A stretch of 41,879 bases of DNA from an uncultured Actinomycetes bacterium (GTDB lineage Bacteria > Actinomycetota > Actinomycetes > S36-B12 > UBA5976), in the NCBI GenBank assembly GCA_903892635.1, contig CAITJH010000027.1, positions 1-41,879 of the forward strand, given 5' to 3'. The notes beneath the pieces were generated by a model that was not told the origin of the DNA, ran no database searches, and saw only the letters and a program-made list of their open reading frames with translations. This document shows positions 1 through 41,879 of this stretch, piece after piece. Numbering within the stretch: the stretch's first letter is position 1; every line of letters starts with the position of its first letter. Both the position numbers and the translations under genes were made by a program.

Positions 1-68
1 CCCGATAGCGTGTCGGCTTGGTCGTGCGCTAGACTCAAACACAGTTCAAGAAACGCCATCCTTTAACA

Positions 69-1599
<1,531 letters not shown>

Positions 1600-1603
<4 letters not shown>

Positions 1604-2880
1604 CAAGTTACGTCATAACTGGCGGATCGCTTCTTGGGGAAGAAGTAGCGGACTTGCTGATCGACGAAGGCGTGATTCGCGAAATCGGAAAGAACCTCAA
1701 AGGTGACGTTGTCGTTGATGCAGCTGGCTGTGTCGTTTTACCAGGACTCGTAGACCTTCACACTCACTTGCGCGAACCAGGTCGTGAAGATGCTGAAACA
1801 GTTCTCAGTGGCAGTCGTGCTGCTGCCAAGGGCGGATTCACGTGTGTGCATGCCATGGCAAACACAAATCCAGTTGCTGATTCAGCCGGAGTTGTTGAGC
1901 AGGTATGGCGCCTTGGACGCGAAGCTGGTCTAGTCGAGGTGCGACCAGTTGGCGCAGTAACGATGGGGCTGGCTGGTCAGAATCTCGCTGAACTTGGCGC
2001 AATGGCTGATAGTGCTGCAGCGGTTCGGGTATTTAGCGACGATGGTAAGTGTGTTTACGATGCTGCGATCATGCGTCGCGCATTGGAGTATGTCAAAGCT
2101 TTCGATGGAGTCATTGCTCAGCATGCTCAAGAACCACGTTTAACCGAAGATGCTCAAATGAACGAGGGCATTGTGTCTAGCAAGTTAGGACTTGCGGGCT
2201 GGCCAGCTGTTGCTGAAGAAGCAATAATCGCTCGCGATGTGCTTCTGGCACAGCACGTTGGCGCTCGACTGCATGTGTGCCATTTGTCGACTGCCGGAAG
2301 TGTTGACATCATTCGCTGGGCTAAAGCACGTGGTATTAATGTGACGGCCGAAGTTACTCCACATCACTTGTTCTTCACCGACGATGTTGTGGAATCCTAT
2401 GATCCGATTTACAAAGTTAATCCGCCACTTCGTACTGCCGCTGACGTTGAAGCAGTCCGAGCCGGATTGGCCGATGGCACGATTGACATCGTTGCTACCG
2501 ACCACGCTCCTCATCCGAGTGAGGACAAAGACTGCGAATGGTCTGCGGCTGCATTCGGTATGACTGGGTTAGAAAGTGCATTAGCAATTGTGAACGCCAC
2601 TATGGTTCGCACCAAGGCAATGAGTTGGGCACAAGTTGCCGATCGTATGTCGTTTGCACCTGCGCAAATTGGCAAGGTGAATACTCAAGGTCAAGCACTC
2701 GCTGTGGGTAATCCTGCCAACATCGTGGTGTTCAATCCAGATGTTGAACTTGAGGTCGTGCCTTCCCAATCTGTAAGCGGTAGCCGAAATACTCCGTATG
2801 GTGGACACACACTTCCGGGACAAGTTGTTGCAACATTTTTTGCTGGTAAGCCAACAGTTCTAGAAAGTGAATTGGTATGA
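1600..2880 (+). CDS. pyrC: Dihydroorotase
   Basis: This is a 426-residue class I (long) dihydroorotase of the amidohydrolase superfamily, which cyclises carbamoyl-aspartate to dihydroorotate. The metal-binding HTHLREP motif is at residues 54-60. Further likely metal ligands are the Asp residues in FSDDGK (145-150), His in AQHAQEP (near 175), His in CHLS (near 228) and Asp in DHAPH (301-305). All key residues are present, so an active enzyme is expected rather than the inactive PyrC-like partner seen beside some PyrB proteins. It overlaps pyrB and carA by four bases each. Confidence 0.96.
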
Positions 2881-3992
2881 CGAACGCAGTTTTGGTCCTC
2901 GAAGATGGACAAGTTTTTGATGGCCAGGCGTATGGTGCCGTCGGCAAGACTTTCGGTGAGGCTGTGTTCGCCACTGGTATGACTGGCTACCAAGAAACAA
3001 TTACTGATCCTTCATATTGCGGGCAAGTAGTTATGCAGACCGCTCCTCACATCGGCAACACTGGGTGGAATGACGAAGACGACGAATCAAAGCAGATTTG
3101 GGTCGCTGGCTATGTGGTGCGCGATCCTGCGCGCCGAGTATCAAACTGGCGCGCGAAGCGAAGCTTGGATGAGGAACTTGAATCACAAGGCATCGTCGGC
3201 ATCAGCGGTATTGATACGCGTGCCTTAACTCGCCACTTGCGCGAGCACGGTGCAATGCGCGTAGGTATTTTTAGTGGCGAGGCCGCACAAAAGCCGGTTG
3301 CGTCGTTGTTGGATGAAGTTCGAGCAGTTCCAGAGATGGAAGGCGCCAGTTTCTCGGAAACTGTCTCGACCAAAGAGGCATACATCGTGCCAGCAATAGG
3401 TGAAAAGAAATTTCAAGTTGCTGCCTTAGATCTTGGCATTAAGTCGATGACACCACACTTGATGGCTCAACGTGGAATTGAAGTACATGTTGTTCCATCA
3501 ACTATCTCAGCTGATGAATTACTAGAGCGTGGTCGCGATGGAGTATTCGTTTCCAATGGTCCTGGTGATCCTGCCACTGCACAACACGCTGTTGCGCTTG
3601 TCAAGGCAACTTTGGAAGCTAAGCGAGCATTTTTCGGAATCTGCTTTGGCAATCAAATTCTGGGTCGTGCACTTGGATTTGGAACCTACAAATTGCGCTA
3701 CGGACATCGTGGAATTAACCAGCCGGTAATGGATCGCACAACTGGCAAAGTTGAAGTCACGGCACACAACCATGGCTTTGCCGTCGACGCGCCAATTGAT
3801 CGTGATTCAGAAACGCCATTCGGTCGAGTTCGGGTGAGCCATGTGTGCTTAAACGACGATGTTGTTGAAGGCCTCGAATGTCTTGATGTTCCAGCCTTTA
3901 GTGTTCAGTACCACCCTGAGGCTGCTGCTGGCCCTCACGATTCGGCCTATTTGTTTGATCGTTTTGTTGAAGTTATGGAAGGTACTCGCTAA
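2877..3992 (+). CDS. carA: Carbamoyl-phosphate synthase small (glutaminase) subunit
   Basis: This 371-residue subunit hydrolyses glutamine and passes ammonia to CarB. The N-terminal CarA domain covers about residues 1-150. The class I glutamine amidotransferase domain follows, with the nucleophile Cys256 in GICFGNQ and the His346/Glu348 pair in QYHPEA. The oxyanion segment SNGPGDP is at 226-232. It overlaps pyrC by four bases and shares a single base with carB. Some actinobacterial pyr operons carry a small membrane-protein gene between pyrC and carA; it is absent here. CarAB also supplies carbamoyl phosphate for arginine synthesis, which links this operon to the arg cluster downstream. Confidence 0.97.
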
Positions 3993-6900
3993 TGCCACGT
4001 CGTACAGACATCAAGTCGGTCATGGTGATCGGCTCAGGACCAATTGTTATTGGTCAGGCCTGCGAGTTTGATTACTCGGGTACGCAAGCTTGCCGCATTC
4101 TTAAAGCTGAAGGCCTGCGTGTGATCTTGGTTAACAGTAACCCCGCGACGATCATGACCGATCCTGAGTTTGCTGATGCCACATACATTGAACCGATTAC
4201 ACCAGAAATAGTTGCCAGCATTATTGAGCGCGAACGTCCTGATGCTTTGCTTCCAACCCTTGGTGGGCAAACGGCCTTGAATACTGCAATGTCGCTTCAC
4301 CACAATGGCGTACTTGAAAAATTCAATGTGGAACTTATTGGCGCAAACGTTGAGGCCATCGAGCGCGGCGAAAACCGTGAACAGTTCAAGGCGATTGTTG
4401 AATCCATAGGTGCAGAGAGCGCACGATCCCATGTGTGTCACACAATGCAGGACTGCCTTGAGGGTGTCAAAGACTTGGGTTATCCAGTTGTTGTTCGACC
4501 GTCGTTCACAATGGGCGGTGCAGGTTCAGGTATTGCGTATAACGAAGAAGATTTGCATCGCATCGCTGGAGCTGGACTTCAGGCGAGTCCAACCACTGAG
4601 GTGTTGCTTGAGGAGTCCATCATTGGCTGGAAAGAATACGAACTTGAATTGATGCGTGACCACAAAGACAACGTAGTCGTCGTGTGTTCCATCGAGAACT
4701 TGGACCCAATGGGTGTCCACACAGGTGATTCGATCACAGTTGCTCCTTCGTTAACTTTGACAGATCGTGAATTCCAACGGTTGCGTGATCTCGGCATTCA
4801 AATCATTCGTGAAGTTGGAGTGGATACGGGCGGCTGCAATATTCAGTTTGCGATCAATCCAGATAACGGCCGCATCATTGTCATCGAAATGAACCCACGT
4901 GTATCACGGTCATCAGCACTTGCCAGCAAGGCAACAGGCTTCCCAATTGCAAAAATTGCCGCACGCCTAGCAATCGGATACACACTTGATGAGATTCCTA
5001 ATGACATCACGCGGGAAACACCGGCATCATTCGAGCCGACCTTAGATTATGTAGTAGTCAAAGTGCCACGATTTGCCTTTGAGAAGTTCCCAGGCGCAGA
5101 TCAAACTCTGACAACAACAATGAAATCTGTCGGTGAAGCTATGTCGATTGGACGTAACTTCACCGAAGCCTTGCAAAAGGCTCTGCGTTCAATTGAACGC
5201 AAGGAAGCGGTTTTTAATTGGTCCAACTCACCATCGCAAATTGATGTCGATGCACTGTTGTCGACAATGAAGATTCCACACGATGGACGGTTGAACGAAG
5301 TTCAGCAGGCTCTCTGGGCTGGCGCAACTTTGGAACAGGTATTTGAAGCAACAAAAATTGATCCGTGGTTCCTCGATCAGATTCAGTTGTTGTGCGAGAT
5401 TGCCCGAGACATCAAAGCTGCACCTGCACTCGATCGTGACTCACTATTTGCAGCGAAGCGACACGGATTCTCTGATGCTCAGATCGGGTCTATCCGAGGC
5501 ATTAGCGAAGCAGAAGTTCGAAACATTCGCCACACTCTCAATGTTCGACCGGTGTATAAGACAGTCGATACGTGTGCGGCTGAATTTGCTGCAACAACCC
5601 CTTATCACTATTCGTCCTACGATCGCGAAACTGAAGTCATGCCACGTGAACGACCGGCTGTCATCATTCTTGGCTCTGGTCCAAACCGCATTGGCCAGGG
5701 AATTGAGTTCGACTACTCATGTGTTCATGCATCGTTGACATTGCGGGAACGCGGATTCGACACAGTGATGGTGAACTGCAATCCCGAAACCGTGTCCACT
5801 GACTACGACACTTCGAGCCGGTTGTACTTTGAGCCACTCACGCTCGAAGACGTACTGGAAGTCATTCACGCTGAAGAACAAGCCGGACCTATTCTTGGGG
5901 TAATCACTCAACTTGGTGGTCAGACTCCGCTTGGCCTTGCCGCCGGACTCAAGGCTGCTGGAGTGAAATTACTGGGGACAACGCCTGAGGCAATTGACCT
6001 TGCAGAAGAGCGAGGTGCATTTGGACAGGTTCTGAGCGAGGCTGGCTTATTAGCTCCCGAACATGGCATGGCCACCTCGTTTGAGGATGCACGTGAAATT
6101 GCCGAACGCATTGGTTATCCAGTGCTCGTTCGTCCGTCGTATGTATTGGGCGGTCGAGGTATGGAAATTGTTTATGACGAATCAATGTTGCGTGACTATC
6201 TGACTCGTGCAGCTCAGGTCAATCCCGAGCATCCTGTTCTCGTTGACCGATTCCTTGACGACGCAATCGAAATTGACGTAGATGCGCTTTATGACGGAAC
6301 GGAACTCTATCTCGGTGGGGTTATGGAGCACATCGAAGAAGCTGGCATTCACTCAGGTGACTCGGCATGCGCACTGCCACCATTCACGTTGAATGCTTCG
6401 CACATTGCTGACATACGAATTGCGACAGAAAAGATCGCTCGTGGCGTTGGAGTTCGTGGACTTCTCAATGTCCAGTATGCACTTGCTGAAGGAACGCTTT
6501 ATGTTCTTGAAGCAAACCCCCGTGCCTCGCGAACTGTGCCATTCGTATCCAAGGCAACGGGTATGTCATTGGCAAAAGCCGCGGCGCGCATTGCAGTCGG
6601 TGATTCGATAGCCGATCTACGGAGTGCAGGTTTCTTGCGAGCAACCGGTGATGGTGGAGACTCCCCAGTCGGCGCGCCTGTCAGTGTCAAAGAAGCAGTC
6701 CTTCCATTTGGACGTTTTCATGGAGTAGACACGGTCCTTGGCCCAGAAATGAAATCAACTGGCGAAGTCATGGGCATCGACAAGGACTTTGGTACGGCAT
6801 TTGCAAAGTCTCAACTTGCTGCCTATCGTGATGGACTTCCAACTAGAGGTGCAGTTTTCGTATCACTTGCCGATCGCGATAAAGAGCAAGCTATCGTTCC

Positions 6901-7282
6901 AACCAAGCGACTTCAGGAACTCGGATTCACCGTTTACGCAACGTCGGGTACTGCCGAATTTTTAGCCTCACATGGAGTTGGCACAAAGCCAATTCGCAAG
7001 GCACATGAAGGTGCCTTAGATGGTGTGCCTACTACCGTGGAAGCCATTATGAATGGCGACATCGACATTGTGGTGAATACACCTTATGGAACAGGCGCTC
7101 GTCGTGACGGTTATGAAATCCGGTTGGCGGCAGTGATGACTGGTACGGCATCGATTACAACGGTCCAAGGCCTTGTTGCGGCAGTCGAGGCGATTGAGTC
7201 GCTGAAGCAAGCACCACTTGAGGTCAAGCCGATTCAGGAACACGTTGCCGAACTCAATGCATTGCTAGGTGTGACTGCATGA
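3992..7282 (+). CDS. carB: Carbamoyl-phosphate synthase large subunit
   Basis: At 1096 residues this is a full-length CarB with two homologous ATP-grasp halves. The N-terminal half begins with [17 protein letters not shown] and contains GGQTALN. The second half repeats the pattern with [16 protein letters not shown] and GGQTPLG. The last ~130 residues form the MGS-like allosteric domain, where ornithine and UMP normally act. It makes carbamoyl phosphate from bicarbonate, two ATP and ammonia tunnelled from CarA. It overlaps pyrK by four bases. No frameshift or missing segment was seen. Confidence 0.97.
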
Positions 7283-8127
7283 GTCACGCACAGCAACTGA
7301 CGAGCCGAATTCGTTCAATCGAACCAGTAGGCGAGTACTTCCATATTGTTTTCGAGGCACCAACTATTGCCGAATTTGTTGAGCCAGGTCACTTTGTTGC
7401 TGTTGCAGTTGGCGGAGTTGGTAGCGGAATGTTGCTGCGTCGTGCATTTTCAATTCACAACGCAACGGCTGGCGATTCAATTGAAGTGATTGTTGCTGCG
7501 CATGGACAAGGAACGCAATGGCTCACTGCAGTTAGCGCAGGCACCGAAGTAGACATCATTGCTCCGCTGGGTAAGCCATTCTTGTTGCCCACGCGCCCAG
7601 TCGGATGCGTTTTAGTCGCCGGTGGCTATGGCGCCGCTCCGATGGGATTACTTGCCCGCGAACTTCGTGATCGCGGATGCGAAGTGGAAGTTATTCTCGG
7701 TGCGGCTACTCAAAGCAGGCTTTTTGGAGTTCTTGAACTGACTCGCGATGCAGACAACGTCACGGTGACAACTGATGATGGCACTTCGGGATTGCGTGGC
7801 CGAGTAACTGATGCGTTGCCTGATGCCCTTGCTCGAATTAATGGTCAAGCGGTTTACGCCTGTGGACCGATGCCGATGCTCAAGGCTGTTGCTGAAGTGA
7901 GCAAGGCTCACGGTGCGTTTAGCCAATGTGCAGTAGAAGAATCGATGGCTTGTGGAATTGGCGTTTGCATGACATGCGTGTTGCCGGTCGTTGGTGACGA
8001 TGGCGTAACTCGTATGGTGCGATCGTGCGTCGAGGGACCATGCTTCCGAGGAGACCGAGTGCGTTGGGATGACGTCAACACCGTTCCTGTGGACGCATTT
8101 GGTGCTCCGGTTCAAGGAGGTCACTGA
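7279..8127 (+). CDS. pyrK: Dihydroorotate dehydrogenase electron-transfer subunit
   Basis: This 282-residue protein has the ferredoxin-reductase-like layout of PyrK. An FAD-binding barrel contains RAFSIH (55-60), an NAD-binding fold contains GGYGAAPM (115-122), and a C-terminal [2Fe-2S] site is formed by Cys225, Cys230, Cys233 and Cys250 (spacing C-x4-C-x2-C-x16-C). It passes electrons from the PyrD flavin to NAD+. It overlaps carB by four bases and shares one base with pyrD, as expected for two subunits of one complex. The tight pairing with a class 1B PyrD separates it from other flavin reductases. Confidence 0.92.
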
Positions 8128-9053
8128 TGTCTGTTGATCTATCAACGTCGCTTGGGTCACTTCACCTTAAGTCACCAACAGCAACTGCTTCAGGATGTGC
8201 GGCAGCTGGTCGCGAACTTGCTCAGTTTGGTGATGTTGCAACATTGGGCGCGGTTGTTACAAAGAGCATCATGCTGAAACCTCGCTCGGGTCGACCAACG
8301 CCTCGAATGGCTGAAACGCCGAGCGGCATGCTGAATTCAATTGGACTGCAAGGTCCGGGTATCGATTCTTTTCTTGATAAAGATTTGTCTTGGCTAACAA
8401 GTAATAACGTCACCACAATCGTGTCAATTGCAGGAAACAATGTTGCAGAATTTGGACAACTTGCTCGCATCTTGCGTGATGTTCCAGGAATTGGTGGACT
8501 CGAAGTTAACATCAGTTGCCCTAACGTGGAAAGTCGCGGTCAAGTATTCGCGTGCAACCCTGTTTCGGCTTCAGAAGTCATCGATACTGTTCGCGCGGAA
8601 TGGACTTCAACTGCCCCGATTTTGGCAAAACTGTCACCAGATGTCACTGACATTGTTGAGATTGCTGGAAGCGTTATCAACGCTGGTGCGGATGGTGTGT
8701 CAATGATTAATACATTGCTCGGCATGGTGATCGATGTTGATGCAATGAAACCGATGCTTGGTGGACGAACGGGTGGCTTGAGCGGTCCGGCAATTCGTCC
8801 AGTTGCAGTGCGAGCCGTCTATCAAGTTCACGCGGCTTTCCCTGAAGTTCCTATTCTCGGTATGGGCGGTATTCGCACTGGCCATGATGCCTTGGAATTC
8901 ATCGCTGCAGGTGCAAGTGCAGTAAGCATCGGCACTGTTGTCTTTGGTGACCCGGGCGCACCTTGGCGAATCGCAACAGAGCTTGGCAACGAATTAGAGC
9001 AACGCGGCTATTCTTCACTGCGCGAAGTCGTTGGACTCGCACACAAGAACTAA
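8127..9053 (+). CDS. pyrD: Dihydroorotate dehydrogenase, class 1B catalytic subunit
   Basis: This soluble FMN enzyme oxidises dihydroorotate to orotate. At 308 residues it lacks the N-terminal membrane segment of class 2 enzymes. The active-site base is a cysteine, Cys131 in NISCPNV, which is the class 1 signature, whereas class 2 uses serine. LNSIGLQGPG (69-78) is the conserved substrate and FMN region. The adjacent pyrK makes this the NAD-linked class 1B form. The start overlaps the pyrK stop and has an AAGGAGG ribosome binding site inside the end of pyrK. Confidence 0.95.
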   Translation: MSVDLSTSLGSLHLKSPTATASGCAAAGRELAQFGDVATLGAVVTKSIMLKPRSGRPTPRMAETPSGMLNSIGLQGPGIDSFLDKDLSWLTSNNVTTIVSIAGNNVAEFGQLARILRDVPGIGGLEVNISCPNVESRGQVFACNPVSASEVIDTVRAEWTSTAPILAKLSPDVTDIVEIAGSVINAGADGVSMINTLLGMVIDVDAMKPMLGGRTGGLSGPAIRPVAVRAVYQVHAAFPEVPILGMGGIRTGHDALEFIAAGASAVSIGTVVFGDPGAPWRIATELGNELEQRGYSSLREVVGLAHKN

Positions 9054-9069
9054 CACTTAAGGAATCACC

Positions 9070-9756
9070 ATGAGTAAGGCTCCAATTGCGGTCGCACTAG
9101 ATGCTCCTTCGCTTGATGTTGCGCGGCAGTGGGCTGGGGAAGTCGCCGAGCATGTGCAAGTGGTCAAAGTGGGATTAGAAGTTTTCTTGCGAGATGGTCA
9201 TCAAGCCGTTGAAGTTGCGCGTGAGGCTTCGGGATGCGAGATCTTCCTTGATCTGAAATTGCATGATATTCCTGCAACTGTTGGCGGGGCGGCTCGCAGT
9301 ATTGCGCGCCTTGCCCCGAAATATCTCACAGTGCACGCTAGCGGTGGTTCCGAGATGGTGAAGGCTGCGGCAGATGCGCTTCCTGACACGTTTATCACTG
9401 CTGTCACCGTGTTGACCTCGTTAAGTCAAGAGCAACTCACTGCCATGCGATGGAGTGGAACGGCGCAAGAGATTGTTGCCACGCTGGCGCAGCAATCAGT
9501 CGCAGCAGGTGCTCGCGCAATTGTGTGCTCGCCTCAAGAAGTTGCTGCCGTCCGCCAAGCTGTGGGCGAGGGCATCACTTTGATCACTCCTGGGGTTCGA
9601 CCAATTGGCGCCGATGTAGGTGACCAGCAACGAATCGCAACACCAGAACAGGCAATTGCCGATGGCGCAGATCTGTTAGTTATTGGACGACCTATTACCG
9701 GAGCACCTGATCTTGCTGTTGCCGCTCGGGCAATCGCGCAATCCCTTGGTTACTAA
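9070..9756 (+). CDS. pyrF: Orotidine 5'-phosphate decarboxylase
   Basis: This enzyme completes UMP synthesis by decarboxylating OMP. The 228-residue length and the catalytic DLKLHDIP motif (61-68) place it in the short form typical of Bacillus and E. coli. It is not the longer form of about 270 residues found in mycobacteria. The phosphate-binding GVRP motif follows near residue 176. A weak AAGGA ribosome binding site lies in the 16-base gap after pyrD. It is the last gene of the pyr operon. No terminator hairpin was found before mihF. Confidence 0.95.
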   Translation: MSKAPIAVALDAPSLDVARQWAGEVAEHVQVVKVGLEVFLRDGHQAVEVAREASGCEIFLDLKLHDIPATVGGAARSIARLAPKYLTVHASGGSEMVKAAADALPDTFITAVTVLTSLSQEQLTAMRWSGTAQEIVATLAQQSVAAGARAIVCSPQEVAAVRQAVGEGITLITPGVRPIGADVGDQQRIATPEQAIADGADLLVIGRPITGAPDLAVAARAIAQSLGY

Positions 9757-9778
9757 CACCAACAGACTGACACGCTAG

Positions 9779-9784
9779 TACCAT
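9779..9784 (+). promoter_or_regulatory. Candidate -10 box for leaderless mihF transcription
   Basis: TACCAT ends seven bases before the mihF ATG at 9792, and no Shine-Dalgarno sequence is present in the gap. A transcript would start at or one base before the ATG. The same geometry recurs before rpe, hisE, pheS, argC and the EamA gene. No convincing -35 box was seen. Confidence 0.45.
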
Positions 9785-9791
9785 CAGACAC

Positions 9792-10115
9792 ATGCCAGTT
9801 CCTGAGCTCACTCACGAGCAACGAGTCGCTGCCTCAGCCAAGGCTGTTGCGATTCGTACCAAGCGAGCAGAAATCAAGCGGCAGTTGAAAGCAGCAAAAA
9901 TTTCGTTACGCGATTTGCTCGTCGTGTCACAGGTCGATGATGTAGTTGCCGGCATGAAAGTAATTTCGGTTCTTGAGGCACTTCCTGGAATTGGCCAAAT
10001 TAAGGCACACGCCATCATGGAAAAATGTGGCATTGCAATGTCTCGTCGACTTCGCGGCCTTGGTCCCCATCAAGTTGACGCCTTAACAAAACTTATTGAT
10101 AGTCGAGTGCGCTGA
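9792..10115 (+). CDS. mihF: Actinobacterial integration host factor (mIHF)
   Basis: This 107-residue basic protein belongs to the mIHF family, a nucleoid protein of Actinobacteria unrelated to the E. coli IHF subunits. It bends DNA and was first known for supporting phage L5 integration. The N-terminal helix is rich in Arg and Lys ([12 protein letters not shown], 22-33). The helix-two-turn-helix segment [20 protein letters not shown] spans 61-80. The position directly before gmk is typical. The gene shares one base with gmk, so the two are co-translated. It seems to have its own leaderless promoter. Confidence 0.93.
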
Positions 10116-10657
10116 TGGCTCATCTGGTTGTGCTCTCTGGTCCCAGCGGTGTAGGAAAGAGCTCCGTCATTGGTAAAGCTCTAGAAGAAATTCCACAGAC
10201 TTGGCTTTCGGTATCTGTCACCACTCGCGCACCGCGTCCTGGGGAACAAGATGGCGTGAACTATTTCTTTGTATCTTCCGAGCAATTCGATCAAATGATT
10301 GCCGCGGACGAGTTACTCGAGTGGGCTGAATTCACGGGTAATAGATATGGCACTCCAAGGGCGCAAGTCCAAGAGCGGTTGGATGCCGGTATCCCAGTTT
10401 TATTGGAAATCGAAGTACAAGGTGCCATGCAGGTTCGGGAGGCAATGCCCACTGCAGTCCTGGTTTTCCTCGAACCGCCGTCGTGGCAAGACCTCAAAAC
10501 TCGTCTGGTTGGGCGGGGGACCGAGTCCGATACAGAAGTAGAAGCCCGTTTAAACGCTGCACTTTCGGAGCTGGAATCGGCGCATTTGTTCGATCACGTC
10601 ATCGTCAATGACGACGTTTCACGGGCTGCCGATGAATTGGTATCATATTTACGTTAG
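10115..10657 (+). CDS. gmk: Guanylate kinase
   Basis: This enzyme phosphorylates GMP to GDP with ATP. The P-loop GPSGVGKS is at residues 9-16, followed by the GMP-binding [19 protein letters not shown] segment near 33-51. The length of 180 residues is slightly short but complete, ending in a helix after the VNDD motif. The ATG overlaps the mihF TGA by one base. rpoZ follows after 29 bases, an arrangement common in many bacteria. Confidence 0.95.
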
Positions 10658-10686
10658 AACAACCCACGAACTTCAAGGAGACCAGC

Positions 10687-10947
10687 GTGTCTGCAGCAAA
10701 CCAAGAGGGAATTACACATCCTCCGATCGACGAATTGCTCGATATCGCTGACTCAAAGTATGCATTAGTCATCTACGCCGCCAAGCGCGCGCGCCAGATC
10801 AATGCCTACTACTCACAACTTGGTGAGGGCCTGCTCGAATATGTAGGTCCACTTGTTGAATCAGGCGCTCAAGAAAAGCCACTGTCGATCGCACTTCGCG
10901 AAATCAGTCAGGGCAAGCTTGTTTTCGAACCTGAAACTGTTGCTTAG
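10687..10947 (+). CDS. rpoZ: RNA polymerase omega subunit
   Basis: This 86-residue omega subunit helps assemble beta-prime into RNA polymerase. The conserved core [20 protein letters not shown] lies near residues 21-40. The C-terminal part, [17 protein letters not shown], is typical of actinobacterial omega. The start is GTG, fixed by an AAGGAG ribosome binding site at 10675-10680, six bases upstream. It lies between gmk and coaBC in the usual order. Confidence 0.94.
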
Positions 10948-10968
10948 TTAGAGCACACGGCACCGCTC

Positions 10969-12189
10969 GTGTCTGAATCTTCCCGTCCGCTCCACATCGT
11001 TCTCGGTGTTGGTGCTGGTATTGCCGCTTACAAAGTTGCATCCTTGTTGCGCATATTTACTGAAGCAGGCCATGACGTAGTTGTTGTGCCCACTCCATCG
11101 GCGCTCAATTTTGTTGGCTCAGCAACGTGGGAAGCATTGTCGGGTCATCCAGTTATCAGCGAAGTATGGGACAACGTCTCGGATGTACCTCATGTACGAA
11201 TTGGCAAAGCTGCGGACTTAGTCGTCGTTGCCCCCGCGACTGCAGACTTACTGTCTCGTGCTGCCAATGGTGCGGCCAATGATTTGTTGACGAATGTTTT
11301 ACTTACGGCAACCTGCCCCATTGTTTATGCTCCAGCGATGCACACAGAAATGTGGCTGAACCCCGCGACTCAAGCAAATGTTGCAACGCTGCGTGAGCGC
11401 GGCAGCATCGTTCTTGACCCAGCGGTCGGTCGACTAACCGGTGACGATTCTGGTCCGGGTCGGATGAATGAGCCAAGTGACATCGCGCAAGTAGCGCTGG
11501 CGCAAGTTCATCGCACAAACGAGCTTGCTGGAAAGCACGTAGTAATCACGGCTGGTGGTACTCGCGAATACCTCGACCCCGTGCGTTTTCTTGGTAATCG
11601 TTCGAGTGGAAAGCAAGGCATTGCCTTAGCGCAGGTTGCTTACGAACGCGGAGCGCATGTCACTGTTATTGCAGCGAACGTCGCTGAACAACTTCCCAGT
11701 GGCTGCACCGTAATTCGAGTTGAAACGACAGCAGAACTCGAGGCTGCCGTCGTTGGAACTACCGCGGACGTAGTCATCATGGCAGCGGCAGTTGCCGACT
11801 ATGCGCCAGTCACAATTTCTGAAACCAAGATGAAGAAGTCTGATGGCGGTCAATCGCCAGTAATTGAATTGAAGCGAACGCCTGATATCTTGCGAGAGCT
11901 CGTGACGCGTCGCGACTCAGAAGGACGTGAACAAGTCATCGTTGGATTTGCTGCCGAGACTGGAGACTCGCAAGGCACTGTGAGCGACCATGGTCGAGCA
12001 AAATTGGCCAGCAAAAAGTGCGACGTACTTGTCATTAATGATGTGAGTGGCGACAACGTATTTGGCCAAGAGACGAACGAAGTCCTCATCATTGCAAAGG
12101 ACTCGTCAACGGAACAGCACGTTGCACGGGCATCGAAACGAGTCGTGGCAAACGCTGTTTGGGATACAGTCGCAAAACTCTTGCAGTAG
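10969..12189 (+). CDS. coaBC: Bifunctional phosphopantothenoylcysteine decarboxylase / synthase
   Basis: This 406-residue fusion carries out two steps of coenzyme A synthesis. The N-terminal CoaC flavoprotein domain (about 1-185) contains the active-site His in VPHVRIG (73-79) and PAMHTEMW, the actinobacterial version of the PxMNxxMW motif. The C-terminal CoaB domain starts near HVVITAGGTREYLDP and contains GNRSSGKQG, which binds the nucleotide. The predicted start is GTG, 21 bases after rpoZ. No clear ribosome binding site was seen, so translation may depend on rpoZ. Confidence 0.95.
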   Translation: MSESSRPLHIVLGVGAGIAAYKVASLLRIFTEAGHDVVVVPTPSALNFVGSATWEALSGHPVISEVWDNVSDVPHVRIGKAADLVVVAPATADLLSRAANGAANDLLTNVLLTATCPIVYAPAMHTEMWLNPATQANVATLRERGSIVLDPAVGRLTGDDSGPGRMNEPSDIAQVALAQVHRTNELAGKHVVITAGGTREYLDPVRFLGNRSSGKQGIALAQVAYERGAHVTVIAANVAEQLPSGCTVIRVETTAELEAAVVGTTADVVIMAAAVADYAPVTISETKMKKSDGGQSPVIELKRTPDILRELVTRRDSEGREQVIVGFAAETGDSQGTVSDHGRAKLASKKCDVLVINDVSGDNVFGQETNEVLIIAKDSSTEQHVARASKRVVANAVWDTVAKLLQ

Positions 12190-12202
12190 CACGGACTCGC
12201 TA

Positions 12203-12231
12203 CCGACATTTCAGGGGTGTCTCGCTAGTAT
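12203..12231 (+). promoter_or_regulatory. Candidate metK promoter
   Basis: CCGACA at 12203-12208 and TAGTAT at 12226-12231 are separated by 17 bases, giving a predicted start near 12238. The leader would then be about 29 bases. That is too short for any known SAM riboswitch, and none is seen. Confidence 0.45.
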
Positions 12232-12266
12232 TTATGAGTCTGCCCACTCTATGAAAAGGCGAATAC

Positions 12267-13457
12267 ATGTCCGGTCGTTTGTTTACTTCTGAGTCCGTAA
12301 CTGAAGGTCATCCTGACAAGATGGCTGACCAGATCTCGGATGCCATCCTTGACGATCTGTTGGCTCAAGATCCAAAGAGTCGTGTAGCGGTTGAAACCAT
12401 GCTCACAACCGGGCAAATCCATGTTGCCGGTGAAGTGACAACAACTGGATACGCAGATGTCATGAGCATCGTGCGCAATGTTGTTTGCGAAATTGGTTAC
12501 GACACATCAGACAAGGGTTTTGACGGAAATTCGTGTGGCATCTCGGTATCGATCGGTGCGCAGTCGCCAGATATCGCTCAGGGTGTTGACGATGCTTTTG
12601 AAGAACGCGTTACAGGTTCAGGAGATCCACTCGATCGTCAAGGCGCGGGTGACCAAGGTTTGATGTTTGGCTATGCCAGCGATGACACCCCAGAACTTAT
12701 GCCGCTTCCGATTACGATTGCACACCGTCTTGCTGAACAACTGACAGCTGTTCGTAAGTCAGGTCAAATGGCTTACTTGCGTCCTGATGGTAAGACACAG
12801 GTCACTATTGAATACGACGGCGATCGTCCGGTTCGTCTCGACACAGTTGTTCTTTCGTCGCAACATGCTGACAACGTTGACCTCGACAAGCAACTAGCGC
12901 CGGAAATCAAAGCAAATGTAATTGACCCCATTTTGGCGAAATTTGATCTAGATAACAGCGACTACAAGTTGCTCGTTAATCCAACAGGCAAGTTCGTCAT
13001 TGGTGGACCGATGGGTGATGCTGGGCTCACTGGTCGCAAGATCATCGTTGATACATATGGTGGAATGGCTCGCCACGGTGGTGGAGCATTCTCGGGTAAG
13101 GATCCATCAAAGGTTGACCGTTCGGCCGCCTATGCAATGCGATGGGTTGCCAAGAATGTTGTCGCTGCTGGACTGGCAAAGCGTTGTGAAGTTCAAGTTG
13201 CTTACGCCATCGGCAAGGCACATCCAGTTGGTGTCTTTGTTGAAACATTCGGTACGGGTACTGCGCCCGAAGAGAATATTCGTCAGGCAATCTTGAAGGT
13301 ATTCGATCTGCGTCCGGCTGCGATTATTAAAGATCTTGAGTTACTCGATACTGCAGTAACGAAGTATCGCCCAACAGCCGCGTACGGCCACTTTGGTCGT
13401 CCAGGTTTCACATGGGAACGTACTGATCGCGCTGCTGAATTGGCTGCTTCGGTTTAG
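12267..13457 (+). CDS. metK: S-adenosylmethionine synthase
   Basis: This enzyme makes SAM from methionine and ATP. At 396 residues it is full length. [11 protein letters not shown] near residues 15-25 forms part of the ATP site. [11 protein letters not shown] near 125-135 and [19 protein letters not shown] near 272-290 are the two family signatures. An AAAAGG ribosome binding site lies upstream of the ATG. The gene is separated from coaBC by 77 bases with its own promoter candidate and is closed by a strong terminator, so it is probably a single-gene unit, although read-through from coaBC is possible. Confidence 0.97.
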
Positions 13458-13472
13458 TTCGCAACTCTTAGC

Positions 13473-13513
13473 CTGTGGCACTACCTGCTCAAAGGGTAGT
13501 GCCACAGTTTTTT
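13473..13513 (+). terminator. Intrinsic terminator after metK
   Basis: A perfect 13-bp stem (CTGTGGCACTACC at 13473-13485 with GGTAGTGCCACAG at 13495-13507) has a 9-base loop and is followed directly by TTTTTT. It is the clearest classical terminator in the window and separates metK from priA. Confidence 0.93.
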
Positions 13514-13560
13514 GTGGATACTTTCCTTTGGTCGCTAGCAAGTGAGAGACTGAATCCACA

Positions 13561-15540
13561 ATGAGCACGGAACAGATGTCACTTGTACCTGGTCGCAAAA
13601 AGCGCACCAAGGCTGATGTTCCTATGGCATCTGTCGATCCAATTGCACATATCGTGATCGATTCGCCGTTGCCGCATTTAGATCATCAGTTTGACTATGC
13701 AATTCCGGAGAAACTCTCAGATGCCATAAAACCTGGAGTTCGAGTTCGAGTTCGTTTCGCAGGGAAACTGACAGACGGTTTTGTTGTGGCTCGATCGAGT
13801 GTGACAGAACATCAAGGAACATTGCTCGCAGTTGCCTCGGTAGTTTCTCCCGAACCAGTTCTTACACCTGAAATTCTGGAATTAGCTCGGACTGTGGCAA
13901 GCCGATGGGCCGGAACGCTTTCGGATGTTTTGCGCAGTGCGATTCCACATCGCCATGCGCGAGCTGAGGCGGTTATTGACGACGAGCCTGAAGCATGTCC
14001 AGTGGTAAACACATCATCCTGGACTCCATACGTGGGTTCGGCCGCACTCATTAAGCGAAGCGTCGATGGTGAGTCACCTCGCGCGATCGTCACTACTGGC
14101 ACAGACGATGGCGCGAATCTCATTGCTGAATATGTTTTAACTCTGGCTCATGCGCAGAAGTTTGTGATTGTTGTTGCGCCTGATCGCACATCAGTCGAAG
14201 CGGTGTATGTGGCGATGACAAACCTCGGCGCACCAAGCTCGTTACTGACAACAGTGATGGCTGATGATGGCCCAGAGAAGCGTTATCGACATTGGCTACG
14301 TGCATTTCGCGGAAATGCGCGCATCGTCATCGGAACTCGTTCTGCGGTATTCACACCGATGCATGAACTTGCAGCAATAGTTGTGTGGGACGACTGGAAT
14401 TCAACTTTGTATGACCCGCAAGCACCATATTGGAATGCTCGGGATGTTGCTGTGCTTCGAAGCCAACAGCAAAATACCGCTCTGGTCCTTATTGGTAGTG
14501 CAGTCTCAACCGATGCTGTCGCCTTGATGCCTTGGCTCGCGCATGTTGGTCGAAGTAAAGACGATGCACGTCAACACTGGCCCAGAGTGCGAAGTGCTCT
14601 GGATGACACCTATCGAGACACTGTTGGAAAACCTGTGCGCATTCCACCGCTTGCTTTTCAGGTGGCGAGTAAAGCCTTGCAGAAGGGGCCGGTGATTTTT
14701 CTCACTGCTCGAGCTGGTTACATGCCACGACTTGCCTGCGATACCTGCCGCACAGTTGCTGCATGTTCGCAGTGTGCAGGTCCCTTAATGACATCGCGTA
14801 GATCGACATTGCCAACATGTTTCTATTGTGGGCATCAAGAATCGGCATGGTCATGCTCGCGTTGCCACGCAACGGCGCTGCGTGCCAACCAAATCGGAAG
14901 TGAACGCACGGCTGAAGAACTCGGTCGAGCATTTCCGGGAATCCCAGTTCGAAGTTCGTCGGGGGATCGCATTGTGCGTCACATAGATGCGCGACCAGCA
15001 ATCATCGTTGCAACTCCTGGTGCAGTACCGACAGTCGACGGAGGCTTTGCGGCAGCGGTCATTTTGGACGGCAATGCGATGTTGGCAAGACCTGATCTTC
15101 GAGCAAGTGAAGAAACTTTTACTAAGTGGATGGAAACGGTCGCTCAGGTCAGTCCCTCTGGCGAAGTTGTCATCGTTGCAGATTCCGACCATCCTGCGGT
15201 ACAGGGTGTCATTCGAAATGATCCGATCGGATTTGCGGTGCGCGAGAATGAATCGCGTGCGCAAGTTTTACTTCCGCCAGAGGTTCGATTAATCGCACTT
15301 ACTGGTTCTCAGTCAGACATCGACGACTTGCTTGAGACCGTCAAGGCATCACACACACTCGATGCGGCGCAGGTTCGAGGTCCAGTTCCGGTTGCTCAGG
15401 GCCAAGTGCGTTATCTCGTGACTTGTTCAAAAGTCGAGGCTGCTCCAATAGTTGCTGCATTTAAAGCGGCCACGGCTATTCGCAGTGCCAAACATCGCGG
15501 TGAACCTGTCAATGTCAAGGTAGATCCACGCGACATTTAA
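13561..15540 (+). CDS. priA: PriA-like primosomal protein N', helicase-inactive actinobacterial form
   Basis: This 659-residue protein has the PriA layout. A DNA-binding N-terminal domain contains HIVIDSPLPHLDHQFDYAIP (near 31-50), a central helicase fold follows, and a zinc-binding cysteine cluster (CDTC, CSQC, CFYC, CSRC, about 397-442) is intact. The ATPase motifs are degenerate. The Walker A position reads TTGTDDGAN with no GKT, the DEEH box reads WDDWN, and the QxxGRxGR motif was not found. This is the known actinobacterial condition and suggests a structural or loading role in replication restart rather than unwinding. The ATG at 13561 has no visible ribosome binding site. Later ATGs at 13576 and 13624 are possible. 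Confidence 0.88.
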   Translation: MSTEQMSLVPGRKKRTKADVPMASVDPIAHIVIDSPLPHLDHQFDYAIPEKLSDAIKPGVRVRVRFAGKLTDGFVVARSSVTEHQGTLLAVASVVSPEPVLTPEILELARTVASRWAGTLSDVLRSAIPHRHARAEAVIDDEPEACPVVNTSSWTPYVGSAALIKRSVDGESPRAIVTTGTDDGANLIAEYVLTLAHAQKFVIVVAPDRTSVEAVYVAMTNLGAPSSLLTTVMADDGPEKRYRHWLRAFRGNARIVIGTRSAVFTPMHELAAIVVWDDWNSTLYDPQAPYWNARDVAVLRSQQQNTALVLIGSAVSTDAVALMPWLAHVGRSKDDARQHWPRVRSALDDTYRDTVGKPVRIPPLAFQVASKALQKGPVIFLTARAGYMPRLACDTCRTVAACSQCAGPLMTSRRSTLPTCFYCGHQESAWSCSRCHATALRANQIGSERTAEELGRAFPGIPVRSSSGDRIVRHIDARPAIIVATPGAVPTVDGGFAAAVILDGNAMLARPDLRASEETFTKWMETVAQVSPSGEVVIVADSDHPAVQGVIRNDPIGFAVRENESRAQVLLPPEVRLIALTGSQSDIDDLLETVKASHTLDAAQVRGPVPVAQGQVRYLVTCSKVEAAPIVAAFKAATAIRSAKHRGEPVNVKVDPRDI

Positions 15541-15557
15541 ATGCCGTTCGTGCGCGA

Positions 15558-15563
15558 TAAACT
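15558..15563 (+). promoter_or_regulatory. Possible -10 box upstream of def
   Basis: TAAACT lies 37 bases before the def ATG, in the 60-base gap after priA. No -35 partner was recognised, so this is only a candidate. The gap also holds the def ribosome binding site, GGAGG at 15591-15595. Confidence 0.3.
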
Positions 15564-15600
15564 ATGAGTAAGTATTACGCGTAGTTCATTGGAGGCATTG

Positions 15601-16146
15601 ATGCCAGTCAAGCCCGTTCGATTATTTGGTGATCCAGTCTTAACAACAAAGGCTGAAGAAGTCACCGTGTTCGATAAAGAATTGCGCCAACTTGTCGCTG
15701 ATCTTACGGCGACAATGCTTGACGCCCCTGGAGCTGGATTGGCTGCTCCACAAATCGGTGTGAGTTTGCGAGTCTTTACCTATGACGTGGATGGTGTCGT
15801 AGGTCATTTGATTAATCCGAATTTAGATCTTTCTGAAGAGCTTCAAGATGGGCTTGAAGGCTGTTTGTCAGTTCCAGATCTTGCCTTTGAATGCAAGCGC
15901 TCGATGTATGTCGTTGCCAAAGGCATGAACATGTACGGCGAGCCTGTTGTGATCGAGGGCAGCGAACTGCTGGCTCGTGCCGTTCAACACGAAACGGATC
16001 ACCTCGATGGCATTGTGTTCATTGACAGACTCGATCCTGAAACTCGTAAAGAGGCAATGAAAGCGATCCGTGAGTCTGACTGGTTCAATCCAACAATGAC
16101 TCAGATCAAAGACAGCCCGCATCCGTTGATGAAGGGTTTTATGTAA
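15601..16146 (+). CDS. def: Peptide deformylase
   Basis: This enzyme removes the formyl group from the N-terminal methionine of new proteins. All three metalloprotease motifs are present: GAGLAAPQIG, EGCLSVPD with its metal-binding Cys, and HETDHLDG with two His ligands and the catalytic Glu. I chose the ATG at 15601 because GGAGG ends five bases before it; an in-frame TTG at 15589 overlaps that site and is unlikely. The product is 181 residues. fmt follows after two bases, the common def-fmt pairing that adds and removes formyl groups. Confidence 0.95.
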   Translation: MPVKPVRLFGDPVLTTKAEEVTVFDKELRQLVADLTATMLDAPGAGLAAPQIGVSLRVFTYDVDGVVGHLINPNLDLSEELQDGLEGCLSVPDLAFECKRSMYVVAKGMNMYGEPVVIEGSELLARAVQHETDHLDGIVFIDRLDPETRKEAMKAIRESDWFNPTMTQIKDSPHPLMKGFM

Positions 16147-16148
16147 TC

Positions 16149-17057
16149 GTGCGTATCGCTTACGCAGGTACGCCTGAGTCCGCCATCGCTCCACTGGAAG
16201 CCTTGATGGCGTCACATCACACAGTTGAGTTTGTGGTCACACGTCCAGACGCGCCAACAGGACGTGGGCGAGTGATGACTGCTTCGCCTGTTGCACAGTT
16301 TGCTGAAAGTCGCGGAATCAGAGTTATCAAAACGTCGGACCTGCATGCCCATGCAAAGGAATTTGATGGACTTGATGTGGTGGTGGTTGTTGCATTCGGC
16401 GCGATGGTTCCAGAACAGCTTCTCGAAGTTCCTACATACGGTTGGATTAACTTACATTTCTCGCTGTTGCCAACATGGCGGGGTGCAGCTCCAGTGCAGT
16501 ACGCCATTCTTCATGGTGATGACCACACTGGCGTGACAGCATTCCGTATTGATGCTGGTTTAGACACTGGCCCAGTTCTTGGACAAGTGTCAACGGACAT
16601 CAGTAAGCGAGAAACGGCAGGGGAGTTACTACTTCGCCTCACTGACTACGGATCAACACTTTTGCGCCAAGTGCTTGATGGTCTTGAATCGGGCCAAGTT
16701 ATGGCCGCTGGGCAAAGTGCGCACAACATTTCTCATGCTCCAAAAATCACAAAAGACGATGCACGAATCATTTGGGATCACCCTGCGTTAGCGGTGTCGC
16801 GACGAATTCGAGCGGTGACTCCAGTGCCAGGTGCATGGACGATGTGCAGCGATGATCGCATCAAATTGTCGCCAGTAACTTTGCGCACAGACATTACTGA
16901 TCTCAAGCCAGGACAAGTCGTGCTTCGAGAAGGATGTGCTCTTGTAGGTACGAGCACGCATGCCGTAGAGCTTCACGAACTGCAGCGTCCTGGAAAAAAT
17001 ATGTCGAGTGCTGTGCAATGGTTGAGTTCGCAAACGACAGAGATATGGTTTCAGTGA
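16149..17057 (+). CDS. fmt: Methionyl-tRNA formyltransferase
   Basis: This enzyme formylates initiator Met-tRNA using 10-formyl-tetrahydrofolate. The N-terminal catalytic domain has Asn101 and His103 in NLHFSLLP, followed by WRGAAPVQ and the catalytic Asp139 in GLDTGP. The C-terminal tRNA-binding domain ends the 302-residue protein. The start is GTG, two bases after the def stop, so translation is probably coupled. Its end overlaps the start of rsmB. Confidence 0.95.
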   Translation: MRIAYAGTPESAIAPLEALMASHHTVEFVVTRPDAPTGRGRVMTASPVAQFAESRGIRVIKTSDLHAHAKEFDGLDVVVVVAFGAMVPEQLLEVPTYGWINLHFSLLPTWRGAAPVQYAILHGDDHTGVTAFRIDAGLDTGPVLGQVSTDISKRETAGELLLRLTDYGSTLLRQVLDGLESGQVMAAGQSAHNISHAPKITKDDARIIWDHPALAVSRRIRAVTPVPGAWTMCSDDRIKLSPVTLRTDITDLKPGQVVLREGCALVGTSTHAVELHELQRPGKNMSSAVQWLSSQTTEIWFQ

Positions 17058-18391
17058 ATCCACGCCTCATTGCCTTCGACATTTTGCAAGCAGTTCATAA
17101 CAACGATGCGTATGCAAATCTTGCGCTGCCGTCTGCGCTCGATGCCGCAAAGCTGAGTGATCGTGATGCGGGTCTAGCCACTGAAATTACTTATGGCGCT
17201 TTACGTCGACAAGGAAGTCTCGATGCCGTCATCGATGCCTGTGTCGATCGCGAACTTGATACCAAGGTCCGCGATGTCTGTCGCATTGGTTCGTACCAAT
17301 TGCTGTTCATGCGAATTCCATCTCATGCGGCCGTTTCTGAGTCAGTAGATCTGGCTCGCCACGTCGCTGGTGTTGGTGCATCGAAATTTGTGAATGCAGT
17401 TCTTCGACGTGTGAGCCAGCACGATTGGGACAAGTGGCTAGAGATCGTCACGGCAGACGTAGACAATGCGCGACGATTAGCCATAACGTATTCGTATCCC
17501 GAATGGGTTGTTCGATCACTAGCTGATGCATACGATGTTGATGCTGAAGGCGTTGTTGAAATTCTTGAAGCTGGAAATGTGCCAGCTGAAGTGACGTTGG
17601 CTGCGCGACCAGGACAATGCACGCGCGACGAACTGCTTGCTCAATCCCACGGAACTGTTGGCACTTTAACGCCATGGTCTGTAGTCATGTCTCGAACCTC
17701 GGATGGACCGCGTCGCCCCGGTGACATTGAATTAATCCGTTCCGGTCGTGCTGGAGTACAAGACGAAGGCAGTCAACTAGTCGCACAAATTCTTGCCACC
17801 GCTTCAGTCGTCGGTGATGAGTCTCATTGGCTAGACATGTGCGCTGGACCAGGTGGCAAGGCTGCGTTGCTTGCAGGTTTGGCCGCAGAGCGTGGTGCAG
17901 ATCTCGTGGCACTCGAGCCCATAGAGTCCAGAGCTAGATTGGTTGAGAATTCGCTTCGTCATGCGCCAGGTTCTCCAAAAGTTATTGTTACCGATGCTCG
18001 CGAGTTTTCGTCAGCCGTAGAGTTTGATCGAATCTTGATAGATGCACCTTGCACTGGTCTTGGGGCTCTGCGTCGACGTCCCGAAGCCCGTTGGCGCAAG
18101 CAACCCTCAGATGTTCCGACGTTAGCCAAATTGCAACGCGAACTTTTAGCCCACGCTGCAACGATGGTGCGCGTTGGGGGAGTCATTGGGTATGCAACGT
18201 GTTCGCCGCATCGCGCCGAAACTGACGCTATCGTCGAAGATTTTTTGCGCAAGAATTCAGATTTCGAAGTGGTGGACATTAACTCGATTGAGCCAGCGGT
18301 AGCGTCGAGTAGCACGCCGTATTTGCGCCTCCGACCTGACATTCAAGGCACCGATGGAATGTTTCTGGCATTGCTTCGCCGAATCCGGTAA
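17045..18391 (+). CDS. rsmB: 16S rRNA (cytosine-967-C5)-methyltransferase
   Basis: This is an RsmB (Sun/Fmu) family m5C methyltransferase of 448 residues. The N-terminal NusB-like RNA-binding domain begins with NPRLIAFDILQAV. The C-terminal Rossmann methyltransferase contains the SAM motif LDMCAGPGGKA (about 262-272) and the two active cysteines in DAPCTGLG (about 331) and YATCSPH (about 381). The open frame extends back into fmt, but homology starts at NPRL. I therefore chose ATG 17045; GTG 17054, which overlaps the fmt TGA, is an equally reasonable start. It follows def-fmt as in many bacteria. Confidence 0.92.
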   Translation: MVSVNPRLIAFDILQAVHNNDAYANLALPSALDAAKLSDRDAGLATEITYGALRRQGSLDAVIDACVDRELDTKVRDVCRIGSYQLLFMRIPSHAAVSESVDLARHVAGVGASKFVNAVLRRVSQHDWDKWLEIVTADVDNARRLAITYSYPEWVVRSLADAYDVDAEGVVEILEAGNVPAEVTLAARPGQCTRDELLAQSHGTVGTLTPWSVVMSRTSDGPRRPGDIELIRSGRAGVQDEGSQLVAQILATASVVGDESHWLDMCAGPGGKAALLAGLAAERGADLVALEPIESRARLVENSLRHAPGSPKVIVTDAREFSSAVEFDRILIDAPCTGLGALRRRPEARWRKQPSDVPTLAKLQRELLAHAATMVRVGGVIGYATCSPHRAETDAIVEDFLRKNSDFEVVDINSIEPAVASSSTPYLRLRPDIQGTDGMFLALLRRIR

Positions 18392-18404
18392 TTCACTAAA
18401 GCAC

Positions 18405-18410
18405 TAGTCT
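18405..18410 (+). promoter_or_regulatory. Candidate -10 box for leaderless rpe transcription
   Basis: TAGTCT ends exactly six bases before the rpe ATG at 18417, and no ribosome binding site fits in the gap. This predicts transcription from the A of the ATG and marks the likely start of the rpe-rib operon. No good -35 box was found. Confidence 0.5.
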
Positions 18411-18416
18411 TGACGT

Positions 18417-19103
18417 ATGGGACTTCGAATTTCACCGAGTATCTTGTCGGCAGATTTTGGACATCTGGTCGATGAGTGTGAGCGTGTGGCAGGTGCTGCC
18501 GATTGGCTTCATGTCGATGTCATGGACAACCATTTCGTTCCTAATTTGACGCTTGGACTTCCCATTGTCGAGTCACTTCTCAAGCAAGTGTCGACGCCGA
18601 TTGATTGCCATCTCATGATTTCAGATGCTGATCGTTGGGCTCCAGGTTATGCCGAAGTCGGAGCGGCTAGCGTGACTTTCCATGTCGAAGCTGCTGCCAA
18701 CCCAAGTCAGGTTGCGCGAGATATTCGTTCACATGGTGCCCGCGCTGGAATGGCGCTCAAGCCAGCAACTCGCATTGAAGATTATGTCGAAGTCATTGAG
18801 GAGTTCGACATGATTTTGATCATGACAGTCGAACCAGGTTTTGGTGGACAGTCATTCATGGCAGATCAATTGCCGAAGGTGCGTGCGGCTCGCGAACTCG
18901 TTAAAAATAAGGATCTTGATATTTGGATTCAAGTTGATGGCGGAGTTTCGGCAGCAACGATTGAACAATGCGCTGAAGCAGGCGCCGATACGTTTGTTGC
19001 AGGCTCAGCTGTCTACAGCACACCAGATCCAGTGGCCGCGATTTCACAACTGCGTGCTTTGGCGCAAACTGCTACAGATACTTCTTGGTGGTGCGCACAC
19101 TAA
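18417..19103 (+). CDS. rpe: Ribulose-phosphate 3-epimerase
   Basis: This enzyme interconverts ribulose 5-phosphate and xylulose 5-phosphate in the pentose phosphate pathway. The 228-residue TIM barrel has [10 protein letters not shown] at the N-terminus, [12 protein letters not shown] near 32-43, the metal-binding DCHLM segment, [10 protein letters not shown] and the catalytic VDGGV motif. It heads the riboflavin genes. That makes sense metabolically because ribulose 5-phosphate is a substrate of RibBA downstream. It shares one base with ribD. Confidence 0.95.
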
Positions 19104-20098
19104 TGACACACGAGCTCCACATGAAACGTGCCATTGCGTTGGCACGTTCAGTGGATTTGTCGCGCGACATTAATCCTCGCGTTGGCGCGATTGTCGTCAA
19201 TGCGAATGGCGATGTCGTTGGTGAAGGTGTGCATCATGGATCAGGTACTGCACATGCTGAAATGGTTGCGGTGCAGCAAGCGGGGACGTCAGCCAAGGGA
19301 TCAACGGTTTACGTCACCCTTGAGCCGTGCAACAGCACGGGTATGCAGGGTCCGTGTTCAGTGGGACTTATTGAAGCCGGAGTTGCTCGAGTGGTTTACG
19401 GGCAAACAGATCCGCATCGCGCAATGGCAGGTGGCGCGGAGCAATTGCGCAATGCAGGCATTGACGTAATTAGTCACATCGAGTTACACGATTGCGAAGC
19501 ATTAAATTCCACATGGAATTTTGCGCAACTCAATGGTCGTCCGTGGGTCACGTGGAAAACAGCGACGAGCTTAGATGGATTTATCGCAGCGGTTGATGGA
19601 ACGAGCAAATGGATTACCGGCGACTTGGCTCGCGAACAAGTTCAAAATCTTCGAGCACATGTTGGTGCGATAGTTACAGGCACTGGCACTGTTCTGGCTG
19701 ATAATCCAGCACTCACGGTTCGTGCGAACTCTGCCGATCAACAGCCACTCCGCATTGTCGTCGGTTCTCGAACAATCCCTGCCGATTTCCAAGTCATGCA
19801 AGGTGATCGCCCAGCGATTCTGATGGATGCTGACCTGAACCATGCTCTGAGAACTTTGTGGCACGAATACAAGATTCACTCTGTCATGCTAGAAGCTGGT
19901 GCAGGATTGTCCTCAAGTGCATGGAAGTTGGGACTAATCGACGAGGTGTACTGGTTTCAAGCCCCTGTGATTATGGGCACAGGAATCCCAGCCCTTGCAG
20001 ATATTGGAGTTTCAACGATTCAGGATGCTCGCCGATTTAACGATGCGAGCGTTGATCGTGTTGGATTAGACCTAGTTATTCATTTCACTACGCGATAG
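19103..20098 (+). CDS. ribD: Bifunctional riboflavin deaminase / reductase
   Basis: RibD carries out the second and third steps from GTP to riboflavin. The N-terminal deaminase domain has the zinc motif HAEM and a PC-x8-C site in LEPCNSTGMQGPC. The C-terminal reductase domain starts at RPWVTWKTATSLDGFIA and binds NADPH. I place the start at ATG 19103, which overlaps the rpe stop (TAATG); an in-frame TTG at 19085 inside rpe is less likely. The product is 331 residues, full length for a fused RibD. Confidence 0.94.
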   Translation: MTHELHMKRAIALARSVDLSRDINPRVGAIVVNANGDVVGEGVHHGSGTAHAEMVAVQQAGTSAKGSTVYVTLEPCNSTGMQGPCSVGLIEAGVARVVYGQTDPHRAMAGGAEQLRNAGIDVISHIELHDCEALNSTWNFAQLNGRPWVTWKTATSLDGFIAAVDGTSKWITGDLAREQVQNLRAHVGAIVTGTGTVLADNPALTVRANSADQQPLRIVVGSRTIPADFQVMQGDRPAILMDADLNHALRTLWHEYKIHSVMLEAGAGLSSSAWKLGLIDEVYWFQAPVIMGTGIPALADIGVSTIQDARRFNDASVDRVGLDLVIHFTTR

Positions 20099-20106
20099 GC
20101 AGTTAC

Positions 20107-20700
20107 GTGTTCACAGGAATCATTGAAGAACTTGGACGTGTTGTCCACGTTGATTCACTTGGCGACTCCGTGCGCATGACTATTCATGGACCGGTAGTGA
20201 CCAGCGATGCCAACATCGGAGATTCAATCTCGGTCAACGGCGTTTGTCTAACTGTCACAACTCTCGAAGAAGGAGCATTCACGGCCGACGTGATGCTCGA
20301 GACTTTAAATCGAACGACGTTAGGTCATCTCGCAGACAGTTCTCCTGTGAACTTAGAGCGTCCGGTCACACTTGCAACTCGTCTTGGCGGCCACATGGTG
20401 CAAGGGCATGTGGATGGAGTTGCAGAAATCGTTGCACGTGATCATTCAGAGAACTGGGATGTCGTCACGATCAAACCTCCAGTTGAATTGCTCAAGTACA
20501 TCGTTGAAAAGGGAAGTATCACTGTCGATGGCACGTCACTGACTGTCGCAAGCGTTGACGATGCTCAATTCACAGTCTCGCTAATTCTAGAAACGTTAGC
20601 TAACACCACACTGGGCATCCGCCAAATTGGCGACGAAGTTAATCTTGAAGTAGATGTAATGGCAAAGTACGTAGAAAAATTGATGGGAGCACGCGCATGA
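20107..20700 (+). CDS. ribE: Riboflavin synthase alpha chain
   Basis: This enzyme dismutates two lumazine molecules to riboflavin and the RibH substrate. The 197-residue protein has the usual [10 protein letters not shown] start and two tandem lumazine-binding barrels. Each contains a Val-Asn-Gly or Val-Asp-Gly type motif (SVNGVCLTV near 41 and TVDGTSLTV near 139). The start is GTG, eight bases after ribD. No FMN riboswitch lies before it or anywhere else in this operon. It overlaps ribBA by four bases. Confidence 0.95.
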
Positions 20701-21911
20701 CAATGCTCGACCCTGTCGAAGATGCAATCGCAGCAATCAAAGCTGGCAAAGTCGTCGTCGTTGTCGATGACGAAGATCGCGAAAATGAAGGTGACCTTGT
20801 TTTTGCCGCCTCGAAGGCAACAACAGAACTTGCCGGATTCATGATCCGTTACACATCAGGAGTCATTTGCGTAGCAATGGAAGGCCCAGAGCTCGATCGG
20901 CTCGGCTTGCCGCCCATGACATACGTCAATGAAGATCGCAAAGGCACTGCATATGCTGTGAGTGTCGATGCTCGCAATGGTGTCGATACCGGTATCAGTG
21001 CCGCCGATCGCGCGCACACCATCAAAGTTTTGTGTGATTCAGCATCTGAGCCACACGATCTCACTCGTCCGGGACACGTCTTTCCACTCCGAGCCATGCC
21101 CGGTGGCGTATTGCGTCGACCAGGACACACTGAGGCGTCCGTCGACCTTGCACGGCTTGCTGGGCTAACGCCTGCAGGAGCAATTGCCGAAGTAGTTCAC
21201 GACGACGGCTCAATGATGCGTGCTCCAGCTCTGCGAGAGTTTGCTAATGAACATGGCCTAGTCATGATCTCCATTGCTGACCTCATCAAATACCGTCGAC
21301 GCAATGAATCGTTGGTCGAGCGCATTGCTACCGCAGAGATGCCAACCGAAGCAGGAGAGTTTCAGATCGTTGGCTATCGCGGTGTGCTTGATGGCATAGA
21401 TCACGTGGCGTTAGTTATGGGCGACATCGGTGATGGCCATGATGTTTTGGTCCGTGTGCATTCCGAATGTCTGACTGGCGATGCACTCGGGTCGCTTCGC
21501 TGTGACTGTGGTCCACAACTTCGCGCGTCAATGCGAAAAGTTGCTGACGAAGGTCGCGGAATTGTGTTGTACATGCGCGGTCACGAAGGTCGGGGCATTG
21601 GCTTGCTTCATAAGTTGCGCGCTTACGAACTTCAAGATCAAGGCGCCGACACCGTCGAAGCCAATGTGGCGCTGGGTTTTGCTCCAGATGCCCGTGACTA
21701 TGGAACTGGTGCACAAATTTTGGTCAACCTTGGTGTGAAGTCAATGCGGCTGCTCACGAACAATCCCACAAAGCGTGCCGGTCTTGATGGTTACGGTTTA
21801 ACGATTACTGATCGTGTTCCAATTGAAATTGAGCCAAACGATTACAACTTGTCGTACATGGAAACGAAGCGTGACTCAATGGGCCACGAACTAACATTCG
21901 GAGGCAAGTAA
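20697..21911 (+). CDS. ribBA: Bifunctional DHBP synthase / GTP cyclohydrolase II
   Basis: This 404-residue fusion provides both entry points to riboflavin. The N-terminal domain (about 1-200) makes dihydroxybutanone phosphate from ribulose 5-phosphate, with the metal-binding [10 protein letters not shown] motif near residues 22-31. The C-terminal GTP cyclohydrolase II domain has three zinc cysteines in [15 protein letters not shown] (about 256-270) and the [13 protein letters not shown] segment. Both active sites look intact. It overlaps ribE by four bases and ribH by one. Confidence 0.96.
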
Positions 21912-22387
21912 TGAGTGGCCACGGTAGTCCGGGATCGGACGTTGCAGGGTTTTCTGGCAAACGCGTTGTAATCGTCGCTTCCTCGTGGCACACGACTGTC
22001 ATGGACGGTTTGATTGAGGGAGCAACACGTGTCATTTCTGATGCCGGAATAACACCAGAACTTCATCGTGTTCCGGGAACTTTCGAACTGTCGATTGCCG
22101 CTCGCGAAGCCGCACTGTCAGGTGCTGACGCTGTCGTTGCACTAGGTGTAGTCATTCGCGGTGGAACACCGCACTTCGATTTTGTGTGCAACGCGGCAAC
22201 AGACGGACTCAATCGAGTCGCTCTCGACACTGGCGTGCCAGTTGGTTTCGGCGTACTCACATGCGATGACGAAAAGCAAGCACTCGATCGCGCTGGACTG
22301 CCGAACAGCATTGAAGACAAAGGTGCCGAAGCTGCATCCGCCGCACTGAATACATGGGTCGTTCTTCGCAATATTCGTAGTTCCTAG
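21911..22387 (+). CDS. ribH: 6,7-dimethyl-8-ribityllumazine synthase
   Basis: RibH condenses dihydroxybutanone phosphate with the RibD product to make the RibE substrate, usually as a pentamer or 60-subunit capsid. The 158-residue protein has ALGVVIRGGTPHFDFVC near 77-93, which carries the phosphate-binding Arg and catalytic His region, and PVGFGVLT near 110-117. It is the last gene of the rib operon. A small AGACT/AGTCT hairpin at 22386-22400 follows, without a proper T-run. Termination may instead involve the structured repeats just downstream. Confidence 0.95.
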   Translation: MSGHGSPGSDVAGFSGKRVVIVASSWHTTVMDGLIEGATRVISDAGITPELHRVPGTFELSIAAREAALSGADAVVALGVVIRGGTPHFDFVCNAATDGLNRVALDTGVPVGFGVLTCDDEKQALDRAGLPNSIEDKGAEAASAALNTWVVLRNIRSS

Positions 22388-22420
22388 ACTTACGCAGTCT
22401 GCACAATTTTCGACGGCAGA

Positions 22421-22500
22421 GATGAAGAGTAAGCAGAACCTCTAAAAAGGCCCGTGTGCCACAATTTGTGGGCACTCGGGCCGTGTTCTGCGGCTCTTGC
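22421..22500 (-). repeat. 80-nt structured repeat, copy A (minus orientation)
   Basis: Copy A belongs to a four-member family that aligns without gaps over exactly 80 bases. Read on the minus strand it has three nested stems. Stem 1 is AAGA/TCTT (unit positions 3-6 with 73-76). Stem 2 is GCAGAAC/GTTCTGC (10-16 with 62-68; + strand 22433-22439 and 22485-22491). Stem 3 is a long hairpin GGCCCG/CGGGCC starting at 19 with 52 and extended inward by GTGCC/GGCAC. TTTTTAGA lies at 53-60. Its stem 1 and stem 2 differ from the other copies by compensatory changes. It points against all nearby genes. The rest of the 338-base gap 22388-22725 holds copy B, the hisE -10 box and nothing else recognisable. 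Confidence 0.88.
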
Positions 22501-22553
22501 ATCTCGGTCGTCGAATTGATCCAAGCCAAGGTCCACGGCGAACGTCCCCTGGC

Positions 22554-22633
22554 GCAAATGCCGCCGAACACGCGCGATGCGCAAATAAATTTTCGCGCAT
22601 CTTGCTTTTTAGAGGTTCGGCTCACATTTCGCC
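22554..22633 (+). repeat. 80-nt structured repeat, copy B (plus orientation)
   Basis: Copy B lies 53 bases after copy A in the opposite orientation, so their GCAAA ends face each other. Stem 1 is AAAT/ATTT, stem 2 is GCCGAAC/GTTCGGC (22563-22569 and 22615-22621), and stem 3 is GATGCGC/GCGCATC (22576-22582 and 22595-22601), reached through G19-C52 and C20-G51. The T-run is 22606-22610. By direct count it matches copy D at 68 of 80 positions. Its hairpin plus T-run is downstream of ribH and could also end rib transcription. Confidence 0.88.
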
Positions 22634-22713
22634 AGCGTCCGTTCTTCGAAGTGCTTTCGCCCTCGAACAGCAACGCATACGAGGTGTCGAAAATGGGCAT
22701 GCCTGAGAGCAAG

Positions 22714-22719
22714 TAGGCT
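22714..22719 (+). promoter_or_regulatory. Candidate -10 box for leaderless hisE transcription
   Basis: TAGGCT ends exactly six bases before the hisE ATG at 22726, and there is no ribosome binding site in the gap. This matches the pattern seen at rpe, pheS and argC. Confidence 0.5.
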
Positions 22720-22725
22720 TGTTGC

Positions 22726-22989
22726 ATGAAAACTTTCGACGAGCTGTTTGCTGAACTGTCAAGCAAAGTAGCTGCCGGCGCCACAGATTCGGGCACCGTG
22801 CAGGCTATTAATGCTGGCGTTCATCATGTGGGCAAGAAAGTTGTCGAAGAAGCAGCAGAGGCATGGATGGCTGCCGAACACGAATCCAAAGAGCGTGCTG
22901 CCGAAGAGATCTCACAGTTGTTGTACTGGACCCAGGCATTGATGCTCGCTGCTGATGTGTCTCTCGACGATGTGTACGGAGCGCTTTAG
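22726..22989 (+). CDS. hisE: Phosphoribosyl-ATP pyrophosphatase
   Basis: HisE carries out the second step of histidine synthesis, hydrolysing phosphoribosyl-ATP to phosphoribosyl-AMP. The 87-residue all-helical protein has the MazG-like metal-binding signature [16 protein letters not shown] near 38-53 and the EEISQLLYW helix near 60-68. It is a stand-alone HisE, not fused to HisI, as is usual in Actinobacteria. hisG follows after two bases, so the first two steps of the pathway are encoded together. The remaining his genes are outside the window. Confidence 0.94.
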
Positions 22990-22991
22990 AT

Positions 22992-23837
22992 ATGTTGCGT
23001 GTAGCAATCCCGAATAAGGGACAACTTTCTGATCCAGCTCGTGACATGTTGCGCGAAGCCGGGTACGCGGCTGCAGCGAATGCCCGCGAACTTGTTGTGC
23101 AAGACCCTGAGAATGATGTTGAGTTCTTTTTCTTGCGTCCTCGTGACATTGCGATCTATGTAGGTCGCGGCACGATCGATATTGGGATCACGGGAACTGA
23201 CTTGCTCGCAGATTCTGGTGCGAAGGCCGAGACGATCATGAATCTCGGTTTTGCGCCATCGACATTTCGTCTTGCAGTACCGGTAGGTGCAGCAAAGGAT
23301 GTGTCCTTTGCTCAAGGCAAGCGCATTGCAACGTCGTATGCCGGCATTCTGCGCAAGTGGTTGGATGATCACAAGATTGATGCCGAAATTGTGAAGCTCG
23401 ATGGTGCTGTAGAAAACGCAGTTGCTCTTGGTGTCGCAGATTTAGTTGCTGATGTTGTTGCAACTGGTACTACATTGCGTCAGGCAGGACTTGAAATCGT
23501 TGGCGACCCAATTTTCACGAGCGAAGCATTGCTAGTTGCACGTCAAGACGCAGTGGATGATCCTCGTGTCACAGTTTTTACTCGACGGTTGCAAGGTGTG
23601 ATCACAGCGCGTGCCTACGTGCTCGTTGACTATGACATTCCCAATGACTTGATTGATCAAGCGTGTGCAATCACACCGGGAATTGAATCGCCGACTGTAT
23701 CGACGTTGCAGAACAGTGCCTGGTCCGCAGTTCGTGCCATGGTGCCTCGTAAGAATGTGCACACCATCATGGACGAGTTATACGATCTGGGCGCTCGAGG
23801 TGTTCTCGTTACTGACATTCATGCGTGCCGCCTCTAA
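22992..23837 (+). CDS. hisG: ATP phosphoribosyltransferase, long form
   Basis: HisG commits ATP and PRPP to histidine synthesis. At 281 residues it is the long form, with a catalytic domain (about 1-205) and a C-terminal ACT-like domain that normally senses histidine, so no HisZ partner is needed. The start MLRVAIPNKGQL and the GITGTDLLAD segment near 74-83 are typical. The PRPP-binding loop appears as DLVADVVATGTTLR near 149-162. It shares one base with the next gene. Confidence 0.95.
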   Translation: MLRVAIPNKGQLSDPARDMLREAGYAAAANARELVVQDPENDVEFFFLRPRDIAIYVGRGTIDIGITGTDLLADSGAKAETIMNLGFAPSTFRLAVPVGAAKDVSFAQGKRIATSYAGILRKWLDDHKIDAEIVKLDGAVENAVALGVADLVADVVATGTTLRQAGLEIVGDPIFTSEALLVARQDAVDDPRVTVFTRRLQGVITARAYVLVDYDIPNDLIDQACAITPGIESPTVSTLQNSAWSAVRAMVPRKNVHTIMDELYDLGARGVLVTDIHACRL

Positions 23838-24517
23838 TGAGTGATTTCACTGGGGCAGAAGTGCCTGATACTGACTTCGCAGACGATGATGGCTCGGCAA
23901 ATGCCGAATTGCGATCCGCGCTTGAAGGTTTCGAATCGAGCGCTTCAGCGGCTGATGCTCAATTGGTTTTGAATCTGTTAAAGGGTGAACGACTATTAGT
24001 GCCGGTAGTGGCCAATGTTGATTCGATGCAAGATGGTGTCGACAAAGATAGCCACATGACTTCGGTTGAGTACGTCAATCAAGATGGACGACGTGCACTT
24101 CTTGCTTTCACTGGTGTGGACTCTCTGAACGATTGGGACCCAGAGGCTCGACCAATCCCTCGCGCCGCACACGTTGTCGCGCAAAGTGTGCTTGAACAAG
24201 ATCTCGATGCACTTATTCTCGATTTACATGGTCCTCATACTTGTGTCATCGAAGGCCCGATGTTGGTTCGCCTTGCAATTTCAGCAAACCATCGTGAGTA
24301 CCTAGATGCTGCGCTCGAATCTGCATGCGATGCGATCGAAGAGCTCGAAGGTGTATTGGCTGCTGATTGGGAGACAAGTGCGGAAGAAATCGTCATTCTG
24401 CTCGAAGTCGAAACTGCCAGCCCGACGTTGGGTCACGACATTGCCCACATCCTTCAAGACCCCAATGTCGCAGTGGTTTTGGACCGTCCACTTCAGGTCG
24501 AAATCAAGCAGGTTTAG
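23837..24517 (+). CDS. SseB-family protein
   Basis: This 226-residue soluble protein has an SseB N-terminal-type domain. It starts around ELRSALEGFESSASAADAQL, continues through LLVPVVANVD and the strand LLAFTGVDSLNDWDP, and ends with a Leu-rich segment near residue 120. The second half (EELEGVLAADWETSAEEIVI and on) is less characteristic. There is no signal peptide or membrane segment. The start is ATG 23837, overlapping the hisG stop; an in-frame GTG at 23825 is less likely. Genes of this family often sit between hisG and infC in Actinobacteria. The cellular function is unknown to me. Confidence 0.75.
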   Translation: MSDFTGAEVPDTDFADDDGSANAELRSALEGFESSASAADAQLVLNLLKGERLLVPVVANVDSMQDGVDKDSHMTSVEYVNQDGRRALLAFTGVDSLNDWDPEARPIPRAAHVVAQSVLEQDLDALILDLHGPHTCVIEGPMLVRLAISANHREYLDAALESACDAIEELEGVLAADWETSAEEIVILLEVETASPTLGHDIAHILQDPNVAVVLDRPLQVEIKQV

Positions 24518-24556
24518 TTCGCGAATCAGGCCAAAACGGCTGGGGGCGAGACAACG

Positions 24557-24636
24557 GGAGAAATGTTAGCCGAACCTCTAAAAAGGCGATTGAGTCATAC
24601 TTTGTGGGCTTAATCGCCGCGTTCGGCGGCGTTTGC
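24557..24636 (-). repeat. 80-nt structured repeat, copy C (minus orientation)
   Basis: Copy C lies in the gap between the SseB-like gene and infC, 25 bases before the infC -35 box, and points against both genes. Read on the minus strand, stem 2 is GCCGAAC/GTTCGGC (24569-24575 and 24621-24627 on the + strand) and stem 3 is GGCGATT/AATCGCC (24585-24591 and 24612-24618). The T-run directly abuts the stem (AAAAA on +). Stem 1 pairs at three of four positions. Its apical loop shares GCCCACAAA with copy A. The remaining bases 24518-24556 show nothing recognisable. Confidence 0.88.
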
Positions 24637-24661
24637 TACCGCGCCAAGCCAAATGCGGATT

Positions 24662-24691
24662 TTGAGTGTTGGCACAGTTCTGGGCTAAAGT
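24662..24691 (+). promoter_or_regulatory. Candidate promoter of the infC-rpmI-rplT operon
   Basis: TTGAGT at 24662-24667 and TAAAGT at 24686-24691 are separated by 18 bases, a good match to the housekeeping sigma consensus. Transcription would start near 24698 and give a leader of about 150 bases. Confidence 0.6.
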
Positions 24692-24697
24692 AGGGGA

Positions 24698-24850
24698 ACG
24701 GTCCTTCTCAGGACCAGACAAGTGGACAGCGTCCCACCCGCATCGCCTGCTCTTAAGGGCGTCGGGTCGAGAAAGCCAGATCAGTCTGGCATGCGCAGTG
24801 ATGCGCGCTTCTTGGGTTGCTGCCTGCAAAGTACGACCACAGGAGGACCT
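24698..24850 (+). promoter_or_regulatory. Structured 5' leader of infC-rpmI-rplT
   Basis: The predicted leader contains a series of hairpins. They are GGTCCT/AGGACC (24700-24715), CCCG-CGCC paired with GGCG-CGGG (24737-24766), GCCAGA/TCTGGC with a TCAG loop (24775-24790), and TGCGCA/TGCGCG with a GTGA tetraloop (24792-24807). It ends in a strong AGGAGG ribosome binding site at 24841-24846. In other bacteria L20 or IF3 feeds back on this operon, and this leader may serve the same purpose. I cannot assign it to a named RNA family. Confidence 0.55.
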
Positions 24851-25441
24851 ATCAGTATCGAGCCCCGCATTAATGAGCGGATCCGTGTGCCTGAAGTTCG
24901 CCTTGTCGGACCTGCCGGTGAGCAGGTTGGCATCGTGAAAATCGACGACGCACTTCGAATGGCCCTAGAGGCCGATCTGGATCTCGTTGAGGTTGCACCC
25001 GAGGCTAAGCCTCCAGTGTGCAAGCTCATGGACTACGGCAAGTTTAAGTACGAAGCCGCAGTTAAGGCTCGCGAAGCGCGTAAGAACCAAGTCAACACAG
25101 TTATCAAGGAAATGAAACTGCGTCCAAAGATTGAGCAGCACGACTATGACACTAAAAAGGGTCACATCGAACGCTTCCTTTCTGCGGGTGACAAGGTCAA
25201 AGTCACGATCATGTTCCGTGGACGTGAACAATCTCGACCAGAACTTGGTTACCGATTGCTCCAGCGTCTGGCGCAGGACATTGGCGAATCAGCCATTGTC
25301 GAGTCTGCTCCAGTGCAGGACGGTCGCAACATGACCATGGTGCTTGCACCAGTTCGCGGAAAAGCTTCCGTGAAAAAGGCTGCAAAGCCTGCAAGTACCG
25401 AAGCTGTTTCTGAAGCACCTGCTGAAGAAGTAGTCGAATAG
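24851..25441 (+). CDS. infC: Translation initiation factor IF-3, likely AUC start codon
   Basis: IF-3 binds the 30S subunit and checks start-codon selection. The conserved N-terminus [17 protein letters not shown] is followed by the linker with [19 protein letters not shown] and the C-terminal domain [15 protein letters not shown]. No ATG, GTG or TTG exists near the conserved N-terminus in this frame. The frame upstream is open, but it would add leader sequence with no resemblance to IF-3. AGGAGG at 24841-24846 lies four bases before an in-frame ATC at 24851, which gives a 196-residue protein starting (M)SIEPRIN, in line with mycobacterial IF-3. A second ATC at 24857 is possible. Non-AUG starts are classic for infC (AUU in E. 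coli) and allow IF-3 to repress itself. Confidence 0.9.
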
Positions 25442-25489
25442 AAAAAGGATTTCTTGCCCGGCTGGGTGAGAAGTAAGTAGGAGAAAACG

Positions 25490-25684
25490 ATGCCAAAGAA
25501 CAAGACCCACAGTGGCGCTAAGAAGCGCTTCCGCGTGACCGGCACCGGCAAGCTCATGAAAGAGCAAGCCAACAAGCGTCACCTATTGGAAAGCAAGTCC
25601 AGCAAGCGCACCCGCAAGCTTTCAGCTGACCAGGTGCTGTCCCCAGCCGATTCAAAGAAAGCTAACAAGCTTCTTGGCCGCTAG
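25490..25684 (+). CDS. rpmI: 50S ribosomal protein L35
   Basis: This 64-residue basic protein starts MPKNKTHSGAKKRF, the L35 signature, and is full length. The 48-base gap after infC contains an AGGAG ribosome binding site before the ATG. It is the second gene of the infC-rpmI-rplT operon, and its product is a large-subunit protein. Confidence 0.97.
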   Translation: MPKNKTHSGAKKRFRVTGTGKLMKEQANKRHLLESKSSKRTRKLSADQVLSPADSKKANKLLGR

Positions 25685-25715
25685 GTCAGACGCTTAACGA
25701 GATTTAGGAGAGAAC

Positions 25716-26093
25716 ATGGCACGCGTAAAACGCTCCGTGAATGCTAAGAAGAAGCGTCGTGAAGTACTTGAGCAAGCCAGCGGTTACCGCGGTCAGCGCT
25801 CACGTCTTTACCGTAAGGCGAAAGAGCAAGTTACACACTCGCTCGTTTACGCATACAACGACCGTCGCGAACGCAAGGGTGATTTCCGTAAGCTCTGGAT
25901 TCAGCGCATCAACGCTGCAGCTCGCGCAAACGGAATGACGTACAACCGCTTCATTCAGGGCCTCAAGGCTGCAGAAATCGAAGTTGATCGTCGCATGCTT
26001 GCTGAACTTGCAGTGAACGAACCAGCTGTATTTGCATCGTTAGTACAGCAGGCTGCTAAGGCTCTGCCTGCAGACGTTAACGCACCTAAGTAA
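25716..26093 (+). CDS. rplT: 50S ribosomal protein L20
   Basis: This 125-residue protein starts [19 protein letters not shown] and has the family core [20 protein letters not shown] near residues 60-79. L20 is needed early in large-subunit assembly and can act as a repressor of its own operon in other bacteria. An AGGAGAG ribosome binding site lies just before the ATG. rlmB follows 25 bases later. Confidence 0.97.
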
Positions 26094-26118
26094 GACTGCA
26101 CGAGAAATTTAGCCACAC

Positions 26119-26910
26119 ATGGCTGAGATTCTTACGAACGTGCGCGCATCATCTGTGATGCGCGCACGTCGTCTTTTGCAAGGTAAATACCGGACTGAGG
26201 ACAACGCGTTCTTGGCCGAAGGACCGCAATCTGCCCGCGAAGCAGCGTTGTCGGGCGACGTCAAAGAACTTTTTATTACACCCGACTGTCGCGATCGTTA
26301 TCCAGAAATCGCAGCAGCCGTTGACGATTTTGGTGGGGTAGTTACTCCAAGTGATGAAGACGTCATCGCTTCGCTTTCCAGCTCCGTGACACCGCAAGGT
26401 GTTGTCGCAGTCGTTCGTTCGTCAGCACACACACTTGACAGTGTGCTCAAGCCGGGAGCGACACTTGTTGCTGCACTCGCGTATGTTCGTGACCCAGGCA
26501 ATGCCGGTTCTGTTATTCGAGTTGCCGATGCCGCTGGGGCAACTGGTGTGATCGCAAGCACTGAATCTGTTGATCTTCATAATCCAAAAGTTGTTCGTGC
26601 CTCTGCCGGTTCACTGTTTCACATTCCTGTTGTCGAAGAAATCGACATCACCGAAGCGATCGCACAAGCTCGTGCGCTCGGCATGCAAGTATTCGCAGCT
26701 GACGGAAGCGGCGAACCATTCACAACTGGCGTGGACTTGTCTTTACCAACTATGTGGGTGTTTGGTAATGAAGCATGGGGAGTGCCGCAAGAAGTTCTCG
26801 ACGCCGTTGATCGCGTCGTATCAATTCCGATCTATGGCCGAGCCGAATCACTCAACTTGGCAACAGCTGCAGCCGTTTGCCTCTATGCCTCAGCTCAAGC
26901 CCAGCAGTAA
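26119..26910 (+). CDS. TrmH/SpoU-family RNA 2'-O-methyltransferase
   Basis: This 263-residue SPOUT-type methyltransferase probably modifies rRNA. The N-terminal substrate-binding domain (about 1-100) is followed by the knotted catalytic domain with RDPGNAGSVIRVADAAGA near residues 123-140, FGNEAWGVP near 214-222 and SIPIYGRAESLNLATAAAV near 235-253, the three SpoU motifs. Its position after rplT is common, and pheS would normally come next, but two oxidoreductase genes intervene here. Which nucleotide it methylates cannot be read from the sequence, so I give no symbol. Confidence 0.9.
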   Translation: MAEILTNVRASSVMRARRLLQGKYRTEDNAFLAEGPQSAREAALSGDVKELFITPDCRDRYPEIAAAVDDFGGVVTPSDEDVIASLSSSVTPQGVVAVVRSSAHTLDSVLKPGATLVAALAYVRDPGNAGSVIRVADAAGATGVIASTESVDLHNPKVVRASAGSLFHIPVVEEIDITEAIAQARALGMQVFAADGSGEPFTTGVDLSLPTMWVFGNEAWGVPQEVLDAVDRVVSIPIYGRAESLNLATAAAVCLYASAQAQQ

Positions 26911-26953
26911 TTAGGTCGTTCGTAAATCTCGAATTGCCTTGCCGGTCTGGGGT

Positions 26954-27033
26954 GCAAACGCCGCCGAACCCGTTCGATGAGCAAATGAATTTTCGCTCAT
27001 CTCACTTTTTAGATGTTCGGCTCACGTTTCACC
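26954..27033 (+). repeat. 80-nt structured repeat, copy D (plus orientation)
   Basis: Copy D is the closest relative of copy B, with identical geometry. Stem 1 is AAAC/GTTT, stem 2 is GCCGAAC/GTTCGGC (26963-26969 and 27015-27021), and stem 3 is GATGAGC/GCTCATC (26976-26982 and 26995-27001). The T-run is 27006-27010. Compared with B, changes at unit positions 6 and 73, 20 and 51, and 27 and 44 all preserve pairing. It lies downstream of the rlmB-like gene and could end that operon. The remaining bases 26911-26953 and 27034-27136 hold no other feature except a TAGTGT hexamer at 27100-27105 that might be a -10 box. Confidence 0.88.
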
Positions 27034-27136
27034 CTCAGCCCGCCCCAGGACAGCTCGAAACGTACTCGGCGAGTGCGCGCGATGTTATGGCGCTGCAGGT
27101 AGTGTGAAAGTAATCGTTGGTATGAGGAGCAATACG

Positions 27137-28165
27137 TTGACGAAGCAGAACATTCGAGTGGGCCTACTTGCTTACGGAGCTATTGGCGATGAGCACAACA
27201 AAGCAGTCCAGTCAACCTCGTCAATGACTCTTGCTGCCGTGTGCGATCCGAATCCAGATCGATTGGCAGCTGCCCTGCTGTTGTCGCCGGATGCAAGAAC
27301 TTTTAGCGATGCGAACGAGATGCTCGACTCTGGAGAGATCGATCTTGTTGTCGTTTCCACGCCACCCAACAGTCACTACGACTGGGCCAAAAAGGCACTC
27401 ACTCGAGGATTGCACGTTGTTCTGGAAAAGCCAATGGCACTCACAACTGATGAGTGCGACGAATTGATGGCACTTGCGGCCGCATCTGACCTGACTTTGG
27501 TTGTCTACCAAAATCGGAGATACGACCAAGACTTTGTCACCATCAAATCGCTGATTGATAGCGGCGCGATTGGCGAAGTTTTTCATTACGAAAGTTTCGT
27601 TGGCGGTTATTCCAAGCCGTGTTCCTTTTGGCATTCTGACGCCGCCGTCTCTGGTGGCGCAATCTTTGACTGGGGCAGTCATTTCATTGATCAAATCTTG
27701 GCAATTGTCCCAGCTCAAGTTGCTCATGTGAGTGGACTTAATCAAAAGCGCGTCTGGGATCATGTCACTAATGCAGATCATGCTCAAGTGACAATCACTT
27801 TCAAGGACGCAAGCCAAGCTTCCTTCACGAACTCGGATTTGGCAGCAGCTCGAAAGCCCAAGTATTTCATTCTGGGGACTCAAGGTGCGATTGTGGGAAA
27901 TTGGGATCCAGCAGCAGGTGATTCAGTTGCTGATCTTCCAGCGATTATCACAGTGAATCGTGTTGATGGTTCGAGTGAAATTATCGAGCCTGTTCAGGTT
28001 GCCCCATTTGCTTTTCACCAATCGCTTGCTCAATTTCTTGAGCGCGGTACCGAGATGTCAGTTGTGGCAAGTCAATCCCGCGATGTAGTGGCCATCATGC
28101 AAGCCGCAGAAGAATCAGCTCTTGCAAATGGCATGCCGATTGTGCCTGAGCTACTGCGCTCATGA
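27137..28165 (+). CDS. Gfo/Idh/MocA-family oxidoreductase (first of pair)
   Basis: This is a 342-residue NAD(P)-dependent sugar or polyol dehydrogenase of the Gfo/Idh/MocA family. The N-terminal Rossmann fold starts IRVGLLAYGAIGDEH. The catalytic Lys lies in LEKPMALTTDE, and the C-terminal barrel has GGAIFDWGSHFIDQI, which carries the catalytic His. I chose TTG 27137 because GAGGAG at 27124-27129 sits seven bases before it and the fold begins at once; ATG 27122 and GTG 27104 are alternatives. It overlaps the next family member by four bases. The substrate is unknown. It interrupts the usual rplT-rlmB to pheS order. Confidence 0.88.
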   Translation: MTKQNIRVGLLAYGAIGDEHNKAVQSTSSMTLAAVCDPNPDRLAAALLLSPDARTFSDANEMLDSGEIDLVVVSTPPNSHYDWAKKALTRGLHVVLEKPMALTTDECDELMALAAASDLTLVVYQNRRYDQDFVTIKSLIDSGAIGEVFHYESFVGGYSKPCSFWHSDAAVSGGAIFDWGSHFIDQILAIVPAQVAHVSGLNQKRVWDHVTNADHAQVTITFKDASQASFTNSDLAAARKPKYFILGTQGAIVGNWDPAAGDSVADLPAIITVNRVDGSSEIIEPVQVAPFAFHQSLAQFLERGTEMSVVASQSRDVVAIMQAAEESALANGMPIVPELLRS

Positions 28166-29103
28166 CTATTAACTGGGGTTTTGTTGGTGCTAGCTGGGTG
28201 GCTGGCAAGGGAATGGCCCCAGCCGTTCGTGCAGCTTCGAACGCGAAACTATTTGCGGTCGCTAGTCGAGATGCGGATCGATCTGCAGCGCTAGAGCCAG
28301 AGCGCGTCCACGCAACTTATGATGATTTGATTTTAGATCCGGACGTAGATGCGGTGTACATCTCGTTGGCCAATCACCTTCATTGCGAGTGGGCGGTTCG
28401 AGCACTTAATGCTGGCAAACATGTCTTATGCGAAAAGCCTTTAGCAACATCAAGCGATGAGGCGCGTCAAATGATCAACGCCGCATCTGACAACGATCGA
28501 TTGCTCGTCGAGGCCGTTTGGTCGCGATGGCATCCGCGATTTGCTCGAACCGTGGAATTGGTTCGATCGGGGAGCTTCGGTCAGATCCAATCAATATCGT
28601 CTGAGTTCACATTTACCGGAAATTTCGATAACAACTATCGCCTCTCTCCAACTCTTGGTGGCGGCAGTTTGTTAGATGTTGGTCCGTATCAGGTACATGC
28701 CTGGGTTGCCTTGATCAAAGAGATCTCGGACATTAGCATTGTTGACTTTAAGCGATCAGTAGGCCCAACTGGAGTTGATTTAACGACGAAGTTCTCTGGC
28801 ACTCTCAATTCCACAATTGACGTGTCTTCCGTGACGTCATTCGAAATGGCTGAGAAGCAAAGTCTCACTATTGCCGGCGATGCAGGAGTTATTGAATTTT
28901 TAGAGGGCCAAGCTTTTACCTCGTGGAATGAAGCAAGTTCACTTCGCATCGGAGACGTTGTTGAGCATTTCGAAGCCGTGGATCCATTCACTGTGATGAT
29001 TCAGAGCATGGGAGAGCGGATTGCAGGTGGAGACGCTTGGCTACCAAGTAATCGTGAGTCACTTCGCGTCATGGAAATCTTGGAACAAGTCAAGGCTCAC
29101 TAA
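28162..29103 (+). CDS. Gfo/Idh/MocA-family oxidoreductase (second of pair)
   Basis: This second dehydrogenase of the same family has 313 residues and starts INWGFVGASWVAGKGM. It has the catalytic CEKPLATSSDE motif near residues 92-102 and GGGSLLDVGPYQVHAW near 170-185, a pattern close to dihydrodiol dehydrogenase and glucose-fructose oxidoreductase relatives. It differs clearly from its neighbour, so this is not a recent tandem duplication. The ATGA overlap suggests that both proteins act on the same pathway, for example successive steps on a sugar or inositol derivative. That is inference; no transporter or kinase lies nearby to name the substrate. Confidence 0.87.
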   Translation: MTINWGFVGASWVAGKGMAPAVRAASNAKLFAVASRDADRSAALEPERVHATYDDLILDPDVDAVYISLANHLHCEWAVRALNAGKHVLCEKPLATSSDEARQMINAASDNDRLLVEAVWSRWHPRFARTVELVRSGSFGQIQSISSEFTFTGNFDNNYRLSPTLGGGSLLDVGPYQVHAWVALIKEISDISIVDFKRSVGPTGVDLTTKFSGTLNSTIDVSSVTSFEMAEKQSLTIAGDAGVIEFLEGQAFTSWNEASSLRIGDVVEHFEAVDPFTVMIQSMGERIAGGDAWLPSNRESLRVMEILEQVKAH

Positions 29104-29152
29104 TTCTCGGGTGGCACGAGCGCAGCCAACGGGAGTGAGACTCGCAAACCAC

Positions 29153-29158
29153 TAAGAT
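29153..29158 (+). promoter_or_regulatory. Candidate -10 box for leaderless pheS transcription
   Basis: TAAGAT ends exactly six bases before the pheS ATG at 29165, with no ribosome binding site. A start at the ATG leaves no room for a T-box or leader-peptide attenuator. Confidence 0.5.
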
Positions 29159-29164
29159 TGAGAT

Positions 29165-30271
29165 ATGAGCGCGCCAAATAAGTCTTTTGACCCAGTAGAA
29201 GTCACGACTCTGTCGCCAGAGGCACTCGCGGGCTTCGTGGCTGATGCTCTGCAGGCTTTCGCGCATGCCGCAAATCTTGACGAACTCAAAGAAGCTCGCT
29301 TGGCACACATCGGGGACCGCTCAGCTTTGGCTCTGGCTAATCGTGAAGTGGGCGCATTGCCACCTGCTGCAAAAGCAGATGCAGGCAAGCGCATTGGCCA
29401 GGCGCGCGGTCAGGTTAATCAGGCGCTTGAAGCTCGTACGGCAGAACTCGAAGCTGCTCGCGATGCGGCATTGCTTGTTGAAGAATCGGTTGATGTCACA
29501 ACTGTGATGCCAGCAACTCGGGGTGGTCGTCATCCATTAACGACGATTCAAGAGCAAGTTGCCGATGTTTTTATCGCACTTGGTTATCGCGTTGCCGAAG
29601 GACCTGAAATCGAAGCAGAGTGGCTTAACTTTGATGCGCTCAACATTGCGCCAAATCATCCTGCCCGCACGATGCAAGATACCTTCTTCGTTGGTAACGA
29701 GGATTCTGGAGTAGTGCTTCGAACTCACACGTCACCAGTTCAGATTCGTAGCATGCTGACGCAACAGCCTCCGATCTATGTGATCTGTCCAGGTCGCGTA
29801 TTTCGTACCGACGAACTTGATGCCACACATTCACCTGTGTTTCATCAAGTTGAGGCGCTTGTCATTGATAAGGGCATCACGATGGCTGATCTCAAGGGCA
29901 CACTCGATCACTTTGCTTCGTCAATGTTTGGCGAAGGAATTGTGACTCGCTTGCGTCCCTCGTATTTCCCATTCACCGAGCCATCAGCCGAAGTTGATTT
30001 GCAGTGCTTTGTGTGTCGTGGTGCGTCAATCGATAATCCAGAGGCTGTATGCCGCACTTGCCGCAGCGAAGGCTGGATCGAGTGGGGCGGTTGCGGAATG
30101 GTCAATCCCAAGGTGCTTGTTGCTTGCGGTATTGATCCTGAAGAATTTAGCGGTTTTGCCTTCGGAATGGGTCTTGAACGCACTTTAATGTTCCGTCACG
30201 GCATCACCGACATGCGCGACATGGTCGAAGGCGATGTGCGATTCACTCGAGCATTTGGACTGGGGGTCTAA
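29165..30271 (+). CDS. pheS: Phenylalanine--tRNA ligase alpha subunit
   Basis: This is the catalytic class II subunit of the alpha2-beta2 enzyme. The 368-residue protein has an N-terminal coiled-coil tRNA-binding arm (about 20-110), then motif 2 around [22 protein letters not shown] (given here as two blocks, [11 protein letters not shown] and HSPVFHQVE, near 211-233) and motif 3 in [15 protein letters not shown] near the C-terminus. A Cys cluster, CFVCRG and CRTC, lies in the insert near 282-299. It shares one base with pheT. Confidence 0.96.
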
Positions 30272-32736
30272 TGAAGGTTCCAGTTTCATGGCTGCGTGAC
30301 TACGTTGCCATTCCTGAATCGCTGTCCGGACGTGATGTTGCCGAGTTACTAGTTGGTGTTGGTTTCGAAGTCGAGGGTGTCGAGACTGTTGGCGATGTGC
30401 GCGGTGCACTTGTTGTTGGTCGCGTGCAAGCAATTGAAGAACTCGAAGGTTTCAAGAAGCCGATTCGTTTCTGCCAAGTGGAAGTTGGTCCGAGTAATGG
30501 TCACGTTGATACACCGGGAATTCGTGGCATCATCTGCGGAGCACGCAACTTTGCAGAAGGCGATTTGGTCATCATTGCGCTGCCAGGAACTACGCTGCCT
30601 GGCGATTTCACCATTGGTACACGGGAAACGTATGGTCGTATTTCCGATGGCATGATTTGTTCTCAGCGCGAACTTGGTTTGGGCGACGACCACGATGGCA
30701 TCATGATTTTGCCAGCCGGAAGCGCGACACCTGGTGACGACGCGTTTCCAATTCTTGGTCTTGGCGATGAAGTTCTAGACATCGCAGTCACTCCCGATCG
30801 AGGCTATGCCTTGAGTATTCGTGGCATTGCCCGCGAAGTGGCAATTGCACAAGGAATTCCTTTTACAGATCCTGCTGATGCATTGCCTGAGCTTCCTGAA
30901 TCAAGCGGAACACCGGTTGATGTTGACAGCGAAGATCGCGCAGCATGCGACCTTATCGTGCTTCGAACTCTGGAAAACTTTAATCCAGCAGCGCCAACAC
31001 CGGATTTCATCAAGTCACGTTTGGCCGCAGTTGGAGTGCGTTCGATTTCTTTTGCTGTCGACGTGACGAACTACGTGATGTTTGAGCTTGGTCAGCCACT
31101 CCACGCATTTGATGCTGACAAGATAACGGGCAAGATCCGGGTTCGTCGTGCTCTCGCTGGTGAGAAATTGGAAACCCTTGATCACGTTGTTCGTGAACTA
31201 AGTAACGAAGATTTGTTGATCGCGGATGATTCGGGTGCGCTGTCGCTTGCCGGCATTATGGGTGGATTAACTAGCGAAATCTCAGAATCCACAACTCGCG
31301 TCGTAATCGAAGCAGCTCATTTCGATGCTGTCGATGCCGCAAAGTCCAGCCGTCGTCACAAGTTGTCGTCCGAGGCTTCGCGTCGTTTCGAGCGCGGTGT
31401 TGATCGCATGCTTGCTCCCGTTGCCTCTGCACGTGCTGCCGAACTTTTGATTCAGTACGGCGGTGCAACTTATGTGGGCCTTGCTGGCGTTGAGACAGCA
31501 CCTGATTTGGTTCATGTGTCATTCGATCCTGAACATCCAAGTCGTGTGGCTGGACGTTCGTACGACGTTTCTGCCACCAAGGCAACGCTTGTTGCGCTGG
31601 GATGCCATATCGATGACTCGAAGTCTCCTTGGGATGTACGCGTGCCTACATGGCGACCTGATTTGTCGACATCAATCGATCTTGTCGAAGAAGTTATTCG
31701 AATTGATGGTTACAACAACGTGCCAACTCGCTTGCCAGTTGCACCGAAGGGTTCTGGATATACGGCGAAGCAAAAACTGCTTCGACGTTCAGGCTTGTTC
31801 CTTGCTGGTCGTGGTCTTGTTGAAGTTCGTAATTACCCATTTATGGGACAAGCAGAGTTCGACAATCTTGAACTAGCCAGTGATGCCACTCGCCGCCATG
31901 CACTTAAGTTGGCAAACCCATTGTCCGACGAGCAACCTTTTATGCGTACGACTTTGCTACCGGGTTTGTTTGCTGCTCTAACGAGAAACACATCTCGCGG
32001 TTTTGCCGATGCAGCGCTTTTCGAGATTGCATCAGTATCGCTACCAACACCAGCGCAACCTGCCACAGGAATTACAAATCCACCGCGCCCGAGCGTGAGC
32101 GGACGACCCAGCGAGAATGACATTGCGCAACTTGAGGCATTGCTTCCTGCGCAGCCGACTTACGTATCGGCAGTGCTTGCTACAGGCATGTGGAACGATG
32201 CGATTGAACTAGTCGTGTCACTTGCAAGCGAGCTTGGAGTTGATGTCACCGTGCGTGCCGCAGATATTGCTCCATGGCACCCAGGTCGCTGTGCCCAAAT
32301 CATTCTTGGTGATCGCGTTATTGGTACTGCCGGCGAGATTTCTCCTCGAGTCAACGAAAACTTTGGTTTACCAAAGCGCACTGTTGCATTCGAAGTAGAC
32401 CTTGATGTACTCGTGCTTCATGCCAATGTCACCCCTTCGGCTCCTCGTATTTGGACATTCCCCATCGCGAAGGAAGATATTGCCTTGGTCGTTGCCAAAG
32501 ATGTTGCCGCCAGCGATGTCATGGAAACGGTGCGTCAGGCGGCAGGGGAGTTGCTCGAAGACATCCGACTATTTGATGTCTACGAAGGTGCTCAAGTTCC
32601 CGAGGGTCATAAATCATTGGCATTTGCTCTGCGTTTCCGCGCCGCCGATCGAACATTGTCAGCGGACGAAGTTGCCGAAGCGCGCCAAGCGGGCATAGTG
32701 GCAGCAGCCGCACAGTTTGGTGCAACCCTGCGGTAA
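30271..32736 (+). CDS. pheT: Phenylalanine--tRNA ligase beta subunit
   Basis: This is the 821-residue beta subunit, which provides editing and tRNA binding. It begins [12 protein letters not shown], has an EMAP-like RNA-binding domain with CGARNFAEGD near residues 91-100, the B3/B4 editing region in the first half, and a C-terminal ferredoxin-fold anticodon-binding domain with FPIAKEDIALVV near 730. A lower-complexity Pro/Ser-rich stretch (PTPAQPATGITNPPRPSVSG) near 591-610 looks like a linker. The gene ends only 36 bases before argC, so it runs straight into the arg operator. Confidence 0.96.
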   Translation: MKVPVSWLRDYVAIPESLSGRDVAELLVGVGFEVEGVETVGDVRGALVVGRVQAIEELEGFKKPIRFCQVEVGPSNGHVDTPGIRGIICGARNFAEGDLVIIALPGTTLPGDFTIGTRETYGRISDGMICSQRELGLGDDHDGIMILPAGSATPGDDAFPILGLGDEVLDIAVTPDRGYALSIRGIAREVAIAQGIPFTDPADALPELPESSGTPVDVDSEDRAACDLIVLRTLENFNPAAPTPDFIKSRLAAVGVRSISFAVDVTNYVMFELGQPLHAFDADKITGKIRVRRALAGEKLETLDHVVRELSNEDLLIADDSGALSLAGIMGGLTSEISESTTRVVIEAAHFDAVDAAKSSRRHKLSSEASRRFERGVDRMLAPVASARAAELLIQYGGATYVGLAGVETAPDLVHVSFDPEHPSRVAGRSYDVSATKATLVALGCHIDDSKSPWDVRVPTWRPDLSTSIDLVEEVIRIDGYNNVPTRLPVAPKGSGYTAKQKLLRRSGLFLAGRGLVEVRNYPFMGQAEFDNLELASDATRRHALKLANPLSDEQPFMRTTLLPGLFAALTRNTSRGFADAALFEIASVSLPTPAQPATGITNPPRPSVSGRPSENDIAQLEALLPAQPTYVSAVLATGMWNDAIELVVSLASELGVDVTVRAADIAPWHPGRCAQIILGDRVIGTAGEISPRVNENFGLPKRTVAFEVDLDVLVLHANVTPSAPRIWTFPIAKEDIALVVAKDVAASDVMETVRQAAGELLEDIRLFDVYEGAQVPEGHKSLAFALRFRAADRTLSADEVAEARQAGIVAAAAQFGATLR

Positions 32737-32737
32737 C

Positions 32738-32768
32738 TTTGCAAATTATGCATTTATGCGTATAATTT
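32738..32768 (+). promoter_or_regulatory. argC promoter with overlapping ArgR-type operator
   Basis: A perfect TATAAT at 32761-32766 ends six bases before the argC ATG, with TTTGCA at 32738-32743 spaced 17 bases upstream. The same bases form inverted repeats resembling ARG boxes: TATGCAT and ATGCGTA around TT (32747-32762, one mismatch) and TGCA-N5-TGCA (32740-32752). ArgR bound here would cover both promoter elements. argR is the fifth gene of the operon it would control, so this is probably a feedback loop with arginine as co-repressor. Confidence 0.65.
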
Positions 32769-32772
32769 GTCT

Positions 32773-33804
32773 ATGACACGAGCCGCAATTGTTGGCGCCT
32801 CTGGCTATGCCGGGGCAGAGCTTATTCGTATCTTGCATACGCATCCACAGATTGAGTTAGGCGTTATTGCAGCAGGCTCTAACGCTGGTGCATCGCTAGC
32901 GTCGGTTCATCCTCAGTTTTCGGGGGTTCCAGAGTTAGCCAGTTTGGTGTTCGCAACAACTGAGCCCGCTTCACTTGCGGACTGCGACCTCATTTTCATG
33001 GCCTTGCCTCACGGAGAATCTGCTGCACTAGTTGCCAAACTTCCACTCGATGTGAGCATCGTTGATCTCGGCGCAGATTTTCGGCTCGAAGATCCATACG
33101 CATGGCAACAGTATTACGGTGGCACGCATGCAGGACAGTGGACGTACGGACTGCCAGAGATTCACGGCAATCGCGCACGTATCGCTGGTGACAATCGCAT
33201 TGCCAATCCGGGTTGTTATGCGACCGCTATTCAGCTCGCACTTGCTCCACTCTTGGCTGATCAACTTGCGCAACCAGATGACATCGTTGTTGTTGCGGCA
33301 TCGGGAACATCCGGCGCAGGACGTGCGGCCAAAGTGAACTTGCTTGGTAGCGAGGTAATGGGCTCGATGTCGACTTACAAAGTTGGCGGCACTCATCAGC
33401 ACACACCTGAAATCGAGCAGTCGTTGTCGGGTGTTGCCGGTCAGCCTGTGCAAATTAACTTCACTCCAATGCTCGCGCCGATGTCGCGCGGAATCTTGGC
33501 AACTATCAGCGTGAAGTCGACAGCGAGTGACGTGCAATTGCGCGAAGCATTGACTCAGTACTACACAGGAGAACCATTTGTGAGTGTTTTGCCAGCTGGT
33601 CAATTACCAGTTACATCATCAACGTACGGTTCAAATGCAGCTCACATTCAGGTGGCCAAGGACGAGCGCATGGCACGCGCAACAGTCATTGTTGCGATTG
33701 ACAATCTGGTGAAGGGTGCTGCGGGCCAAGCTGTACAAAACGCCAACATCATGTTGGGGCTTCATGAAGCATCTGGTTTGAGTGCGATCGGAGTAGCGCC
33801 ATGA
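32773..33804 (+). CDS. argC: N-acetyl-gamma-glutamyl-phosphate reductase
   Basis: ArgC carries out the third step of ornithine synthesis, reducing N-acetylglutamyl phosphate with NADPH. The protein has 343 residues. The Rossmann motif GASGYAGAEL is at 8-17, the catalytic cysteine Cys148 is in NPGCYAT, and the C-terminal GTHQHTPEIEQ carries a conserved His. I chose ATG 32773 because the preceding TATAAT at six bases implies a leaderless message; an in-frame TTG at 32767 would lie upstream of the expected transcript start. It overlaps argJ by four bases. Confidence 0.96.
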   Translation: MTRAAIVGASGYAGAELIRILHTHPQIELGVIAAGSNAGASLASVHPQFSGVPELASLVFATTEPASLADCDLIFMALPHGESAALVAKLPLDVSIVDLGADFRLEDPYAWQQYYGGTHAGQWTYGLPEIHGNRARIAGDNRIANPGCYATAIQLALAPLLADQLAQPDDIVVVAASGTSGAGRAAKVNLLGSEVMGSMSTYKVGGTHQHTPEIEQSLSGVAGQPVQINFTPMLAPMSRGILATISVKSTASDVQLREALTQYYTGEPFVSVLPAGQLPVTSSTYGSNAAHIQVAKDERMARATVIVAIDNLVKGAAGQAVQNANIMLGLHEASGLSAIGVAP

Positions 33805-34955
33805 GTGTGACATTTGCACAAGGTTTTCGTGCCGCAGGTGTCACTGCTGGACTCAAAGCTTCAGGCAAGCCAGATGTTGCGCTTGTTGTTAACGACGGGC
33901 CGATTCATGTATCGGCAGGAGTATTCACGAGTAACCGAATTCAAGCAGCGCCAGTTCAGTGGAGTAAGCAAGCGGCGCCTGCTGGGGCATTTAAGGCAGT
34001 CATTCTCAATTCAGGTGGCGCAAATGCCTGTACTGGCCCAGAGGGCTACGCCGACACGAAGGCAACTGCTGAGCACGTGGCACAGCTGCTTGGCGTCACA
34101 GCAAATGACATTGCAGTGTGTTCAACAGGTTTGATCGGTAAACGCTTACCAATGGATCGTTTGCTCTCAGGTGTATCCACTGCTCATGCAGAACTCAATT
34201 CAGACGGAGGTCAGGCAGCAGCCACTGCGATCATGACTACGGACTCGGTCTCTAAGACTGCGCACTTCGAATCATCTGCAGGTTGGCGTGTTGGCGGTAT
34301 GGCTAAAGGTGCAGGCATGTTAGCGCCGGGACTTGCCACAATGCTTGTTGTCATTACCACGGATGCTGTCGTGGACGCTCAAGCACTTGATGCCGCGCTT
34401 CGAGCCGCCACTAACAGTACATTTGACCGGATTGATTCCGATGGATGTATGTCGACAAACGACACGGTTCTGCTGTTGAGCTCTGGTGCCAGCGAACGAG
34501 TTCCTGATGAATCGGAATTTGCTCACGCGGTGCATGCCGTCAGTGCAGATTTAGCTCGCCAGTTGATTGGTGATGCTGAAGGTGCAACAAAGGACATCAA
34601 AATTGTGGTCACGTCTGCCGCAAGTGAAAGCGATGCCGTCGAAGTTGCTCGCGCGGTTTCGCGCAGCAATTTACTTAAGTGCGCTATCCATGGTGAAGAT
34701 CCCAACTGGGGCCGTGTACTTTCTGCGCTTGGCACAACGCAAGCAGCTTTTGACGCAGATGCCATTGATGTGGCATTTAATTCAGTGGCTGTGTGCCGAA
34801 ATGGTTCAGCACTTGCGCAAGAGCCTGTGGTTGATCTCGCTGGACGTGAAGTCACGATCGAGATCAATCTCAATGCCGGTAGTTCTGAAGTCACGCTCTG
34901 GACAAATGATCTCACCGCAATGTACGTTCACGAGAATTCGGCTTATTCAACATGA
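33801..34955 (+). CDS. argJ: Bifunctional glutamate N-acetyltransferase / ornithine acetyltransferase
   Basis: ArgJ moves the acetyl group from N-acetylornithine back to glutamate, so arginine synthesis runs as a cycle. It is a self-cleaving Ntn-type enzyme. The expected cleavage site and nucleophile is Thr180 in APGLATML, preceded by GGMAKGAGM. The 384-residue length is normal. Near the end, [16 protein letters not shown] is the usual C-terminus. It overlaps both neighbours by four bases. Whether it also makes acetylglutamate from acetyl-CoA cannot be decided from sequence; no argA-like gene is in the window. Confidence 0.96.
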
Positions 34956-35833
34956 TTCACGAAGTAAGCGACAAGGTCGCAGTTCTTATCGAAGCCCTAC
35001 CGTGGCTTGAGCGATTTCAAGGTGCAACTGTTGTCATTAAGTTTGGCGGCAATGCCATGGTGGATGACGAACTTATGCGTGCGTTTGCTCAAGACGTCGT
35101 GTATTTACGTCTCAGTGGCCTTCGTCCTGTCGTCGTTCATGGCGGCGGGCCACAAATCTCGGCGGAACTGAGTGCCCGAGGAATCGCATCAGAATTCAAG
35201 GGCGGATATCGCGTCACGACCCCTGAGGCGATAAAAGTGGTGCGCGATGTTTTGGTTAACCAAGTGCAAAAGCAACTTGTTGACCTCATCAACGAGCACG
35301 GAGATTGGGCCGAGGGTGTCAGCGGAGATCAATCCAATGTCCTAACTGCCGTTCGTCGTGATGTGCTCGTCGATGGAGTGCCCACAGACGTCGGACTTGT
35401 GGGTGAAGTAACAGCGGTAGATACGTCAGCGATTACGCAGCTTCTTGACTGGGGAAAGATTCCCGTCGTTACTACGGTGGCTCGCGGCGCTAATGGAGAA
35501 ACGTTCAATATCAATGCCGACATTGCGGCTAGTGATGTGGCAATCGCGTTGCAAGCAGATAAATTCGTCGTCCTTACTGATGTTCCTGGTTTGTATCGAA
35601 ATTGGCCAGATACGTCTGACTTGATCTCATCGATTTCTGTCGATGAGCTGCAGGCCATGTTGCCTTCGCTGGAAAGTGGCATGGTTCCCAAAATGGAAGC
35701 ATGCATCGAAGCAGTACGTGGTGGGTTGCCTCAAGCAACAGTTGTTGATGGGCGAGTCGCGCACTGCGTTTTACTAGAAGTATTTACTGACGATGGCATA
35801 GGCACGATGGTTATCCCAGGAGACGAGAAATGA
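34952..35833 (+). CDS. argB: Acetylglutamate kinase
   Basis: ArgB phosphorylates N-acetylglutamate and is commonly inhibited by arginine. The 293-residue amino-acid-kinase fold has [11 protein letters not shown] near 26-36 for ATP, the [11 protein letters not shown] loop near 59-69 for the substrate, and [11 protein letters not shown] near 206-216. The N-terminal helix before the fold, [13 protein letters not shown], is the extension associated with arginine-sensitive enzymes. It overlaps argJ and argD by four bases. Confidence 0.96.
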
Positions 35834-36999
35834 CGCAAACAACAGAAGCTCAAGAGCGCTGGAATTCATTTGTCATGCCAACGTATGGCACCCCTAAGGT
35901 CGTTCTTGATCACGGCATTGGAGCGCGCGTATGGGATGTTGATGGCAAGGAATACATCGACTTCGTAGCCGGCATCGCTGTTAACTTGCTTGGTCACGCC
36001 CATCCAGTGCTAATCGATGCAGTCACAAAACAGCTCAGCACGCTTGGCCATACAAGCAATTTGGCGGCGCACGAACCAGGCTTGCAGCTTGCGCAGAAAC
36101 TAGTTGATCTTGTTGGCGGTAACGCAAAAGTATTCTTTACGAACTCGGGCACCGAGGCTAACGAAGCAGCAATCAAGCTGTCACGCCTCACAGGCAAGAC
36201 TCACATCGTTGCATTACGGAATAGTTTTCATGGTCGAACAATTGGCTCGCTCACGATGACGGGACAGCCAAAGAAGTACGAGCCTTTCCTTCCGTTGATG
36301 CCTGATGTGTCATTCGTCGATGCCAACGATGTTGAAGGTTTACGCGTAGCCATCACGGATAAAACAGCAGCGCTCTGGCTTGAACCAATTCAAGGCGAGG
36401 GTGGAGTGCTACCGCTGACGCAAGAGTTCATGACCGTGGCACGTGAACTCTGTACTGAGCACGAAGCGTTATTAGTGCTCGATGAAGTTCAAACTGGAAT
36501 AGCTCGAACGGGTTCATGGTTTGCCTACCAGCAATTCAATGTGACTCCAGATGTTTTACTTCTTGCTAAAGGCCTTGGAGCGGGTATACCAATCGGAGCC
36601 TGTATTGGCTTTGGTAAGTACGCAGACTTAATGACTGCCGGCTTGCATGGAACTACTTTTGGCGGCAACGCGGTGTCGTGCGCTGCAGGCAATGCAGTAT
36701 TGAAAGAAGTAGAAGACAGCAACCTAATCAAACGAGCGCTTGAAATTGAAACGGCACTCAAGGTACTTGAAGAACTCCCTGCAGTCCAGCAAGTTCGAGG
36801 CATGGGAGCAATGCTCGGTGTTGTGCTCGCTGCCGAAATGGCTGCTGATGTTGAAACTCGCGCACGCGAGTTGGGACTGCTCGTCAACGCATGCAACTCG
36901 CAAGTGCTTCGTATCGTGCCGCCTCTCGTTGTCACTGATGACGATTTGGCGGAAGCGATTAGCATTTTGCAACAAGCAATTTCGGAGAGTGTGGCATGA
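35830..36999 (+). CDS. argD: Acetylornithine aminotransferase
   Basis: This PLP enzyme converts N-acetylglutamate semialdehyde to N-acetylornithine. The 389-residue fold type I aminotransferase has [13 protein letters not shown] near 101-113, the cofactor-binding [14 protein letters not shown] near 216-229 and the PLP Lys247 in [10 protein letters not shown]. It overlaps argR by four bases. In many Actinobacteria argF lies between argD and argR, but no space or remnant of it is present here. Confidence 0.95.
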
Positions 37000-37463
37000 C
37001 GACCCGAGCTGCCCGCCTCCATCTACTCACGACGATTATTACGGAACGCGCAATCCGCTCGCAGGCTGAACTTGTGTCGGCTTTGGCACGTTCAGGAATA
37101 CAAGTAACGCAAGCAACTTTGAGTCGCGACCTTGATGTCCTTGGCGCAGTTAAAGTAAATGACGGTCATGGTTCGCACTATGCAATTCCGCAAGACGGCA
37201 CTGGGGATATCGCCGCTAAAGATCCCGCGCGACTTAGTCGCATGCTCTCAGAGCACATGGCAAGTGCAGAGTATTCCGGCAATCTTGTTGTCCTTCGTAC
37301 TCAACCTGGAGCAGCAAGTTATCTTGCCTCAGCATTAGATCGATCGGGACTTACGTCAATCATTGGCACGATCGCAGGGGACGACACTGTTGTCGTTGTC
37401 ACTCGCGAACCTGTCGGCGGCGCTGCGGTGTGCCACGAACTCACAGAGCTCGCAAGCAAGTAG
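36996..37463 (+). CDS. argR: Arginine repressor
   Basis: ArgR is a hexameric repressor that binds ARG boxes when arginine is present. The 155-residue protein has a winged-helix N-terminal domain with the recognition region [14 protein letters not shown] near 37-50. The C-terminal arginine-binding domain contains [15 protein letters not shown] near 125-139. It is co-translated with argD through a four-base overlap. The likely target is the operator overlapping the argC promoter. Confidence 0.95.
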
Positions 37464-37494
37464 ATTACAAAGGACTCGAAGTAAGGGGAGTGAA

Positions 37495-38913
37495 GTGACA
37501 ACACGTCTATGGGGTGGCCGATTTGAATCGGGACCAAGCGACGCGATGGCCGCATTGAGCGCATCGGTTCACTTCGATTGGGTGTTGGCGCCGTACGACA
37601 TTGCCCAAAGCAAAGCGCATGCGCGAGTCCTGTCAGCAGCTGGTCTGCTTGATGAGCAGGAGCTTGCCACAATGCTCAGCGGACTCGATCAACTTCTTGC
37701 CAAGACAATAGATGGATCCTTTGAGCCAAAGTTTGAAGACGAGGATGTGCATACTGCACTTGAGCGCGGTCTCCTTGAAACGATCGGTGCCGAGATCGGT
37801 GGCAAGCTTCGCGCTGGTCGTAGTCGCAACGATCAAGTAGCTACAGATCTTCGAATGTACTTACGAAATAACGCACGTGACATCGCAGCCCTTATTACCG
37901 ATCTTCAACTTGCACTTGCTGATCAAGCAATTGCTCACGTTGATTCGGCTGCACCGGGATTTACTCACCTACAACACGCACAACCAGTCTCGTTCGGACA
38001 TGAATTGGCTAAGCATATTCACGCTCTAGGTCGCGACATTGATCGATTCCGCGATTGGGATAAGCGGACCGCCAAGTCACCTATGGGCAGTGGAGCACTT
38101 GCAGGCTCTAGTTTGAAACTCGATCCTGTTGCAGTTGCCAACGATCTAGGTTTCGATGGCGTCGTTGAAAACTCAATCGACGGTGTCAGTGATCGCGACT
38201 TCGTGGCTGAATTTCTTTTCATTACAGCAATGATTGGTGTGCACCTCTCACGGCTTGGCGAAGAAGTATGTCTTTGGTCGTCTCGTGAATTCGCGTGGGC
38301 CACTTTGGACGATGCGTGGTCAACGGGTTCCAGCATCATGCCGCAAAAGAAGAATCCAGATGTTGCTGAACTCGCCCGTGGCAAGGCGGGCCGTCTCGTG
38401 GGTCACGTTACGAGCATTCTTGTCACCCTCAAAGGTTTGCCATTCGCGTATAACCGCGACTTGCAAGAAGACAAAGAGAGTTCCATTGATGCAATCAATA
38501 CTTTGCATCTTGTGCTGCCTGCAATGACTGGCATGATCGCGACCTTGAAGTTCGATACCGAACGCATGGCCGCAAGTGCACCAGAAGGCTTCGCGCTCGC
38601 AACGGAAATTGCAGAGTGGGTCGTGCAACAAGGTGTGCCATTCCGCGAAGCACACGACATTGCAGGCGCATGTGTGCGAAAAGCAGAAGAGCTAGGAACC
38701 GATCTCAATGGCTTAACTGACGACGACTTTGTTGCTATCCATCCCGCTCTGACACCAGCAGTTCGCGATGCGCTCACAGTTGAATCAGCCTTGAATTCTC
38801 GTTCGACTGTAAACGGAACAGCTCCAAGTTCAGTGCGAGTGCAATTGGATGCCGCACGAACAACTATTTCGCATCTGAAGGCTTGGGCTGAAGTTCGACC
38901 TCACGCCGTGTAA
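37495..38913 (+). CDS. argH: Argininosuccinate lyase
   Basis: ArgH splits argininosuccinate into arginine and fumarate, the final step. The product has 472 residues. [14 protein letters not shown] opens the protein, [14 protein letters not shown] lies near 104-117, and the family signature [12 protein letters not shown] near 278-289 carries the catalytic serine loop. The frame stays open back into argR, but the real start is GTG 37495, a few bases after an AAGGGGAG ribosome binding site, where homology begins. argG, which usually precedes it in Actinobacteria, is missing from the 31-base gap after argR. Confidence 0.96.
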
Positions 38914-38933
38914 TTGTTTCTCGACGTGGCGTT

Positions 38934-38963
38934 TTGAGGATTCTCGAACTTTTCCGCAAAGAT
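38934..38963 (+). promoter_or_regulatory. Possible tyrS promoter
   Basis: TTGAGG at 38934-38939 and AAAGAT at 38958-38963 are separated by 18 bases, and the -10 ends six bases before the tyrS GTG. The -10 lacks its first T, so support is weak. The AGAGGG run right before the GTG is too close to be a normal ribosome binding site. Confidence 0.35.
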
Positions 38964-38969
38964 AGAGGG

Positions 38970-40235
38970 GTGACTGACATCCTTTCCGAACTGGGCTGGC
39001 GCAACCTTGTTGCCCAGCACACGCCCGAACTTCCAGACGAGCTGGCAAAGGGTTCACTCACGCTGTATTGCGGATTCGATCCGACCGCTCCGAGTCTTCA
39101 CATGGGAAATCTGGCTCAAATCATCACCATGTCGCGCTTCCAGCGCCTTGGCCATACGCCAATCGCGCTTGTAGGTGGCGCCACTGGTCTCATCGGTGAT
39201 CCAAGCGGTAAGAATGCCGAACGCACGCTCAATACGGTCGACACTGTTATGGGCTGGGTCGAAGGAATCCGTGGCCAGCTTGAGCCATACTTCGACTTTT
39301 CAGGCTCGAATGCCTGCATCATGGCGAACAACTATGACTGGACCGAGTCCATGGATGTTCTGACCTACCTGCGCGACATCGGCAAGCACTTCAGTGTCAA
39401 TCGCATGCTAGATAAGGAATCTGTGTCAGCACGTCTCAATGGCGCAGGCATTTCATACACGGAATTTAGCTACCAAATTTTGCAATCCCTTGACTTCCTC
39501 GAGTTGTACCGTCGTCACAATTGCACGCTGCAAATCGGCGGTTCAGACCAGTGGGGGAACATTACTGCCGGTACCGACTTGGTTCGACGTGTGGAATCTG
39601 CGAGCGTCAATGGGCTTACCACTCATCTGGTGACCAAGGCTGACGGAACAAAGTTTGGAAAGACGGAATCCGGAACAGTCTGGCTCGATCCTGAACTTAC
39701 TTCGCCTTACGCGTTCTACCAATTCTGGATTAATGCTGACGATCGCGATGTAGCCACGTTGCTGCGCACCTTCACGTACCGCACGCAAGAAGACATTGAT
39801 GCACTACTCCTTGCTACAACCGAGCGACCTCAAGCTCGTGAAGCACAGCGTGCGCTCGCGCAAGATGTCACAACGTTGGTCCACGGTGCTCATGCGACCG
39901 CCCAAGCTGAAGCAGCAGCGGCAGCGTTGTTTGGTCGTGGCGAATTGCATGACCTGGATGCTTCAACCCTTGATGCTGTTATGAAAGAAGCGCCTCATTC
40001 TGAAGTCTCACTTGAAGGTGAGCCGGTCACTGTGTCCGAACTTCTTGTTAAGTGCGAACTTGTTGCGAGCAATGGCGCCGGTCGTCGTGCGATTGCTGAA
40101 GGTGGAGTGTCAGTTAACAATGTCAAGGTAACTGATGAAGGAGCCACTGTATCTGCCGAAGATTTCTTGCACGGTCAGTGGCTTGTACTTCGTCGAGGAA
40201 AAAAAGCATTCGGCGGTATTAAGCGAGTTAAGTAA
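38970..40235 (+). CDS. tyrS: Tyrosine--tRNA ligase
   Basis: This class I synthetase charges tRNA-Tyr. The product has 421 residues. YCGFDPTAPSLHMGN (33-47) contains the HIGH-type motif, and KFGKTESG near residue 228 is the KMSKS equivalent. The C-terminal S4-like RNA-binding domain is present (GAGRRAIAEGGVSVNNVKV). I chose GTG 38970 because homology begins with DILSELGWRNLVAQ; an in-frame TTG at 38934 would add 12 residues with no support. It converges with the EamA gene; the 36-base gap between them has only a weak GCGCA/TGCGC stem. Confidence 0.95.
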   Translation: MTDILSELGWRNLVAQHTPELPDELAKGSLTLYCGFDPTAPSLHMGNLAQIITMSRFQRLGHTPIALVGGATGLIGDPSGKNAERTLNTVDTVMGWVEGIRGQLEPYFDFSGSNACIMANNYDWTESMDVLTYLRDIGKHFSVNRMLDKESVSARLNGAGISYTEFSYQILQSLDFLELYRRHNCTLQIGGSDQWGNITAGTDLVRRVESASVNGLTTHLVTKADGTKFGKTESGTVWLDPELTSPYAFYQFWINADDRDVATLLRTFTYRTQEDIDALLLATTERPQAREAQRALAQDVTTLVHGAHATAQAEAAAAALFGRGELHDLDASTLDAVMKEAPHSEVSLEGEPVTVSELLVKCELVASNGAGRRAIAEGGVSVNNVKVTDEGATVSAEDFLHGQWLVLRRGKKAFGGIKRVK

Positions 40236-40271
40236 CTTTGTTGCTCGAACCTGTGAAAATCGCGCGCAGAA

Positions 40272-41168
40272 TTAATGCGCTACAACATCTTCAATGTGTT
40301 GCGATTTTTGACCAAGACCGAGCACTAATGCGCAACCAATAAAAATCACAGCAGCACCAACTAATTGCACCATCGTGATCGTTTCATGCAGAAACACTGA
40401 TCCGAGGATGACGGCAACAACTGGAACAAGAAACTCTGTGCTCAGTGCCTTGGTTGCACCAATTTCATCCACAAGTTTGAAGTACAAAATGTATGCAAGA
40501 GAACTGGCCGTTGCAGCCACAGTAATCAACGCACCAATGGCTTTCCATGATGGTGGAACGTGAGTGAGCGGAACGATTAAGACAAGTGGCAAAGTGAAAA
40601 GTCCGCCAAAAAGAAATGTTCCAATAGTTTGTTCATACGAACCCACATGAGGTGTGTGAACTTTTGCGTAGCTTCCGCCAAATGCAAACCCAGTCGACGC
40701 AATGACGGAACCTAAAAAGCCCAGTAGGAATGCGCCATCAATTTTTTGTGGAGTAAAGCCAATCAAAATCACAACGCCAAGAAATCCGATAATCAATCCT
40801 GCGATCATCGTTGCGGTGGGACGCTTCTTATGCCACACCCATTCGATTATCAAACTGTAAAGCGGAATCGTTGTGACAAGGATTGCCGTTAGTGATGCAC
40901 CAAGGCGAGTCATCGCAAAATTCATTCCACCAAGATTCATTCCAACACTGGCGAAACCAAGTACTGCGAAGTGCTTCCATGCATTGTGAAAGTTAAGCGA
41001 TCGACGAGTTACAGCTGCGATGACAACAAGAAGTGCGCTGGCAACGAATGCGCGGAAAGATACTGTTGCGGCCCATCCGAATTCAGGTATTGCAATAGCA
41101 AGCCAATAAAACGATGCTCCCCACATGAGGAATGTCCATGTGTACATGTTCAATTGGCGCGGTGTCAT
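40272..41168 (-). CDS. EamA-type (DMT superfamily) membrane transporter
   Basis: This 298-residue membrane protein is predicted to have about ten helices arranged as two EamA repeats. The first repeat runs from LNMYTWTFLMWGASFYWLA to about residue 130. The second begins near FLLGFLGSVIASTGFAFGG and ends with the hydrophobic helix LVGAAVIFIGCALVLGLG before a polar tail. Family members export amino acids, purines or other small metabolites, but the substrate cannot be predicted. It is the only minus-strand gene in the window, placed between tyrS and the rRNA operon, and seems to be transcribed alone from a leaderless promoter. Confidence 0.85.
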   Translation of the reverse strand: MTPRQLNMYTWTFLMWGASFYWLAIAIPEFGWAATVSFRAFVASALLVVIAAVTRRSLNFHNAWKHFAVLGFASVGMNLGGMNFAMTRLGASLTAILVTTIPLYSLIIEWVWHKKRPTATMIAGLIIGFLGVVILIGFTPQKIDGAFLLGFLGSVIASTGFAFGGSYAKVHTPHVGSYEQTIGTFLFGGLFTLPLVLIVPLTHVPPSWKAIGALITVAATASSLAYILYFKLVDEIGATKALSTEFLVPVVAVILGSVFLHETITMVQLVGAAVIFIGCALVLGLGQKSQHIEDVVAH

Positions 41169-41174
41169 GGTTCA

Positions 41175-41180
41175 ACCATA
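41175..41180 (-). promoter_or_regulatory. Candidate -10 box for leaderless EamA gene transcription
   Basis: On the minus strand TATGGT ends exactly six bases before the ATG at 41168, with no ribosome binding site. It is divergent from the rRNA promoters about 90 bases away. Confidence 0.5.
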
Positions 41181-41266
41181 GAGGGATTGCATGCAGCATT
41201 GAATGCGTACTGTGAGTGGGGTAGGGCACATCAACAGAGGCCTGATGCTCGCATCCCAGAGGCGAT

Positions 41267-41295
41267 TTGACCTTCTGGCCAAAACCCCGTAACTT
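41267..41295 (+). promoter_or_regulatory. rRNA promoter P1
   Basis: TTGACC at 41267-41272 and TAACTT at 41290-41295 are spaced by 17 bases, an almost ideal housekeeping promoter. Transcription would start near 41302. A hairpin of about 11 pairs with one mismatch (41315-41342) follows in the P1 transcript; it has no T-run. The stretch 41181-41266 shows nothing else. Confidence 0.65.
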
Positions 41296-41360
41296 AGCCA
41301 AGCAACCTAATCACCAGATGTTTTCCTTATGGAAAATGCCTGTGGCCCTGAGTGTCGGAT

Positions 41361-41389
41361 TTGACCCGATTCTCAATAGTGGCTAAGTT
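41361..41389 (+). promoter_or_regulatory. rRNA promoter P2
   Basis: TTGACC at 41361-41366 and TAAGTT at 41384-41389, again with a 17-base spacer, repeat the P1 layout 94 bases downstream. Transcription would start near 41396, giving a leader of about 190 bases before 16S rRNA. Confidence 0.7.
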
Positions 41390-41395
41390 AGGAAA

Positions 41396-41585
41396 GTCGC
41401 CTTGAAAACGGTCCAAGAAATTGGGCGGAATTCCTGCGCGTTCGTACCTTGAGAACTCAACAGCGTGCCACAAGTCAATACCAAAACCCCGTGGTAAATC
41501 TTTTAGATTTACTCGGAAAATTCCTTTGGTAATAAGACAAATTAAAGCATTCAGCTTATTTGTTCAATTGCCAGAATCTCTCTCT
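41396..41585 (+). promoter_or_regulatory. 16S rRNA leader with actinobacterial antitermination/processing motif
   Basis: The leader contains TTGAGAACTCAACAGCGTG (41449-41467), nearly identical to the conserved motif in Streptomyces and mycobacterial rRNA leaders that is linked to antitermination. A GTAAATC/GATTTAC hairpin (41494-41512) follows, then an AT-rich stretch and a CTCTC/GAGAG pairing that reaches into the start of 16S rRNA. The matching 3' processing sequences would lie outside the window. Confidence 0.65.
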
Positions 41586-41879
41586 TTAACGGAGAGTTTG
41601 ATCCTGGCTCAGGACGAACGCTGGCGGCGTGCTTAACACATGCAAGTCGAACGATGAAGCGGAGCTTGCTCCGTGGATTAGTGGCGAACGGGTGAGTAAC
41701 ACGTGGGCAACCTGCCCCTAACTCTGGGATAACTCCTCGAAAGAGGTGCTAATACCGGATACGAAACTGGGAGACATCTTCACAGTTTGGAAAGTTTTTC
41801 GGTTAGGGATGGGCCCGCGGCCTATCAGCTTGTTGGTGAGGTAACGGCTCACCAAGGCGACGACGGGTAACCGGCCTGA
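41586..41879 (+). rRNA. rrs: 16S ribosomal RNA, 5' part (truncated by the window end)
   Basis: The universal 27F site AGAGTTTGATCCTGGCTCAG starts at 41593, so the mature 5' end lies near 41586 by comparison with E. coli. Conserved blocks follow in order: GACGAACGCTGGCGGCGTGC, ACACATGCAAGTCGAACG, GTGGCGAACGGGTGAGTAAC, and the segment near 41820 with CTATCAGCTTGTTGGTGAGG. Only about the first 294 bases are present. The rest of the rRNA operon would lie beyond the window. Confidence 0.97.

Follow-up and report, generated by a model that had tools for sequence, protein, structure and literature searches.

Two similar hairpin sequences lie in opposite orientation in a single intergenic gap, between the genes for lumazine synthase (ribH) and phosphoribosyl-ATP pyrophosphohydrolase (hisE), on a contig of an uncultured Actinomycetes bacterium, and this locus raises the question of what such a pair is and how it came to lie there. 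An earlier note, made from the letters of the window (by which we mean the whole 41,879-nt stretch of DNA that was analysed), had described the two copies, A and B, as lying head to head, had argued that use as a gene terminator would not explain copy A, and had likened the pair to the BIME arrangements of REP sequences. Having followed the hairpin through related genomes, we read A and B as being, on balance, probably copies of a miniature mobile element that is non-coding and non-autonomous and that is functional as a long imperfect hairpin. The hairpin family is best read as being of the REP/RPE/MITE kind without consisting of true REPs.

Copies and genomes analysed

The analysis covered 41 copies, 23 of them from the family of the host and 18 from a second actinobacterial order, that of genome G272; G000 denotes the window's own genome. 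One sequence present at two contig ends (G016:C31:8820 and G016:C28:12100) was counted once, giving 23 host-family copies and not 24. In the second-order set, the 51-nt match L137 (E 0.009) was excluded and L133:1643 was included.

Table 1. Positions of the hairpin copies A to D and of the features around the ribH-hisE gap, in window coordinates
Feature	Position	Strand	Remarks
ribH (lumazine synthase)	21911..22387	+	gene 5′ of the gap; PF00885
Copy A with basal arms	22406..22518	.	TCGACG 22410-22415 / CGTCGA 22509-22514; 0.4% of swapped arms reach the own-arm score
Copy A, 85-nt hairpin core	22420..22504	-	5′ end = 22504
Bulge of copy A, TTTTTAGAG	22440..22448	-	conserved, one-sided
A-B spacer	22505..22549		45 nt; no conservation with the spacers of other pairs
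Copy B with weak basal arms	22540..22644	.	GAACG / CGTTC; 9.9% of swapped arms reach the own-arm score
Copy B, 85-nt hairpin core	22550..22634	+	alignable core
Bulge of copy B, TTTTTAGAG	22606..22614	+	conserved
hisE (phosphoribosyl-ATP pyrophosphohydrolase)	22726..22989	+	gene 3′ of the gap; PF01503
Copy C	24556..24640	-	3′ of SseB-domain gene; at this site in G022 the copy lies on the plus strand
Copy D	26950..27034	+	3′ of SpoU methylase gene

Two copies between ribH and hisE

Copies A and B are real and opposite in orientation, with their GCAAR ends facing each other and their T-runs pointing outward, as had been described, and both fall within a ribH-hisE gap of 342 nt (Table 1). The distance of 53 bases given in the earlier note did not hold, as the 85-nt cores are 45 nt apart; the two figures differ because the ends of the copies were set differently. 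Both neighboring genes were placed on the plus strand by their Pfam domains, and the minus-strand open reading frames there overlap ribH or hisE, which leaves copy A with no minus-strand gene that it could serve; a simple terminator role fails to explain it, just as the note had argued. The two copies also differ in loop subtype (identity was 82% between B and D, 70% between A and C, and 65% between A and D), and simple inverted duplication does not describe the pair.

Fold and covariation

The window holds two further copies, C and D, and G000 has six in total, the remaining two lying one each on contigs C17 and C8. No gap is needed to align the four window copies across 85 nt, and their hairpin has a core of that length with 28 bp and a conserved 9-nt bulge, TTTTTAGAG. 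Helix 1 comprises 10 bp including a bulged base and is followed by a small internal loop; helix 2 comprises 7 bp, mostly GCCGAAC/GTTCGGC; the bulge, which is one-sided and faces two bases, lies between helices 2 and 3; and helix 3 comprises 11 bp capped by a loop of ~12 nt.

Across the four window copies, 92.9% of the cells of the 28-bp hairpin were paired and 12 pairs were doubly changed, compared with 76.3% and 5.4 in shuffles of the same copies, none of 500 of which matched the real alignment; slid structures also scored far lower. Changes on both sides of a pair, seen at 12 of the 28 pairs among the window copies, were seen at 21 of 28 among the 23 distinct rows of an alignment that was itself fitted to the structure. 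Folding-energy z scores relative to dinucleotide shuffles were -6.5 for A, -3.6 for B, and -4.6 for D, with copy C being unremarkable on its own (-0.4). A model built from the four window copies found 17 more matches in seven other genomes (E 5e-20 to 1e-7), and the likeness among copies is therefore not a product of chance.

Distribution across genomes

With the refined four-copy model, the hairpin was present in 8 of 43 host-family genomes, and an order-wide search of 166 genomes returned the same eight carriers. Within the host genus, the hairpin was missing from 16 of the 22 other genomes. A class-wide search, in which only the best 11 candidates per genome were scored, was positive in 5 of 394 genomes, four of them from the host family and the fifth being G272 (E 2.7e-9), in whose order 7 of 22 genomes carry the family. 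Copies in this second order follow the same plan, with the bulge CTCTTTAGAC in many of them, long arms, and a conserved apical loop (GTGGC-GGNGAAGCRT-GCCAC). Copy number per carrier genome ranged from 1 to 7. The named carriers of the first group are metagenome-assembled genomes (MAGs) of Actinobacteria or Candidatus Nanopelagicales, which from their record names and what is known of the order we take to be freshwater organisms; the host is likewise an actinobacterium of the Nanopelagicales type.

A pattern scan of genome contigs yielded 16 stretches, seven of which had model matches and all seven of which came from Actinobacteria or Nanopelagicales MAGs; the other nine (Fructobacillus, Chloroflexi, and others) had no model match and were dropped. 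Neither the structured pattern nor the apical-loop pattern was found in viral contigs, and a bare 17-base pattern occurred in three viral contigs, none of which the model confirmed. Plasmids and phages gave no match to one copy from the order of G272 at E 0.01, and searched with another copy at E 10 they gave partial matches only, the best having an E of 0.1 among the 10 of 15 records listed; these partial matches were not counted. No Rfam family matched the hairpin at E up to 5, or up to 0.5 in another search, and searches of the open-access PMC literature listed no publication on the family. At its end, the window contains the start of a 16S rRNA gene (41586-41879, Rfam RF00177).

Empty sites, filled sites, and inversion in place

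The ribH-hisE gap of relatives had been proposed as a check in the earlier note. Both genes were found in 17 genus genomes, and in 14 of these the gap lacked both copies. In those 14 genomes ribH and hisE lie 13-20 nt apart, and in G000, G022, and G007, each with two copies, they lie 340-351 nt apart. A second site, between metK and priA, is filled in 4 of 20 genomes (once in G001, G013, and G014, twice in G016) and is without a copy in the other 16, the window included. In G013, G014, and G016 the copy sits 3′ of an intact metK terminator. The window's own metK has a classic intrinsic terminator at 13461-13515 (CTGTGGCACTACC...GGTAGTGCCACAG-TTTTTT). In the second order, a copy (L158, G373:C1, 5732-5817) lies directly 3′ of metK, as in the four host-genus genomes.

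Several filled sites could be compared between G000 and G022. At the AcnX-RbpA site, the cores are identical at 81 of 85 positions (95%) and opposite in orientation, within collinear flanks of 73-80% identity; at the SseB-infC site, the copies are again opposite, with 84% identity over 77 nt, and the flanks are collinear and 84% identical; and the copy 3′ of methylmalonyl-CoA mutase has the same orientation in both genomes. Read along the ribH-hisE gap, the window has A(-) followed by B(+), G022 has a D-type(+) followed by an A-type(-) copy, and G007 has an A-type(+) followed by a D-type(-) copy. Between G022 and G007 the whole pair with its spacer, aligned over 215 nt, is inverted relative to the genes, and the second copy of these two genomes is 88-89% identical to D versus 84% to B. 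As read from these aligned sequences, related species differ by inversion of the hairpin in place, seen at two sites, and by a reordering of the A/B pair.

Since G000 and G022 share sites, the copies there look inherited and not newly moved, and the excess of core identity (95%) over flank identity (73-80%) would also fit a selected host function. Two G022 copies from different sites are 95% identical. Conservation between G000 and G022 is strong in the sequence 5′ of infC (window 24665-24720, GGGCTAAAGTAGGGGAACGGTCCTT...), likely an infC leader or promoter.

Pairing of copies

The likeness to BIMEs had been tied to the expectation that copies elsewhere would also occur as inverted pairs with a fixed spacing, and this stood in part. 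Opposite pairs do recur, ten of the 41 copies forming five inverted pairs (ribH-hisE in G000, G022, and G007; metK-priA in G016; L133 in G373), three of which are orthologous, with a core spacing of 38-57 nt; but 27 copies are single, four form two direct tandem pairs, and polarity varies, with the window pair alone having its 5′ ends facing and the other four having their 3′ ends facing. An inverted unit of fixed spacing was rejected on the counts of single copies and direct pairs. REP dimers may be head-head, tail-tail, or head-tail and lie mostly 20-100 bp apart (Bertels & Rainey 2011, PMC3116915; PMC3733652). Unlike in REP/BIME families, opposite-orientation dimers are not the predominant unit among the 41 copies.

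Arms beyond the core and the probable folding strand

Pairing beyond the core is confined to the two flanks of a given copy and does not extend between copies. The own-arm score was 155.5 in the host family, compared with 36.6 ± 9.1 after permutation, and 174.5 in the second order, compared with 50.3 ± 10.6, and none of 20,000 permutations reached the observed score in either set. Arm pairing is clear in A, D, and most other copies and weak in B and C. The arms are inverted repeats that differ at every site, as in four copies of G272 with core identity of 88-97% and arm identity of 47-65%; the core therefore does not mark where the mobile unit ends. Neither an autonomous parent element nor a clear target duplication was found for the family. 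An origin of the arms as terminators whose loop was invaded, which fits G029 by eye, was rejected because the metK-priA copies sit after the metK terminator and not inside it, and because the ribH-hisE junction of relatives is without a terminator.

The helices carry a mismatch bias. Isolated helix mismatches read on the T-bulge strand numbered 31 A.C and 1 G.T (p 1.5e-8), a value that treats related copies as independent; the safer test, on 12 + 15 copies with one copy per site, the apex excluded, and coding copies left out, gave 20 A.C versus 5 G.T (p 0.004). In the paired columns of the model alignment, 613 Watson-Crick cells stand beside 12 A.C and 4 G.T, wobbles being rare on both strands. 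A further tally (host family, 30 A.C and 3 G.T; second order, 18 A.C and 6 G.T) was discarded, as unpaired loop columns had distorted the counts. An A.C mismatch on the T-bulge strand is a G.U or G.T wobble on the complement, and the complement therefore seems to be the strand in which the fold is kept, that is, the folding one.

Neighboring genes and intragenic copies

The genes 5′ of copies in the host family are ribH, SseB, SpoU, AcnX, and methylmalonyl-CoA mutase, and further metK, aldehyde dehydrogenase, aconitase, and dnaE, all of them housekeeping genes; in the second order they are metK, a SpoIIE-domain gene, solute-binding proteins, and a CobT-like gene. Most copies sit shortly 3′ of a stop codon, many at ~16-130 nt, and they occur in both orientations relative to the 5′ gene. 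The sites occupied differ from clade to clade. Copies L131 and L157 sit between convergent genes, and one copy of G272 adjoins divergent genes. A direct tandem (L149, G373:C12, 6376-6562) with a 101-nt period and near-identical units separates two genes read as divergent.

An ABC-transporter gene of G250 contains, in frame, two copies in direct tandem that keep the frame open. The first spans codons 340-367 and the second codons 378-405 of 659, between the membrane and ATPase domains; these copies are hard to reconcile with a terminator role. The tandem (L150, G250:C66, 3997-4194) lengthens the transporter linker by 66 codons, and the host gene is CydD-like, judged by its neighbor (cytochrome bd subunit II).

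Two copies on separate contigs of G007, L046 (G007:C159, 6487-6569) and L047 (G007:C209, 2903-2985), are 99% identical and have short flanks in common, the former adjoining methylmalonyl-CoA mutase and the latter a PLP-decarboxylase gene. These two genes are adjacent in G000 and G022, with a single copy between them. The G007 arrangement resembles an insertion of ~9 kb (a giant RCC1-repeat protein and an ABC transporter) between direct copies on contigs that are unjoined.

Interpretation and alternatives

From the empty sites, the patchy spread, the intragenic copies, and the likeness of copies within a genome, we infer that the family is probably mobile, and from the mismatch bias that recognition may be of a single strand in its folded form. 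The element would have entered the ribH-hisE junction as, or beside, another copy, splitting the 13-20 nt between the genes. The folded strand would be the complement of the T-bulge strand, probably single-stranded DNA exposed in replication, and a putative enzyme acting in trans would recognise it; the flips in place and the reordering may have arisen when the paired arms recombined or the template was switched between them. No transposition event was seen. The Y1_Tnp domain of RAYT (PF01797) was found in none of the 43 host-family genomes and in 5 of 14 control genomes, and this absence of Y1 transposases counts against mobility. Tyrosine recombinases (1-5 per genome, mostly 1-3) do not distinguish carriers from non-carriers. 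A more far-reaching proposal, which we hold to be quite unlikely, is that, in two or more actinobacterial orders, a mobile, single-strand-folding core gains or makes paired arms at each new site, for example by duplicating a flank through fold-back copying, flips in place, and is moved by an enzyme class new to palindromic repeats.

Alternatively, the complement strand (5′-...CUCUAAAAAG...) could be transcribed into a structured RNA, folding as a regulatory or small RNA under host selection, which would account for the strong covariation, the tolerance of G.U-type mismatches on one strand only, and the conservation of the core above the flanking DNA. We consider this unlikely, given that no conserved sequence that might be a common promoter lies outside the core, that orientation to neighbors is mixed and flips between species, that Rfam holds no match, and that 16 of the 22 other genus genomes do without the hairpin.

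Intrinsic terminators have a stable hairpin right after the stop codon and a T-run after the stem, and the copies might likewise be terminators or 3′-end stabilisers of mRNA, ending or shielding transcripts that arrive from either side. Agreeing with this are the many copies at ~16-130 nt after a stop codon, those between convergent genes (L131 and L157), and the T-run after the inner helix in the plus orientation. The copies are not arranged as hairpins oriented with a T-run for the 5′ gene, however, as orientation is mixed and is flipped between species, and the minus orientation is without a T-run. The wobble bias also points to the strand opposite to the T-run strand, copies sit 3′ of an intact metK terminator, some are intragenic or flanked by genes read as divergent, and the conserved bulge and apical loop would be unnecessary for termination, all of which make this distinctly improbable.

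Integron-like attC sites, that is, tyrosine-recombinase sites folded from a single strand with genes captured between direct copies, would be consistent with the strand-biased hairpin and its asymmetric unpaired spacer, and with the 99% identical direct copies of G007, which stand at two contig ends facing the mutase/decarboxylase site as if ~9 kb had been inserted. An attC identity is nonetheless very improbable: no integron integrase was evident (G000 has two phage-integrase-family genes), the 7-bp helix 2 varies in sequence across genera and is not conserved as the attC boxes RYYYAAC/GTTRRRY (it is GGCGCGC in G029), the arms extend past the helix, and the neighbors are housekeeping genes in conserved order. 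That the copies are true REP/BIME elements moved by a RAYT transposase is hardly credible, for although they are palindromes that occur in opposite pairs of different subtype and at 3′ ends of genes, Y1_Tnp was absent from the host family and present in controls, the ends of the 85-nt cores bear no GTAG/CGTC tag, and the units measure 85-150 nt versus 20-40 nt at 1-7 copies per genome.

Palindromic mobile repeats are best known from RAYT-carrying genomes. A hairpin family that has arms specific to each site, folds with a strand bias, and inverts in place, in small-genome freshwater actinobacteria devoid of Y1 transposases, would indicate another route by which such repeats spread or are kept up. 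The copies would also serve as natural markers of inversion between close species.

Comparison with known systems

Like intrinsic terminators, the copies lie after stop codons and have, in one orientation, a T-run after the inner stem; they differ in their mixed orientation, in their conserved bulge and loop, and in being placed after existing terminators and within a gene. With attC sites, as portrayed in PMC2727003, they share an imperfect hairpin, possibly its recognition on one strand, unpaired bases that mark the strand, and a variable terminal structure; they differ from attC in having no R boxes at the base, no evident integron integrase, arms beyond the core, and no tie to cassettes.

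The likeness to REP, REPIN, and BIME sequences lies in being small extragenic palindromes in either orientation and in forming heterodimers of differing loop type, with units inside larger palindromes and some copies intragenic (PMC3116915; PMC3733652). Unlike REPs, the family has an 85-nt core reaching ~150 nt with its arms (versus 20-40 nt), occurs at 1-7 mostly single copies, and combines a one-sided 9-nt bulge and locus-specific arms with the lack of a tag and of RAYT in the host family.

Rickettsia palindromic elements (RPE), palindromic sequences of ~150 bp that are patchy in occurrence and can lie in frame within protein genes (PMC10969869), are similar in these respects, with in-frame insertion seen here in one gene only, as the two tandem copies of G250. 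Set against RPE by description only, the present family differs in its actinobacterial host, its mostly intergenic position, and its conserved core within non-conserved arms. In being non-coding, small, and dispersed, with empty sites in relatives, the hairpins resemble MITEs.
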